A stretch of 51,834 nucleotides of DNA from Candidatus Gastranaerophilales bacterium (lineage in GTDB: Bacteria; Cyanobacteriota; Vampirovibrionia; Gastranaerophilales; Gastranaerophilaceae), in assembly GCA_944323145.1 (NCBI GenBank), contig CALURJ010000014.1:1-51834 (forward strand). Reading direction: 5' to 3'. The translations under genes were made by a program, and so were the position numbers. The notes beneath the pieces are model-generated. The model was not told the origin of the DNA. It saw nothing but the letters and a program-made list of their open reading frames with translations, and searched no databases. Shown here one piece after another: positions 1-51,834 of this stretch. The first letter of the stretch is position 1. The number at the start of each line of letters is the position of its first letter.

Positions 1-23
1 GGCATTTTCATTTGTGGTGCCAT
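1..23 (-). CDS. secY: Protein translocase subunit SecY (5' end only)
   Basis: Only the first seven complete codons are inside the window, reading M-A-P-Q-M-K-M. The ATG shares one base with the rplO stop codon (TAATG), so the two are translationally coupled. The identification rests on position: secY follows rplO in the conserved spc operon. The residues themselves are too few to prove it. SecY would be the channel of the Sec translocon in the inner membrane. Confidence 0.6.
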
Positions 24-469
24 TATACTAACTCAACCTTTCCGCCTGCTTTTTCGATTTTTTCTTTTGCTGATGGTGTTACATAACAAGCTTTTACAGT
101 AACAGCACCTTTTAATTCGCCGTTACCTAAAACTCTTAAACCAACACATGAAGGATGTACTCTGCCTGCTTCTTTCAAAATTTCAAGAGAAACTTCTTTC
201 AAACCGTACTGAGCAATTCTGCCGATATTGATTTCAGCATATTGAAGCTGGTTGATAAGTTTAAAGCCTTTTAATTTCGGCATTTGTCTGTAACCCGGCA
301 TCTGTCCGCCTTCAAAACCTCTTTTTGCAGAGCTTCCTGAACGCTGGCCTTCACCGTTGTGACCGCGGCAAGATGTTTTACCTCTGCCTGATGAACGGCC
401 TCTGCCTACTCTTTTAGTTTTATGTGTTGAACCTTCTGCAGGTCTTAAATCTTCTAATGTAATTGTCAT
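23..469 (-). CDS. rplO: 50S ribosomal protein L15
   Basis: This is a 148-residue protein of normal L15 length. The basic Gly/Arg-rich N-terminal tail (residues about 15-60, with GRGRSSGRGKTS and KRGFEGGQMP) threads into the 23S rRNA, and the globular C-terminal domain ends in a valine-rich strand. L15 is a late assembly protein of the large subunit. The ATG is preceded by an AGGAAA-like ribosome binding site. It lies downstream of rpsE and rpmD and overlaps the secY start by one base, which is the standard spc order. An unusually long 99-bp gap containing a hairpin separates it from rpmD. Confidence 0.97.
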   Translation of the reverse strand: MTITLEDLRPAEGSTHKTKRVGRGRSSGRGKTSCRGHNGEGQRSGSSAKRGFEGGQMPGYRQMPKLKGFKLINQLQYAEINIGRIAQYGLKEVSLEILKEAGRVHPSCVGLRVLGNGELKGAVTVKACYVTPSAKEKIEKAGGKVELV

Positions 470-495
470 TTTAAATTTTCCTTTCTTATTACTGC

Positions 496-519
496 GCCCA
501 ACATTAAACTATGTTTGGC
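496..519 (-). other. Hairpin in the rpmD-rplO spacer
   Basis: Two nine-base arms (496-504 and 511-519) pair at eight of nine positions around a six-base loop. They sit inside a 99-bp gap between two ribosomal protein genes that are normally only a few bases apart. No long T-run follows, so it looks more like an RNA processing, stability or attenuation structure than a strong terminator. Confidence 0.4.
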
Positions 520-568
520 TTGCTCGCTTTCACTATCGCCATAAAGGCTATACGCAATTATGCAGATT

Positions 569-760
569 TTACTCAACAATCTGAACTAAGTGAGGTACTT
601 TATTTACCATACCTAAAATAGTTGCACTGTTGTAGTGTTCTACAATCTGATTTTGTTTTTTCAAACCTAAGCCGGCAACAACTCTGCGCTGTTTTTCAGA
701 AGCCCCGATAAGGCTGCCAGTAAGTTTGATTTTAATTTGTTTTAATTCTGTTTTTGCCAT
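569..760 (-). CDS. rpmD: 50S ribosomal protein L30
   Basis: This is a 63-residue bacterial-length L30 with the typical beta-alpha-beta start (KIKLTGSLIG) followed by the conserved region with QRRVVAGLGLKK, and it ends in a short beta strand (VPHLVQIVE). It binds 23S rRNA in the large subunit. It lies between rpsE and rplO, as in the spc operon, but is separated from both by roughly 100-bp spacers. The ATG at 758-760 has a purine-rich AAAAGGAAAT ribosome binding site upstream. Confidence 0.95.
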   Translation of the reverse strand: MAKTELKQIKIKLTGSLIGASEKQRRVVAGLGLKKQNQIVEHYNSATILGMVNKVPHLVQIVE

Positions 761-804
761 TTTATTATTTCCTTTTTTATTATTTTAATTGTTACAGTTA
801 ATAA

Positions 805-837
805 GTGAATAGGTTAACAGGTGAATAGCGTTAACAG
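805..837. repeat. Two-copy tandem repeat in the rpsE-rpmD spacer
   Basis: The unit GTGAATAGGTTAACAG at 805-820 is followed directly by GTGAATAGCGTTAACAG at 821-837, differing only at the inserted/changed base. The rest of the spacer (838-870) is a pyrimidine-rich tract on the plus strand, which is a purine-rich tract in the transcript. No ORF spans it. Confidence 0.6.
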
Positions 838-870
838 CTTGTCCTCTTACCTTCCTATCTTCTTATCTTC

Positions 871-1548
871 TCAATTTAGTAATTCTGCCATTGTTAAGCC
901 GCGTTTTGAAGCAACTTCAGAAAACGGAGTTAGTTTCTGAAGAGCGTCTAATGTAGCGTTTGCTGCGTTAAGCGGAGATTTTGAACCTAAAGATTTTGAA
1001 AGAATATTTTCAATACCTGCAAGTTCAAGAACTAAACGAACAGCACCGCCGGCAATAATACCTGTACCTTGAGAAGCCGGTTTAAGCATTACAGCGCCTG
1101 CACCTGAACGTCCTGTAATCGGGTGAGGAATAGTTGTTTTGAAAATAGGAACTGTAATAAGATTTTTTCTTCCGTCAGCAATTGCTTTTTGAATAGCAAT
1201 AATAACTTCTGCAGCTTTAGCACAGCCTACGCCAACCTGTCCTTTTTTATTTCCTACAATAACAATTGCACGGAAACTTAATTTTTTACCGCCTTTAACA
1301 ACTTTTGTTACACGGCTGATTTGAACAACACGTTCAACCCATTCTGATTGAGGTTTTTCTTCTGTTGTTTCGATTTTTTGTTTTTTGCCGCCTCTAGATC
1401 TTCTTTTAGAAGGTCTTTCTTCTTCAACAGGCAATTCTTCAACAACTTCTTCTGCCTGAGCAGTTTCTGTTGATTTGTTTTCTGTATCTTCAACTACATT
1501 ATCTGCAGCAGCTTCTACGTTCATTTCGTCTTTGTTTTCTAAATCCAT
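871..1548 (-). CDS. rpsE: 30S ribosomal protein S5 with acidic N-terminal extension
   Basis: At 225 residues this is longer than the roughly 165-residue enterobacterial S5. The S5 core starts near residue 70 ([20 protein letters not shown], the double-stranded-RNA-binding fold). It continues with the conserved [13 protein letters not shown] segment and the C-terminal domain containing [15 protein letters not shown] and [11 protein letters not shown]. Residues 1-68 are a low-complexity tail, acidic first (Glu/Asp/Ala) and then basic (KRRSRGGKK). S5 acts in decoding accuracy and subunit assembly. It is the first gene of the S5-L30-L15-SecY unit here; rplR, its usual upstream neighbour, is absent. 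Confidence 0.95.
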
Positions 1549-1659
1549 TGATTTTTACCTTTCATTTTAGTTTGAATTTTATATGTACTGAATATACCAA
1601 AATAAAGCTATTTAAAGCCTATGGTAAAATATTCGTGAGTAACTTTTCTGACGTAATTT

Positions 1660-1687
1660 ATAATAGCACAAAAATATTACATTTCAA
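1660..1687 (-). promoter_or_regulatory. Candidate promoter for the rpsE operon
   Basis: On the minus strand, TTGAAA (1687-1682) and TATTAT (1665-1660) are separated by 16 nt. This gives a start near 1653 and a leader of about 100 nt before rpsE. The -35 box lies inside the hairpin that terminates the upstream gene. It fits sigma-70 consensus and explains how rpsE is expressed once cut off from the rest of the spc operon. Confidence 0.5.
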
Positions 1688-1705
1688 GCGAAATGTAATA
1701 TTTTT
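1670..1705 (-). terminator. Terminator after the phosphohexomutase gene
   Basis: The arms 1670-1685 and 1690-1705 form a perfect 16-bp stem around the loop AAGC. The stem is AT-rich and begins and ends in A/T runs, so it can act in either direction. It lies 21 bp past the stop of the phosphohexomutase gene and before rpsE. Confidence 0.75.
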
Positions 1706-1726
1706 ATATATTTTTTTTAAGTTTTA

Positions 1727-3214
1727 TTATTTTAAAATACTTTCCAGAGTCTTTAACATGCATGATTTAAAGCGGTTGCATTCCTCTTTGTTTTTTGCTT
1801 CAAATCTAAGGGTAAACACAGGTTCGGTGTTGCTCTGTCTTATCAAAGCAAAGCCGCCGTCAAATACTATTCTCATGCCGTCAAGTGTTATAATATCTTT
1901 AATATCTGAACCAAACAGATTTCTGTTTGCCTCGACACAGCTTTTAAATTTTTCAAGAACTTCTTTTTTTCTTTCATTCGGACAAGGGAATCGTACTTCT
2001 TCCGAGGAACATACATTATCGAAAGGCTTCAGCATGTCTGATATTTTAAAATCAGGGTTGTTTTTTCTGTGATTTGCAATAATTTCAATTATTCTGCATC
2101 CTGCATATATTGCATCATCAAATCCGTAGTACCTGTCTTTAAAGAAGGTATGCCCGCTCATTTCTCCCGCAAGAATTGCTCCTGTTTCTTTCATTTTGTC
2201 TTTTATATACCCGTGGCCTGTTTTGCACATTACAGCGTTGCCGCCAAGCTTATTAATTTCATCATATAAAACCTGTGAGCATTTGACCTCGCTTACAATT
2301 GTCGGGCAGGTACCATTAGTTTTGTAGTCTTCTATAAGATCTTGTGCATAGATAAAAAGCAGCTTGTCACCGGTTAAAAATTTCCCGCTTTCATCCACTA
2401 CACCAATTCTGTCGCTGTCGCCGTCGTATGCTATTCCAATATCAGCTTTATTTTCAACAACAACTTCTTTTAATGTATCAAGAGTTTTTTCTACACTTGG
2501 ATTTGGATGGTGGTTAGGGAAATTCCCGTCAGGTTCTGAAAATAATTCTATGACTTCACATCCCAATTCTCTGTATAGCTCTGGTCCCACAACTCCTCCT
2601 GTTGCGTTTGCGCTGTCTACTACTACTTTTATTCCAGTGCCGATTTTACCGAATTTATTTTTCATTTCGTTTATATAATCAGGAATAATATTGTATTCTT
2701 TTACTTTTCCTGTATTGCTGAATTCCGGTTCAGCTTTTAATATATCTGTAATATCAATGGATTTAAATATTTTAAATGTTTCTTCTTTTACTTCTGCAAT
2801 TTGTTTTTCTGTAAGTGTTCGTTTGTTAAAAGTCATTTTCAAACCGTTGTATTCTTTAGGATTATGACTCGCAGTAATAATTGCAGCAGCAATAACATTT
2901 TGATCATCTGTAATATCTTTTGGAAGTCCGACTACTTCACTGTAATAGCCTATTGGTGTCGGAGCAAGTCCTAAATTAACAACATTTGCACCTGTTGATA
3001 TTATACCTTTTTCCAAAGCCTTTTCAAGCGCAGGAGAATGAAGTCTTGCATCTTGAGTAATTGTAATCCAAATATCAGAAGGCTGCTTGGAAGATTGCTT
3101 CTTTAGCCACTCAACAAACCCTCTTCCCGTATTATAAAATAATTCTTCGGTTATGTCTTCGCCGTAAATCCCGCGTATATCGTTTTTGCCGAATGCGTGT
3201 TCATATTTTTTCAT
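1727..3214 (-). CDS. Phosphomannomutase/phosphoglucomutase
   Basis: This 495-residue alpha-D-phosphohexomutase interconverts hexose 1- and 6-phosphates for sugar-nucleotide and glycan synthesis. All four signature elements are visible. They are the phosphoserine loop TASHNPKEYNG with Ser116, the metal-binding loop DGDSDRIG near residue 264, the sugar-binding GEMSGH loop and the C-terminal phosphate loop RQSNTEP. It lies closest to the bacterial PMM/PGM (AlgC/ManB) group; substrate preference cannot be read from sequence. The start follows a strong GGGGAGA ribosome binding site. It has its own terminator and is divergent from the ABC permease gene. Confidence 0.9.
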   Translation of the reverse strand: MKKYEHAFGKNDIRGIYGEDITEELFYNTGRGFVEWLKKQSSKQPSDIWITITQDARLHSPALEKALEKGIISTGANVVNLGLAPTPIGYYSEVVGLPKDITDDQNVIAAAIITASHNPKEYNGLKMTFNKRTLTEKQIAEVKEETFKIFKSIDITDILKAEPEFSNTGKVKEYNIIPDYINEMKNKFGKIGTGIKVVVDSANATGGVVGPELYRELGCEVIELFSEPDGNFPNHHPNPSVEKTLDTLKEVVVENKADIGIAYDGDSDRIGVVDESGKFLTGDKLLFIYAQDLIEDYKTNGTCPTIVSEVKCSQVLYDEINKLGGNAVMCKTGHGYIKDKMKETGAILAGEMSGHTFFKDRYYGFDDAIYAGCRIIEIIANHRKNNPDFKISDMLKPFDNVCSSEEVRFPCPNERKKEVLEKFKSCVEANRNLFGSDIKDIITLDGMRIVFDGGFALIRQSNTEPVFTLRFEAKNKEECNRFKSCMLKTLESILK

Positions 3215-3252
3215 ATTAAGTCTCCCCTTATAAATTATTGTATAATTATATC

Positions 3253-4134
3253 ATGAAAAATTTTCTTAAGTACTTATCAAACAGTGAAAAATTCGCCGGT
3301 TGGGTATTTATTTTCCCTGCTCTTTTAGGAACTTTTATTTTTATTATAATCCCGGTAATATGTTCATTCGGTTTGAGTTTTACAAAGTGGGACTTGCTCA
3401 ATCCTATTAAATTTGTCGGCTTTGATAATTACAGACAGCTGTTTTCAGAACCTTTATTTTATAAAATTTTATTAAATACAGTCGTTTTTGCTCTTTCTAC
3501 ATCTGTTCTGGGAGTTATAATTCCTTTGATATTGGCTTGCATTTTAAATTCCAAAATAAGAGGTTCTGAATTTTATAAGACAGCATATTTTTTGCCGTTT
3601 ATTACTCCTATGATAGTTATCGGTGTGGTCTGGGAATGGATTTTTGACCCAAATATCGGCATATTAAACCATATTTTAAACCTGCATATTAACTGGCTCT
3701 ATGATATCCATTTTGCTATGCCTGCTTTAATAATTGTTTCTGTATGGAAGCTTATAGGATATAATATTGTAATATTTTTAAGCTCTCTCAGTTCAATATC
3801 TCAAAGTATGTTTGAAGCCGCTAAAATAGACGGTGCAAATCCTGTGCAAACTTTTGTGAATGTGACTGTACCGCTTTTGTCCCCGAGCATATTCTTTGTA
3901 GTAATAATTACTGCAATAAGCTCTTTCCAGATATTTGATTTAATTTATCTGATGACGCAGGGCGGGCCTCTAGACAGTACGAATGTTCTTGTCTATTCTA
4001 TATATAAGAATGCGTTTGAATACTTTAACGTAGGCAAAGCATCTGCTATTGCCTACGTTTTGTTTATAATAATCCTCGCATTAACGCTTGTTCAATGGTC
4101 ATTGCGAAAAAAACTTGTTTACAATGAGGATTAG
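3253..4134 (+). CDS. Sugar ABC transporter permease (MalF/UgpA type)
   Basis: This is a 293-residue inner-membrane permease with about six membrane helices. The cytoplasmic EAA loop is clear (EAAKIDGANPVQTF followed by a proline and PLLSP), the contact with the ATPase. The N-terminal GWVFIFPALLGTF segment and the FTKWDLLNP loop are typical of CUT1-family carbohydrate permeases. No second permease, binding protein or ATPase lies next to it, so it is an orphan subunit here. I chose the ATG at 3253 because homologues begin close to the first helix. A TATAAT box sits at 3241-3246, only 6 nt away, and there is no Shine-Dalgarno sequence, so the mRNA may be leaderless. Confidence 0.85.
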   Translation: MKNFLKYLSNSEKFAGWVFIFPALLGTFIFIIIPVICSFGLSFTKWDLLNPIKFVGFDNYRQLFSEPLFYKILLNTVVFALSTSVLGVIIPLILACILNSKIRGSEFYKTAYFLPFITPMIVIGVVWEWIFDPNIGILNHILNLHINWLYDIHFAMPALIIVSVWKLIGYNIVIFLSSLSSISQSMFEAAKIDGANPVQTFVNVTVPLLSPSIFFVVIITAISSFQIFDLIYLMTQGGPLDSTNVLVYSIYKNAFEYFNVGKASAIAYVLFIIILALTLVQWSLRKKLVYNED

Positions 4135-4517
4135 ACGTTTATGCCATTTGTATAATTTTTTATAATATCGTTTACGCTGATATTTTCTTTAACTTCTCCG
4201 CCAACAAGCTTTTTGAATTTTGCACCTATAGTCCCGAGATCCAAAATTCCGTTGAAAGACGCTTGGGCAGGTGTTTCTGCTGTTGCATTGTAAACAGCAC
4301 GTTTACCCATTGTAAAGTTTGAGAATACATGTCCGTTGTTAGAACCGTGCATGATTAAAATATCGCCTTCATTAGCCTTTTTGATATTATTTAATGCGCT
4401 GTCCAGTGCTCTAAGCTGTTTGGTATTTGCAGCATAGTCAACTACTTCTTTAAAAGCTTTGTTAGGGATAAATTTTGCGGTGAATGCAGGATGATTACAT
4501 TTTTTAGAAATTTCCAT
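4131..4517 (-). CDS. Uncharacterised 128-residue protein
   Basis: I do not recognise a family. It is a soluble, slightly basic protein without signal peptide or membrane helix. It contains a lysine/asparagine-rich N-terminal half (residues 1-50), a central segment with ILIMHGSNNGHVFSNF and an alanine/threonine stretch, and a C-terminal helix-prone part. The start follows an ideal AAGGAGG ribosome binding site, so it is very likely expressed. Its stop overlaps the last four bases of the convergent ABC permease gene. It may be a lineage-specific protein. Confidence 0.75.
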   Translation of the reverse strand: MEISKKCNHPAFTAKFIPNKAFKEVVDYAANTKQLRALDSALNNIKKANEGDILIMHGSNNGHVFSNFTMGKRAVYNATAETPAQASFNGILDLGTIGAKFKKLVGGEVKENISVNDIIKNYTNGINV

Positions 4518-4661
4518 TATTGCCTCCTTATTTTGTATTGATATTTAAAAGCAGGAAAAATTTTTTTTGCTAAAAAATAAATTTTTGTAACAATACGAAA
4601 AAATTTTTAAAGAAAATTACATGACATACCGTAAACAATAATGTACAAGGGAGTGTATATT

Positions 4662-4802
4662 ATGTATGATGATTTAAGAAATGAAAAAATAGTTATTGAA
4701 ATTATCAATCTGGTAGATGATATTGAGCAGTTTGAAAATGACGTTGATGCTTATTGCAGCTTTATGAAAGAAGTTATTTTAAATACTTCCGGACTTAATT
4801 AG
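4662..4802 (+). CDS. Small acidic 46-residue protein
   Basis: An ATG at 4662 opens a 46-codon frame ending in TAG at 4800-4802. The product is acidic and predicted helical, beginning MYDDLRNEKIVIEIINLVDD. An AAGGGAG ribosome binding site lies 8-9 nt upstream. No family is recognised; the Asp/Glu spacing resembles an amphipathic helix that could bind a partner. It stands alone between the divergent 4517 gene and the flavoprotein gene. Confidence 0.55.
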   Translation: MYDDLRNEKIVIEIINLVDDIEQFENDVDAYCSFMKEVILNTSGLN

Positions 4803-4814
4803 TAAACTTGATAA

Positions 4815-4843
4815 TTGCTTAATCTTTAAAAGTCTGCTAAATT
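4815..4843 (+). promoter_or_regulatory. Candidate leaderless promoter of the flavoprotein gene
   Basis: TTGCTT (4815-4820), a 17-nt spacer and TAAATT (4838-4843) precede the ATG at 4853 by only 9 nt. No Shine-Dalgarno sequence is present, so transcription would start at or next to the start codon. Confidence 0.5.
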
Positions 4844-4852
4844 ATTTGTATT

Positions 4853-6214
4853 ATGAAAATAGTAATTATTGGGGGCGTGGCAGCTGGAGCAAAAGCTGCT
4901 GCAAAATCTCGCAGAGAACTGCCCGATGCGGAAATTAATTTATATACGGATGACACACATATTTCATATTCGGCGTGTGGTCTTCCTTACTACATTGAAG
5001 GTAATTTTGAAGACTACAAATTGCTTCTGGTGCGTTCTCCGGAAGACTTTGAAGAAAAGAATGTGCATATTCACCTGAAACACAGGGCTGTAAAAATAAT
5101 CCCGGAATCAAAGCAAATTCTAATTCAAAATTTGGATACTCAAAAGGCGTTTCTTGTTGAATACGACAAGTTAATAATAGCAACAGGCGCCAGACCGGTT
5201 ATTCCTGAAATTAAAAATGTAAATCTTCCAAATGTTTTTACTTTGCGGAAAATTGAGGACGGAATTGCAATAAAAGAAAAGGCCCTTAAATCAAAGCATG
5301 CAACTATAATAGGGGCGGGCTATATAGGAATGGAGCTTTTGGAAGCTTTTGTCCGCCAAAACTTGCATGTTACCGTTTGTGAATATTCACCTCAGATTAT
5401 GAATTTTTTTGATGAGGATATGTCAAAAATTATTGAAGAACAGTTAAAATCTATAAGTAACGGGCGTTTTGATTTATATACCTCAGAGCTTGTTACGGAA
5501 CTTTCAGGTGACACAAACGGGGTTAATGCTGTAAAGACAGGTTCAGGACGAGAATTTTCTACAGATTTAGTTGTTCTGTGCGCCGGGGTAAAACCAAACG
5601 TTGAAATTGCTCAGGATGCGGGAATTGAACTCGGAATTACTGGTGCTATAAACGTAAATGGAAGAATGGAAACGAATATAAAGGATATTTATGCCTGCGG
5701 TGATTGTGTTGAATCTAATTTGATTGTAAGCAATACAAAAGTTTGGGTTCCATTGGGTTCAAATGCAAACAAACAGGGCAGGACTGCGGCGATTAACGCT
5801 TGCGGCGGTGATGATAAATTCTGCGGAGTTTTAGGCTCAGCTGTTACAAGATGTTTAAATCTTACAATGTCAATGACGGGCTTAACAGAGCGTAAGGCGT
5901 TAACTTTAGGGTATAATCCTGTTTCCGCAACTGTTACTAAAAATGATAAAGTAGGTTATATGCCTGATGTAAATAATATTACGCTGAAACTTACAGCTGA
6001 TTATGAAAGCGGTCAAATTTTAGGCGCACAGGCTGTCGGAGCAGGTGATGCCGACAAAAGGATTAACTCTCTTACCGCAGCATTGCTTGCAAAAATGCCG
6101 GTAAATGAGTTTTACAAAAATGATTTAACGTACGCACCGCCGTATTCTCCGACAATTGATCCGCTCTTAAATGCAGCTCAAATTCTTGCTAGTAAAGTTA
6201 AGCCAAAAGATTAG
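4853..6214 (+). CDS. CoA-disulfide reductase / NADH oxidase family flavoprotein
   Basis: This 453-residue protein belongs to the single-cysteine branch of the pyridine nucleotide-disulfide oxidoreductases. The N-terminal FAD motif is GGVAAGAKAAA. The redox Cys42 lies in SYSACGLPYY, matching the CoADR/Nox active site. The NAD(P)H motif is IIGAGYIGMELLEA, and the second FAD motif ends in DIYACGDCVE. A C-terminal dimerisation domain is present. Members reduce CoA disulfide, polysulfide or oxygen, and the exact substrate is open. No rhodanese domain is fused at the C-terminus. Its end overlaps the convergent FAD oxidoreductase gene by 17 bp. In this anaerobe it may serve thiol homeostasis or oxygen removal. 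Confidence 0.9.
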   Translation: MKIVIIGGVAAGAKAAAKSRRELPDAEINLYTDDTHISYSACGLPYYIEGNFEDYKLLLVRSPEDFEEKNVHIHLKHRAVKIIPESKQILIQNLDTQKAFLVEYDKLIIATGARPVIPEIKNVNLPNVFTLRKIEDGIAIKEKALKSKHATIIGAGYIGMELLEAFVRQNLHVTVCEYSPQIMNFFDEDMSKIIEEQLKSISNGRFDLYTSELVTELSGDTNGVNAVKTGSGREFSTDLVVLCAGVKPNVEIAQDAGIELGITGAINVNGRMETNIKDIYACGDCVESNLIVSNTKVWVPLGSNANKQGRTAAINACGGDDKFCGVLGSAVTRCLNLTMSMTGLTERKALTLGYNPVSATVTKNDKVGYMPDVNNITLKLTADYESGQILGAQAVGAGDADKRINSLTAALLAKMPVNEFYKNDLTYAPPYSPTIDPLLNAAQILASKVKPKD

Positions 6215-7493
6215 CAATATATTTTGCTGCACCTTCACCCATCGAAAAACAGCTCCCCTGCACTCTGAGAGCTCCCTGCGAAAGAAAGTCTGCAGAAAGA
6301 CAGCGTCCGGCGACAAAGAGATTTTCAATGTCTGCTGACATAAGGCTTTCAATCGGCAATTGATAGTCTTGCACCTTCTCTAACCTGCTTTCAGTCCTTT
6401 TATTTGAGTGAACATCAACCGGATAGTCTGAAACAACGACAGGGTGCTCAAACTTTTTACCTGATCTTAAGTCATCAATTGTATAAATATATTTTCCTTT
6501 AATTCTACGGGATACGCGAACCCCAATCATATCAGCCATATTGGAGATATAAGAGTTTTCAAATCCCGGGAAATATTCACGGCAAAATTGTAAATACCTG
6601 TATATATTCTGTCTGGCAAGTAATAACGCTTTAGATATGCTCTTTACCTCCAGTGAATTGTTGTAATCAATTATTCTCGGGCAGTTAAATGCAACTGTGT
6701 CGGGCATTCCGGGTACAGTAAATATCTGAAAATAGTTAGTATCATACCTTTTAAGTATCCCCTTTTTCACTGCGTCTTTAAATAAAGGTTCAAGTGCCCA
6801 TTTTTTGTCCTTATCCCATGTATAAGCTGTAGAAAGATGTATATATCCGTCTATTTCCTCAACAACAGTAACATTTCTGTCCTTGTCGAAGGCCTTTAAC
6901 CATTCAGAAAAAGCCTTAAGATTAATTCCTCCCATCATAAACCTCAGAGTAACCGGCTGAAATTCATGATCCTTTTCCAGGAAATTACAATTGCAAATTT
7001 TTCCGACAACACAATTTCCGGTTGAATCAATTACATATCTCGCTCCGACAGATACCGATAATTTTTTTACTTCTAATTCTATCTCATCGTTATATGCCGA
7101 TAATATTTCTTTGGTTATTTTTATACGTTTTATCCTATTATCTTCAATTTTAATTCCCAGGATATTTGTATCAAAGAAAATTTCTACACCGGCACGCTTC
7201 ATAAGATTGTCTAACGCTATTTTTGTTATTTCAGGGTTAAACCATGCAGGATTATTCTGAAAAGTTGTCTGACCGCCGAGCCTTTTGCATTCCTCAATCA
7301 GTGCATTTCTGAATTCAGTGTTTATCTGGTTATTGCCGGATTTCATAACAGGAATAACAAGACCTGACGTGATTGTTCCGCCAAGATGTATATTTTTTTC
7401 TATAATTAACGTTTTTAAGCCGAGCATTCCTGCGGTATAAGCTGCAGCACAGCCTGCAGTGCCGCCGCCGACAACTACTAAATCATATATCAT
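6198..7493 (-). CDS. FAD-dependent oxidoreductase (FAD_oxidored type)
   Basis: This 431-residue flavoprotein opens with the Rossmann FAD motif VVVGGGTAGCAAAYTAG and the following LIIEKN strand, then GGTITSG, which is typical of the PF12831 group. A C-terminal FAD-contacting segment reads NLFVAGRCLSADF with a following GSCFSMGEGAA. The substrate is unknown. The start overlaps the stop of the upstream methyltransferase gene by 4 bp, so the two are translationally coupled. The pairing recalls MnmC, where a methyltransferase and a FAD enzyme are fused, but this flavoprotein does not look like the DAO-type MnmC domain. Confidence 0.85.
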   Translation of the reverse strand: MIYDLVVVGGGTAGCAAAYTAGMLGLKTLIIEKNIHLGGTITSGLVIPVMKSGNNQINTEFRNALIEECKRLGGQTTFQNNPAWFNPEITKIALDNLMKRAGVEIFFDTNILGIKIEDNRIKRIKITKEILSAYNDEIELEVKKLSVSVGARYVIDSTGNCVVGKICNCNFLEKDHEFQPVTLRFMMGGINLKAFSEWLKAFDKDRNVTVVEEIDGYIHLSTAYTWDKDKKWALEPLFKDAVKKGILKRYDTNYFQIFTVPGMPDTVAFNCPRIIDYNNSLEVKSISKALLLARQNIYRYLQFCREYFPGFENSYISNMADMIGVRVSRRIKGKYIYTIDDLRSGKKFEHPVVVSDYPVDVHSNKRTESRLEKVQDYQLPIESLMSADIENLFVAGRCLSADFLSQGALRVQGSCFSMGEGAAKYIANLLA

Positions 7494-8686
7494 ATTGTTT
7501 TTTCCTTCCTGAAAGATTTAATATACTGTGAACTTGATATCAAATTTGAATTTTTTACCTCAAATTCATGCTGCTTTATAATAGCCTCATTATCAAGAGA
7601 TAAATTCTCATCACGATAAAATATACCTGCTTTTGTTTTTAGAAGGCCTGAATCGAATTCTGAGAGTTCATGTTTTATTAACGATTCATTTTTTACGGCA
7701 ACAGTTCCCGTAAATTTATTTGCAGTTTTTGAAAATATTTTTCCGACATAAAATCCGGCATTAAAAAAAGCGTTTCTAACTGCAGCTGAATTTGAATAAG
7801 TTAGTATCATTCCGTTTTCATCCAAATGCTCATATAACAATTTGAAGAAATCAACAGTCCATAAACATGGGCATTTGGCCGGCGTAAATGCGTCTAAAAA
7901 CATAAAATTATATGTATTTTTATCATTTATTATAGAATATCTTGCATCGTTAATATTCAGCTTAAAATTAAAATCGAATAAATTTAGGGCTTTTAATGCC
8001 TTTTTATAACTTATTGATATATGGTTATAATATATATTATGTAAGAAGGTATTTATATTGTCAATATGGTTAGATTTATACCTCTTAATTTTATAAAACT
8101 TGTATAAAGCCACTAGAGAGCTGTCAAAAAATTGCGAAAAATTCTTTAAAAACAAAACTCGTTCTGTTTCATTGTCAATGTTATTTTTCAGCATTTCAAG
8201 CAAAATTATTTGTACCTCTTTTTTTAAATAAAAATTTGGCGAGGTTTTACCCGACAACATTCGTGAAATTTTTTCCTGATTAAAACTTAAAATATTATTT
8301 TTTATATTTTTTTTGTTTGCAATAAAAAAAGGAGATAAATTTGCTAAAATTTTATCATTGTCTAAAGCATGTATAAAAACTTTGTATTTTTTATTATCGG
8401 TATATGACGTGTCGTTATATTGTTTATTGGCATATATCTTCTCGTTATATAAGATCTCTAAAAAATAATTTAAAAAACTTTTTGTGTTGTAACCGATTCC
8501 GTAGCAAATATCTAAAATTTTTATTTCAGAATTTTTTTTGAAAAAATCTTTGAAATTTGCGGGGAAGATAAATTTTTCATAAGCCTCTGTTAATGCACCA
8601 TAAGTTGAATGATATATATCATCAGCCTCAGGACAAAATAAACCTACCGAACCGTCATTTGTAAAATATGGGTATAATATATACAT
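7490..8686 (-). CDS. MnmC-like SAM-dependent tRNA methyltransferase (DUF752 family)
   Basis: This is a 398-residue protein. The N-terminus (FTNDGSVGLFCPEADDIYHS) matches the start of MnmC-type enzymes that methylate 5-aminomethyl-uridine at tRNA position 34. The SAM motif I is ILDICYGIGYNTKSFL (near residue 58) and the signature DAFTPAKCPCLWT corresponds to the conserved D-x-F-x-PxK-x-P-x-x-W of the family. Between them lies an insertion of well over 100 residues, Asn/Lys/Ile-rich, that makes it longer than the roughly 300-residue stand-alone versions. It overlaps the FAD gene by 4 bp. No Shine-Dalgarno sequence is present; a consensus -10 box lies 6 nt before the ATG. Confidence 0.8.
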   Translation of the reverse strand: MYILYPYFTNDGSVGLFCPEADDIYHSTYGALTEAYEKFIFPANFKDFFKKNSEIKILDICYGIGYNTKSFLNYFLEILYNEKIYANKQYNDTSYTDNKKYKVFIHALDNDKILANLSPFFIANKKNIKNNILSFNQEKISRMLSGKTSPNFYLKKEVQIILLEMLKNNIDNETERVLFLKNFSQFFDSSLVALYKFYKIKRYKSNHIDNINTFLHNIYYNHISISYKKALKALNLFDFNFKLNINDARYSIINDKNTYNFMFLDAFTPAKCPCLWTVDFFKLLYEHLDENGMILTYSNSAAVRNAFFNAGFYVGKIFSKTANKFTGTVAVKNESLIKHELSEFDSGLLKTKAGIFYRDENLSLDNEAIIKQHEFEVKNSNLISSSQYIKSFRKEKTI

Positions 8687-8692
8687 AATTCT

Positions 8693-8721
8693 ATTATAGA
8701 GCTGTTTATTTATTGTTCAAA
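8693..8721 (-). promoter_or_regulatory. Candidate leaderless promoter of the MnmC-like gene
   Basis: On the minus strand TTTGAA (8721-8716), a 17-nt spacer and TATAAT (8698-8693) are followed after 6 nt by the ATG at 8686. The perfect -10 box and spacing make a start at the ATG itself likely. Confidence 0.6.
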
Positions 8722-8741
8722 TTCTTTAAATATCTTCATTA

Positions 8742-8770
8742 TTAGCAATTTTTAATGTTTTTGTTATAAT
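8742..8770 (+). promoter_or_regulatory. Candidate thrB promoter
   Basis: TTAGCA (8742-8747), a 17-nt spacer and TATAAT (8765-8770) put the transcription start near 8777. This leaves a short leader that includes the GAGGGAA ribosome binding site of thrB. Confidence 0.5.
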
Positions 8771-8792
8771 ATTATTGAAAAATGAGGGAATT

Positions 8793-9740
8793 ATGAAAAT
8801 AAGTGTAAAAGTACCCGCTACAACGGCAAACTTAGGCCCGGGATTTGACTGTCTGGGTATGGCTTTGCCCATATATAATACAATTACAATTGAAGAAACA
8901 GTTCTACCGGGTACGGGAATAGAAATTAATGTTATTAATGATGACGACAGTGCTGACGCTTTAATGCTTGAGCATATCCCGATGGATGAAAACAGTATTA
9001 TCTATAAGGCAGTTGAACTTTTATATAATTCAATAGGGCAGACACCGAGTGAACTTAAAATAACTGTTCAAGGCCAAATCCCGATAGCACGGGGGTTAGG
9101 CAGCAGCGCAGCTGTTATAGTCGGAGGCTTGCTTGCAGCAAATGAACTTTTAGGGCATCCCGCAGACGAAGTTGCCCTGCTGTCAATTGCGACTGAAGTT
9201 GAAGGGCACCCTGACAATGTAACACCAGCTATAGTCGGCGGTTTAGTTTTAACTTCACAGGAAGACGACGGAAGAATTGTGTATACAAAACTTGATTGGC
9301 CTGATGAGTGGAATATTACTGTTTGTATACCGGATTATGAACTTTCTACCGAAATATCACGTTCAGTGCTTCCAAAGGAAGTCCCAATGCAGGATGCTGT
9401 TTTTAATGCGAAACGTCTCGGCATGTTTATACAGGCTGTTAATACAAAGGATTCCGAGTTAATGAAGCTCGCGCTGCAGGATAAACTTCATCAGCCTTAC
9501 AGAATGAAACTGGTTCCGGGGCTTGATAAAATAACCGAAAATTTAAGGCATGAAGAAAATGTTCTCGGATGTGTTTTAAGCGGTGCTGGACCTGCAATTA
9601 TTGTAATATCTCAAAAAAATAATCTAGACAGGATTAAAGCTATAGTTAAAGATACATGGGAAGAAATGAATGTAAAAGTTAATATGATGACGCTGCCTGT
9701 GGCTAAAGAAGGCGCTGTTATTATAAATAACGAAAATTAA
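8793..9740 (+). CDS. thrB: Homoserine kinase
   Basis: This 315-residue GHMP-family kinase phosphorylates homoserine in threonine synthesis. The N-terminal VPATTANLGPGFDCLG motif, the ATP-binding loop PIARGLGSSAA and the C-terminal GCVLSGAGPA glycine motif are all present, so it should be active. I placed the start at 8793 because GAGGGAA lies just upstream; an in-frame TTG at 8775 would add six residues without homology. No thrC or hom gene is adjacent, and a strong terminator follows at once, so it is a single-gene unit. Confidence 0.93.
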   Translation: MKISVKVPATTANLGPGFDCLGMALPIYNTITIEETVLPGTGIEINVINDDDSADALMLEHIPMDENSIIYKAVELLYNSIGQTPSELKITVQGQIPIARGLGSSAAVIVGGLLAANELLGHPADEVALLSIATEVEGHPDNVTPAIVGGLVLTSQEDDGRIVYTKLDWPDEWNITVCIPDYELSTEISRSVLPKEVPMQDAVFNAKRLGMFIQAVNTKDSELMKLALQDKLHQPYRMKLVPGLDKITENLRHEENVLGCVLSGAGPAIIVISQKNNLDRIKAIVKDTWEEMNVKVNMMTLPVAKEGAVIINNEN

Positions 9741-9748
9741 GTATTAAA

Positions 9749-9775
9749 AGAGGCTCCCTTTGAAGGGGAGCCTCT
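9749..9775. terminator. Bidirectional terminator between thrB and the Met-rich gene
   Basis: Ten-base perfect arms (9749-9758 and 9766-9775, AGAGGCTCCC and its complement) enclose a 7-nt loop. It lies 8 bp after thrB and 7 bp after the stop of the convergent gene at 9783, so it can serve both. Confidence 0.85.
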
Positions 9776-9782
9776 ATATTTA

Positions 9783-10274
9783 TTAACCTTGTCCGCCTGT
9801 ATAATCCGGAACCATATTTTTGGCGCCGTCTTGTTCTTCTTTCTTCTTGGCTTCGTATTGACCTTGTGCAAGTTTAAGTCTGGATTCAAGATTGTCTTTT
9901 TCTGTTTCTAATTCTTCTTGAATAGCTTTTAACGGCTCAAGCTGCGCTTCACGCTCCATATCAAAATATTCTGACATCATGGTCTGCTGCATCATCATTT
10001 GAGATTGTAAATTTTGAACTCCCCACATATAAGCACTGTAATCTTGAGTACTGCTTTGATCCATTCCGGACATCATGCCCATTCTAATCTGGTTAAATTG
10101 ATTATTCATAAACATGGACTGCATACGTTCCTGGCGCTGCATGCTTTTTTCCATATCACCAACTTGTTTAGTGATACGGTTCAGACGGCTGTTTACGCTT
10201 GTCAACTGCCATTGAAGCTGTCTGACAAGTCGCCCGGCCATTAATTTACCATATGCGCCTGATAGGAAACCCAT
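9783..10274 (-). CDS. Met/Gln-rich coiled-coil protein
   Basis: This 163-residue protein is of unrecognised function. It starts MGFLSGAYGKLMAGRLVRQL, continues into a heptad-like region (residues 20-55), then a very Met/Gln-rich stretch (residues 50-105, including MMMQQTMM). A long charged helix follows (residues 107-150, Glu/Lys-rich, strong coiled-coil character), with a short Gly-rich tail at the end. There is no cleavable signal peptide. The start has an AAAGGA ribosome binding site. Composition suggests a secreted or surface-structure helical protein rather than an enzyme; this is inference. Confidence 0.75.
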   Translation of the reverse strand: MGFLSGAYGKLMAGRLVRQLQWQLTSVNSRLNRITKQVGDMEKSMQRQERMQSMFMNNQFNQIRMGMMSGMDQSSTQDYSAYMWGVQNLQSQMMMQQTMMSEYFDMEREAQLEPLKAIQEELETEKDNLESRLKLAQGQYEAKKKEEQDGAKNMVPDYTGGQG

Positions 10275-10302
10275 GTCTTTATCCTTTGTGTTTAGTCCTC
10301 GT

Positions 10303-10358
10303 AAATATATAAAGTATATATTTAATTGATTATTGCCTTTATAGAGGAATTTGTTACA
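10303..10358 (+). promoter_or_regulatory. Intergenic element copy 1 (AT palindrome plus ATTTGTTACA)
   Basis: An AT-rich inverted repeat (arms AAATATAT/ATATATTT around AAAGT, 10303-10323) is followed by ATTGCCT (10332-10338) and ATTTGTTACA (10349-10358). The same parts in the same order and with the same 38-nt offset between AAAGT and ATTTGTTACA recur at 27097-27153. It lies between the divergent Met-rich and AI-2E-family genes. Confidence 0.45.
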
Positions 10359-10451
10359 TAACTTTACAAAAAATTTACATTTTATAATCTTGTCGTCAAT
10401 TGCATGTGATATTTTTTTTTGATAAAATTTATCTTGTTTTAAGGAGTAATT

Positions 10452-11492
10452 ATGCTAAATAAACGTTTTTTTACAGGAAAAAATATAATATTTTTGGGAT
10501 TAGTTATACTTCTTTTGTTAATTTTGCCTAAAATAATCGGAATCTTAATGTTATTTTTTGGTGCATATGTTATTGCCTGTGCACTGAACCCTTATGTTGC
10601 AAAATTAATGAAAAAAATGAACAGAACTGCGGCTTCCTCTGTTGTTTTACTTGGAAGTATCCTTGCAGTAATAGCACTTTTTATTCCCATTGTCTTTGTT
10701 GCGTACAAAGAAATTAAAACTTTTCTAATTACTCTGCCTGAAAAAATAACGGATGTCACTAATTTTTTACTTAACACAGAAATTATGGGGCATAAAATTC
10801 CTGAGATGTTTGATCCCGGAACTATTTTGGGAAGCTCATCCTCATTTGCTCAGGGTGTGTTTAACCAATCGTGGAGTTTTACAGTCGGAATATTTCAGCT
10901 TGCAATGGTAACTATTGCGCTCACTATGATTGTTTACTACATACTTGCGGATAAAGTATATTTAAAAAGTAAATTTCTTGAATTTTTCCCGCCGGATCTC
11001 AAGGATAAAGCTGATGAAATTTTAACAAATATAAGCAATAAAGTCGGCGGATATGTTAGAGCCCAAATTTTATCAATGGCGGCTGTCGGCATTATGATGG
11101 CAGTTGTTCTTGTAATTTTAGGTATAGAATATGCAACGCTTCTCGGGCTGATTACAGGTATTTTAGATATAATCCCCCTTTTAGGGCCGACAATTGCACT
11201 CGGAATTATTATTCTTGTGGCATATCCTGCAGGTATTGTTAAAATTATACTTATCATAATAGGCTTTTTACTTGTTCAACAAATATCAAACTATGTAGTT
11301 AGGCCTGTTTTATTCGGAAAACTGATGGAATTACATCCTTTAATGATATTTCTGGCTCTATTCTTGGCTGAACAATTTTTAGGTTTCTGGGGAGTAATTC
11401 TCTCTCCCGCAATAGCTGCAACAATATGCGTTTTAATTGATGAACTTTATATTATACCTATTAATTTGAAGGCAAAAGACCCTGATGAATAG
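10452..11492 (+). CDS. AI-2E family transporter (PerM/TqsA type)
   Basis: This 346-residue inner-membrane protein has about eight hydrophobic helices. Features of the family are the paired N-terminal helices and a large soluble loop between residues about 85 and 200. The conserved C-terminal block runs from GGYVRAQILSMA through LITGILDIIPLLGPTIA to the helix with FLALFLAEQFLGFWG. Relatives export the signal AI-2 or act as Na+/H+-linked or efflux carriers; which applies here is not visible. A TTAAGGAG ribosome binding site precedes the ATG. It overlaps the downstream radical SAM gene by 8 bp. Confidence 0.88.
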   Translation: MLNKRFFTGKNIIFLGLVILLLLILPKIIGILMLFFGAYVIACALNPYVAKLMKKMNRTAASSVVLLGSILAVIALFIPIVFVAYKEIKTFLITLPEKITDVTNFLLNTEIMGHKIPEMFDPGTILGSSSSFAQGVFNQSWSFTVGIFQLAMVTIALTMIVYYILADKVYLKSKFLEFFPPDLKDKADEILTNISNKVGGYVRAQILSMAAVGIMMAVVLVILGIEYATLLGLITGILDIIPLLGPTIALGIIILVAYPAGIVKIILIIIGFLLVQQISNYVVRPVLFGKLMELHPLMIFLALFLAEQFLGFWGVILSPAIAATICVLIDELYIIPINLKAKDPDE

Positions 11493-13023
11493 CAAAGAAC
11501 AATTTTTATATAAAAGAAAACAGGATAAAAATTCTGATTTTGTTATGTGGATGGCCTTTCCAGGAATTTATTCTTTTTCAATGTCGTCCCTGGGATATCT
11601 GTGGATGTTTAAAACTATTGATGAGCTAGAAGGTGTCAACATTGAAAGAATCTGCTCTGACACGGAAAAAACTCAATTCAATATCAAAGATGTAAAATTA
11701 TTTGGATTTTCTTTTTCCTTTGATTTAGACTTTTTAACTATATTTTCAATGCTTGAAAAATATAATATTCCACTAAAATCAAAAGACAGGTCTAGTCAAC
11801 CTTTAATATTTGCGGGCGGGCCTGTTGTAAGCGCAAACCCAGAACCTTACAAAGAATTTTTTGATTTTTTTATTATAGGTGACGGAGAAGAGGTAAACCT
11901 CACTGCTGTTGAAATTTGCAGGCAAAATAGTGACAGAGAAACTGCATTAAAACTTTTGTCTGAAGTTGAGGGGATTTATGTTCCGGTTTATCATCAAAAA
12001 AGAGTTAAAAAGCTTACTAAACGACTTACTGAATGTATTTACACTCCTATTATAAGCGAAGATGCTTTTTTTAAAAATACTTTTATTCTTGAGATGTCAA
12101 GAGGATGCGCTAACAGATGCGGCTTTTGTCTTGCCTCTTACTTAAATCTTCCGCTCAGGTGTATACCTTATGATGAACTTTTAAAAACAATAGATTTAGG
12201 TTTGGCCTATACAGATAAAATAGCGCTGTTAGGCGCACAAATTAGTGCTCATCCTCATTTTCACGATGTTTGTAAATATATTTACGACAAAATTAAATCA
12301 GGCCAAAATATTGAAATGAGTGTATCGTCATTAAGAGTTGATGCAATAACTTCTGATGTGGTCAAAACTCTTGCAGCAGCTGGGCAAAAGAATTCTACTC
12401 TCGCAATTGAAGCAGGGAGTGAAAGACTTAGAAAAGTTATCAATAAAAATTTAACAGAAGAACAGATATTTAACGCTGTAAAAATCGCAAGAGATAATGG
12501 TTTAAAAGGGTTAAAATTTTATGGAATGATAGGTCTGCCAACTGAAACAGAGGAAGATTTACAGTCTATTATAGAACTTGGTAAAAAAGTAAAGAAAGAA
12601 AACAAGGGTTTTGACATATCATTCGGATTTTCAAGCTTTGTTCCCAAAGCCAATACACCTTTTCAATGGTGTGGGCGTGAAAATACAAAATCACTGGAAG
12701 AAAAGGCTAATTATTTAAAAAAAGAACTGCATAAAATAGGCATAAGTTCTAATGTTTCGAGTATAAAATGGGATTACTGGCAAGCAGTTTTATCAAGGGG
12801 TGATGAAAGTCTTAATGATTTTGTTCTGGAAGCATACAGACAGGGCGGCAAGCTTGGAGCTTTTAAGTCAGCAGCAAAAAAATTAAATATTAATACAGAT
12901 TATTTTGCTCTTAAAAATTACCCGTTTGAAAAATCTCTTCCATGGGATTTTATAGAAATAAAACCCGGTAAAGAATGCTTAATTAAGGAAAATAAACGAC
13001 TAGTGACAAATAATTATTCATAA
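11485..13023 (+). CDS. B12-binding-like/radical SAM protein
   Basis: At 512 residues, the N-terminal 190 residues look like the B12-binding-type Rossmann domain of this group (FGFSFSFDLDF, GGPVVSANPEPY, FIIGDGEE). The radical SAM domain begins with EMSRGCANRCGFC, whose Cys208, Cys212 and Cys215 bind the 4Fe-4S cluster, and it continues with a TIM-barrel pattern (IEAGSERLRKVINK, GLKFYGMIGLPTETEEDL). The substrate is unknown. The start lies inside the end of the AI-2E-family gene, so the two are co-translated. The C-terminal part contains a KWDYWQAVLSRGD segment like that of the TIGR03960-type uncharacterised proteins. A terminator follows. Confidence 0.88.
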   Translation: MNSKEQFLYKRKQDKNSDFVMWMAFPGIYSFSMSSLGYLWMFKTIDELEGVNIERICSDTEKTQFNIKDVKLFGFSFSFDLDFLTIFSMLEKYNIPLKSKDRSSQPLIFAGGPVVSANPEPYKEFFDFFIIGDGEEVNLTAVEICRQNSDRETALKLLSEVEGIYVPVYHQKRVKKLTKRLTECIYTPIISEDAFFKNTFILEMSRGCANRCGFCLASYLNLPLRCIPYDELLKTIDLGLAYTDKIALLGAQISAHPHFHDVCKYIYDKIKSGQNIEMSVSSLRVDAITSDVVKTLAAAGQKNSTLAIEAGSERLRKVINKNLTEEQIFNAVKIARDNGLKGLKFYGMIGLPTETEEDLQSIIELGKKVKKENKGFDISFGFSSFVPKANTPFQWCGRENTKSLEEKANYLKKELHKIGISSNVSSIKWDYWQAVLSRGDESLNDFVLEAYRQGGKLGAFKSAAKKLNINTDYFALKNYPFEKSLPWDFIEIKPGKECLIKENKRLVTNNYS

Positions 13024-13057
13024 AGCACTCTTATTATTTCAACCTTATATAAAGATA

Positions 13058-13089
13058 AAAACAGCAGCTCGATTAAGAACTGCTGTTTT
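13058..13089. terminator. Terminator after the radical SAM gene
   Basis: The arms AAAACAGCAG (13058-13067) and CTGCTGTTTT (13080-13089) enclose a 12-nt loop, with T-rich sequence on both outer sides. It can also stop transcription of the convergent pseudopilin gene. Confidence 0.75.
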
Positions 13090-13138
13090 GTCTTCATTTC
13101 CGTAATTTATAATTATGATATTACAAATTAACTTAATA

Positions 13139-14257
13139 TTAGAAAAATTTAACTGGTTTGACTATTTTTAAAGTACATTTACTACCTGAAGCAGCACTTG
13201 AACACTCAGAATGCTCTGATACTCCTGAACAATATGGAGTACTGCTGTTTATAAATCCTGATTTGCAAGCGCCTTCCTTAAATGAAACACTCTTTGATAG
13301 CCATTTAAGCTTTCTGCGTCCTGCATTATTTATATGTTCATACTGTACACTAGTCTGCAAGTATTCATTACTGTTTCCTCCCAGGGGGTTACCATCTACT
13401 GTATTAAAAACTGGAATTACCTGTCCGCTCAACGTAATGTAAAACGGAAATACATCTTCCCACAAGGTTGAACTTCCCTTGTCGCCATCAATATCGACGT
13501 AGACTTTATATCCATACTCACCTGTATCAATCTGTGCATTGTTTGGATTACTTGGAGTTATTGGTGGATTAACTGGCTGTTCCGGTTCAGGCTCAGGTTC
13601 AGGTTCAGGTTCAGGTGTTGGCTCAGGTTCCGGTTCAGGTGTTGGCTCAGGTTCTTCTACAGATGGCTTTTCAAGACATTCACACCTTTCTTCGTCAAAA
13701 TATACATTTTCACCGTTTTGAATTCTTATATTACAAAGTAGACTCTCTGTAGGATAACAAATAGGTTCTTCAGGTTCGGGAGCCGGTTCACATCTACAGT
13801 TCATAATATTATATACTTCATCAATAGCACAACCCGGGTAAGGAAATAACTGAAGACAAGTTGCAGGAGTTATCATTTCAGGGTTGTCAGGATATAAAGC
13901 AATTATAGCATCTTCGACGCTTTGTAGATCATCTAATACACATGAGCATCGTGAACCATCTGTTATTTTATATCCAGAACTGCAAGTTGTATACTTGTCA
14001 CAACTGATTGCTCCAAGATTTTTGGCATAAGCCTCCTGCGTAAATAAAGTATTAAACGGGGTAAGATAAGCATAATGCATTGCAGGTTTGGTGTGTTTGC
14101 TATACAATTTGGTTCCTTGAATTGTAACAGGAACTACAACTGCAATAATCAGCATGACAATAATGATTTCAGACAGAGTATAGGCGAAACGAAATGCTTT
14201 AGTGAAGTTTAAAGTGTTCCCCTTCCGGAGCTTAAGTAATTTTTTTAAATTTTTCAT
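13139..14257 (-). CDS. Pseudopilin-like surface protein with Pro-Glu linker
   Basis: The product is 372 residues from the ATG at 14257, which has an AAAGGAAAA ribosome binding site. An upstream in-frame ATG at 14365 would add 36 unrelated residues and run into the neighbouring gene. The N-terminus is a type IV prepilin signal: basic leader, then A/YTLSEIIIVMLIIAVVV with Glu at +5. Next come a cysteine-rich region (about ten Cys, residues 85-200), a linker of E-P/T-P repeats (about residues 203-230) and a C-terminal domain beginning DIDGDKGSSTLWEDVFPFYI. Type II secretion or pilus assembly would be needed to export it; no such cluster is adjacent. It is probably a minor pilin or displayed surface protein. 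Confidence 0.8.
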   Translation of the reverse strand: MKNLKKLLKLRKGNTLNFTKAFRFAYTLSEIIIVMLIIAVVVPVTIQGTKLYSKHTKPAMHYAYLTPFNTLFTQEAYAKNLGAISCDKYTTCSSGYKITDGSRCSCVLDDLQSVEDAIIALYPDNPEMITPATCLQLFPYPGCAIDEVYNIMNCRCEPAPEPEEPICYPTESLLCNIRIQNGENVYFDEERCECLEKPSVEEPEPTPEPEPEPTPEPEPEPEPEPEQPVNPPITPSNPNNAQIDTGEYGYKVYVDIDGDKGSSTLWEDVFPFYITLSGQVIPVFNTVDGNPLGGNSNEYLQTSVQYEHINNAGRRKLKWLSKSVSFKEGACKSGFINSSTPYCSGVSEHSECSSAASGSKCTLKIVKPVKFF

Positions 14258-14297
14258 ACTTTTCCTTTCTTTATAATTTGATAAAAGCATTATAAGT

Positions 14298-14921
14298 TTA
14301 TACAGGTGTATAATCGCAGTACACAAGGCTTGACCACTTTTCAAAATAACTGATTTGTGTTGCACTGCCTGATTTTATGTATATACGGCTGAGGGAGCTA
14401 TGCGGAATATTCAAAGCAAGACAAACAGCAGCTTTAATTATATCTTTATGGGTGACTATAATAACCCTGTTGCCGATATTTTCTTCAATTACACGATTTA
14501 ATGTCGTTTCAACACGATTTATAAAATCAGTTATGCTTTCGGCATCTTCAGGGGTTGCAATTTCTGGAGAGTTTATCAATCTTTCAAGCTTATCCGGACA
14601 ATTTTCATAAAGCTGCTCATAAGTCATACCGTTAAAACTGCCACATTTTCTCGGATGCAAGTCTTCTATAACCTTAAAATCCTGTTTATAAACCTTTGCA
14701 ACCATTTCTGCGCTTTGGCGTGAACGTACAGCAGGAGAAGAATATATTATACTGTTTTTAATGCCGCGGTGCTTTATAAATTCACAAATTTTTTCGATTT
14801 CTTCCTGCCCGGTTTCACTTAAAGGAGGGTAATTTTCCGAATCAGTTAACCTGTCATCCTCGCTATATATAGTTGCACCGTTGCATATAAAAGTTACTTT
14901 ACATTTTCTGTTAAAATACAT
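14298..14921 (-). CDS. Histidine phosphatase superfamily protein lacking the catalytic His
   Basis: This is a 207-residue protein of the phosphoglycerate-mutase-like fold. The motif that should read R-H-G reads Cys13-Asn14-Gly15 (TFICNGATIYS), so the phosphorylated histidine is absent. The rest of the fold is kept: PPLSETGQEE, SSPAVRSRQSAE with Arg66, and IIVTHKDIIKA with the second His158. As sequenced it should not form the phosphohistidine intermediate, so a binding or regulatory role is possible. The start has a GAGGT ribosome binding site and an upstream TATAAT box. It is not an obvious pseudogene because the frame is intact over normal length. Confidence 0.85.
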   Translation of the reverse strand: MYFNRKCKVTFICNGATIYSEDDRLTDSENYPPLSETGQEEIEKICEFIKHRGIKNSIIYSSPAVRSRQSAEMVAKVYKQDFKVIEDLHPRKCGSFNGMTYEQLYENCPDKLERLINSPEIATPEDAESITDFINRVETTLNRVIEENIGNRVIIVTHKDIIKAAVCLALNIPHSSLSRIYIKSGSATQISYFEKWSSLVYCDYTPV

Positions 14922-14991
14922 AATAATTTACCTCATTTTCTTTATTATAACATTATTTTGTAGTATAATCAAGAAAAAAGGAGTATTTGTT

Positions 14992-15486
14992 ATGATAGGT
15001 AAAGCATTTAAATTTGGGGATAACATTTCAACTGACCACATTGCACCGGGGAGATTGTTCCACCTGCGTTCCAACTTACCGGAATTTGCAAAACACGTTC
15101 TTGAAGATGCTGATCCGGATTTTGCATCCTTAATGAAAAAAGGTGATTTTGTGGTTGCCGGCTCTAATTTTGGGCTTGGCTCATCAAGAGAACACGCTCC
15201 GCAGATAATAAAAATTGCAGGTGTAGGTGCTGTTATCGCAAAATCATTTGCCAGAATTTTCTACAGAAATGCAATAAATATAGGACTTCTTGCAATTGAG
15301 GCCGATACTGATGCAATTGATGCAGGTGATGAGCTTGATTTAGATATAGAAAAAGGTATTTTAACAGATATCACAAACGGCGCCATAATCCCGATTGAGC
15401 CGTTACCGCCTGTAATGATTAAACTGCTTCAAGATGGCGGACTGGTCGAACATATAAAGAAAAATGGAGATTTCAAATTAACATAA
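14992..15486 (+). CDS. leuD: 3-isopropylmalate dehydratase small subunit (LeuD-type)
   Basis: This 164-residue aconitase swivel-domain subunit has the conserved GKAFKFGDNISTDHIAPGR start, the substrate-binding loop GSNFGLGSSREHAP and the FYRNAINIGL motif. Its length and features fit the archaeal/bacterial LeuD-HacB group. It needs a large LeuC-type subunit carrying the 4Fe-4S cluster, and none lies within the window. The start at 14992 is fixed by AAGGAG 9 nt upstream; an ATG-led extension to 14881 would run through the promoter of the divergent gene. A TATAAT box is at 14964-14969. It could act on homoaconitate or a methylmalate analogue instead. Confidence 0.87.
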   Translation: MIGKAFKFGDNISTDHIAPGRLFHLRSNLPEFAKHVLEDADPDFASLMKKGDFVVAGSNFGLGSSREHAPQIIKIAGVGAVIAKSFARIFYRNAINIGLLAIEADTDAIDAGDELDLDIEKGILTDITNGAIIPIEPLPPVMIKLLQDGGLVEHIKKNGDFKLT

Positions 15487-15487
15487 A

Positions 15488-16180
15488 TTACCATTCTCTT
15501 AAGTTGTTTAATTCTTGAACGGCAAGACCGAAATTCCTATTTTTAAGAATTACATATTGATTATTTGATGGATTTATAATGCAGACAGTTTTCGCACATT
15601 GCTTAAAAAATTCAGCCATATTTGAGTAATCCGAAGCATTTTGCCTTTGCTTATTGCATTCTTCCAGACTGTCGCATATTTTAGACGGGCCTACCACACC
15701 CACTTTCAAATTTTTTAATTGATATGAAGTAATCGCAAAATTATTGTAGTATGGCCTATTATCCTCCATATTTAGATAACTAACCATGCGATTATGAAAA
15801 TCAGGTGACAGAGTATTATCATTCCCTGACGGATCATAAAGATAAAAGACAGCTTTCTTATCCGATTCAAAAATATTTGTCCAGGTATGAGATTCATAGG
15901 CGCCACGTAAAACAGTGTCCGGAATTGTTCTTGGTCTGTAATTTTTATAAGAAGAAGATTTTTGAGCTGTTGAATTTCCGGTACTTAATATACGCCCCCT
16001 TTCATCATTTGATGAAGTTTTTTTTGAAAGATTATATGCTATTTGTTGATAAGCAGATACAAAATCGTCAGGCGAGAAACCTTTTAATAACCCCGTATAA
16101 TAAGCAATTCCTAGCAGAACAACCAGGCATAACAAAAAACTTCCCGCTTCTTTTAATTTATCTTTTATTTTTTTGTTCAT
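15488..16180 (-). CDS. Membrane-anchored protein of unknown function
   Basis: This 230-residue protein has one N-terminal membrane helix (GSFLLCLVVLLGIAYYTGLL, residues 13-32) after a short lysine-rich cytoplasmic tail. A Ser/Thr-rich linker and a soluble outer domain from about residue 85 follow. That domain contains AVFYLYDPSG and four cysteines near residues 168-196 that could form two disulfides. The strand AVFYLYDP followed by a helix faintly recalls a thioredoxin-like fold without a CxxC pair, but I cannot assign it. AAGAGGAG lies 9 nt before the ATG. It is convergent with leuD, one base apart. Confidence 0.7.
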   Translation of the reverse strand: MNKKIKDKLKEAGSFLLCLVVLLGIAYYTGLLKGFSPDDFVSAYQQIAYNLSKKTSSNDERGRILSTGNSTAQKSSSYKNYRPRTIPDTVLRGAYESHTWTNIFESDKKAVFYLYDPSGNDNTLSPDFHNRMVSYLNMEDNRPYYNNFAITSYQLKNLKVGVVGPSKICDSLEECNKQRQNASDYSNMAEFFKQCAKTVCIINPSNNQYVILKNRNFGLAVQELNNLREW

Positions 16181-16242
16181 TAATTAAAACTCCTCTTAAT
16201 AATCCCAATTATATAGCATTATTAAGTTATTTGCAATATTTG

Positions 16243-16271
16243 TTGACAATGTTTTTTGCCTGTAGTTAAAT
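16243..16271 (+). promoter_or_regulatory. rpsL-rpsG promoter
   Basis: A consensus -35 TTGACA (16243-16248), an exact 17-nt spacer and a -10 TTAAAT (16266-16271) predict a start near 16278. This is the best sigma-70 match in the window, as expected for ribosomal protein genes. Confidence 0.75.
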
Positions 16272-16277
16272 AAAAAT

Positions 16278-16437
16278 ACGCACTTGCCGGAGTTTTTGTG
16301 CTGATAATTACGGCAATGCAGGTAAAGCAGGAACGTAGGAATGATTATCGTTCGGCAGTTCCGGTTAGAATCAGAATGCGTAAGGGTTTTGGATTTTAAT
16401 CTTTACCGGTGTAGAAATTAACAAAAGGAGAAATTAA
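16278..16437 (+). promoter_or_regulatory. Structured 5' leader of rpsL-rpsG
   Basis: About 160 nt of non-coding leader separate the promoter from rpsL. It is less AT-rich than ordinary spacers here. Complementary segments are visible: ACGCA near 16278 with TGCGT near 16377, CCGG near 16287 with CCGG near 16361, and GAACG with CGTTC or GGAAC with GTTCC in the middle. It ends in an AAAGGAG ribosome binding site. Autoregulation by S7 or S12 binding is a reasonable guess; I do not recognise a known leader family. Confidence 0.45.
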
Positions 16438-16824
16438 ATGCCTACAATTAACCAGCTTGTTCGCAGAGAACGTAAAAAGCTAACTGACAAAACAAAATCT
16501 CCTGCTTTGATGGATTGTCCACAAAGACGCGGAGTATGCACAAGGGTTTACACAACTACCCCTAAAAAACCAAACTCTGCACTTAGAAAAGTTGCAAGGG
16601 TTAGATTGACTAACGGATTTGAAGTTACTTCATATATTCCGGGTATCGGCCACAATCTTCAGGAACACAGTGTTGTTCTTATCAGAGGCGGCAGGGTTAA
16701 AGACCTTCCGGGTGTAAGATACCACATCGTAAGAGGTACTTTGGATACTGCAGGTGTTGCAAACAGAGCACAAAGCAGATCTAAATACGGTGCTAAGAAA
16801 AATGCTAAAGGAGGTAAGAAATAA
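16438..16824 (+). CDS. rpsL: 30S ribosomal protein S12
   Basis: This 128-residue protein has canonical S12 features: [12 protein letters not shown] at the start, CPQRRGVC, the [16 protein letters not shown] decoding loop and [13 protein letters not shown]. The lysines at the classical streptomycin-resistance positions (in PKKPNS and GRVKDLPG) are the sensitive type. The aspartate that is methylthiolated in many bacteria is present (VKD). Its stop codon overlaps the rpsG start (TAATG). It starts a two-gene str operon with a long leader. Confidence 0.97.
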
Positions 16825-17294
16825 TGTCTAGACGTTCTAAACCTGCTAAAAGAATACCTTTAGCAGATCCCGTATATAACAGCGTTGATATTTCAAAATT
16901 TATTAACAGAATTATGAGACGCGGCAAAAAATCATTAGCTGAAAAAATCTTCTATGCTACATTATTAAAAATAGAAGAAAGAACTGGTGAAAAACCGCTT
17001 GAAATTTTCCAGAAAGCTATGACAAACGCAACTCCGCTTTTGGAAGTTAAAGCAAGACGTATCGGTGGTTCTACATATCAGGTGCCTATTGAAGTAAAAG
17101 CTGACAGAGGTTTTGCTTTAGCATCTTCTTGGCTGATTGAAGCAGCTAAAAAACGCGGCGGTAAATCATTTATTGATAAATTAACAAACGAATTAATAGA
17201 TGCTTCAAACGGTTCCGGTTCAGCTTGCAAAAAGCGTGAAGATACCCACAAAATGGCTGAAGCAAACAAAGCTTTTGCTCACTACAGATATTAA
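16824..17294 (+). CDS. rpsG: 30S ribosomal protein S7
   Basis: This is a 156-residue S7 of standard length, the 16S rRNA 3'-domain assembly initiator. The conserved KFINRIMRRGKKSLAEKI, NATPLLEVKARRIGGSTYQVP and C-terminal KKREDTHKMAEANKAFAHYR segments are all present. It overlaps the rpsL stop by one base. In most bacteria fusA and tuf follow; here a strong terminator lies 22 bp downstream and the next gene is on the other strand, so the operon has been split. Confidence 0.97.
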   Translation: MSRRSKPAKRIPLADPVYNSVDISKFINRIMRRGKKSLAEKIFYATLLKIEERTGEKPLEIFQKAMTNATPLLEVKARRIGGSTYQVPIEVKADRGFALASSWLIEAAKKRGGKSFIDKLTNELIDASNGSGSACKKREDTHKMAEANKAFAHYRY

Positions 17295-17316
17295 TTTTGT
17301 ATTCTGTTTTAAATAT

Positions 17317-17350
17317 AAAAAAGAGGAATTTATAAAAATTCCTCTTTTTT
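17317..17350. terminator. Bidirectional terminator between rpsG and the Hcp-like gene
   Basis: Perfect 15-bp arms (17317-17331 and 17336-17350; core AAGAGGAATTT) enclose a 4-nt loop and carry A-run and T-run ends. The minus-strand gene stops inside it at 17349, so it serves both convergent units. Confidence 0.9.
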
Positions 17351-18929
17351 ATTGTATTTTTTTTAAATCTATTTCAGGTTCTGAGATAGGGAAAATATCA
17401 TATAATTTATTAAATGAGCTAAGAACTGAAGGATTTATCAAAGTTGGCGGACAGTCTGATAAAAATATATTTTTTACACCTTCGTTTTTAAGATTTATAA
17501 TATTTGAAAAAGAGTTAATGTCACATTTAGTCAAAAAGAAGGCAAGCTTCTCTGAATTTAGAGGGATTTTTTCAAATATTTTTTGTAATACACCGTATAT
17601 TTGTGGATAGTCATTTGCAAGATTTATGAATAACACATTTTCAAGATGCGGATTATAGGAAAAACTTATTGCATAGCTTTTCTCGGGCATTGAATTAAAA
17701 AACTTTTTAAAATAGTCATTCATATTCATATCTAAATTAGAATGTCCTATTATAAATAAATTTTGATAATTATCAGAAATAATTTTGTCAAGAAAATTTG
17801 ATAAAATATTTTCATTTAACCCGACTTTTACAGGCTCCCTTTGCTGTCCTTTGGCAAAGCCTTTTGCCTGAAAAGCTGAATTTACAAGCGGTGTAAAATC
17901 GTTATCAATAATTTTAACGACTCCTTTCGGGGCAATATCATCTGTTGTAAACAATCGTCCTCTGTACAAATATTCAATATTTTGAGCCTCATTTTTTGTC
18001 AGAAGAATAGCCCCAGGGAATGTTGCGAAGTCAAGTATAGTATTAAACACCCCTGTTCCAAAATGCCCTTTCAAATTTTTGCATGATTTGAAATAAGGGA
18101 AAGCATGGGCTATTAAAAGATTTCCGTTTGTATATACATCAATATCCGTATCTTTAACAAATTCCAGCACATTTTTCAAATCTCTTAGATTAGATCCTGA
18201 AACCAGTATGGCTTTATTAGGGCTGGTAGACGTTGAAACAGTTTGTTCCTCTATAATCCCGTACTCTTCAAATTGGGCACGTTTTAACAGCTTTAAAAGT
18301 TCAATATCAATTTTAGATAGCACTTCTGTATATTTTTTTATTAAATCAGAATCAACTCTTGAAAAATTAAAAATATTTAATGCTTCTAAAACGTTATCTT
18401 CGGCATATTCACATGCGTAATCATACTCATAAAGACAAATAAGATTAACACAAACACTTTTCATAACGGAAGTTAATATTTCTGAGTTTGATTTTTGTTT
18501 TACGTTAAGTCTTTTGTATTTGTTTATAAACTCTCTGTCCCCGCGCTTTAAAATACTCGAAAGGCTAGTTTTTGAAGATAATTTTAATAAATTTTTTAAA
18601 TCGTGACATTGTTCTTCTTTATTTTTACACATCTGCAGATATTCTTTACGCAGTTCAGTTAAATTGGCATATTGCTCTGAAAAAAGATTTAATATTTGCG
18701 ACTCAGAAAAATCTTTAGCAGCATCAATTAAAGCTATTTGAGAAATCAAAGAACGTGTAATTCCCTCTTTTTGCGAACCAAAATCTTTCAATTTCAATAA
18801 ATAGTAAGCAATTTGACGAAGAAGAATTAACATAACTTCCTGCATGGAAGAAATTGCTGGCGAAACAGAACAGGCTCCTTTAGATACACAATCGTTGTAT
18901 TCATAGCTGTTTGAAGAGTTGTAAAACAT
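17349..18929 (-). CDS. Hybrid-cluster-protein (hydroxylamine reductase) homologue with lost metal ligands
   Basis: This 526-residue protein can be aligned by eye along its whole length with Hcp. The N-terminal Cys cluster region reads MFYNSSNS then CVSKGAC. A helical domain runs over residues about 150-225, then ILVSGSNLRDL, DVYTNGNLL, FPGAILLTKNEA, RLFTTDD and GVKNIFLSDCPPTLINP. In known Hcp the hybrid cluster is held by a His, Glu and four Cys. Here the matching residues are Ser246, Asn270, Glu314, Ser397, Tyr425 and Ala438. Of the N-terminal cluster cysteines only Cys14 and Cys20 remain. It is unlikely to bind a hybrid cluster or reduce hydroxylamine. A glutaredoxin gene lies 3 bp upstream. 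The intact frame and AGGGGGT ribosome binding site argue for a working protein with a new role. Confidence 0.8.
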   Translation of the reverse strand: MFYNSSNSYEYNDCVSKGACSVSPAISSMQEVMLILLRQIAYYLLKLKDFGSQKEGITRSLISQIALIDAAKDFSESQILNLFSEQYANLTELRKEYLQMCKNKEEQCHDLKNLLKLSSKTSLSSILKRGDREFINKYKRLNVKQKSNSEILTSVMKSVCVNLICLYEYDYACEYAEDNVLEALNIFNFSRVDSDLIKKYTEVLSKIDIELLKLLKRAQFEEYGIIEEQTVSTSTSPNKAILVSGSNLRDLKNVLEFVKDTDIDVYTNGNLLIAHAFPYFKSCKNLKGHFGTGVFNTILDFATFPGAILLTKNEAQNIEYLYRGRLFTTDDIAPKGVVKIIDNDFTPLVNSAFQAKGFAKGQQREPVKVGLNENILSNFLDKIISDNYQNLFIIGHSNLDMNMNDYFKKFFNSMPEKSYAISFSYNPHLENVLFINLANDYPQIYGVLQKIFEKIPLNSEKLAFFLTKCDINSFSNIINLKNEGVKNIFLSDCPPTLINPSVLSSFNKLYDIFPISEPEIDLKKIQ

Positions 18930-18932
18930 AAT

Positions 18933-19163
18933 TTACCCCCTGTCCTTAACATATTTAATTATATCTTCTGATTCGTACATACCATTGTTCTTTTCGGTGT
19001 CAAAAAGATAGGGAACCTGCTCGTAACCGCCAAGTTTCAAGAGTTCCTCTCTATTTTCTTTATCAGAAATATTTTTTTTATTATAGGCAATGTCATTTTC
19101 TTCAAAAAAGTCCATAACTTTTCTGCAATACGGACATGTTTCCAAAATATATAAATCAAGCAT
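18933..19163 (-). CDS. Glutaredoxin
   Basis: This 76-residue glutaredoxin starts MLDLYILETCPYCRKVMDFF with the dithiol active site Cys-Pro-Tyr-Cys. The glutathione/substrate-binding segment YEQVPYLF with its cis-proline, and the C-terminal YESEDIIKYVK helix, are also present. The ATG at 19163 follows AGAAGGAGA; the ATG eight codons upstream lacks a ribosome binding site and breaks the fold start. Upstream TATAAT lies about 25 nt before the ATG. It is the first gene of a two-gene operon with the Hcp-like protein, 3 bp away. Confidence 0.9.
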   Translation of the reverse strand: MLDLYILETCPYCRKVMDFFEENDIAYNKKNISDKENREELLKLGGYEQVPYLFDTEKNNGMYESEDIIKYVKDRG

Positions 19164-19245
19164 TAATGTATCTCCTTCTGCAAACATTATATAAGCTTTG
19201 ATTTAAATATAAATCGCCATATCAGCCGATAAAGAAATTATACAA

Positions 19246-19274
19246 TTGCATAAGAATATTTTTTATATTACACT
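19246..19274 (+). promoter_or_regulatory. Candidate leaderless promoter of wecB
   Basis: TTGCAT (19246-19251), a 17-nt spacer and TACACT (19269-19274) end 7 nt before the ATG at 19282. No ribosome binding site is present in between. Confidence 0.55.
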
Positions 19275-19281
19275 ATGCAGT

Positions 19282-20394
19282 ATGAAAAATATTTTATTTG
19301 TATTCGGAACAAGACCCGAAGTTATAAAACTTGCTCCGGTGATGATTGAGCTTAAGAAATATCCAGACAAATATAAGATTATTATCTGCAATACAGAACA
19401 GCAAAAAGAATTATCAAATCAAACGCTTGCTTATTTCGGATTAAAGGCAGACTTAAATCTTGATTGTATGCGTCCTAATCAATCACTATTAGAGGTGCAG
19501 ACAAGAATTTTAACAGCCCTTGATAAAGTATTTGATGAGCACAAAATTGATGCAACTGTTGTTCAGGGAGATACAATGACAGTTTTATGCGGAGCTCTTG
19601 CAAGCTTTTATAGGAAAATACCTGTTTATCACGTTGAAGCTGGATTACGTTCTTACGATATATACGAGCCTTTTCCGGAAGAGGTTATGCGGCAGATGAC
19701 GACAAGAGTTGCTGAGCTTAATTTTGCACCTACAGAAAAAAACAGACAGGCTCTTTTAAAAGAAAATATCAAAGAGGATAAAATATTTGTTGTCGGAAAT
19801 ACTGTTATCGACGCACTTTTTTGCCTTTCAGAAGATACTTTAAACAGTGCAAAAAAATATTTTGAAGATTTAGATATTAAAATTGATGATAAACTTGTTT
19901 TAATAACTGCACACAGGCGTGAAAATCACGGGGAAAGAATAGACAGAATCCTCGAAGCAATAGAATATCTGGTGCAAAAATACAGTGACCACACATTTGT
20001 TATTCCTGTTCATCCTAACCCTAATGTAAAAAATAAAATTTACAATAAACTTGAAAAGTACTCAAATGTAAAACTTTTAAAACCGCTTGATTACCCGTAT
20101 CTTGTTTATTTAATGAAAAATGCAAAATTAATCCTTACAGATTCAGGCGGTATTCAGGAAGAAGCCCCGTCATTCGGATGTCCGACTCTTGTCATGCGCT
20201 ATGAAACTGAACGTCAGGAAGGCATTGACGCAGGTGTTTCTGTTTTAGTCGGCGCAGACTACGATAAAATTGTTTCTGAAAGCGAAACAATTCTCTCTAA
20301 ACTAAGAGAGGAAACTCGATTGAAAGCTCAAAATCCATACGGGGACGGAACATCAGCAAAAAAAATTGTAGAAATTATTGAAAAATTTCTTTAG
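19282..20394 (+). CDS. wecB: UDP-N-acetylglucosamine 2-epimerase (non-hydrolysing)
   Basis: This 370-residue enzyme converts UDP-GlcNAc to UDP-ManNAc for envelope glycans. Family motifs are FGTRPEVIKLAPV, VVQGDTMTVLCGAL, HVEAGLRSYD, PFPEEVMRQMT, ITAHRRENHGE and the UDP-binding LTDSGGIQEEAPSFG. The start at 19282 matches homologues; an upstream TTG at 19246 overlaps the promoter. No ManNAc dehydrogenase or transferase is adjacent, so the downstream glycan is not identified. It is convergent with the AMIN-domain gene. Confidence 0.93.
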   Translation: MKNILFVFGTRPEVIKLAPVMIELKKYPDKYKIIICNTEQQKELSNQTLAYFGLKADLNLDCMRPNQSLLEVQTRILTALDKVFDEHKIDATVVQGDTMTVLCGALASFYRKIPVYHVEAGLRSYDIYEPFPEEVMRQMTTRVAELNFAPTEKNRQALLKENIKEDKIFVVGNTVIDALFCLSEDTLNSAKKYFEDLDIKIDDKLVLITAHRRENHGERIDRILEAIEYLVQKYSDHTFVIPVHPNPNVKNKIYNKLEKYSNVKLLKPLDYPYLVYLMKNAKLILTDSGGIQEEAPSFGCPTLVMRYETERQEGIDAGVSVLVGADYDKIVSESETILSKLREETRLKAQNPYGDGTSAKKIVEIIEKFL

Positions 20395-20424
20395 AGTGTT
20401 TAACCAGACAATAATTTTAAATAA

Positions 20425-21048
20425 TTAGACCTTTGTCAGAGTTTCACCGTAATGCCTTAATGTTTCACCTTTTAAAACATGCTTTTTATAGCTTTTTAAT
20501 TTGTAATTTATACTTGGCATTGAAGCAACTTCTTTTTGGAAATTTTTATATAAAGCCATTTCACGCTCTTTTATAAGTTCGTCATGACTTTTGGTTTTTG
20601 GCTGTTTTTTAGCCGAACTCATTGCCGCAAGCATGATGAGTATAGAAATAACACTCCACACCACCCTTTGTTCTGTTATAGCATTTGCAACGGTTACGGG
20701 TGAAGAATTAGGCGCCTCAAGTACAACATTTGCCTTTGCAATTCCCTTTGCGTCTAAATAAATTTTTATATCGTTGTTACCGGTACTTTGAATTGTAACA
20801 CCATTAACATCTGAAGTGTTTTTATACAAAGTATTAATATTGGGGGATTGTGAAATTCCCTTTAAATAAAGAACAATTTTATCAGGCGATTCAATCTCTT
20901 TTTTTACTTTTGTATAATTATCTGAACGCAAAATAACCGACATTTCGCCTTCATTATTATCTATAATTACCGAATTTAAAAAATTATCAGCCGCAAAAGC
21001 AGATAATCCCGTAAAAACAAGTATTGTTAAAATAATCTTTTTCAACAT
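20425..21048 (-). CDS. Exported AMIN-domain protein with an internal membrane helix
   Basis: This is a 207-residue protein. It has a cleavable signal peptide (LKKIILTILVFTGLSAFA, cleavage after AFA). A beta-rich region at residues about 25-115 (SDNYTKVKKEIESPDKIVLY, then KIYLDAKGIA) resembles the AMIN domain that recruits cell-wall amidases and type IV pilus secretins to peptidoglycan. A membrane helix spans residues 129-146 (VVWSVISILIMLAAM) and a basic C-terminal tail follows. AMIN assignment is from pattern only. An AAGGAT ribosome binding site precedes the ATG. Confidence 0.65.
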   Translation of the reverse strand: MLKKIILTILVFTGLSAFAADNFLNSVIIDNNEGEMSVILRSDNYTKVKKEIESPDKIVLYLKGISQSPNINTLYKNTSDVNGVTIQSTGNNDIKIYLDAKGIAKANVVLEAPNSSPVTVANAITEQRVVWSVISILIMLAAMSSAKKQPKTKSHDELIKEREMALYKNFQKEVASMPSINYKLKSYKKHVLKGETLRHYGETLTKV

Positions 21049-21238
21049 ATCCTTTTAGTCCTCTACATTTATACATTACCCTATGTCACGTAAATTATCA
21101 TCAATCAGCAGTTTTAAGTAGCTAAATCAAAAGGTTGATATATTTGTTAAGTATTGTAACAAAGAGAAGCCATGCTGAAATAGCGGAAAAAAATTTTTGT
21201 TTATATAAATGTAAGACACGAGAATGAGGAGTTTGAGA

Positions 21239-21610
21239 ATGAACGGTATATTAGCTAAGACTTCAGAAGACAGAACAAACAATATAAGAAGTACTAAACC
21301 GGCAGAATCAATTGAAACAGCAGGTTCTTTAGCAATGAATCAATTTCATAGCCTGTTTGAAACTAATTCTTATGATGAATTTTCAACTAATAATCCTTTT
21401 TCAGTTGACTATTCACAGTATTCTGATTCAGGAGAAACCGTTGCATATTCAGGTTTTCTAAGCAGCTTTTCAAATGCCGTATCAACTCTTTCAACAACAA
21501 CAGTTTTTTCATCCGGCGGAACTTCAGCAGCTTCATGCGGAGGTTTTTCCGGAGGAGCATCAGCTGGTGGTTCCTGCGGTAGCGGCGGTGGTTTTTCATC
21601 AGTTTGCTAG
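21239..21610 (+). CDS. Small protein with Gly/Ser/Cys-rich tail
   Basis: This is a 123-residue protein from the ATG at 21239, chosen because GAGGAG lies 7 nt upstream; an ATG at 21224 overlaps that site. The N-terminal half is polar and Asn/Thr/Ser-rich. The C-terminal 33 residues are nearly all Gly, Ser, Ala and Cys (three Cys in CGGFSG, SCGSGGG and the final VC). No signal peptide or domain is recognised. A terminator follows. Confidence 0.6.
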   Translation: MNGILAKTSEDRTNNIRSTKPAESIETAGSLAMNQFHSLFETNSYDEFSTNNPFSVDYSQYSDSGETVAYSGFLSSFSNAVSTLSTTTVFSSGGTSAASCGGFSGGASAGGSCGSGGGFSSVC

Positions 21611-21655
21611 TTTTGTTAGTTATAAAGGTTTATAAAGAAAAAGAAATACATTAAA

Positions 21656-21682
21656 CGGCGGTACACACAACCGCCTTTTTTA
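21656..21682 (+). terminator. Terminator after the Gly/Ser/Cys-rich gene
   Basis: The arms GGCGGT (21657-21662) and ACCGCC (21670-21675) around a 7-nt loop are followed by a T-run. This isolates the next gene transcriptionally. Confidence 0.8.
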
Positions 21683-21696
21683 TTTATTTTTATAAT

Positions 21697-21945
21697 ATGG
21701 ATAAAAAGTATTATACGTATATGCTTTTGACAGAACGCGGTACATATTACTGCGGCTATACTGATGATTTGGAAAAACGTTTTAAGCTGCACTGTGAAGG
21801 TAAAGGTGCTAAATACACGCGCGCAAACAAGCCGATTAAAATTGTTTACTCAAAAGAATTCAATAATAAATCAGAAGCCATGAAAGAAGAATTCCGAATA
21901 AAACATTTATCAAGAGAAGAAAAAACAGAACTTATAAACAATTAA
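21697..21945 (+). CDS. GIY-YIG domain endonuclease-like protein (YhbQ type)
   Basis: This 82-residue protein is essentially one GIY-YIG nuclease domain. The two motifs appear as YTYMLL and YYCGYTDDLEKRFKLH (the YIG position is Y-C-G). The conserved Arg is in LEKRF and the Glu is in the AMKEEFRIKHLSREEK segment. Relatives nick branched or damaged DNA or act in repair; the role is undefined. No ribosome binding site is visible and a TATAAT hexamer abuts the ATG, so its promoter is unclear. Confidence 0.85.
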   Translation: MDKKYYTYMLLTERGTYYCGYTDDLEKRFKLHCEGKGAKYTRANKPIKIVYSKEFNNKSEAMKEEFRIKHLSREEKTELINN

Positions 21946-21953
21946 TCAGCAGC

Positions 21954-23318
21954 CTAACCTGATGATGCTTCCTGTTTATTTTTATTTTCTCTTTGCTTCT
22001 CTTTTTCAAGACGTTTAAGTTCTTTTTGTTTTAACTTTTCAAGTTTTTGCTGTTCTTTCAGTTCCTGTTTTTCTTTAATTTCATTGTATTTAATAAGAAC
22101 TTCATTTCCTGAAGTTGAACCCTGAATTTTTTTCCTGAGCTTATAATCTTTCTGCTGCTCTTTGAATTCAGCATCCATTTCTTTAATTTTTGCTTTATAA
22201 GAAGCTTCTAAATCCTTTACGTACGCTTTATCTTCTTCTTTTTTCTTCTTTTTCTCAGCCTTTTCAATACGTTTCAGCTGCTCCTGTTCTTTTTCGGTAA
22301 CAGAAGGAGATACAACGCCGTCTTTAACGAGCCTGTAACCGTTCATACTTATATCAACAGTATCTGCTTTAAAAGTTACAAGTCTGGATTGCTCCCCTTT
22401 GTAGTTAACCGTCCATGTACCCAGATTTACGGGAGTATCACCGGTATAAGCATAAGCATTTACTATTACCCAATCCGGATTATCTGCAGCAAATCCTAAG
22501 GGATACACATCCCACCGCTTATCCTCCAGATTAATTCCCTTATTTTCTTCCCAGTAATAAGCAATAGCATCACGAACTTCAACAAGACTATATGAAACAT
22601 TGTTTGTAAAATCATAAACTACCGGAGTGGTTTTCCAGATTCCGTCTTTTGAATTGCCTATTTTTTCCTTCACGAGAAGTTTTGTTCCGTCAGCGGAAAA
22701 ATCAACCGGAGTAAGTGTTCTAAATGTAAAATAATTATCAATATTTTTGTCTGTTGATAAAATAGGTTCAGCGAGTCTGTGTATAACATTTGCAGTAAGA
22801 ATTTTGTGCAGATTTGATTTTGCTTCTTCAAGGTTGATTACAAATAAATCGCATGCAGTTGATGCACTATCCGGATAGTAATAAACAGAAGGGTATACAA
22901 GTCTTGTAAAATCAGGTGATACAATCCCCTGAGCATTTTGCTGTCTTTTTTTATAAAAAGTTTTGTTTAAAGAGATTTCAGCAACCCCCGGAGGATTATT
23001 ATATTTTACGATCCTGTATTCAGGCTGTGGAACATAAACCATATCAGCAGGAGTCGGAATTTTCGGCACCTCAATTTCTTCAGTCATTCTGTCTTTTGGA
23101 GCTGAAAGAAGTTCATACTCTTCTACAGTCATAAAGCCTGACGGATGTCTGTTTAACTTTGTACGTTCAAATTTTTCCTTTTCCGCCTTCTTATTCACAT
23201 TGTGAATATATTTTGCCTCTTTTTGATTTGCATCGTCAAAATTTGGCATTGGAATTTCATCACCCCACTGAATAAAAGCGCAAAAAGCAGCAGCAATCCC
23301 TAGCAGAGCATAAATCAT
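21954..23318 (-). CDS. Membrane-anchored protein with Lys/Glu coiled-coil tail, in a two-component operon
   Basis: This 454-residue protein is of unknown function. The first hydrophobic stretch (MIYALLGIAAAFCAFIQW) is a signal peptide or anchor. Residues about 100-330 are beta-rich and contain propeller-like phrases (SPDFTRLVYPSVYYYPD, VDFSADGTKLLVKEK). Residues about 330-450 are an extended Lys/Glu/Gln coiled coil. The start lies one base after the response regulator stop, so it is the third gene of the histidine kinase-regulator operon and may be a sensor accessory or output. Confidence 0.75.
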   Translation of the reverse strand: MIYALLGIAAAFCAFIQWGDEIPMPNFDDANQKEAKYIHNVNKKAEKEKFERTKLNRHPSGFMTVEEYELLSAPKDRMTEEIEVPKIPTPADMVYVPQPEYRIVKYNNPPGVAEISLNKTFYKKRQQNAQGIVSPDFTRLVYPSVYYYPDSASTACDLFVINLEEAKSNLHKILTANVIHRLAEPILSTDKNIDNYFTFRTLTPVDFSADGTKLLVKEKIGNSKDGIWKTTPVVYDFTNNVSYSLVEVRDAIAYYWEENKGINLEDKRWDVYPLGFAADNPDWVIVNAYAYTGDTPVNLGTWTVNYKGEQSRLVTFKADTVDISMNGYRLVKDGVVSPSVTEKEQEQLKRIEKAEKKKKKEEDKAYVKDLEASYKAKIKEMDAEFKEQQKDYKLRKKIQGSTSGNEVLIKYNEIKEKQELKEQQKLEKLKQKELKRLEKEKQRENKNKQEASSG

Positions 23319-23319
23319 A

Positions 23320-23994
23320 CTATACTAGACCCTCCTTCATAGCCATAGATATTGCTTTTGAACGAGAATTTACATAAAGCTTCTGCAAAATGCTATGAAC
23401 ATGAGTCTTTGTCGTAGATATAGTAATAACAAGTTTTTCTGCAATCTGCGGGTTGGTAAGACCGTCAACAATCAGCGCAAGAACTTCCATTTCACGTTCT
23501 GTTAGTCCGTACAAATTTTTACCCAGCTTATAATTTATTTCCCCGCGTTTTTCAGTATACTCATTAGTTCGTCTTATATTTGAAAGAACAACTTTAGCTA
23601 TTGCGGGATCAAGCCATCCTGCACCTTCGGAAACAGCAGTAACTGCAGCCACAGTCTGTTCTGAGGTTGCTCCCTTTGTAATATAGCCGTCTGCACCTGC
23701 CTGAAAAGAGTCAAAAATATCATCTTCACCTTCTCGTGAAGTATACATTAAAACCTTTATATCAGGGTTTGCTGCCTTAATCCTTTTTGTAGCCTCAATT
23801 CCGTCAATTGTCGGAAGTCCTATATCCATAACTACAACGTCAGGCTTAATTTTAAGAGCATTTTCAACGCCTTCAAGACCGTCTGCAAACATACCGACAA
23901 TTTCTATATTTGGATTATTGCTCAAAATCACAGAAAGCCCCATGCGGGCCATATCATGATCTTCAACAATTAAAACTTTAATATTTTTAGCCAT
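23320..23994 (-). CDS. NarL/FixJ-type response regulator
   Basis: This is a 224-residue regulator. The receiver domain (residues 4-120) has the acidic pair Glu11-Asp12, the phosphoacceptor Asp57 in VVVMDIGLP, and the Thr/Lys signalling positions (MYTSREG, ITKGA). The C-terminal LuxR-type helix-turn-helix includes LTEREMEVLALIVDGLTN and ISTTKTHVHSILQKL, which binds DNA. The ATG at 23994 overlaps the end of the kinase gene by 8 bp; homologues begin at MAKNIKVL. It is the natural partner of the adjacent hybrid kinase. Confidence 0.93.
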   Translation of the reverse strand: MAKNIKVLIVEDHDMARMGLSVILSNNPNIEIVGMFADGLEGVENALKIKPDVVVMDIGLPTIDGIEATKRIKAANPDIKVLMYTSREGEDDIFDSFQAGADGYITKGATSEQTVAAVTAVSEGAGWLDPAIAKVVLSNIRRTNEYTEKRGEINYKLGKNLYGLTEREMEVLALIVDGLTNPQIAEKLVITISTTKTHVHSILQKLYVNSRSKAISMAMKEGLV

Positions 23995-25591
23995 TAGAAA
24001 CCTGTCTTTCTTTAACTTTAGCATCTGTTACAACATTTGTTAAAAGGAAAGAAAACTCGCTCCCCTTATCTACTTTACTGTCAACCCAAATTTTCCCGTT
24101 ATGAGCTTCTACAATCTGCCTTGACAAATATAAGCCCAAACCGGTTCCCGTAGAACGTTTTCTTGTAGTTCCCTGAGAAAATCTTTTAAACAAATTTGGT
24201 ATATCCGCCTGCGGAATTCCATTCCCATTATCGCTTACAGAAAATATAAAATCCCCGTTCTGCGCTTTTGCAAGCACTTTTATTTCTCCGCCTTTATTTG
24301 TATAATTTACTGCATTTCCGCAAAGGTTTGTAATAACACGCTTTATTTCAGCCCTGTCAGCATATATGTGCAAATCATCAGGAAGTTCAAAAGTAACTGA
24401 AAAATTTAACCCTTTTTTATCAGCAAGAGGCTTAAGCTCTGTGTAGCATTGTTCTACAAGATCTTTTACCGGAAAAGCTGTTTTGCACAAAGACAATTTC
24501 CCGCTCTCAAACCTGTAAACTTCTAGCAAAGCATTCACAAGCCCTAGTAAATCCTCATTGCTCTGAAGCATAGTAGATAAAAGAACCTTTTGTTTTTCAT
24601 CAAGCTCGCCTATTGCACCTTCAAGGAAAAATTTTAAAGTCTGAATAGCTGCAAGAAGAGGGGTTCTCATATCGTGCGTCAGTGTTGCAATAAAGTCATC
24701 CCGCAACCTTTCCGTTTCTTTTTGAACACTTACATCTCTTATAACACCAACAAACTTATCAAAATTATTATCACTGTCATTTGAAATTGCTGCAAAACTT
24801 ATTTCAACAGGAATATGCTCACCGCTTAACGAATTTACAATATAGTAATCGCGTAAAAGCACGTCCGATTTATCACTGCCTAGTCCGAATATCTCGCCTG
24901 TTTTATTCTCTTTTGCAGAATTTAATTCCTTCACATTCGAATAAGCTATTTCCTGAAATTTTTTCTTGCAAAGAGTTTTGTCAGAAAGTCCGACAAGATT
25001 TTCGCATGCAGGATTTACCTGTAAAATATGCCCTTCGCCATCCACTATTATAATTCCGTCAGCGCAATAATTGATTATGCCTGATAATTTTTTATTTGCT
25101 TCAAACAGATCTGCGGTCCGCTCAGCAACAATTTTTTCAAGATTTTGCGAGTAATCCTCAAGCTTTAATTTTGCCTGCTCAAGTTCATCAATTTTATTTC
25201 TGAGATTTTCAAGCAAATGACTTCTTTCAATCCCGTTGCGGATATTCATCATCAAATCATCATTATCCCACGGTTTTTCAATGTATTTATAAAGCCCGAT
25301 TTCATTAATTGCTTTTATAGCATTTTCTTTGTCTGCATAACCTGTCAACAAAATCATGCTTACTTCCGGATACAGCTTTTTGGCCTCGGTGAGGAATTCC
25401 AAACCGTTCATCTCCGGCATCATAAAGTCAGAAATAATAAGATCAGGCACATTTGATTTTAAAAATTCAACAGCTTCTGATGGGGAGTTAAACAAATGTA
25501 TATCAGAATAACCTTCAACTTTAAATAGAGCTTTAAAAGCTGAGGTAACTATTTTTTCATCATCGACTACAACTATTTTACCGTTTTTCAT
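23987..25591 (-). CDS. Hybrid sensor kinase: receiver-PAS-histidine kinase
   Basis: This 534-residue cytoplasmic protein has no membrane helix. Domain order is a receiver (residues 4-120, Asp55 in LIISDFMMPE), a coiled coil (130-165), a PAS domain (168-290), a HisKA domain with His306 in TLTHDMRTPL, and an HATPase with N, G1 and G2 boxes (LCGNAVNYT, SDNGNGIP, GTGLGLYLS). The N-terminal receiver means the kinase is controlled by another phosphorelay step. The response regulator gene overlaps its 3' end. A leaderless-type promoter lies directly before the ATG. Confidence 0.93.
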   Translation of the reverse strand: MKNGKIVVVDDEKIVTSAFKALFKVEGYSDIHLFNSPSEAVEFLKSNVPDLIISDFMMPEMNGLEFLTEAKKLYPEVSMILLTGYADKENAIKAINEIGLYKYIEKPWDNDDLMMNIRNGIERSHLLENLRNKIDELEQAKLKLEDYSQNLEKIVAERTADLFEANKKLSGIINYCADGIIIVDGEGHILQVNPACENLVGLSDKTLCKKKFQEIAYSNVKELNSAKENKTGEIFGLGSDKSDVLLRDYYIVNSLSGEHIPVEISFAAISNDSDNNFDKFVGVIRDVSVQKETERLRDDFIATLTHDMRTPLLAAIQTLKFFLEGAIGELDEKQKVLLSTMLQSNEDLLGLVNALLEVYRFESGKLSLCKTAFPVKDLVEQCYTELKPLADKKGLNFSVTFELPDDLHIYADRAEIKRVITNLCGNAVNYTNKGGEIKVLAKAQNGDFIFSVSDNGNGIPQADIPNLFKRFSQGTTRKRSTGTGLGLYLSRQIVEAHNGKIWVDSKVDKGSEFSFLLTNVVTDAKVKERQVSNG

Positions 25592-25597
25592 ACTTAT

Positions 25598-25626
25598 ATG
25601 ATAAGCTATTTTTTAATTTCGGACAA
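25598..25626 (-). promoter_or_regulatory. Candidate leaderless promoter of the kinase operon
   Basis: On the minus strand TTGTCC (25626-25621), a 17-nt spacer and TATCAT (25603-25598) are followed by 6 nt and the ATG at 25591, with no ribosome binding site. Confidence 0.6.
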
Positions 25627-25657
25627 ATTGTTTACAAAATTGAAATAATTATAAAAA

Positions 25658-25677
25658 GCGGGAAAATCATTTCCCGC
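25658..25677 (-). terminator. Terminator of the superoxide reductase/ferritin operon
   Basis: Eight-base perfect arms (GCGGGAAA and its complement) around a 4-nt loop are followed, on the minus strand, by TTTTTAT. It lies 10 bp past the ferritin stop. Confidence 0.85.
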
Positions 25678-25687
25678 CTGGACTTTT

Positions 25688-26197
25688 TTATTTATATGAA
25701 TGAGCTTTATATTCACGCTTACCCAAATCCTGATCAAGATGATACAAAGATGCTTTATCACCCCCGAACATTTTAAGCTTTGTGATTACATCCCTTGCAT
25801 TTGCTTCTTCTTCGACCTGTTCTGAAATATACCAGTTAATAAAATGTCTTGTCGCTAGGTCGCATTCATCTTCACTCATTGAAGCAACACAGTTAATGCT
25901 TTCCGTAACAAATTTTTCATGTTCAAGTATTTTCTCAAATACCTGAAGCGGATTTTGAAAATCTCTTTGCGGTGCATCTATCTGTTCCAATTTAACCGTA
26001 CCATCACGTTCAATGATATAATCAAATAAAATCATTCCGTGATCCATTTCTTCTTTGGCCTGTACTTTAGTCCAGTTAGAAAAACCGTATAGACCAATTT
26101 CATCAAAAAATGCAGACATAGCAAGATAAAGATAAGCTGAATAAAATTCTTTGTTAATTTGTGAATTAAGTACGTTTTCTACCTTTTCGTTAATCAC
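25688..26197 (-). CDS. Bacterial ferritin (Ftn type)
   Basis: This is a 169-residue ferritin from a GTG start with GGAGGG 6 nt upstream; the in-frame ATG at 26242 would place the start deep inside the preceding gene. The four-helix fold is evident: NSQINKEFYSAYLYLAMSAFF with the ferroxidase Glu and Tyr, the E-x-x-H-G pair (AKEEMDHGMILFDY), and the C-terminal EEEANARDVI helix. It stores iron and limits Fenton chemistry. It overlaps the superoxide reductase gene by 8 bp, a logical pair in an anaerobe. Confidence 0.93.
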   Translation of the reverse strand: MINEKVENVLNSQINKEFYSAYLYLAMSAFFDEIGLYGFSNWTKVQAKEEMDHGMILFDYIIERDGTVKLEQIDAPQRDFQNPLQVFEKILEHEKFVTESINCVASMSEDECDLATRHFINWYISEQVEEEANARDVITKLKMFGGDKASLYHLDQDLGKREYKAHSYK

Positions 26198-26582
26198 TTG
26201 AGCCCTCCCATAGACCGTGTATGTTACAAAATTCTCGGGCAAGAGTTTTCCCTAATTTATGCTCTAAAATCATTTTAGGTTCATCACCCGGATGCAAATA
26301 TTGAAGTTGAACATGATTTTTGTCTTCAGAAATTGTTTCAATAAACATTATGTAATGCTCGTCTGTCATAGGGTGCAAAACTTCACCAACCCTGACTTCA
26401 TCACCGTTATTTTCATTCTTTACAAAAACAGGAATATGTTTTTCAAAAATTGCTTCTTCTCTTTTCTGCCCGCTTACCTTTTTCATTGGCTGGCCGCAGC
26501 AGACAAGCTCTCCATCTCCTGTAAGAATAAGTTCAACAAGATTCCCGCAGATTTCACATCTGTATAAATCAAGTCTTTCCAT
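26190..26582 (-). CDS. dfx: Desulfoferrodoxin (superoxide reductase)
   Basis: This 130-residue 2Fe-type superoxide reductase reduces superoxide to peroxide without making oxygen. The N-terminal desulforedoxin domain has CEICG and CCGQPM, giving the four Cys of centre I. The catalytic domain has EKHIPVF, HPMTDEHYIMFIE and EFCNIHGLW, which provide the four His and one Cys of centre II. The Lys next to the catalytic His is in FEKHIP. The ATG at 26582 follows AAAGGAG. It is the first gene of a two-gene operon with ferritin. Confidence 0.95.
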   Translation of the reverse strand: MERLDLYRCEICGNLVELILTGDGELVCCGQPMKKVSGQKREEAIFEKHIPVFVKNENNGDEVRVGEVLHPMTDEHYIMFIETISEDKNHVQLQYLHPGDEPKMILEHKLGKTLAREFCNIHGLWEGSSD

Positions 26583-26676
26583 TTTATCTCCTTTCAAACT
26601 ATTATTATCCTGTTTTAGATAAATTTTATATTGACCGAATGTCTATAAAATTTTTAAAAGTAAGAAAAAATTAAAA

Positions 26677-26706
26677 TTGAAAAAAATAAAAATTTCATGC
26701 TAAAAT
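26677..26706 (+). promoter_or_regulatory. SRP RNA promoter
   Basis: TTGAAA (26677-26682), an 18-nt spacer and TAAAAT (26701-26706) place the transcription start about 7 nt later, at the 5' end of the SRP RNA. Confidence 0.5.
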
Positions 26707-26713
26707 ATAAACA

Positions 26714-26968
26714 GCCGTGCTCCACGGGGAGTTGCAATCCCTCGACCCGAAGCTTATGCGGGGTGCAGAGCCTGTTATGAGGCTATAACGGTTAATTTTA
26801 ATAAATTTGATATTGTTGACGTTTAAGGATATGGCGGCGTAAGCTGTCGAACCGTGTCAGGATGGAAACATAGCAGCACTAAGACAATACTTGCGGGTGT
26901 CGTATTTTTAAAAAGAGATTTCAGATTTAAAGATTTTGTCCGCTATATTCGATAGACAGTGGCACGGC
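26714..26968 (+). ncRNA. ffs: Signal recognition particle RNA, large bacterial type
   Basis: The ends pair: GCCGTGC (26714-26720) with GCACGGC (26962-26968), enclosing about 255 nt. The core SRP54/Ffh-binding region at 26855-26880 reads GTGTCAGGATGGAAACATAG then CAGCAC, aligning with the universal GTCAGG-GGAA-AGCAGC pattern. The 5' third contains sequence like the Bacillus scRNA Alu domain (GGGGAG, TGCAATCC, then TTGACGTTT at 26815-26823). It scaffolds Ffh for co-translational targeting. It is longer than the roughly 110-nt 4.5S RNA of gammaproteobacteria. Confidence 0.88.
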
Positions 26969-26986
26969 TTTATATATAAAAAAAAG

Positions 26987-27010
26987 CCTCCTTGTTCGGG
27001 AGGTAAATTT
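26987..27010 (+). terminator. Possible terminator of the SRP RNA
   Basis: CCTCC (26987-26991) pairs with GGAGG (26999-27003) around a 7-nt loop. A-rich and T-rich flanks extend the stem, and a T-rich run follows. The interval 27011-27226 holds no ORF, only the AT palindrome element at 27097-27153. Confidence 0.5.
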
Positions 27011-27096
27011 TTGTTTTAGGAAGGTAGGAATAGGAATTTTAAGTCTCTCTCTTATTTAAATACTCTCTTTTAATATCCTCATGTTTATTTAATGCT

Positions 27097-27153
27097 TATA
27101 TATATAAAGTATATATTAATTATACAATTTCATATATTGCCTGATTTGTTACA
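27097..27153 (+). promoter_or_regulatory. Intergenic element copy 2 (AT palindrome plus ATTTGTTACA)
   Basis: A TATATAAAGTATATAT-type inverted repeat centred on 27106-27110 is followed by ATTGCCT (27136-27142) and ATTTGTTACA (27144-27153). The 38-nt offset from AAAGT to ATTTGTTACA equals that of the copy at 10303-10358. It lies upstream of the 86-residue gene. Confidence 0.45.
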
Positions 27154-27226
27154 AAAGTTAATACTTGATTTTTTATTTTAAGCGTATTAAAATATTATTT
27201 GGTAGGAGACATAGTAGGAGTTAGGA

Positions 27227-27487
27227 ATGTTAGTTTCTTCCATTGCCCGTTTAAATGTACATAACACTCTGAATAATTCAGCATCTTTACAAAATAATAA
27301 TGCATCTAATTCTGCACATACTTTTGGAGGCGAACATGAATTAAGCATGCTGAATAAAATTGATAACAAATTAAGTCTTGATTTGCTGACTAATAAGTTA
27401 TTGTACAAAGTTAATTATCTGCAGGAAAAATTTGCAGGCAAAAATCAGCATAATAATGTAAAAAACTCTTTGAATGTTCTGGCATAA
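27227..27487 (+). CDS. Small protein, 86 residues, unknown
   Basis: The product is a polar, Asn/Ser/Leu-rich protein without signal peptide, beginning MLVSSIARLNVHNTLNNSAS. The second half is helical (LSMLNKIDNKLSLDLLTNK). A strong purine-rich run (GTAGGAGTTAGGA) precedes the ATG, supporting translation. No family is recognised. It is convergent with the MFS transporter gene. Confidence 0.6.
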   Translation: MLVSSIARLNVHNTLNNSASLQNNNASNSAHTFGGEHELSMLNKIDNKLSLDLLTNKLLYKVNYLQEKFAGKNQHNNVKNSLNVLA

Positions 27488-27492
27488 ATTTT

Positions 27493-28665
27493 TTATTTGT
27501 TTTCTTTAAATAATTCTTTAACCAGTATTGAACATATTGCAGGAATTACTGCGACAAAAATCAGGACATTTGTAATGCCGAACTTTTCTGCAACAAATCC
27601 TAAAAGTGACATTGCAATCGCAACAATTCCCCAGGAAAATCCGTTTATAAAACCAGAAATAATACTTTTATACTCTGGTAATACATTTTGTGCCATAACC
27701 ATTGTAACAGGGGTAGCCATCATTGTTATAAATCCCATTATTACAAAAATTATAAGAGAAATTGCAGGATGCGATTTGCAGGTAAATACAAAAAGCAGCA
27801 TTAGAGGCAATGTTGAAATCATTGAAATATAAAAAACATTCGGAGCACCTAACCGTTTTTCTGCTGCGTTACTCAACAAAGAGCCTATTCCGCCTGAAAA
27901 TATAAACAAAAACAGCGCCATCCCGATATAGAAAGGTTTATATCCCATATTTTTCCATAAAAAAGGAAGAAGTATAAAACAGGCTGACATAATCATTGTT
28001 TTAAGCATTGCTATAACATTTAAAATATTTAATTTTCTATTTGTTAATATTCGTTTAAATGCAGTTTTAAAATCTATCTTTGAAACAACAGGTTCCGAAA
28101 GCGACAATTTTGGAACAAAATTAAACATTAACAATGCCCAAATTAACCCGATTAGTGTCATCAGAGGCATTTTATGCATTCCTAAAAACTGAGTAATCCA
28201 TGAAGATATTACAGGCCCGCAAGAATATCCGAGAGTTCCCATAGCTACAAATATTGACATAGATTTACCGGGATTTAATGTATCAGCAAATCGTGATGCA
28301 AAACCAAGCGCCTGAGGGTGAAAAAGACTTGAGCCGATACTCCCGATAACAATAAAAAGAACCAGAGTATAAGGATTTTCTGATAAAGCCGAAAGCGGTA
28401 TAAATGCCGAGGACAAAAGCAATCCCCAGAAGATAAAAGAACGCTTGACTATATTGTCTGCGAAATAACCAAATAATGGCTGTAAAAGCGAAGAAAATAT
28501 ATGTGAAATTGTTAAAATTACAGCAGCAACAGGCATAGAAATTCCTATTTTTGCTGCTATGAAAGGCATAATCGGATTTAAAACACCTGTATAAATATCA
28601 TTTATAAAATGACCGCCGCTTAGCCAGATTAATGCTTTTTTTCTTGAGGGTAAACTTTTATTCAT
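27493..28665 (-). CDS. MFS transporter, fosmidomycin-resistance (Fsr) type
   Basis: This 390-residue transporter has about twelve hydrophobic helices. The N-terminal GGHFINDIYTGVLNPIMPF motif, the LLQPLFGYFAD loop and the FHPQALGFA segment are characteristic of the Fsr branch, whose members export fosmidomycin or other small molecules. The actual substrate is not predictable. I used the ATG at 28665; a TTG at 28728 would lie within lgt and adds a poor N-terminus. It follows lgt closely on the same strand and may share its transcript. Confidence 0.85.
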   Translation of the reverse strand: MNKSLPSRKKALIWLSGGHFINDIYTGVLNPIMPFIAAKIGISMPVAAVILTISHIFSSLLQPLFGYFADNIVKRSFIFWGLLLSSAFIPLSALSENPYTLVLFIVIGSIGSSLFHPQALGFASRFADTLNPGKSMSIFVAMGTLGYSCGPVISSWITQFLGMHKMPLMTLIGLIWALLMFNFVPKLSLSEPVVSKIDFKTAFKRILTNRKLNILNVIAMLKTMIMSACFILLPFLWKNMGYKPFYIGMALFLFIFSGGIGSLLSNAAEKRLGAPNVFYISMISTLPLMLLFVFTCKSHPAISLIIFVIMGFITMMATPVTMVMAQNVLPEYKSIISGFINGFSWGIVAIAMSLLGFVAEKFGITNVLIFVAVIPAICSILVKELFKENK

Positions 28666-28699
28666 AACAAAAAAATTAAACGCTAAATAAAGATAAAAA

Positions 28700-29485
28700 T
28701 CAACTTCCTCTTCTGCGTAATAAAACAATCAAAAAAACAGAAGATATAAGAATAATAATCAATGAAGCAACCTGTGCCACAGGAAAACCTGCGATATTCA
28801 AGACACTATCCACCCTGCAATATTCAACAATAATTCTTGCACAAGAGTATAAAATTAAATACAAACAGGCCAGAGTACCGGGTCGTTCTGAAAATTTCTT
28901 AAACAAAATAAATAAAATTACAAAAATTAAGAAATCAAGGATACTTTCATAGAGAAAAGCAGGATGAAAATATTCATAGTTAATAAATTCAACCGGCCTG
29001 TGAGAAACGGGTATATAAAGTTTCCAGGGCAGATTGGTTGGAGCCCCGAACGCCTCTGAATTAAAGAAGTTTCCCCACCGTCCTATACTCTGAGCAAGCG
29101 GAACTGCACATAAAAAAGAATCAATTAACTTTAAAAAAGACATCTTGTATTTTTTTGCAAAAAAGTAAAGCGCGAAAATACCTATAATTATCATCCCGTG
29201 AATAGAAAGTCCGCCCTGTCTGATATAAAATATTTCTGATGGATGTGCACAATAATAGTGGAAATTTACAAGACAATAATAAAGCCTTGCGCCTATAATT
29301 CCGATTAAAATTATAAACGGAGAGAAATCTATAATATTCTCAGCCTGAACAGCATCATAGTACTTCTTATACAGCAAATAAGCGGTGTACACCCCTGTAA
29401 GAATTGCAAAAGCCATAATTATCCCGTAAAAGTAAACAGGGAAATCAAAAATTCTAAATGCAACCTCTCCGGGTGACTGAAACAT
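28700..29485 (-). CDS. lgt: Prolipoprotein diacylglyceryl transferase
   Basis: This 261-residue, seven-helix membrane enzyme transfers diacylglycerol to the lipobox cysteine of prolipoproteins. The catalytic LSIHG histidine motif and the Lgt signature SIGRWGNFFNSEAFG are both present, as are the N-terminal FPVYFYGIIMA and the C-terminal RPGTLACLYLILYSCARI-type helix. A TPR lipoprotein gene with a clear lipobox ends 3 bp upstream, which is a sensible pairing of modifier and substrate. Confidence 0.95.
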   Translation of the reverse strand: MFQSPGEVAFRIFDFPVYFYGIIMAFAILTGVYTAYLLYKKYYDAVQAENIIDFSPFIILIGIIGARLYYCLVNFHYYCAHPSEIFYIRQGGLSIHGMIIIGIFALYFFAKKYKMSFLKLIDSFLCAVPLAQSIGRWGNFFNSEAFGAPTNLPWKLYIPVSHRPVEFINYEYFHPAFLYESILDFLIFVILFILFKKFSERPGTLACLYLILYSCARIIVEYCRVDSVLNIAGFPVAQVASLIIILISSVFLIVLLRRRGS

Positions 29486-29488
29486 AAA

Positions 29489-30094
29489 TTACTCAACTCT
29501 TGGAGAATTTTCAGCAATCAAAAGCTGCAATTCTTTTATTTTGTTTTCAACATAAGTTCTGTCATCAATAGTTCCGGCCTTATCAAGATAAATACCGTAA
29601 TCAGAAACAGCAGTGTTTAAAAGCTCAACAAGCATCTTTTTTGCATTTTCCGAAAGCTGTTTATCTGTTTTTGTATCAAGTTCTTCCGTTAAATCAGGAT
29701 TTTCAGGCTGTTCAGCTTTTTCAATGGAACCGTCATCGTTAACCTTTACATAACCAGAAATTATATCTTTTGCCAAATTTTCTTCACAAACAGCAAGAGA
29801 ATAATATGTATCAGGGAAATCCGGGTTTAATTTGATTGCGTCATTATAAGTTTTTATAGCATTCTGGTAATCTTCAGCCTTTGTATAAGCCACAGCAAGA
29901 TTATATTGAGTTTCAAAAACGCTTCCGTCCAAATCAATACTTGATTTTAAACGTTCAATAGCAGATACATAATCCCCTTTATCCATAAATTCTTTAGCCT
30001 TGTTATTTAATTCCTGAACGGCAAAGTTATTAATACATGCAGTGGAAATTACAGAAATAAACAAGATACTAGCTAGTAAAAAAGCTTTTTTCAT
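29489..30094 (-). CDS. TPR-repeat lipoprotein
   Basis: This is a 201-residue protein from the ATG at 30094. The signal peptide (KKAFLLASILFISVISTAC) ends in the lipobox I-S-T-A with Cys as +1. Three TPR-like units follow, for example GDYVSAIERLKSSI, EDYQNAIKTYNDAIKLNPDF and the next DTYYSLAVCEENLA. A Glu/Asp-rich linker and a C-terminal helix complete it. TPR lipoproteins act as periplasm-side scaffolds in envelope assembly; the partner here is unknown. It leads the lgt-MFS unit. Confidence 0.85.
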   Translation of the reverse strand: MKKAFLLASILFISVISTACINNFAVQELNNKAKEFMDKGDYVSAIERLKSSIDLDGSVFETQYNLAVAYTKAEDYQNAIKTYNDAIKLNPDFPDTYYSLAVCEENLAKDIISGYVKVNDDGSIEKAEQPENPDLTEELDTKTDKQLSENAKKMLVELLNTAVSDYGIYLDKAGTIDDRTYVENKIKELQLLIAENSPRVE

Positions 30095-30206
30095 GCTATA
30101 ATAATCCTCATAAAAATCATCCGTGTTTTTTATTATAAAATAACCATTATTATTTGGCAAATTTTATAAAAAAAAGTTACAAAACGGATTATAATATGAG
30201 GTGCGT

Positions 30207-30479
30207 ATGTCTGAAGATAAAGTTATAAATTTAGGAGCAAAAAGAGATAAGAAAACGGAAAAATCCGAACGAGAGCATGAGCATAATCATGACGAACTTG
30301 TTTATTGCAGTTTCTGTCACAGACCCAATACACAGGTTTTAAAGATGGTTCAGGGTCCGGGGGTTAATATTTGTTCGGAATGTGCCATGATAGCTGTTCA
30401 ATATCTTATTTTAAACGATAGAATGCCTTCTGCTGAAGCACAGCAAATATTGGATGCTTTCTGGGGGCAGGCCAGATAA
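30207..30479 (+). CDS. Stand-alone ClpX-type zinc finger protein
   Basis: This 90-residue protein starts at the ATG at 30207, just after GAGGTG. After a charged His/Glu/Lys-rich N-terminus (residues 1-30), residues 31-62 form a zf-C4_ClpX domain: Cys34, Cys37, the MVQGPGVNICSEC loop, Cys56 and Cys59. In ClpX this domain dimerises and binds substrates and adaptors such as SspB. Here there is no AAA+ domain; a short helix (SAEAQQILDAFWGQ) ends the protein. Its stop overlaps the next gene (TAATG). It opens a long plus-strand operon. A TATAAT box at 30190-30195 gives a near-leaderless transcript. Confidence 0.85.
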   Translation: MSEDKVINLGAKRDKKTEKSEREHEHNHDELVYCSFCHRPNTQVLKMVQGPGVNICSECAMIAVQYLILNDRMPSAEAQQILDAFWGQAR

Positions 30480-31993
30480 TGGTTGAGAAATTTGAGCTTA
30501 ATCCTTTTGAAGTAAAAGCTGAAATATCAAATGTAATTTCAAAACTTTCTGATGTTAGAGATTTTGAAAGTTACGAAATACACTATCGCACACTTGATAT
30601 GCAGAGCGACAAAAATATTATTGTAAAGCTTCTGTTTAAAGAAATTAACGCCCCGCAAAAAAATCCTGATTTACTCAAATTTCTTCTTGTACGTTATTGT
30701 CCGAAAGATGAACTTGTAGAACGCTTATGGGGTATTATAAAAAATAATATGTCTTCAAATAATGCAAAAATATTTGCACTTGATCTTTTAAGGGATATTG
30801 ATACAAACTGGTCCTATGAAGAATGCGACCGGTATCTTGACAATCCGGATGAATTGATTAATTCTGATACAAAAAAAATTCTTGATAATGCAATTGCAAA
30901 CCCCGAAGTTCAAATTGATTTTTTAGATTTTTTAAGTTCACTGCCTGATAAAGATAAAATTATACTGCTGCAGTCTTTATCAGATGATTATTCAAATGAT
31001 GAACTCGCTAACATGCTTATCCCTGTATTTTTGTCTATGCCCGATACGGAAATGGGTGAAACGGCACTTAATATATTGGGAAATTCTAAATCGCAGCTTG
31101 CTTATCACGCACTTAATACTTATCTTGAAGCCGCTCCGGATAAACTTAAGCCCCTTATTAATAAAAATTTATCAATACTAAAACTTGCAGGTATAAGAGA
31201 GGATAATTCCCTTGAATTCTATAAAAATCTGCTGAAAAATTCAAAACCTTATAAATTTTGTATAACTTATCCTGACGGGCATGGGAATCAGGCAGTTATT
31301 GTTTCAAGGCTGGAAAAATCGGGGAAAGTTCGTTTTGTCGCAATAGTAATTGATGATTACAAGGGTATACGTGACTGCTTCGGATTTAACGAAATATCAA
31401 AATTTGAATGTAATGCAATTATTGAACGTTTTTACAGAGGACAAAGAGCACTGGAGCTTGCTCCGGGAATTTTAAAATCAATCTTGATTAATGCTGAAAA
31501 ACTTTCAGGCAGCAAAATACCTTATGAATATGTATGCTGGAAAAATCTTCTTGCAGATATTGAGGAAAGTTCTTTAGATTTAAATTTAAAAACAAAAAAG
31601 CTTTCAAAAGCAGAATTTGAAGAAATATTAAAATATGATTTTACAGACTACTGGTTTTTGAACGCTTCATACAGTGATGAATATGAGGATTTTTTAGCTA
31701 ATCTTGAGAATGTAAAACCACAGGATTACGAAAAATTTATAGATGAAAATTTAGAAAAAGTATTCTTTGCGGCAGAATACAATGTCTGGAGCGAACGTAT
31801 TTTACATACGGCGATTTTAAAACATTTTTCCGGAGATGACAGGGCTGCACAAAATTTATATTCACTGTATAATGATAAAAAACTTGTTCGGGAATTTTTC
31901 AAAAATATTATAAGAAAAAGTATATATGAATACTATTTTGCAAAAAATGACAAAGAAAAAATCAGAGCAATTGAAGAAATGTGGGTAAAATAA
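30479..31993 (+). CDS. Helical-repeat-like protein of unknown function
   Basis: This is a 504-residue soluble protein without signal peptide. Residues about 60-240 look like alpha-helical repeats (alternating LLKFLLVRY, AKIFALDLLRDI, DFLDFLSSLPDKDK, METALNILGNS-like units of about 35 residues), as in HEAT-type scaffolds. The C-terminal half is mixed alpha/beta with KFCITYPDGHGNQAVIVSRL and KVRFVAIVIDDYKGIRDCFG, and it ends in acidic helices. I do not recognise the whole. It is coupled by one-base overlaps both to the ClpX-type zinc finger gene upstream and to ruvX downstream, so a role with them is likely. Confidence 0.75.
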   Translation: MVEKFELNPFEVKAEISNVISKLSDVRDFESYEIHYRTLDMQSDKNIIVKLLFKEINAPQKNPDLLKFLLVRYCPKDELVERLWGIIKNNMSSNNAKIFALDLLRDIDTNWSYEECDRYLDNPDELINSDTKKILDNAIANPEVQIDFLDFLSSLPDKDKIILLQSLSDDYSNDELANMLIPVFLSMPDTEMGETALNILGNSKSQLAYHALNTYLEAAPDKLKPLINKNLSILKLAGIREDNSLEFYKNLLKNSKPYKFCITYPDGHGNQAVIVSRLEKSGKVRFVAIVIDDYKGIRDCFGFNEISKFECNAIIERFYRGQRALELAPGILKSILINAEKLSGSKIPYEYVCWKNLLADIEESSLDLNLKTKKLSKAEFEEILKYDFTDYWFLNASYSDEYEDFLANLENVKPQDYEKFIDENLEKVFFAAEYNVWSERILHTAILKHFSGDDRAAQNLYSLYNDKKLVREFFKNIIRKSIYEYYFAKNDKEKIRAIEEMWVK

Positions 31994-32394
31994 TGTACAA
32001 AGTAATGGCTTTGGATATCGGAACAAAACGAATAGGAATTGCGTTAAGCGACTATCTACTGATGCTTGCAAACGGACATTCCTGTATACCACGTGAACCG
32101 GAATCTGAAGCTCTTGAAAAAATTTCAAGCATAGCAAAAGAAAACAACGTAAAAAAAATTGTTGCAGGCATTCCTCTTAATATGGATGGAACACGCGGGG
32201 CTCAGGCTCAGGATTGTAAGGACTTTGCATCAAAAATATCAGGGTATGAAATTATTTTTGAAGATGAAAGACTTACATCAGAAGCGGCAGAAGAAAATTT
32301 AAGAGAAAAGAAAATAGACTTCCGGAAAAACAAGGGACTGGTTGATATTGAAAGTGCTTGTATTATACTGGAACAGTACCTTAGCAGAAAATAA
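31993..32394 (+). CDS. ruvX: Putative Holliday junction resolvase / pre-16S rRNA nuclease (YqgF family)
   Basis: This is a 133-residue RNase H-like nuclease. The conserved first-strand Asp is in VMALDIGTKRIGIALSD, the Gly-Pro-rich IVAGIPLNMDGTRG follows, and the acidic YEIIFEDERLTSEAAE and DIESACIILEQYL carry the remaining catalytic acids. The ATG shares a base with the stop of the preceding gene. RuvX is essential for 16S rRNA 5' maturation in E. coli. A DUF1292 gene follows, an adjacency also known from Firmicutes. Confidence 0.92.
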   Translation: MYKVMALDIGTKRIGIALSDYLLMLANGHSCIPREPESEALEKISSIAKENNVKKIVAGIPLNMDGTRGAQAQDCKDFASKISGYEIIFEDERLTSEAAEENLREKKIDFRKNKGLVDIESACIILEQYLSRK

Positions 32395-32417
32395 AAAAAG
32401 AAAGGATAAATTAAATT

Positions 32418-32681
32418 ATGGCAGATGAAGATCAAATCATTGAAACCGTGGATGAAAACGGCAATCTAATTAAATTTGAACTATACGATATTGTAGAAGT
32501 TGACGAACAGGAATACGCGCTTCTTTTACCCGTAGAAGATGAAGAAGAAAGCGATGAAGTTGTCCTTATGCGCTTAACAAAAGACGGCGAAGATTATCTG
32601 TTTGAAACAATTGATGATGACGCTGAATTCGAAAAAGTTGCAGCTTATGTTGAAAATATGGACGATGAAGACGAAGAATAG
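32418..32681 (+). CDS. DUF1292 (YrzB-like) acidic protein
   Basis: This 87-residue, strongly acidic protein matches the DUF1292 pattern: ENGNLIKFELYDIVEVDEQE, YALLLPVEDEEESDEVVLMR, then EDYLFETIDDDAEFEKV. The family is small and of unknown function, regularly encoded next to ruvX. The run of Asp/Glu at the C-terminus (MDDEDEE) is typical. An AAAGGA site lies about 12 nt upstream of the ATG. Confidence 0.85.
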   Translation: MADEDQIIETVDENGNLIKFELYDIVEVDEQEYALLLPVEDEEESDEVVLMRLTKDGEDYLFETIDDDAEFEKVAAYVENMDDEDEE

Positions 32682-32692
32682 AGGAATATATT

Positions 32693-34057
32693 TTGTTTGA
32701 AAAATTTACCGAAAAAGCAATTAATGTTGTCAGTACCTCCCAAAATCTGGCAAGGGAAATGAAATCCGATAAAGTTTATCCGGAACATCTTCTGCTTGCG
32801 CTTTTCGATGAGGCAAAAGGAATTTCTTTAAAGATTTTTAAATCTTACAATATCACTCATGAAAAGTTATTTGAAGAAATTAACAAAACGAGGCAGTATA
32901 AAATGTTGAATTTAACTTCATCTGCACCGCTTCCGTTTGATGATGATTTTAAAGAAATCCTTAAAAAATCACTTGATTTGGCTAACAAATCGGGAAATCC
33001 GACAATTCTTTACGAACATTTGCTTCTTTCGGTAATTTCAGACAAAAAATCCAACAATGTAAAAATCCTTGAAGATTTAAACTTTGATATTTACAAATCT
33101 AAATCTCTGCTTGAAAAGCTTGTTCAGCGAAAAACTAAACGTCTTTACCATCCTGAAATTGATGAAAAAAAGGATAATGCAGAAAATAAAGCTCAAGAAA
33201 CTGACAACATATTTGACAGCGAAGAGTCTGCAAAAGTGTTTGAGAGAGCCGTTGCAAAGTTATCGGCTTCAAACTATGAAATTTTAGGAACTGAGCAGAT
33301 ACTTTCATCTATACTTGAGGATAAGGACTCTGAATTAACAAAAATATTTGCAAAATACGGTGTAACAAGTGAAAACTTTGAAGAAAAGCTTGAAAAAATC
33401 CAATCAAGACAGGCAGAATATGAAGGCAGACAGATAATATTTACACCAAATGCTTTTACGACAATGAATATGGCGCTTCAAACTGCTAAAGAGTTAGGTT
33501 CGTCAGTCGTTCTACCGGAACATATCGTCCTCGGGCTTTTAAAAACTAAACGCGGCATTGCATACGACATACTAAAAGAACTTAAAATTCCGGATGATGA
33601 TTTGGCGCACAGCATTATCAAGCCTATAGAAAAACAAATGCCAGAAACGCTTACAATTCTTAGATTAGCAAAAGAAGAAGCAAGACGCCTTGGCAGAAAT
33701 ATTGTAGGTACGGAAATGTTTTTACTAGGTATTATTGGAGAAGCTACAGGAATTGGGGCTCAGGTGCTTTCGGAACTTGAAATAAATATTAAAGACGCAA
33801 GAGCGGTTGTTGAAAGCCTTATAGGTTTTGGAGATGAATATTATGATACTGAAATAGTATTTACAGAGCGTGCCAAAAGGGTTCTTGAGACGGCCTGGGA
33901 ACTTGCCAAAAAGGATCACAAAAACAAAATTGAATCCGCACACATGCTGCTTGCATTGACTACTGAGCCTGATTCTCTTGCAATGAAAGCGCTTGAACAG
34001 CTTGGAGTCGATGCGGTTGAAATAAAAGAAGGAGTCAAAAAATTCCAAGAGGCTTAG
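32693..34057 (+). CDS. Three tandem Clp N-domains without an ATPase
   Basis: This is a 454-residue protein with a TTG start after GAGGAATA. It is built of three double Clp_N modules at residues about 1-145, 178-312 and 317-452. Each repeat shows the ClpC N-domain signature, e.g. MFEKFTEKAINVV with VYPEHLLLAL; VLPEHIVLGLL; RLGRNIVGTEMFLLGII; and VFTERAKRVLETA with ESAHMLLAL. No Walker A or AAA+ region follows. In ClpC the N-domain recruits adaptors and substrates (including phospho-arginine proteins); plant/cyanobacterial ClpT shows that such domains can act alone. It is encoded in one operon with a free ClpX zinc finger. The next gene, tilS, starts directly after its stop. Confidence 0.85.
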   Translation: MFEKFTEKAINVVSTSQNLAREMKSDKVYPEHLLLALFDEAKGISLKIFKSYNITHEKLFEEINKTRQYKMLNLTSSAPLPFDDDFKEILKKSLDLANKSGNPTILYEHLLLSVISDKKSNNVKILEDLNFDIYKSKSLLEKLVQRKTKRLYHPEIDEKKDNAENKAQETDNIFDSEESAKVFERAVAKLSASNYEILGTEQILSSILEDKDSELTKIFAKYGVTSENFEEKLEKIQSRQAEYEGRQIIFTPNAFTTMNMALQTAKELGSSVVLPEHIVLGLLKTKRGIAYDILKELKIPDDDLAHSIIKPIEKQMPETLTILRLAKEEARRLGRNIVGTEMFLLGIIGEATGIGAQVLSELEINIKDARAVVESLIGFGDEYYDTEIVFTERAKRVLETAWELAKKDHKNKIESAHMLLALTTEPDSLAMKALEQLGVDAVEIKEGVKKFQEA

Positions 34058-35323
34058 GTGATTGTTGAAAAGGTAAAAGATTTTATAAAAAAATATAATT
34101 TATCAGGCACATTTGTCGTTGCATTTTCAGGCGGATACGATTCAATGTGCCTTTTAGATATCCTTAACAAGGCGGGATATGATGTTGCGGCAGTCCATTT
34201 AAATCACAATTGGCGCGGTAAAGAAAGTCTTGAAGATGCTAAAAATTGCCGCGAGTTCGCAGAGAAAAATAATATTAAATTTTATTCTGAAACACTTGGA
34301 AATGAAATTGAAAAGACAGAAACAGCAGCAAGAGAGGCAAGATACGAATTTTTTAAGCGATGTGCCGAAAGATTTAATTCCAAAGTTGTGTTCACTGCAC
34401 ACAACTTTGATGACAATGCAGAAACCGTTTTATATAGAATTATAAAAGGAACAGGAACAATCGGACTTCAAGGAATTGCAGAGCACAGAGATATATTTTA
34501 CAGACCGCTTTTAGGAGCAACTAGAGAAGAAATAGAAAAATACTGCCGTCTAAATGAACTTACACCGAATGTTGACAGTTCAAATTACAATACAAATTAT
34601 AAAAGGAATTTTATACGACATAAAATTCTGCCTATCTTAAGAGAAATTAATCCAAAGGTATCCGAGGCACTAAATACGCTTTCGAAGATTGCCCAAGATG
34701 ATAATCAACTGATTGATAATTATCTGCCTGCAAATTTGCTTGAGGCATCGGAAATTGAACAAAAAAGAATAATATACAAAATTTTGACTCACTACAATCT
34801 GGATTATGATAAGAAAAAAATTGATAACATTCAAAAATTTATTCAGGAAAACAGAAACTCAAAATCAGGTAAAAAATGTTCTCTAACAGATAATTTATGG
34901 CTTTTTGTCAGCAGTACAAAAACAGAAGTTGTCAGAAAAAAAGAAAAAAATTCTGCTGAAATTGAAATTACTCACACCGGCATTTATGACTTCGGAGAAT
35001 ATGAATTTTCTATTGAACAAACTGATATTATGCCTGAACAATATCCGAAGGACAGTGATTTTAAGGCTTTCATAGAAACTGATGTAATAAATTTTGTTCT
35101 AAGGCACCGCAAAGACGGAGATATAATCGCCCCTCTCGGCTCCTCAGGCACACAAAAATTAAAGAAATATCTAAATGAGAAAAAAATTCCGCAGCACGAG
35201 AAAGATGATATTGTTTTGCTGTGTGATAAAAATGAAGTCTTATGGGCCGCAGGATTGGGTTTAAGTGACAGATTAAAGGTTGTAAATAAACCGACGCATG
35301 TGATAACATTAAAAAAGAGGTAG
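34058..35323 (+). CDS. tilS: tRNA(Ile)-lysidine synthase
   Basis: This 421-residue ATP-pyrophosphatase attaches lysine to C34 of the AUA-reading tRNA-Ile. The PP-loop is FSGGYDSMCLL (Ser24-Ser29). The HNFDDNAETVLYR segment, the NVDSSNYNTNYKRNFIRH loop and the C-terminal domain (RHRKDGDIIAPLGSSGTQKL, PQHEKDDIVLL) are all in place. The GTG start directly follows the stop of the Clp N-domain gene, and hpt follows 3 bp later, the same tilS-hpt order as in many Gram-positives. Confidence 0.95.
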   Translation: MIVEKVKDFIKKYNLSGTFVVAFSGGYDSMCLLDILNKAGYDVAAVHLNHNWRGKESLEDAKNCREFAEKNNIKFYSETLGNEIEKTETAAREARYEFFKRCAERFNSKVVFTAHNFDDNAETVLYRIIKGTGTIGLQGIAEHRDIFYRPLLGATREEIEKYCRLNELTPNVDSSNYNTNYKRNFIRHKILPILREINPKVSEALNTLSKIAQDDNQLIDNYLPANLLEASEIEQKRIIYKILTHYNLDYDKKKIDNIQKFIQENRNSKSGKKCSLTDNLWLFVSSTKTEVVRKKEKNSAEIEITHTGIYDFGEYEFSIEQTDIMPEQYPKDSDFKAFIETDVINFVLRHRKDGDIIAPLGSSGTQKLKKYLNEKKIPQHEKDDIVLLCDKNEVLWAAGLGLSDRLKVVNKPTHVITLKKR

Positions 35324-35326
35324 GTT

Positions 35327-35866
35327 ATGGATATTAATAATTTAAAAGTTTTATTTACGGAAGAAGAAATACAAAACAGAATAAAAGAACTTGCAGATGA
35401 AATGAATAAATTTTATAGAGGCGAAGAAGTGTATGCTGTGTGTGTTCTTAAAGGCGCGGTTATGTTTGCTACAGATCTTGTAAAATCTTTAAATATGCCG
35501 GTTAAAATGGAATTTATACGTTTATCCAGTTATAACGGCGGAACAACAACCTCAGGGAAAGTTAATGCGGTTGACATTTCTCTTCCCGATTTAAACGGGA
35601 AAAATGTTTTAATAATTGAGGATATTGTTGATACAGGGCTTACTGCAAAGTTTCTGCTTGATTTTATGAACTGTAATTTTCACACTAAGTCAACAAAATT
35701 CTGCTCGCTGCTTGATAAAAAAATAAAACGGGTTACGGAAGTAGAGCCCGATTATTACGGCTTTGAAGTTGATGATAAGTTTCTTGTCGGCTACGGACTT
35801 GACTTTGACGGTTATTACAGAAACCTGAGATATATCGGATATGCTGATAAATTCCCTCTGGAGTAA
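35327..35866 (+). CDS. hpt: Hypoxanthine phosphoribosyltransferase
   Basis: This 179-residue purine salvage enzyme has the N-terminal VLKGAVMFATDLV loop (the PPi-binding KG pair), the flexible loop (SSYNGGTTTSG) and the PRPP-binding signature VLIIEDIVDTGLTAKFL. The C-terminal base-binding Asp is in FLVGYGLDFDGYYRNL. It makes IMP/GMP from hypoxanthine/guanine and PRPP. It is coupled to tilS. Confidence 0.95.
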   Translation: MDINNLKVLFTEEEIQNRIKELADEMNKFYRGEEVYAVCVLKGAVMFATDLVKSLNMPVKMEFIRLSSYNGGTTTSGKVNAVDISLPDLNGKNVLIIEDIVDTGLTAKFLLDFMNCNFHTKSTKFCSLLDKKIKRVTEVEPDYYGFEVDDKFLVGYGLDFDGYYRNLRYIGYADKFPLE

Positions 35867-35871
35867 AAACA

Positions 35872-36969
35872 TTGAATAAGTTTGAAAAATTCACACAACT
35901 TGTTAAAGAAATCTACTTTATTAGTAATGATGAAAAATTTGGCGACAAAATGTTCGGATTGTTAAAACAAATCATTGACTTTAATTCCGGATACATTTTC
36001 TTTCTGAATCCGGATAGACTGGAATATTCTTATAACCCTCAAACAAACAGGATAGCAGATATTAAGCCGCCTTATTTAAAAGAAAATTTAGAGTTTAAGA
36101 ATTCAATATTCGGGGTTATTCTTCTATCCGGCGGACACTATACAGATGATGATAAAAAAATCTTCAGCGCAGCGGCCACCATAATATCAAATATTATAAA
36201 AGACATTGAAATAACTAAAGTCATAAAAATGCAGATTGAAGCTTTGCAGCAAGGTTATACAGAAGTCAGGGAACATTCCGCTAAAATTAAAGAAGCCGAT
36301 GAAATTAAAACAAAATTTCTGTCGCATATTACGCATGAGTTAAGAACTCCCCTTAATGCAATTTTAGGCTTTTCAGAACTTTTGGGAAGCGAATTTACAG
36401 GCAGTTTGAACAACAAACAAAAAGAGTATGTCAATGATATAAAAATATCAGGAATTAATCTGCTTGGTATGATTAACGAAATCCTTGATATGTCTAAAAT
36501 AGAAGCAGGAGCAATGAAATTAAACCGGCAGAAATTTAAGGCTACACAGGCTGTGGATGAAGTCCTAAACACAATTTCGCCGCTTCTTATTAATAAGAAT
36601 ATAAAATTGTCTAAATTTATTGAAGACATAGAAATTAATTCTGATTATCAAAAATTTCAACAGATATTATTTAATCTGCTTGGGAATGCAGTAAAATTTA
36701 CCCCGGAACAGGGTAAAATTACTATTAATGTTCAAAATGACGGTAAAAACACTGTTCTTTCCGTAAAAGATAACGGGATAGGAATTGATAAAAAATTTCT
36801 GAAAAAAATCTTTAAACCTTTTGAGCAAAACGGTAAATCATCCGCAAATTCAACAGGATTAGGTCTTGCAATTACAAAAGAACTTGTAAATCTTCATAAT
36901 GGTAATATATCAGTCAAAAGTGAACCTTCAAAAGGCGCTGAGTTTATAGTGACACTTCCGCAGGAATAA
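35872..36969 (+). CDS. Soluble histidine kinase with GAF-like sensor
   Basis: At 365 residues, the N-terminal 110 residues resemble a small GAF-like domain (FGLLKQIIDFNSGYIFFLNPD, LEFKNSIFGVILLSGGHYT). A coiled coil follows, then HisKA with His155 in ITHELRTPLNAILGFSELL, then HATPase boxes NLLGNAVKFT, VKDNGIGID and STGLGLAIT. No membrane helix and no partner regulator are nearby. It begins at a TTG with GGAG upstream, 5 bp after hpt, so it belongs to the same operon. Confidence 0.9.
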   Translation: MNKFEKFTQLVKEIYFISNDEKFGDKMFGLLKQIIDFNSGYIFFLNPDRLEYSYNPQTNRIADIKPPYLKENLEFKNSIFGVILLSGGHYTDDDKKIFSAAATIISNIIKDIEITKVIKMQIEALQQGYTEVREHSAKIKEADEIKTKFLSHITHELRTPLNAILGFSELLGSEFTGSLNNKQKEYVNDIKISGINLLGMINEILDMSKIEAGAMKLNRQKFKATQAVDEVLNTISPLLINKNIKLSKFIEDIEINSDYQKFQQILFNLLGNAVKFTPEQGKITINVQNDGKNTVLSVKDNGIGIDKKFLKKIFKPFEQNGKSSANSTGLGLAITKELVNLHNGNISVKSEPSKGAEFIVTLPQE

Positions 36970-37029
36970 CATTAATATTGATTTTTAGGGGAAATATGAT
37001 ATACTCAAATTAAAAGAGGGCTTTGAAGT

Positions 37030-37746
37030 ATGGCATCAATAAAAGACGCATTTGAAGAGTCATTCCATGACCATCATGCATTAACAAAAATTTTTATTCT
37101 TGCAATTCCGGTATATTATTGTGTTGATTTGTACAGCAAAAATGACAATACGTTCTGGATGATAAGCGGAGCTGTTTTTATTTTGCTTTTCGGATTTATG
37201 ATAAAATGCACATCTAATGTAAGAAATACAAAAAATTATGTTTTGCCTTCTTTAAATATATTTTCAATGTTCTGGGCAGGTCTAAAAGGCCTTGTTGCTC
37301 TCGGCCCTATTATTGCCGTATGCTCATGGCTCGCTCTAACAATATGCAATTTTTTAAATAACTACTTTCCCGATCCAAATTCAATGAAAATATGGTATTT
37401 TATTGTTTGGGGGCTTTTCGCATCTTTTATGCTTACCGGATACCTCTGCTATGCAAGGCATTTCAAAATATCTGACGCATATAATCTTAAGACAATAGGG
37501 AATTCGTGTGTAGATGTATTTGCGGGCGTACTTTTTATGATACCGCAAATTTTAATTGTTGATGCGATAATTGCTGGCCCTATCACTTATATTATATGGC
37601 TGTTTTTCGGAATCCCCCATCCTATAGCGGTATTTTTCTGGAGCATGTGTCTTATATTAAATCTTTCAATAGCCGGTCATTACCTTGCACAGGTTGATTA
37701 TGAGGCTATTGCGAGCGACGAAAAAGAAAAGGACAGGATTATTTAA
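37030..37746 (+). CDS. Multi-pass membrane protein of unknown function
   Basis: This is a 238-residue protein with about six hydrophobic helices (for example [65 protein letters not shown]). It resembles the loosely defined DUF4013-type membrane proteins, with moderate certainty. The ATG follows AGAGGGC. It is the last gene of the plus-strand run and overlaps the end of convergent uvrB by 8 bp. Confidence 0.7.
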
Positions 37747-39724
37747 CCATTTCCCGCAATTTTTTGAGCTTGTCACGAATTTCTGCCGCCCGCTCAAAAT
37801 CAAGGATTTTTGCCGCTTTGTGCATATCTTTTTCAAGCTTATCTATCAATTTGGGCAAATCTTTCTTTTCAATATTCATTTCAACCATTTCTTCAGCAAC
37901 AATGTCTTCAAGATCCCTATAGCTTGCAACAAGAGAGAGAAGATTATTTTCAATAGGTTTCTTAATTGTCTGCGGAATTATGCCGTATTTTTTATTGTAA
38001 TCAATTTGAATTTTGCGGCGTCTTTCGGTTTCTGATATTGCTTTTTCCATAGATTCCGTCATTCTATCAGCATACATAATAACTTCCCCGCATGCATTAC
38101 GTGCAGCACGGCCAATAGTTTGTATAAGACTGGTTTCGGAACGCAAAAAGCCTTCCTTATCCGCATCCATAATCGCAACAAGTGAAACTTCAGGTATGTC
38201 AAGCCCTTCTCTTAAAAGGTTAACACCAATCAAAACATCAAATTCGCCCAGTCTTAAATCTCTCAGAATTTCAACACGTTCTAGAGATTGGATTTCACTG
38301 TGAAGATATCTGACTTTTATACCCTCTTGAATAAAGAAATCCGTCAAATCTTCCGCCATTCTTTTTGTTAAAGTCGTAATAAGTACACGTTCATTTTTAT
38401 CTGTACGTTTTTGAATTTCTTTTTTCAGGTCTTCAATCTGTGATTCAATCGGTCTGACAGAAATTTTCGGATCAACAAGACCTGTCGGTCTGATAATCTG
38501 TTCTACAATTTGTGCGGAAGTCTTTCTCTCAAACTCTCCCGGAGTTGCCGAAATATAAATTTTCTGATGAACTTTTTTAAAAAATTCATCATTTTTCAGC
38601 GGTCTGTTATCTCTTGCACAGGGAAGCCTGAAACCATACTGGATTAATGTATCTTTTCTTGAGGCATCACCATGATACATCCCTTTCAGTTGGGGGAGAG
38701 TAACATGGGATTCATCAATTACAGTTAAAAAATCCCCCTGAAAATAGTCAAGCAGTGTCGCAGGAGCAGATCCAGGCGGACGTCTTTCTATTATTCTTGA
38801 ATAATTTTCAATTCCCGAACAATAACCCATTTCTTTTATCATTTCAATATCATACTTAACACGCTGTTCAAGTCTTTGTGCCTCAACTATTTTATTTTCG
38901 GCATTAAGCTCCACAAGCCGCTGCTGTAATTCTTTTCTTATCAAATCAATTGTTTCATCTACATTTTCATCATAAGAAAGATAGTGAACAGCCGGATAAA
39001 TAACAACCTTTGAAGGTGTTTCAAGAATTTCACCTGTTACATTATCAATTCTGACAATCTTTTCGATTTCATCTCCAAAGAAATAAATTCGTGTCACAAT
39101 CTTTTCATAAGCAGGCATTATCTCGACAATATCGCCTCTCGCCCTGAATGTAGAGCGTTCCAAAACTAAATCGTTGCGCGTGTATTGAATGCTTATAAGA
39201 TGTCTGAGCAAATCATCACGAGCAACTTCGTCTCCTACATTTAATTCAACAGAACCTTTAAAATAATTCTCAGGAAGCCCCAAGCCGTAAATACAACTTA
39301 CAGAAGCAACAATTATTACGTCATTACGCTCGTAAAGACTGCGTGTAGAATTGTGTCTCAACCTGTCTATTTCTTCGTTTATTGAAGCGGATTTTTCTAT
39401 AAATGTATCCGTTCTTGGTATATACGCTTCAGGCTGGTAGTAATCATAATAACTGATAAAATACTCAACAGCATTATCAGGAAAAAGCTCTTTAAATTCA
39501 TTATAAAGCTGAGCCGCAAGCGTTTTGTTGTGCGCAATAATAAGAGTAGGCTTTTGAATTTGCTCAATCACATTTGCAATTGTGAAAGTTTTCCCTGAAC
39601 CCGTTATCCCGAGCAATGTTTGAGCGTCATCGCCTTTTTCAAGGCCTTCAACTAACTGTTCTATAGCTTTAGGCTGATCTCCTGCAGGTTTATATTTTGA
39701 TGATATTTTAAATTTTTTCTTCAT
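37739..39724 (-). CDS. uvrB: Excinuclease ABC subunit B
   Basis: This 661-residue nucleotide-excision repair helicase has Walker A in [16 protein letters not shown], the beta-hairpin [12 protein letters not shown], the DEAH-like VIDESH, motif V/VI ([29 protein letters not shown]) and the C-terminal UVR domain that binds UvrC. I start it at the ATG at 39724, as in homologues. A -10 TATAAT only 6 nt upstream and the lack of a ribosome binding site suggest a leaderless mRNA. Confidence 0.96.
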
Positions 39725-39730
39725 AAAAAA

Positions 39731-39759
39731 ATTATAACCTAACATCAAAATAGTAGCAA
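39731..39759 (-). promoter_or_regulatory. Candidate leaderless promoter of uvrB
   Basis: On the minus strand TTGCTA (39759-39754), a 17-nt spacer and TATAAT (39736-39731) are followed by 6 nt and the uvrB ATG. Confidence 0.65.
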
Positions 39760-39817
39760 AAATTATTTTTGACAAACGTATATATATTTGCAAAAATTAA
39801 ACACAAGGTAAAAAAAA

Positions 39818-40888
39818 TTGATAAATCCTGTATTTAAAAGTCAAAATAATAACTCTGAAAATAAAAAAAACAAATATCATGATCCGCTAAATAAAGGAAT
39901 ATTCGTAGCCTTATCTAATTCAAATGAAATTGGAACTGCGATTTCGGATATTGCCCCAAGACTGGGGACTGCACTTTGGGCTCCTACATTTATGTACCTT
40001 GGTGCTGATATTTATGACAAATATAAAAACGATAAAGACAATTATGATCCTAGCGCAAAGCGAGCATTCAAAAGAGCAATTTATCAGGCACTTACATCCA
40101 TCGTAGCAATGCCTGCTGCAATTATTTTAGGTAAATATATAATTTCACCGCTGGGTAAACTTGACAAAACCGGAGTATCCGGCAATACAAAAGATGCAAT
40201 CTACCGCCATACAAGAGATATAATATCTCAGGCACATGGATATGCATTTGAAAATTACGACAATTTTAAAAATGTTGTACTGACAACGCTGCAAAATACA
40301 ATCAACAGCAGAAAAAATGAAACCAAAACAACAAATATTTTTAACAGATTTTATAAAAAAATATTTACAGAGAAATACCAAATTTTAAGTAATGACGAAA
40401 GCAAAATACTAAAATTTGCAGAACAAAATGCAAAAAAAACATTCGAAATTTTTGAAGCACTAAAAAGCGGTGATACAAAAAAAGTTCCTAAAAAAATTCT
40501 AAATATATATAATAAAATACTTCCTAAAATGAAAGAAATGTATCATGAAGCGGATTATTCGTATCAAGCTACAAGAAATGCGCTTATGGAGTATCAAACA
40601 TCACTAATATTTAAAAACAAACTTCTTAAAACAATAAGCGGTATAACAGTTATGTTCCTATTGACAAAACCAATTAATGATTTTGTTGATAAAAAAATTA
40701 TGAAAAAAGTAATAAACCCCGGTATAGACCAAATTGCTAGGGCTTCCGTGAATGGTTCTCGTCTTAAAAGAGTATTTATTGATAATAATGCATCTAATTT
40801 GACCGGTAAAAACGCGAATACATTGCCCCACCATGATGAGTTAAAGCTTCAGCCCGAATTGAAGTCAAAGGTTGGGGAATCTCTGTAA
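39818..40888 (+). CDS. Uncharacterised 356-residue protein with hydrophobic segments
   Basis: It uses a TTG start after AAGGT. Several hydrophobic or glycine-rich stretches (TSIVAMPAAIILGKYIISPL near residue 95, TISGITVMFLLTKPI near residue 285) suggest membrane or lipid contact. The remainder is Lys/Asn-rich and helical. There is no signal peptide and no recognised family, so it is probably lineage-specific. The last 95 bp overlap the 3' end of the convergent CpaF-like gene, which is unusually long for a tail overlap. TTGACA at 39769-39774 is a candidate -35 box. Confidence 0.65.
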   Translation: MINPVFKSQNNNSENKKNKYHDPLNKGIFVALSNSNEIGTAISDIAPRLGTALWAPTFMYLGADIYDKYKNDKDNYDPSAKRAFKRAIYQALTSIVAMPAAIILGKYIISPLGKLDKTGVSGNTKDAIYRHTRDIISQAHGYAFENYDNFKNVVLTTLQNTINSRKNETKTTNIFNRFYKKIFTEKYQILSNDESKILKFAEQNAKKTFEIFEALKSGDTKKVPKKILNIYNKILPKMKEMYHEADYSYQATRNALMEYQTSLIFKNKLLKTISGITVMFLLTKPINDFVDKKIMKKVINPGIDQIARASVNGSRLKRVFIDNNASNLTGKNANTLPHHDELKLQPELKSKVGESL

Positions 40889-42089
40889 TATACTGGCCGT
40901 CAACAAATTTCGCGATAATTTTTACTGATAAAGCAGCAGTCCTTGCAGGTTTCAGTTCAACTACAGATGTAATTTTACTTGAACCATCACTCATTTTGTT
41001 AATCTGAACAATATAATCAAAATCTGTTAAAACCTTATTTTTAGCATACTTTTCAGTTAACGATTTTGATGACATAAATGCTGCTGTAAGTTTTGTAATA
41101 GCAGAGTCAATTGAAGAAGCCCTCAAAGTAGATATACACCCCTTGGTTTCCGAGAAATCAGATAAAATAGTATTAACATCAGTAACAATGTATTCAGGGC
41201 AGAGGGATAAAATATTAGAACAAAATTTTCCGTATTCAGCACTATTGTCCGTAAGGAAAAATTTCATAAAATTAGCACCCTCAAATGATATCAGAGGTCT
41301 ATCCTCAATAAGTACAAAACGTTTATCCGAGGCAACGGCACTCAAAAGCACATCCAGTAAAAAAGTTTTTCCTGAATTAATATCTCCTGAAATAACAATA
41401 TTTTTATTTTCAGAAACTGCAGAAACTATAAAATCAAATATTTCTTTTGATGTAATATTTCGTTCAAAAAATGTATTTATGTCTGCAGGCAAAAGTTTAC
41501 GAATAACGATATTTGTCCCGTTTTCACAAACCGGTGTAGTAATTATAGTAATCTGCCAGTTTTCATTTTTTAAATTCCAAACGCTCCTTGAAGTATCAGA
41601 TTTTACTCCGCAGGATTTGAATATATTATTAAGAATGAGATTAAGCTGATCATCCGATAGGGTAATTTCCGTATTTAAAACTTTTCCCGCGATTTCAATA
41701 TGAACATTCTTTTGCTCGTTAACAAACACCGCAGAAACATTTTCCTGAGAAAGAAGATAATCAAGAGGACCAAATCCTGTGATCAAAGCATATAATTTTT
41801 CAATTAATTCATTTTTTTTGTCTTCAGATAGAGCCGCATCAAGAGTATTCAATTTTCCGTCTATAAAAGTTTTTATAAGCTCTTTTTGACGCACGACAGA
41901 ATATTCAAACCAGACAGGAGTTGAATTAACCTTTTCCATCAACGCTTCTTTTATTTCTGTTTCAATATCAATTTTATCATCAAAATCAGGCATATCAGAT
42001 TGTAAGCCGTTTAATGCTGGGGTTGAATTTTCTTCAAGTTTTATTTCTTTCTTTTTAAATCTGTCGCTTAACTTGCTGCTCTTTAACAA
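40794..42089 (-). CDS. CpaF/TadA-like secretion ATPase with degenerate motifs
   Basis: This 431-residue VirB11/CpaF-type ATPase is encoded next to a CpaE gene. The fold is clear: LITGFGPLDYLLS in the N-terminal domain, Walker A SGDINSGKTFLL (Gly235-Thr242) and the Asp box LIEDRP. The Walker B region, normally GEVRG, reads TDVNT, and the His-box TIHAN reads TLRAS (Arg323 for His). So it may bind ATP but hydrolyse poorly. In Tad systems this protein powers pilus assembly. TTG start with GGAAAGG upstream, 3 bp after cpaE. No tadB, tadC or pilin gene lies alongside. Confidence 0.8.
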   Translation of the reverse strand: MLKSSKLSDRFKKKEIKLEENSTPALNGLQSDMPDFDDKIDIETEIKEALMEKVNSTPVWFEYSVVRQKELIKTFIDGKLNTLDAALSEDKKNELIEKLYALITGFGPLDYLLSQENVSAVFVNEQKNVHIEIAGKVLNTEITLSDDQLNLILNNIFKSCGVKSDTSRSVWNLKNENWQITIITTPVCENGTNIVIRKLLPADINTFFERNITSKEIFDFIVSAVSENKNIVISGDINSGKTFLLDVLLSAVASDKRFVLIEDRPLISFEGANFMKFFLTDNSAEYGKFCSNILSLCPEYIVTDVNTILSDFSETKGCISTLRASSIDSAITKLTAAFMSSKSLTEKYAKNKVLTDFDYIVQINKMSDGSSKITSVVELKPARTAALSVKIIAKFVDGQYITEIPQPLTSIRAEALTHHGGAMYSRFYRSN

Positions 42090-42092
42090 TTT

Positions 42093-43262
42093 TTATACCT
42101 TTCCAAGTTTTTTCGTCAAATTCTGTCTGTATATACTGTCCGATACCATTAAAGCAAGATTTTTATAACTCAAAGCCACATTTGAGTCAGGATTTACGTA
42201 TGAAACGGGAACCCCTTTATTTATTGCAGACATCATTGTAAAATAGTTGTTTGGAATCTTCCAGTAAATATTTTTCCCTAAAACTTCTTCAACATCATCG
42301 GCACTTATTTCATCGTTTTCCATATAACGGTTAATAAGTATTTGCACCTTATCCGCTTCTATCCCTAATTTATCAAACAGCTCCATACATCTCTGGCAGT
42401 TCCTTAGTGCAGGAAGATTTACAATTGTTACAAGAAATATTAAATCAGAATTTTCAAGTGCATTTATTGCCTTACTGTCAAAACCGCCCGATGTATCAAC
42501 TACAACATAAGAAAAAGTATCACGCAGGATATTAAACAACTTTGTTATATCTTTTGAGGAAACATTATCTGCCTGTTTAAAATACGGCGGATCAGCCAGT
42601 ACATAAAGACTTGTATCTTTGTATTTTTCAAGAGTCGACAGCAAAAAATCTTCGTTAATCTTATCAAGATTCTGGAGCATATATGAAATATTAAAAGACG
42701 GTTTCAAATCAAGAAAAGCTGTAACATCGCCGAGCTGAAAATTCAAATCAATTAAAGCAACATTTTCTTTTGTAATTTTAGCAAGTTCAAGTGCAAGATT
42801 TGTAGCAATAGACGTTTTTCCAACCCCGCCTTTATTTGAATAAACTGTAACAACCCTGCATTTTGATTTTTTAGGTTTTGCACCGGTCATATCAAGATAA
42901 TGTTTGTTTAAAACTTCAAAAAATTCATCCTTTATTAAAGGGAGCTGTAAAAAATCAGAAGCCCCTATTCTCATTGCACGAATAACAAGATCAACCTGCG
43001 GTCTGTCAGAAAGGGCAATAACTCTGCAATTTTTAAATTCCGAAGTTATTTTTGAAACAAAATTCAAAGCCTGTTCCTGATAGTAAGAGATATCAACAAT
43101 AACAAGACATTTGTCAAGTTCTTTTACAGCATTGTAAGCCTTTGAAAAATCGGAAACAGCAGCCAGAAAATTAAAATTTTCAAACTCCTGCAGATAGAGT
43201 TTTATAAGTTCAGACGTACTTGCCTGCTCCGAAATAACTATTGTTTTAATACTCTGATTCAT
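42093..43262 (-). CDS. CpaE/TadZ-like ParA-family ATPase
   Basis: This is a 389-residue protein. Residues 5-120 are a receiver-like pseudo-domain that localises Tad machinery (VIVDISYYQEQ, the Asp being Asp57). The MinD/ParA ATPase follows, with deviant Walker A SNKGGVGKTSIATNLA (Lys144-Thr150), the switch region VALIDLNFQLGDV and VVVDTSGGFD. CpaE positions type IVc (Tad) pilus assembly in the cell. It is co-transcribed with the CpaF-like gene. Confidence 0.9.
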   Translation of the reverse strand: MNQSIKTIVISEQASTSELIKLYLQEFENFNFLAAVSDFSKAYNAVKELDKCLVIVDISYYQEQALNFVSKITSEFKNCRVIALSDRPQVDLVIRAMRIGASDFLQLPLIKDEFFEVLNKHYLDMTGAKPKKSKCRVVTVYSNKGGVGKTSIATNLALELAKITKENVALIDLNFQLGDVTAFLDLKPSFNISYMLQNLDKINEDFLLSTLEKYKDTSLYVLADPPYFKQADNVSSKDITKLFNILRDTFSYVVVDTSGGFDSKAINALENSDLIFLVTIVNLPALRNCQRCMELFDKLGIEADKVQILINRYMENDEISADDVEEVLGKNIYWKIPNNYFTMMSAINKGVPVSYVNPDSNVALSYKNLALMVSDSIYRQNLTKKLGKV

Positions 43263-43268
43263 ACAAGT

Positions 43269-43297
43269 ATATTAGCATATTTAATAAAAAGTAACAA
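43269..43297 (-). promoter_or_regulatory. Candidate leaderless promoter of cpaE-cpaF
   Basis: On the minus strand TTGTTA (43297-43292), a 17-nt spacer and TAATAT (43274-43269) are followed by 6 nt and the cpaE ATG at 43262. Confidence 0.6.
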
Positions 43298-43321
43298 GAC
43301 ATTTATAAATAAGAAATTAAA

Positions 43322-44275
43322 TTATTTCAATTCAATATCCTTGACATATCTTGGTCTTGCTTTTACTTCGCGGTAAACCTGACCGACATATTCACCAATC
43401 AAGCCCAGACAAAACAACTGTATACCGCCGAATACGCAAAGCAAAATAATAGTAGTGGCCCAGCCGTTTGGAGAATTATGCCAGAATATTTTTTCAATAA
43501 CTGTTTCAACACCTACCAGAAAACCAAATAATGCCATAAAAAATCCGAGAACAGCAACAAATCGCAGCGGAACAACACTATAAGATGTTATGCCGTTCAA
43601 AGCAAGAGTCATAAGGCTGAAAAAGTTAAACTTTGATTCACCTGCTTCTCTTGGCTTAACATCAAAATCAACGTAAGCTGTTTGTAACCCAACTTCATTG
43701 AAAAAGCCCCGCAAGAAAAGATATTTTTCCGGATATAATTCCATAATTTTAAGAGCTTTCCTGCTGACAAGCCTGAAATCAGAATGGTTCGGCGGGATTT
43801 TTGCTCCCAAAATATTCATTGTTTTATAGAACATAATAGCAGTAAACTTTTTAAAGAAAGGATCAGTCTTTCTATCGCGTCTTATACCGGAAACAATATC
43901 TGCACCCTTCATATACTCATCTACGAATCTCTCAATTGCATTTTCATCCTGCTGCAAATCGGCATCAATCGAAACAGTGCAGTCGCACCCTATTTCACGA
44001 ACTCCTTCAAGGCCTGCCGTAAGAGCCTTTTGATTGCCGAAATTACGGATAAATTTAGTACCTTTAACTCTTTTATCATAATTATGCAATTTTTCTATAA
44101 TTTTCCATGTAGAATCCTTTGAGCCGTCATCAACAAGATACATGTAACTGTCAGATTTAATTTTATCCTTTTTAATCAAATCATCAAGAACCTCAAACAG
44201 TCTTGTCACAGTTTTTTCAATGCACAACTCTTCATTGTAGCAAGGAATAATTATTGCTAAAGTCGGTTTATCCAT
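43322..44275 (-). CDS. Family 2 glycosyltransferase with C-terminal membrane helices (GtrB/DPM1-like)
   Basis: At 317 residues, the catalytic GT-A domain shows IIIPCYNEELCIEKTV, VDDGSKDSTW and the metal-binding SIDADLQQDE. The acceptor loop region ends near residue 220 (PREAGESKFN), and two membrane helices follow (VLGFFMALFGFLVGV and ATTIILLCVFGGIQLF). This architecture transfers a sugar to polyprenyl phosphate. The ATG at 44275 follows GAGAGGAATT; an ATG eleven codons upstream lacks support. It is divergent from the YdjC gene, a likely functional neighbour. Confidence 0.92.
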   Translation of the reverse strand: MDKPTLAIIIPCYNEELCIEKTVTRLFEVLDDLIKKDKIKSDSYMYLVDDGSKDSTWKIIEKLHNYDKRVKGTKFIRNFGNQKALTAGLEGVREIGCDCTVSIDADLQQDENAIERFVDEYMKGADIVSGIRRDRKTDPFFKKFTAIMFYKTMNILGAKIPPNHSDFRLVSRKALKIMELYPEKYLFLRGFFNEVGLQTAYVDFDVKPREAGESKFNFFSLMTLALNGITSYSVVPLRFVAVLGFFMALFGFLVGVETVIEKIFWHNSPNGWATTIILLCVFGGIQLFCLGLIGEYVGQVYREVKARPRYVKDIELK

Positions 44276-44354
44276 AATTCCTCTCTCAAAATTTGCAAAA
44301 TTACGCATATTTATACTATAATATTTATAATATTAAATCAAGGATTTATTGCGA

Positions 44355-45206
44355 ATGGGAAACAAAAAATTTATTCTTAATGCCGATGATTTCGGAATGT
44401 CAAAAGCATTCAACAGAGCTGTTCTTGACGGTTATCATAACGGCTTTTTAACAAGTGCCAGCCTTTGCGCAAACGGAAAAGCTTTTAATGCAGCTGTTAA
44501 CGAAATAATTCCCGAATGTCCAAATCTCGGAATCGGCGTTCACCTCAATATTATGGAAGGACGTTCTTTGACTAAAGCCCCTATGCTGACAAATAAACGA
44601 GGCAAATTCAATAACAGTTATCTTAAGCTGATTTTAAAGTCAAATGATTACAAATTTTTGGAACAAATTGAATACGAATTCAGAACTCAAATTGAAACAG
44701 TTATGAATTATACAAAAGTTGACCATATTGATTCCCATGTGCACACTCATGCAATACCGAATATTTTTAAACTTACTGCGAAACTTGCAAAAGAATATCA
44801 AATTCCGTTTATCAGAACACAGTATGAAGAAATGTACTTTGTACCGAGCCTGAAAAAACATTTAAATTTTAAATACCCGCCCAATATTTTAAAAATACTG
44901 TTGTTAAACAGTTTTACGGGAATTAATAAAAAGACCTTGCTTGAATACGGTCTTAAAACAAATGATTATCTTATAGGAGTGGGCTACACAGGCCTAATGG
45001 ACAGTATGACAATAGAATACGGTCTAAAAGCAATTGAAGGGGACGGAATTGCTGAAGCGCTTATACATCCATGTAATTATGCCGCCTCTCATAAAAATCA
45101 GCACTACACGGAATTTTTGATAACTCAGAACAAATCTCTAAAGGACAAAATTGACAGACTTGGTTTTGAATTAACAAATTACAGACAAGAATATGCAATT
45201 CGGTAA
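44355..45206 (+). CDS. YdjC/ChbG-family carbohydrate deacetylase
   Basis: This is a 283-residue metal-dependent deacetylase. The N-terminal LNADDFGMSKAFNRAV carries the metal Asp, GIGVHLNIMEG the first His, and HIDSHVHTHAIP the His pair. The C-terminal AEALIHPC segment closes the active site. It probably removes acetyl groups from GlcNAc-type sugars, perhaps on the polyprenyl-linked glycan made next door. ATG 44355 is preferred over the TTG two codons earlier. Its end overlaps the PLD gene by 14 bp. Confidence 0.9.
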   Translation: MGNKKFILNADDFGMSKAFNRAVLDGYHNGFLTSASLCANGKAFNAAVNEIIPECPNLGIGVHLNIMEGRSLTKAPMLTNKRGKFNNSYLKLILKSNDYKFLEQIEYEFRTQIETVMNYTKVDHIDSHVHTHAIPNIFKLTAKLAKEYQIPFIRTQYEEMYFVPSLKKHLNFKYPPNILKILLLNSFTGINKKTLLEYGLKTNDYLIGVGYTGLMDSMTIEYGLKAIEGDGIAEALIHPCNYAASHKNQHYTEFLITQNKSLKDKIDRLGFELTNYRQEYAIR

Positions 45207-46971
45207 GATTATATCTATTTTTATAATTTTAGCTTTACTGACAGGTTTTACATGCTTTGAAGTTTACAGAAAATCTGATAAGTACGTTCTTGATGTCGTA
45301 CGTCCCGATATAATTCAAGTTGACCTGAACGGAAATAAAATAGTTGATAACGGCGAAACAATTTGTATTCCTCAGATTGAAACATTTACATCGGATTTAG
45401 CAAAAAATCAGGATAAATTAGCTAAAAATCTAAATCTTTCAAATAAAGATGCAATAAAACTGGGCTATTTTTCGGATGACTTTGCAGAAAGTCTGCTGTC
45501 GGGGAAAAGAATTAAACTAAAATACACAGGAGAAACAAACCCAAATTGCAAATTCGCCGATATTATAATTGACAATGAATCCTATAGAAATAAGCTTCTT
45601 AAATCAGGGCTTGGATTTTATAAAGGTAAATCTCTTTCAAAGAATGAGTATAAAAAACAGCTTGCAAAAGCTAAAAAGATTAATCTTGTAATATTAAATC
45701 ACAGAAGTAATAAATATCATAAACTTGACTGTAAATACGGGCTTGTCGCAAGAGATGCAATTGTAATTCCTGCCAGACAGCTTACAAAGGATGCAAAACC
45801 ATGCAAATTTTGCCATATAAATAAAAAAACAGATACGTTGAAGAAAACTTCGGTAATTGCAATACCTGCGTATCCTCTTGCAATATCAAACGGAAGCTTA
45901 AAAATGTATTTAACCGATTTAACCACAAAGCTTAAACCTGATAGAAAATGTTCTTCACTCGCCTGCAGAGAAATTTTAACACAGATTAACCAGGCACATG
46001 AATCAATAGATATTGCACTATACGGATGGGATGTAATCCCTGAAATTCATAATGCAATATTGAACGCAAAATCCAGAGGAGTAAAAATAAGGATTGTTTA
46101 TGACACCAGTGCAAATAATTACTACCCGGAAACAAAAGAAATTGTAAAAATTGCGGATAAATCAGCTACAGAAGGAAAACAAATATTAATGCATAACAAA
46201 TTCATAATATTTGATGAGAAAAAAGTTATTACGGGCTCAATGAATTTTTCCGAAACAGATTTTTCCGGATTTAATTCAAATTGTTTATTTTTTATTAATT
46301 CAGTTGAAATTGCGCACATTTATCTTGAAGAATTTAACCAGATGATAAACGGGAAATTCCATAATGCAAAAGCCTCCGTAACACACAAAACTGTTCTTCT
46401 CGGAAATACAAAAGTCACACCTTTCTTTTCTCCTAAAGACAGAATTATTACAACAAATGTTATACCATTAGTTGAAAATGCAAAGACTTATATCTATATT
46501 CCCACATTTATCCTGACACATGATGAGCTCGCCTCATCGCTTATCAGAGCTAAGCAACGCGGTGTCGACGTAAAAATTATAATTGATGCAACAAATACAT
46601 TTGCCTCAAGAAGTAAAGTAAAACTGCTGAGACAAGCCGGAATTCCAGTAAAAGTTGAGAATTACGCAGGAAAGGTGCATTCAAAAAGTATAATTATTGA
46701 TGACAGATATATTATAGCAGGTTCAATGAATTTTACGGTAAGCGGCGAAACAAAAAATGATGAAAATGCTTTAATAATAGATGATGAAAGACTTGCAAGA
46801 TATTATAGAGGATTTTTTGAGTATTTATGGAAAAAAATTCCCGACAAATATCTGAATCAAGGAGTCAGAGCCGAAGGTAAATATTCAATAGGTTCCTGCA
46901 CGGACGGTATTGATAACAACTACGACGGCAAAATTGATATGGAAGATAAAGGATGTAGAAATCATAATTAG
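45193..46971 (+). CDS. Secreted phospholipase D-family protein with extra metal-binding domains
   Basis: This is a 592-residue protein. Domain order is a hydrophobic N-terminal signal/anchor (residues 5-20) and a nuclease-like beta region about 30-160. An Ada-like Cys/His module follows (HRSNKYHKLDCKYG ... KPCKFCHINK, about 170-212), then two HKD motifs (HNKFIIFDEKKVITGSMNF from His334; HSKSIIIDDRYIIAGSMNF from His496) that form the PLD active site. The C-terminal Asp-rich loop (CTDGIDNNYDGKIDMEDKGC) resembles a calcium-binding repeat. It could cut phospholipids or nucleic acids outside the cell. Both HKD motifs look intact. The start overlaps the YdjC gene by 14 bp. Confidence 0.88.
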   Translation: MQFGKIISIFIILALLTGFTCFEVYRKSDKYVLDVVRPDIIQVDLNGNKIVDNGETICIPQIETFTSDLAKNQDKLAKNLNLSNKDAIKLGYFSDDFAESLLSGKRIKLKYTGETNPNCKFADIIIDNESYRNKLLKSGLGFYKGKSLSKNEYKKQLAKAKKINLVILNHRSNKYHKLDCKYGLVARDAIVIPARQLTKDAKPCKFCHINKKTDTLKKTSVIAIPAYPLAISNGSLKMYLTDLTTKLKPDRKCSSLACREILTQINQAHESIDIALYGWDVIPEIHNAILNAKSRGVKIRIVYDTSANNYYPETKEIVKIADKSATEGKQILMHNKFIIFDEKKVITGSMNFSETDFSGFNSNCLFFINSVEIAHIYLEEFNQMINGKFHNAKASVTHKTVLLGNTKVTPFFSPKDRIITTNVIPLVENAKTYIYIPTFILTHDELASSLIRAKQRGVDVKIIIDATNTFASRSKVKLLRQAGIPVKVENYAGKVHSKSIIIDDRYIIAGSMNFTVSGETKNDENALIIDDERLARYYRGFFEYLWKKIPDKYLNQGVRAEGKYSIGSCTDGIDNNYDGKIDMEDKGCRNHN

Positions 46972-46972
46972 A

Positions 46973-47587
46973 CTACCAAGGGTAATCATCCTTGATATCC
47001 CAACCGTCCATAAAAATTACAGCAGCACAAAATAGACCATCCTTTATACAAGCACGACTATTGTAACCTTTTAATAAATCATCTCTTTTAATATCCTGAT
47101 AACCAACCCCTGCAACAAGTCCCATTCCATACGGCATAAACCCTTTTTCATTATCTATTGAAAACATAAATACATCTCTACCATACCTGTTAGGCACCTT
47201 TAAAGCGCTTAAATCAGCAATACTTGTCATGCCAACATAACCATTGCCATTAGTAGCTGCAATAATTAAAAGAACACCATTTTCCAAAATAAATTTTGAA
47301 GATAGAGCATTATTAGCAGCTCCATATGAATCACAAATACAACGCTTACTACTATTACAGAAAATATGATAATTATCCTGCAATAATGAATCATAAGTTT
47401 TCACAATTTTAAAATAAGGTTTTATATATAGCTCACTAAAATCTTTTCCATCAATTAAAGCCCAATACTCCATTGGACCATTATCTATCTCAGACAATTT
47501 AATAGCCTGTGAAATTAAGGAATAGGTCTGTTTTAACTGTGTTACAGTTTGCTTTTTCTGGTAATCAAGTATTAGTGCAGTTTTCAA
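46973..47587 (-). pseudogene. Pseudopilin C-terminal domain lacking the prepilin N-terminus
   Basis: The 204-residue frame has a full pseudopilin body (LDYQKKQTVTQLKQTYSLIS, then NRYGRDVFMFSID and the final cysteine-rich DGWDIKDDYPW). The usual leader and hydrophobic helix (K-x-F-T-L-x-E plus about 20 apolar residues) are missing. Only a TTG can start it, and an in-frame stop lies four codons before that. Without the helix it cannot be processed or assembled. It is most likely a decapitated copy of a lineage-specific pilin, or a donor cassette. It is convergent with the PLD gene, one base apart. Confidence 0.65.
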
Positions 47588-47643
47588 GATTTTATTGAAT
47601 TATTGACCAAACGACTTCCAAAAGATTTTAAAATGACCGATGA

Positions 47644-48357
47644 CTAAGGATTTTCAATAATTTTCGCTTCAACCTTTTTTACGCTGTTAACACTGCTATT
47701 TAAACTTCTTGCAAGTTCTGCCGCAGTTTTTGCATTATAAAACTTTCCGCTTGTAACAAGAGATGTACATTCGAGTTGTGACAAATCATCTTCATCGTTA
47801 ATATTAAACGCTATTACATCAATAGTTACGTCTTTTCTCATCTTTATCAATTCCAAAACATAAGTACAAGGGCTTTCGTCGCAGTTTTCTCCGCCGTCAG
47901 TTAATAATATAATGTGTTTTTTGCCGGAATATCCCAAAAAGTCTTTATTAACAGCCTGTTTTAATGAGTAAGTAATAGGTGTCATTCCCCGCGGTTTTAT
48001 ATCCAGCAGAGAATTTCTAATATTTATACCGTTTGCAACAGAAACAGGATTGACAAGAGTTGAAGCACGACAGGCCTCAAAGGGCGTAAAGCCCATTCTA
48101 TGCCCGTAAACCCGCAGACCAACAGACATATTTCTTGGTAAATTTGGTAAAATTGATTTCATTGTATCAATCATCAAATCAACTTTTCGACGCCCCTCTA
48201 AGTATTCAGACATACTGTTTGAAAAATCAAGAATAAATAAAACCCTTTCCTCATCCCCTAGTTCAGGCAAATCATCAGGCATGTGCACATTATATCCGCT
48301 TGCAATAACAGGAATTGCAAAAATTAAAAATAATAGTATTGTTAGCAAACCCTTCAT
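47644..48357 (-). CDS. Exported von Willebrand factor A-domain protein
   Basis: This is a 237-residue protein. A signal peptide (LLTILLFLIFAIPVIAS) precedes a VWA domain with a complete MIDAS: LDFSNSMS (Asp44, Ser46, Ser48), the Thr in PRGMTPIT and the Asp in LLTDGGEN. It would bind a metal and a protein ligand outside the cytoplasm. The short C-terminus has no anchor. The neighbouring truncated pilin gene suggests surface-adhesion context. No convincing promoter or ribosome binding site is visible upstream. Confidence 0.88.
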   Translation of the reverse strand: MKGLLTILLFLIFAIPVIASGYNVHMPDDLPELGDEERVLFILDFSNSMSEYLEGRRKVDLMIDTMKSILPNLPRNMSVGLRVYGHRMGFTPFEACRASTLVNPVSVANGINIRNSLLDIKPRGMTPITYSLKQAVNKDFLGYSGKKHIILLTDGGENCDESPCTYVLELIKMRKDVTIDVIAFNINDEDDLSQLECTSLVTSGKFYNAKTAAELARSLNSSVNSVKKVEAKIIENP

Positions 48358-48412
48358 ATAAAATATTATTACTCCGTTTCACTATTCACTCCTCACCCTT
48401 CACACAATCCAT

Positions 48413-48441
48413 TTGACGATTATTTTTTCTTGCAATATTAT
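48413..48441 (+). promoter_or_regulatory. Promoter of the methionine gamma-lyase family gene
   Basis: TTGACG (48413-48418), an exact 17-nt spacer and TATTAT (48436-48441) predict a start near 48448. A short leader ending in a GGCGGAG ribosome binding site follows. Confidence 0.7.
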
Positions 48442-48470
48442 AAAAGTAATCAGAATTTGGCGGAGAAATT

Positions 48471-49700
48471 ATGAATAGCAAAGAACTTATAAAACAGGCA
48501 GAAAAAAGCCTTCAAAAAGAATTTGAAATAATAGATGAGATAAGAGATTACAATCAGGAAAAAGTTTTAAATGCTTTTATTGAAAACAGAGTTGCACCGG
48601 AACATTTTTATACGGTATCGGGCTACGGGCATGATGATATAGGCAGAGAAGTTCTTGACAGAGTATTTGCTGACGTATTCAAGGCTGAAAAAGCCATTGC
48701 AAGAATACATTTTGCCTCAGGTACACACACTCTTGCCTGCTGTCTGTTCGGGAATTTACGTCCCGGCAATAAATTAATTTCTGTTGCAGGGGCGCCTTAT
48801 GATACGATGCAGGAGGTTATAGGAACCGCAGGCGATGATGAAACTAAAGAGGATTCGTTAATAGCTCACGGTGTTTTATATAATGAAATTCCGTTGAAAG
48901 ATGATGAAATAGATTTTGAAACACTTGAAAAATCCATTGACAAAACAGTTACAATGGTTTTAATCCAACGTTCAAAGGGTTATTCCACAAGAAAGTCATT
49001 AACAATTGACACTATCGAAAAAATTTGCAAAATTGTTAAATCAAAAAATCCCGACTGTATCTGTTTTGTGGACAACTGTTACGGAGAATTTGTTGAAGAC
49101 AGAGAACCATTAGAAGCCGGAGCTGATTTAATTGCGGGCTCGCTAATAAAAAATCCGGGCGGTGGAATTGTAGAAGCCGGCGGCTACATTGCTGGGAAAG
49201 CTAAATATGTTGAAAAAAGCGCAAACAGGCTGACCGCGCCCGGGATAGGATGCGAGGGCGGTGCAATGTTCAATCAGCACAGATTAATATTTCAGGGACT
49301 TTTTATGGCTCCGTCTGTTGTATCTGATGCGGTAAAAGGAGCCATTCTGGCTTCAAAAATATTTGAAGATTTAGGATATAATACTGCTCCAAAATATAAT
49401 GAAAAACGCACAGATATTATTCAAAATATAATTTTCGGGAACCCCGACCATTTAGAAGAATTTTGCAGGACAATACAGTCTTTTTCTCCGGTAAACGGCT
49501 ATGTAACACCTATTCCCGAATATATTCCGGGCTATGAAGATAAAGTAATTATGGCCGGTGGAACTTTTATAGAAGGCTCAACAATAGAACTTTCAGCCGA
49601 TGGGCCTATGCGCGAACCTTACGTTGCATACATGCAGGGCGGTTTAAATTATTCGCACGTCAAAATAGCTTTGAAAAAATTTCTTGATAAAATCAGATAA
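48471..49700 (+). CDS. PLP-dependent methionine gamma-lyase family protein (aluminium-resistance type)
   Basis: This is a 409-residue fold-type I enzyme of the PF06838 group. Landmarks are SGYGHDDIGREVLD near the start, FASGTHTLACCLFGNLRPG, FVDNCYGEFVE (the Asp that binds the PLP ring) and AGSLIKNPGGGI with the Schiff-base lysine. Members are annotated as cystathionine/methionine lyases or 'aluminium resistance' proteins; true substrates are poorly known. It is a single gene with its own promoter. The 218-bp spacer to the next gene holds no further ORF. Confidence 0.9.
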   Translation: MNSKELIKQAEKSLQKEFEIIDEIRDYNQEKVLNAFIENRVAPEHFYTVSGYGHDDIGREVLDRVFADVFKAEKAIARIHFASGTHTLACCLFGNLRPGNKLISVAGAPYDTMQEVIGTAGDDETKEDSLIAHGVLYNEIPLKDDEIDFETLEKSIDKTVTMVLIQRSKGYSTRKSLTIDTIEKICKIVKSKNPDCICFVDNCYGEFVEDREPLEAGADLIAGSLIKNPGGGIVEAGGYIAGKAKYVEKSANRLTAPGIGCEGGAMFNQHRLIFQGLFMAPSVVSDAVKGAILASKIFEDLGYNTAPKYNEKRTDIIQNIIFGNPDHLEEFCRTIQSFSPVNGYVTPIPEYIPGYEDKVIMAGGTFIEGSTIELSADGPMREPYVAYMQGGLNYSHVKIALKKFLDKIR

Positions 49701-49918
49701 TATAAAAATTTTGATGAATATTGAGAATAATTTTCAAAAAATTTTCTTTTTGTAAACTTTTATAAAGCGTGAAATAACCTTATATGACTAATTCTTAAGG
49801 ATTAGACTTAAAAAAAAAACAAAAGACAGTTAATTGTAAAATTTTTGTGTTATTCTGTTGTAGTACCCCAAAAATATGGGACAAATAGTTTACATAGTAT
49901 AAGAAGAGGAAGGTTAAT

Positions 49919-51613
49919 ATGTCATTACCAAATGTAGCATATTTCTCAATGGAAATCGCACTGGATCAGTCCTTAAAAACATATTCGGGCGGTTTAGGAT
50001 TTTTGGCAGGTTCACATATGTTGTCTGCCGGTTATTTACAGATGCCTATGGTCGGTGTTACTATGCTATGGTCTTACGGTTATTATGATCAGCGTATTGC
50101 ACAGGATGGTCAGGTTGAAGTAGCTTACATCAGAAAATATTATGAATTTCTTAAAGACATTAATGTTTCTACAGAAGTTGATATTTTTGGCGAAAAAGTT
50201 AAAGTAAAAGCATTTTTAGTTGAGCCCGAATTATTCGGCGCTTGCCCTGTTTATCTTTTAACTACAGATATTGAAGGAAACAGCGACTGGGCAAAGAGCA
50301 TTTCTTACAAACTTTATGACGGAAATGAAAAAATCAGAATTGCACAGGAAACAGTTCTCGGTATTGCAGGTATAAGAATTCTTCAGCAAATCGGTTACAA
50401 CTTTGATGTTGTTCACATGAACGAAGGTCATGCTCTTCCTGCTGCTTTTGAATTGTTAAGACAATACAACGGAAACCTTGAAGAAGTTAAAAAGAAAACC
50501 GTGTTCACAACTCACACACCTGTTGCGGCAGGTAATGAAGTACACTGGGTTGACACACTTCTTGAAGGCGGATTCTTTGCAGGATGTTCAAGAGAAACTG
50601 CTGTTCAACTCGGCGGTGAAAACTTCTCGTTAACAGTTGCAGCATTGAGAATGTCAAGAATTGCAAATGCTGTATCTCAGCTACACGGTCTTGTTGCAAA
50701 CAAAATGTGGGAATGGGTAGAAGGAAGATGTCCTATTCGTGCAATTACCAATGCCGTAAATCTTCACTACTGGCAGGATGACAGAGTTAAAGAAGCTGCA
50801 AATAATCCTGAAAAATTGTTGGCAGTAAAACGTGAAATGAAAGCAGAATTATTTGAATATGTTGCAAATGTTGCAGGTAAAAGATTTGATCCTGATGTAT
50901 TAACAATTACCTGGGCAAGAAGATTTGCAGATTATAAACGTGCATGGTTAATCCTTATGGATAAAGACAGAATCACAAAACTTCTTGATGAAAACAAAAT
51001 TCAAATTATCTTTGCCGGTAAATTCCACCCGGATGATGTTATGGGTAAAGAAATGTTTAACAAACTTCTTAACCGTTCTCACAGCATGAAAAATGTTGTA
51101 GTATTGCCTGGTTATGAACTTGAATTATCAGGCAAATTGAAACGCGGTTCAGATATCTGGTTAAATACTCCTCTAAGACCATTTGAAGCATCTGGTACTT
51201 CCGGTATGTCTGCTAATGCTAACGGTACAGTTCACTTATCAATTTATGACGGATGGACTGTTGAAGGTACATTTAATGGAATTAACGGTTATACTGTTGA
51301 ATATCCTGGACTTGATGATGAAATGCCTTGGGAAGAACGTCATTGGAAAGATCATGAATGTATCATGAATATTATTGAAAATGAAATTATTCCTACATAC
51401 TATGAAAATAAACAAGAATGGGCTCGCCTGATGAGACAGGCAATCAGAACTTCCGAAGCTTACTTCAATTCTGATCGTATGGTAATTGAATATTATAACA
51501 GATTGTATAAACCAATTGCCCATAATGATTCAAGCTCCGGAGAACAGAAAAAAGAAATGAATATTTCCGAAACTCCGACATTTGATGCTTGGACTTTCGC
51601 AAACATCAAATAG
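49919..51613 (+). CDS. Alpha-glucan phosphorylase homologue without the PLP lysine
   Basis: This 564-residue protein is clearly of the short glycogen-phosphorylase (GT35) family: NVAYFSMEIALDQSLKTYSG, FDVVHMNEGHALPAAF, VFTTHTPVAAGNEV, WARRFADYKRAW and IIFAGKFHPDD. The cofactor motif that should read EASGTSGMK reads EASGTSGMS, with Ser431 in place of the lysine that binds pyridoxal phosphate. The early SGGLGVLAGD motif also ends in Ser32 instead of Asp. Without PLP, phosphorolysis should be impossible, so it may act as a glycan-binding protein or another kind of glycosyltransferase. GAGGAAGG precedes the ATG, and a terminator follows. Confidence 0.88.
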   Translation: MSLPNVAYFSMEIALDQSLKTYSGGLGFLAGSHMLSAGYLQMPMVGVTMLWSYGYYDQRIAQDGQVEVAYIRKYYEFLKDINVSTEVDIFGEKVKVKAFLVEPELFGACPVYLLTTDIEGNSDWAKSISYKLYDGNEKIRIAQETVLGIAGIRILQQIGYNFDVVHMNEGHALPAAFELLRQYNGNLEEVKKKTVFTTHTPVAAGNEVHWVDTLLEGGFFAGCSRETAVQLGGENFSLTVAALRMSRIANAVSQLHGLVANKMWEWVEGRCPIRAITNAVNLHYWQDDRVKEAANNPEKLLAVKREMKAELFEYVANVAGKRFDPDVLTITWARRFADYKRAWLILMDKDRITKLLDENKIQIIFAGKFHPDDVMGKEMFNKLLNRSHSMKNVVVLPGYELELSGKLKRGSDIWLNTPLRPFEASGTSGMSANANGTVHLSIYDGWTVEGTFNGINGYTVEYPGLDDEMPWEERHWKDHECIMNIIENEIIPTYYENKQEWARLMRQAIRTSEAYFNSDRMVIEYYNRLYKPIAHNDSSSGEQKKEMNISETPTFDAWTFANIK

Positions 51614-51630
51614 TTAATATACAACACTAA

Positions 51631-51667
51631 ACAGGGCTTTCATTAAATTGAAGGCTCTGTTTTTTTA
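51631..51667 (+). terminator. Terminator after the phosphorylase-like gene
   Basis: The arms ACAGGGCTTTC (51631-51641) and GAAGGCTCTGT (51650-51660) form an 11-bp stem with two G-U pairs and an 8-nt loop, followed by a seven-T run. Confidence 0.85.
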
Positions 51668-51771
51668 TACAAATATTACAAAAATTTAACAAAGTAATCC
51701 AAAAAATTAAAGAATTTAATAAAAAAAGCCGACATGCATGACAAGGAAACAAAAACAAAAGGGAACAAGTC

Positions 51772-51834
51772 ATGGGTATGGCGGCTTCGCAAGCCAGATT
51801 CTTGGGTCTGACTGCGAGAAAAACAAATACCGAA
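51772..51834 (+). CDS. Partial CDS, lineage-type protein beginning MGMAASQARFLGL
   Basis: Only the first 21 codons are present before the window ends. The reading frame MGMAASQARFLGLTARKTN is open. AAGGGAA lies just upstream of the ATG. From memory, similar N-termini recur in several proteins of gut Vampirovibrionia; I cannot confirm this here. The function is unknown. Confidence 0.6.
   Translation, partial: MGMAASQARFLGLTARKTNTE

Follow-up and report, generated by a model that had tools for sequence, protein, structure and literature searches.

The closest described relatives of the protein considered here are the hybrid-cluster proteins (Hcp; TIGR01703, PF03063; structures 1E1D from D. vulgaris and 7DE4 from E. 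coli), with which it has in common full-length homology and the fold, including the outer helical domain of classes I/II. Across Hcp classes I to III, the sets of ligands have been described as conserved (PMC10502027). Ni,Fe-CO dehydrogenases belong to the same fold superfamily, but are far more distant from our protein than Hcp is, both by Z-score and in sequence. In the searchable open-access literature, outside which most subscription journals lie, we found no paper linking Hcp with Melainabacteria or Gastranaerophilales or treating it as a pseudoenzyme, and no description of a protein of the cluster-less kind reported below. The Gastranaerophilales are gut bacteria related to cyanobacteria, and almost all of them carry such a ligand-less relative of Hcp.

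The gene under study lies in an operon within the window, by which we mean the whole stretch of DNA analysed (51834 nucleotides from a Candidatus Gastranaerophilales bacterium), with the following features:

17349..18929, minus strand: cluster-less Hcp homologue, an open ORF of 526 amino acids with an ATG start
18933..19163, minus strand: CPYC glutaredoxin of a GST_N/Grx2-like subfamily, the first gene of the operon
19186..19213, minus strand: TTTATA-16-TATAAT, promoter-like but weakly supported, ahead of the 19163 start of the glutaredoxin gene
17315..17352, unstranded (reported on the plus strand by the tool): 17-pair stem with T/A runs

As the sequence-only reading had described, an intact frame follows the CPYC glutaredoxin, with a gap of 3 bp after the end of the latter at 18933. 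The listed glutaredoxin ORF extends to an ATG at 19187, but relatives begin at the Met at 19163, so the start is probably at 19163, as had been proposed, and not at 19187. Promoter-like matches occur across the region at a chance-level count. The stem sits between this operon and the convergent rpsG, and is probably a two-way terminator shared by both. Elsewhere in the window (13139-14365, minus strand) we noted a gene for a prepilin-like protein, with a type IV pilin-like hydrophobic stretch and a Pro-Glu repeat linker, which adjoins a phosphoglycerate-mutase-like gene (14298-14921).

The 526-residue product matched TIGR01703 over residues 5-525 with an E-value of 4.1e-57, yet at 193.9 bits it scored well below the equivalog cut-off of 360.8, and its score against NF003658 (190.7 bits) was similarly below the cut-off of 367; an ordinary Hcp copy from the same Gastranaerophilales family scored above both cut-offs, with 706 and 748 bits respectively. 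At the superfamily level, the product exceeded the gathering threshold of the Pfam Prismane family (PF03063; E = 8.6e-28, 97.7 bits against 27), and a profile–profile comparison with Hcp (hhalign) gave an E-value of 3e-106 over 526 columns. An AlphaFold2 model, the input of which included 58 relatives, had a mean pLDDT of 84.7 and a pTM of 0.86, with residues 1-24 unplaced (pLDDT < 50). Foldseek returned Hcp structures as the top solved matches of this model (E-values down to 2.8e-27), and superposition on D. vulgaris Hcp (1E1D) gave a Z-score of 31.6 over 500 residues at 3.5 Å; CO dehydrogenases were the next-best structural matches (Z ~16). These data bear out the full-length similarity to Hcp that had been noticed from the sequence. 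The product is thus a member of the Hcp/CO dehydrogenase fold superfamily, yet it lacks the ligands by which Hcp is defined.

Alignment with D. vulgaris Hcp placed Ser246 at the site of His244, Asn270 at Glu268, Glu314 at Cys312, Ser397 at Cys406, Tyr425 at Cys434, Ala438 at Cys459 and Asp470 at Glu494, so that, unlike Hcp, the product has none of the seven hybrid-cluster ligands; approximately 12 residues are also deleted ahead of the Cys459 site. The N-terminal cluster motif has two of its four cysteines, Cys15 and Cys21 being retained as C14 and C20, and Cys3 and Cys6 being replaced by Tyr and Ser (the Tyr being residue 3 of our protein). Many motifs of the surrounding pocket are kept. Among 86 full-length relatives, none of the seven ligands was retained in 59, one in 22 and two in five, and Cys3 and Cys6 were retained in none (0/86); in the multiple alignment, the ligand positions vary freely and the core motifs are conserved. 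Could this be an ordinary Hcp, a reductase of NO or hydroxylamine, with its ligands misaligned? Full-length homology and the shared fold would suit this explanation. However, three alignments, by phmmer to solved Hcp, by MAFFT with ordinary Hcp of the same family and by hhalign, agree on the ligand loss, and a scan of up to four columns around each ligand site, counting any Cys, His, Asp or Glu that more than half of the members share, found only C469, D470 and one His of the Hcp THGE motif. The scores far under the curated cut-offs, which the same-family ordinary copy passes, also argue against an ordinary Hcp. We therefore regard this explanation as highly improbable, and misalignment as a cause of hidden ligands is ruled out by the agreement of the three methods and the scan. 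Since these methods concur, the list given by the sequence-only reading (Ser246, Asn270, Glu314, Ser397, Tyr425 and Ala438) is correct, and the profile–profile alignment reproduced it exactly; the loss of two of the four N-terminal cysteines, also claimed there, holds in the same way.

A homologue (E ≤ 1e-5) was present in 141 of 146 genomes of the Candidatus Gastranaerophilales family, and nearly every listed match was open over its length. Ordinary Hcp, found in 56 of the 146, is thus less constant in the family than the cluster-less protein; the source genome has a single Hcp-like gene and no ordinary copy. In a tree that included ordinary Hcp of the same family and class, built by a quick method without bootstrap, the cluster-less proteins formed one side of a branch of length 1.82 with an SH-aLRT of 100, a well-supported clade on a long stem, which fits a single origin. 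Outside the family, the class and phylum matches that we fetched had only ordinary ligand motifs; one of these (L239) has ordinary N-terminal and middle motifs and is damaged downstream, and another (L243), an unrelated ORF, was left out. The cluster-less gene is under purifying selection, with a pN/pS of approximately 0.17 to the nearest relative (most pairs being saturated at synonymous sites) and an omega of 0.073 in the closest unsaturated pair. Loss of all the hybrid-cluster ligands might in itself have suggested a decaying pseudogene, but the occurrence of homologues across the family, nearly all open over their full length, and the selection values stand against this, and we consider it hardly conceivable; conservation and selection rule it out. 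The caveat raised earlier, that this copy alone might be decayed, likewise fails, as the gene is intact, under selection and common to relatives, with ligand loss family-wide (86/86).

The cluster-less proteins also carry cysteines of their own, and in the window these are encoded as follows:

17523..17525, minus strand: codon of C469, the residue preceding the Glu494-equivalent D470
17451..17453, minus strand: codon of C493, where Hcp has the Thr of its GPT motif
18870..18890, minus strand: codons C14 to C20, the remaining half of the N-terminal [4Fe-4S] motif
18627..18629, minus strand: codon of C101, which is Cys in 76/86 members

C469 and C493 form a new pair, absent from ordinary Hcp, in which the C469 site is Tyr, Phe or Leu. 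Both are Cys in 81 of the 86 full-length members, both are lost in five and neither is ever found singly; in an alignment of 59 closer sequences they are invariant. On the tree, each undergoes three changes, which coincide as three joint losses, although with n=3 a sign test is not significant. The losses were seen in L049 and L050, where the neighbouring glutaredoxin is CPYS, and also in L074, L077 and L085. DSSP assignment on the model puts C469 and C493 just after the strands 462-466 and 487-490, with one helix joining them, and the residues at the sites of Cys406, Cys434 and Glu494 likewise follow strand ends in the model and the alignment. By sequence and predicted topology, the pair would thus be placed at the edge of the old cluster cavity, where former ligands sat, and we infer from the model that the two cysteines lie close together. 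C14 (74/86) and C20 (75/86) are mostly lost together and independently of C469/C493, and C101, a position at which some ordinary Hcp of the class likewise have Cys, is lost independently of both.

In this context, the sequence-only reading of a repurposed, metal-poor scaffold stands in part. The Hcp scaffold is indeed repurposed, intact, selected and linked to a glutaredoxin; ‘metal-poor’ and ‘stripped’ do not hold as stated, as C469/C493 have been gained, and the retention of C14, C20 and C101 in approximately 87% of members leaves ‘metal-poor’ unproven. Taken together, these cysteines point to a thiol site or a new metal site more than to an empty shell, and to judge from the sequences the family has thiols sufficient for either kind of site, dithiol or metal, or for the two at once. 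The main rival to the dithiol reading developed below is accordingly a new metal site, with a mononuclear metal or an Fe-S cluster of another kind, liganded by C14/C20 with C101 and/or by C469/C493 with a nearby Asp or His, with the glutaredoxin aiding its loading or repair. Some glutaredoxins handle Fe-S clusters, and besides the conserved cysteines the family commonly has H289 (Asn in ordinary Hcp) and H275, and usually D470 or another polar residue at the Glu494 position. However, C14/C20, C469/C493 and C101 are lost independently and so do not look like one site, and the N-terminus that would bear C14 and C20 is the part left unplaced in the model. In a class III Hcp, replacement of an N-terminal cluster ligand (C67Y) abolished the cluster and left the N-terminal region disordered (PMC10502027); since every member here lacks two of the four ligands, this argues against an ordinary N-terminal cluster, although not against other metals. 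We consider a new metal site a serious, although doubtful, alternative.

The window glutaredoxin is, like known small CPYC glutaredoxins (PF00462; Grx2/GST_N-like), above the Pfam cut-off (40.9 against 22.9 bits), although no NCBIfam glutaredoxin equivalog scored above its cut-off, and some relatives have CPYS. A glutaredoxin lies directly upstream on the same strand in 42 of the 87 cluster-less genes sampled; about half have no neighbouring glutaredoxin. By two genome surveys combined, the window's glutaredoxin subfamily occurs in 87 of the 146 genomes and adjoins the Hcp-like gene in 56. Much of this linkage is one syntenic locus, running from rpsL-rpsG to a UDP-GlcNAc 2-epimerase-like gene (in a set that includes some genomes twice). 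In a second lineage, the upstream gene encodes a glutaredoxin of a different, Grx3-like subfamily, and does so at several loci that are unrelated to one another; this speaks for a functional link and not for one inherited locus. All 42 upstream glutaredoxins retain the first active-site Cys and eight have Ser as the second, a pattern that fits a one-cysteine, glutathione-dependent reaction. By contrast, the ordinary Hcp copies examined in the family had no glutaredoxin beside them, and some of them (L051, L053, L057, L059 and L060) adjoin genes that by eye encode Rrf2- or CRP/FNR-like regulators, which would fit a response to nitrosative stress. In the source genome, both steps of glutathione synthesis appear to be encoded, by a glutamate-cysteine ligase-like gene (G000:C17:36789-37592, L237) and a glutathione synthase-like gene (G000:C1:190851-191372, L238), matches that are above the Pfam cut-offs, with the scored fragments below the NCBIfam equivalog cut-offs.

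It might also be that the protein is a non-catalytic binding or regulatory one, in which the Hcp scaffold serves to sense or buffer a ligand or the redox state and the cysteines are mainly structural or regulatory. Ligand sites left free to vary amid conserved core motifs, and the intact gene in the three lineages that have lost C469/C493, can be read in this way; redox chemistry is instead suggested by the pocket motifs and the Cys pair, which most members strongly conserve, and by the repeated linkage with glutaredoxin, and we think the non-catalytic explanation unlikely.

Our preferred, if tentative, explanation, to which we would give somewhat less than an even chance, is that the Hcp fold has been re-purposed as a dithiol redox protein, with the glutaredoxin encoded beside it as reductant. 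In the ancestor of the Gastranaerophilales family, an Hcp that had diverged or been duplicated would have lost the hybrid-cluster ligands, together with half of the N-terminal motif, while keeping the fold and the surrounding pocket; it would have gained C469 and C493, each at the C-terminal end of one of two successive predicted strands, on the edge once occupied by the ligands. Most probably, the two thiols would then serve as a redox-active dithiol/disulfide within this cavity. Its target would be a small oxidised compound of sulfur or nitrogen, or it would be itself oxidised or glutathionylated, and glutaredoxin and glutathione would reduce it. The homology, the predicted fold, the lost ligands, the new Cys pair, the selection and the linkage are observed, whereas we infer the chemistry, that is, the redox activity, glutaredoxin as the reductant and the substrate. 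The Cys pair that is never single, the upstream glutaredoxin, the purifying selection, the ordinary Hcp copies without an adjacent glutaredoxin and the glutathione-synthesis genes all count for the dithiol reading; against it count the half of the genes that have no glutaredoxin neighbour, the part of the linkage owed to synteny at the rpsG locus, and C14, C20 and C101, which a dithiol alone leaves unexplained. Quite improbable is the stronger proposal that a metal-free dithiol in the former cavity constitutes a new enzyme class on the Hcp fold, carrying out reductive chemistry with electrons from glutaredoxin on, for example, S-nitrosothiols, persulfides or other oxidised N or S species; if true, an iron-dependent reaction would have been replaced by a thiol-dependent one. 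More broadly, a family-wide branch without hybrid-cluster ligands, with cysteines gained at the cavity and a recurrent link to glutaredoxin, suggests that an old metal enzyme was rebuilt into a thiol-based one and would show how such rebuilding can take place, and it means that, in a common gut lineage, nearly every member sampled carries a putative redox protein that falls below the cut-offs of curated enzyme models.

Some further variation was seen at these loci. Cluster-less copies occur in tandem, three in a row in one genome and two in two others (L062, G011:C145; L063, G015:C41; L064, G051:C220), and the copies have diverged, including at C14/C20. A lineage of shorter cluster-less proteins of ~475-510 amino acids (L031-L047 and L219-L222) was also found, of which L031-L047 have no glutaredoxin neighbour, yet keep C469/C493. 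In addition, some cluster-less genes (L043 and L044) lie just downstream of a gene for a small protein that bears a conserved GMGCIGCAAARFENLEAGAKVHG-type motif; this protein presumably resembles the DUF1858 family, matched no NCBIfam model and is also encoded near the ordinary Hcp of L053.
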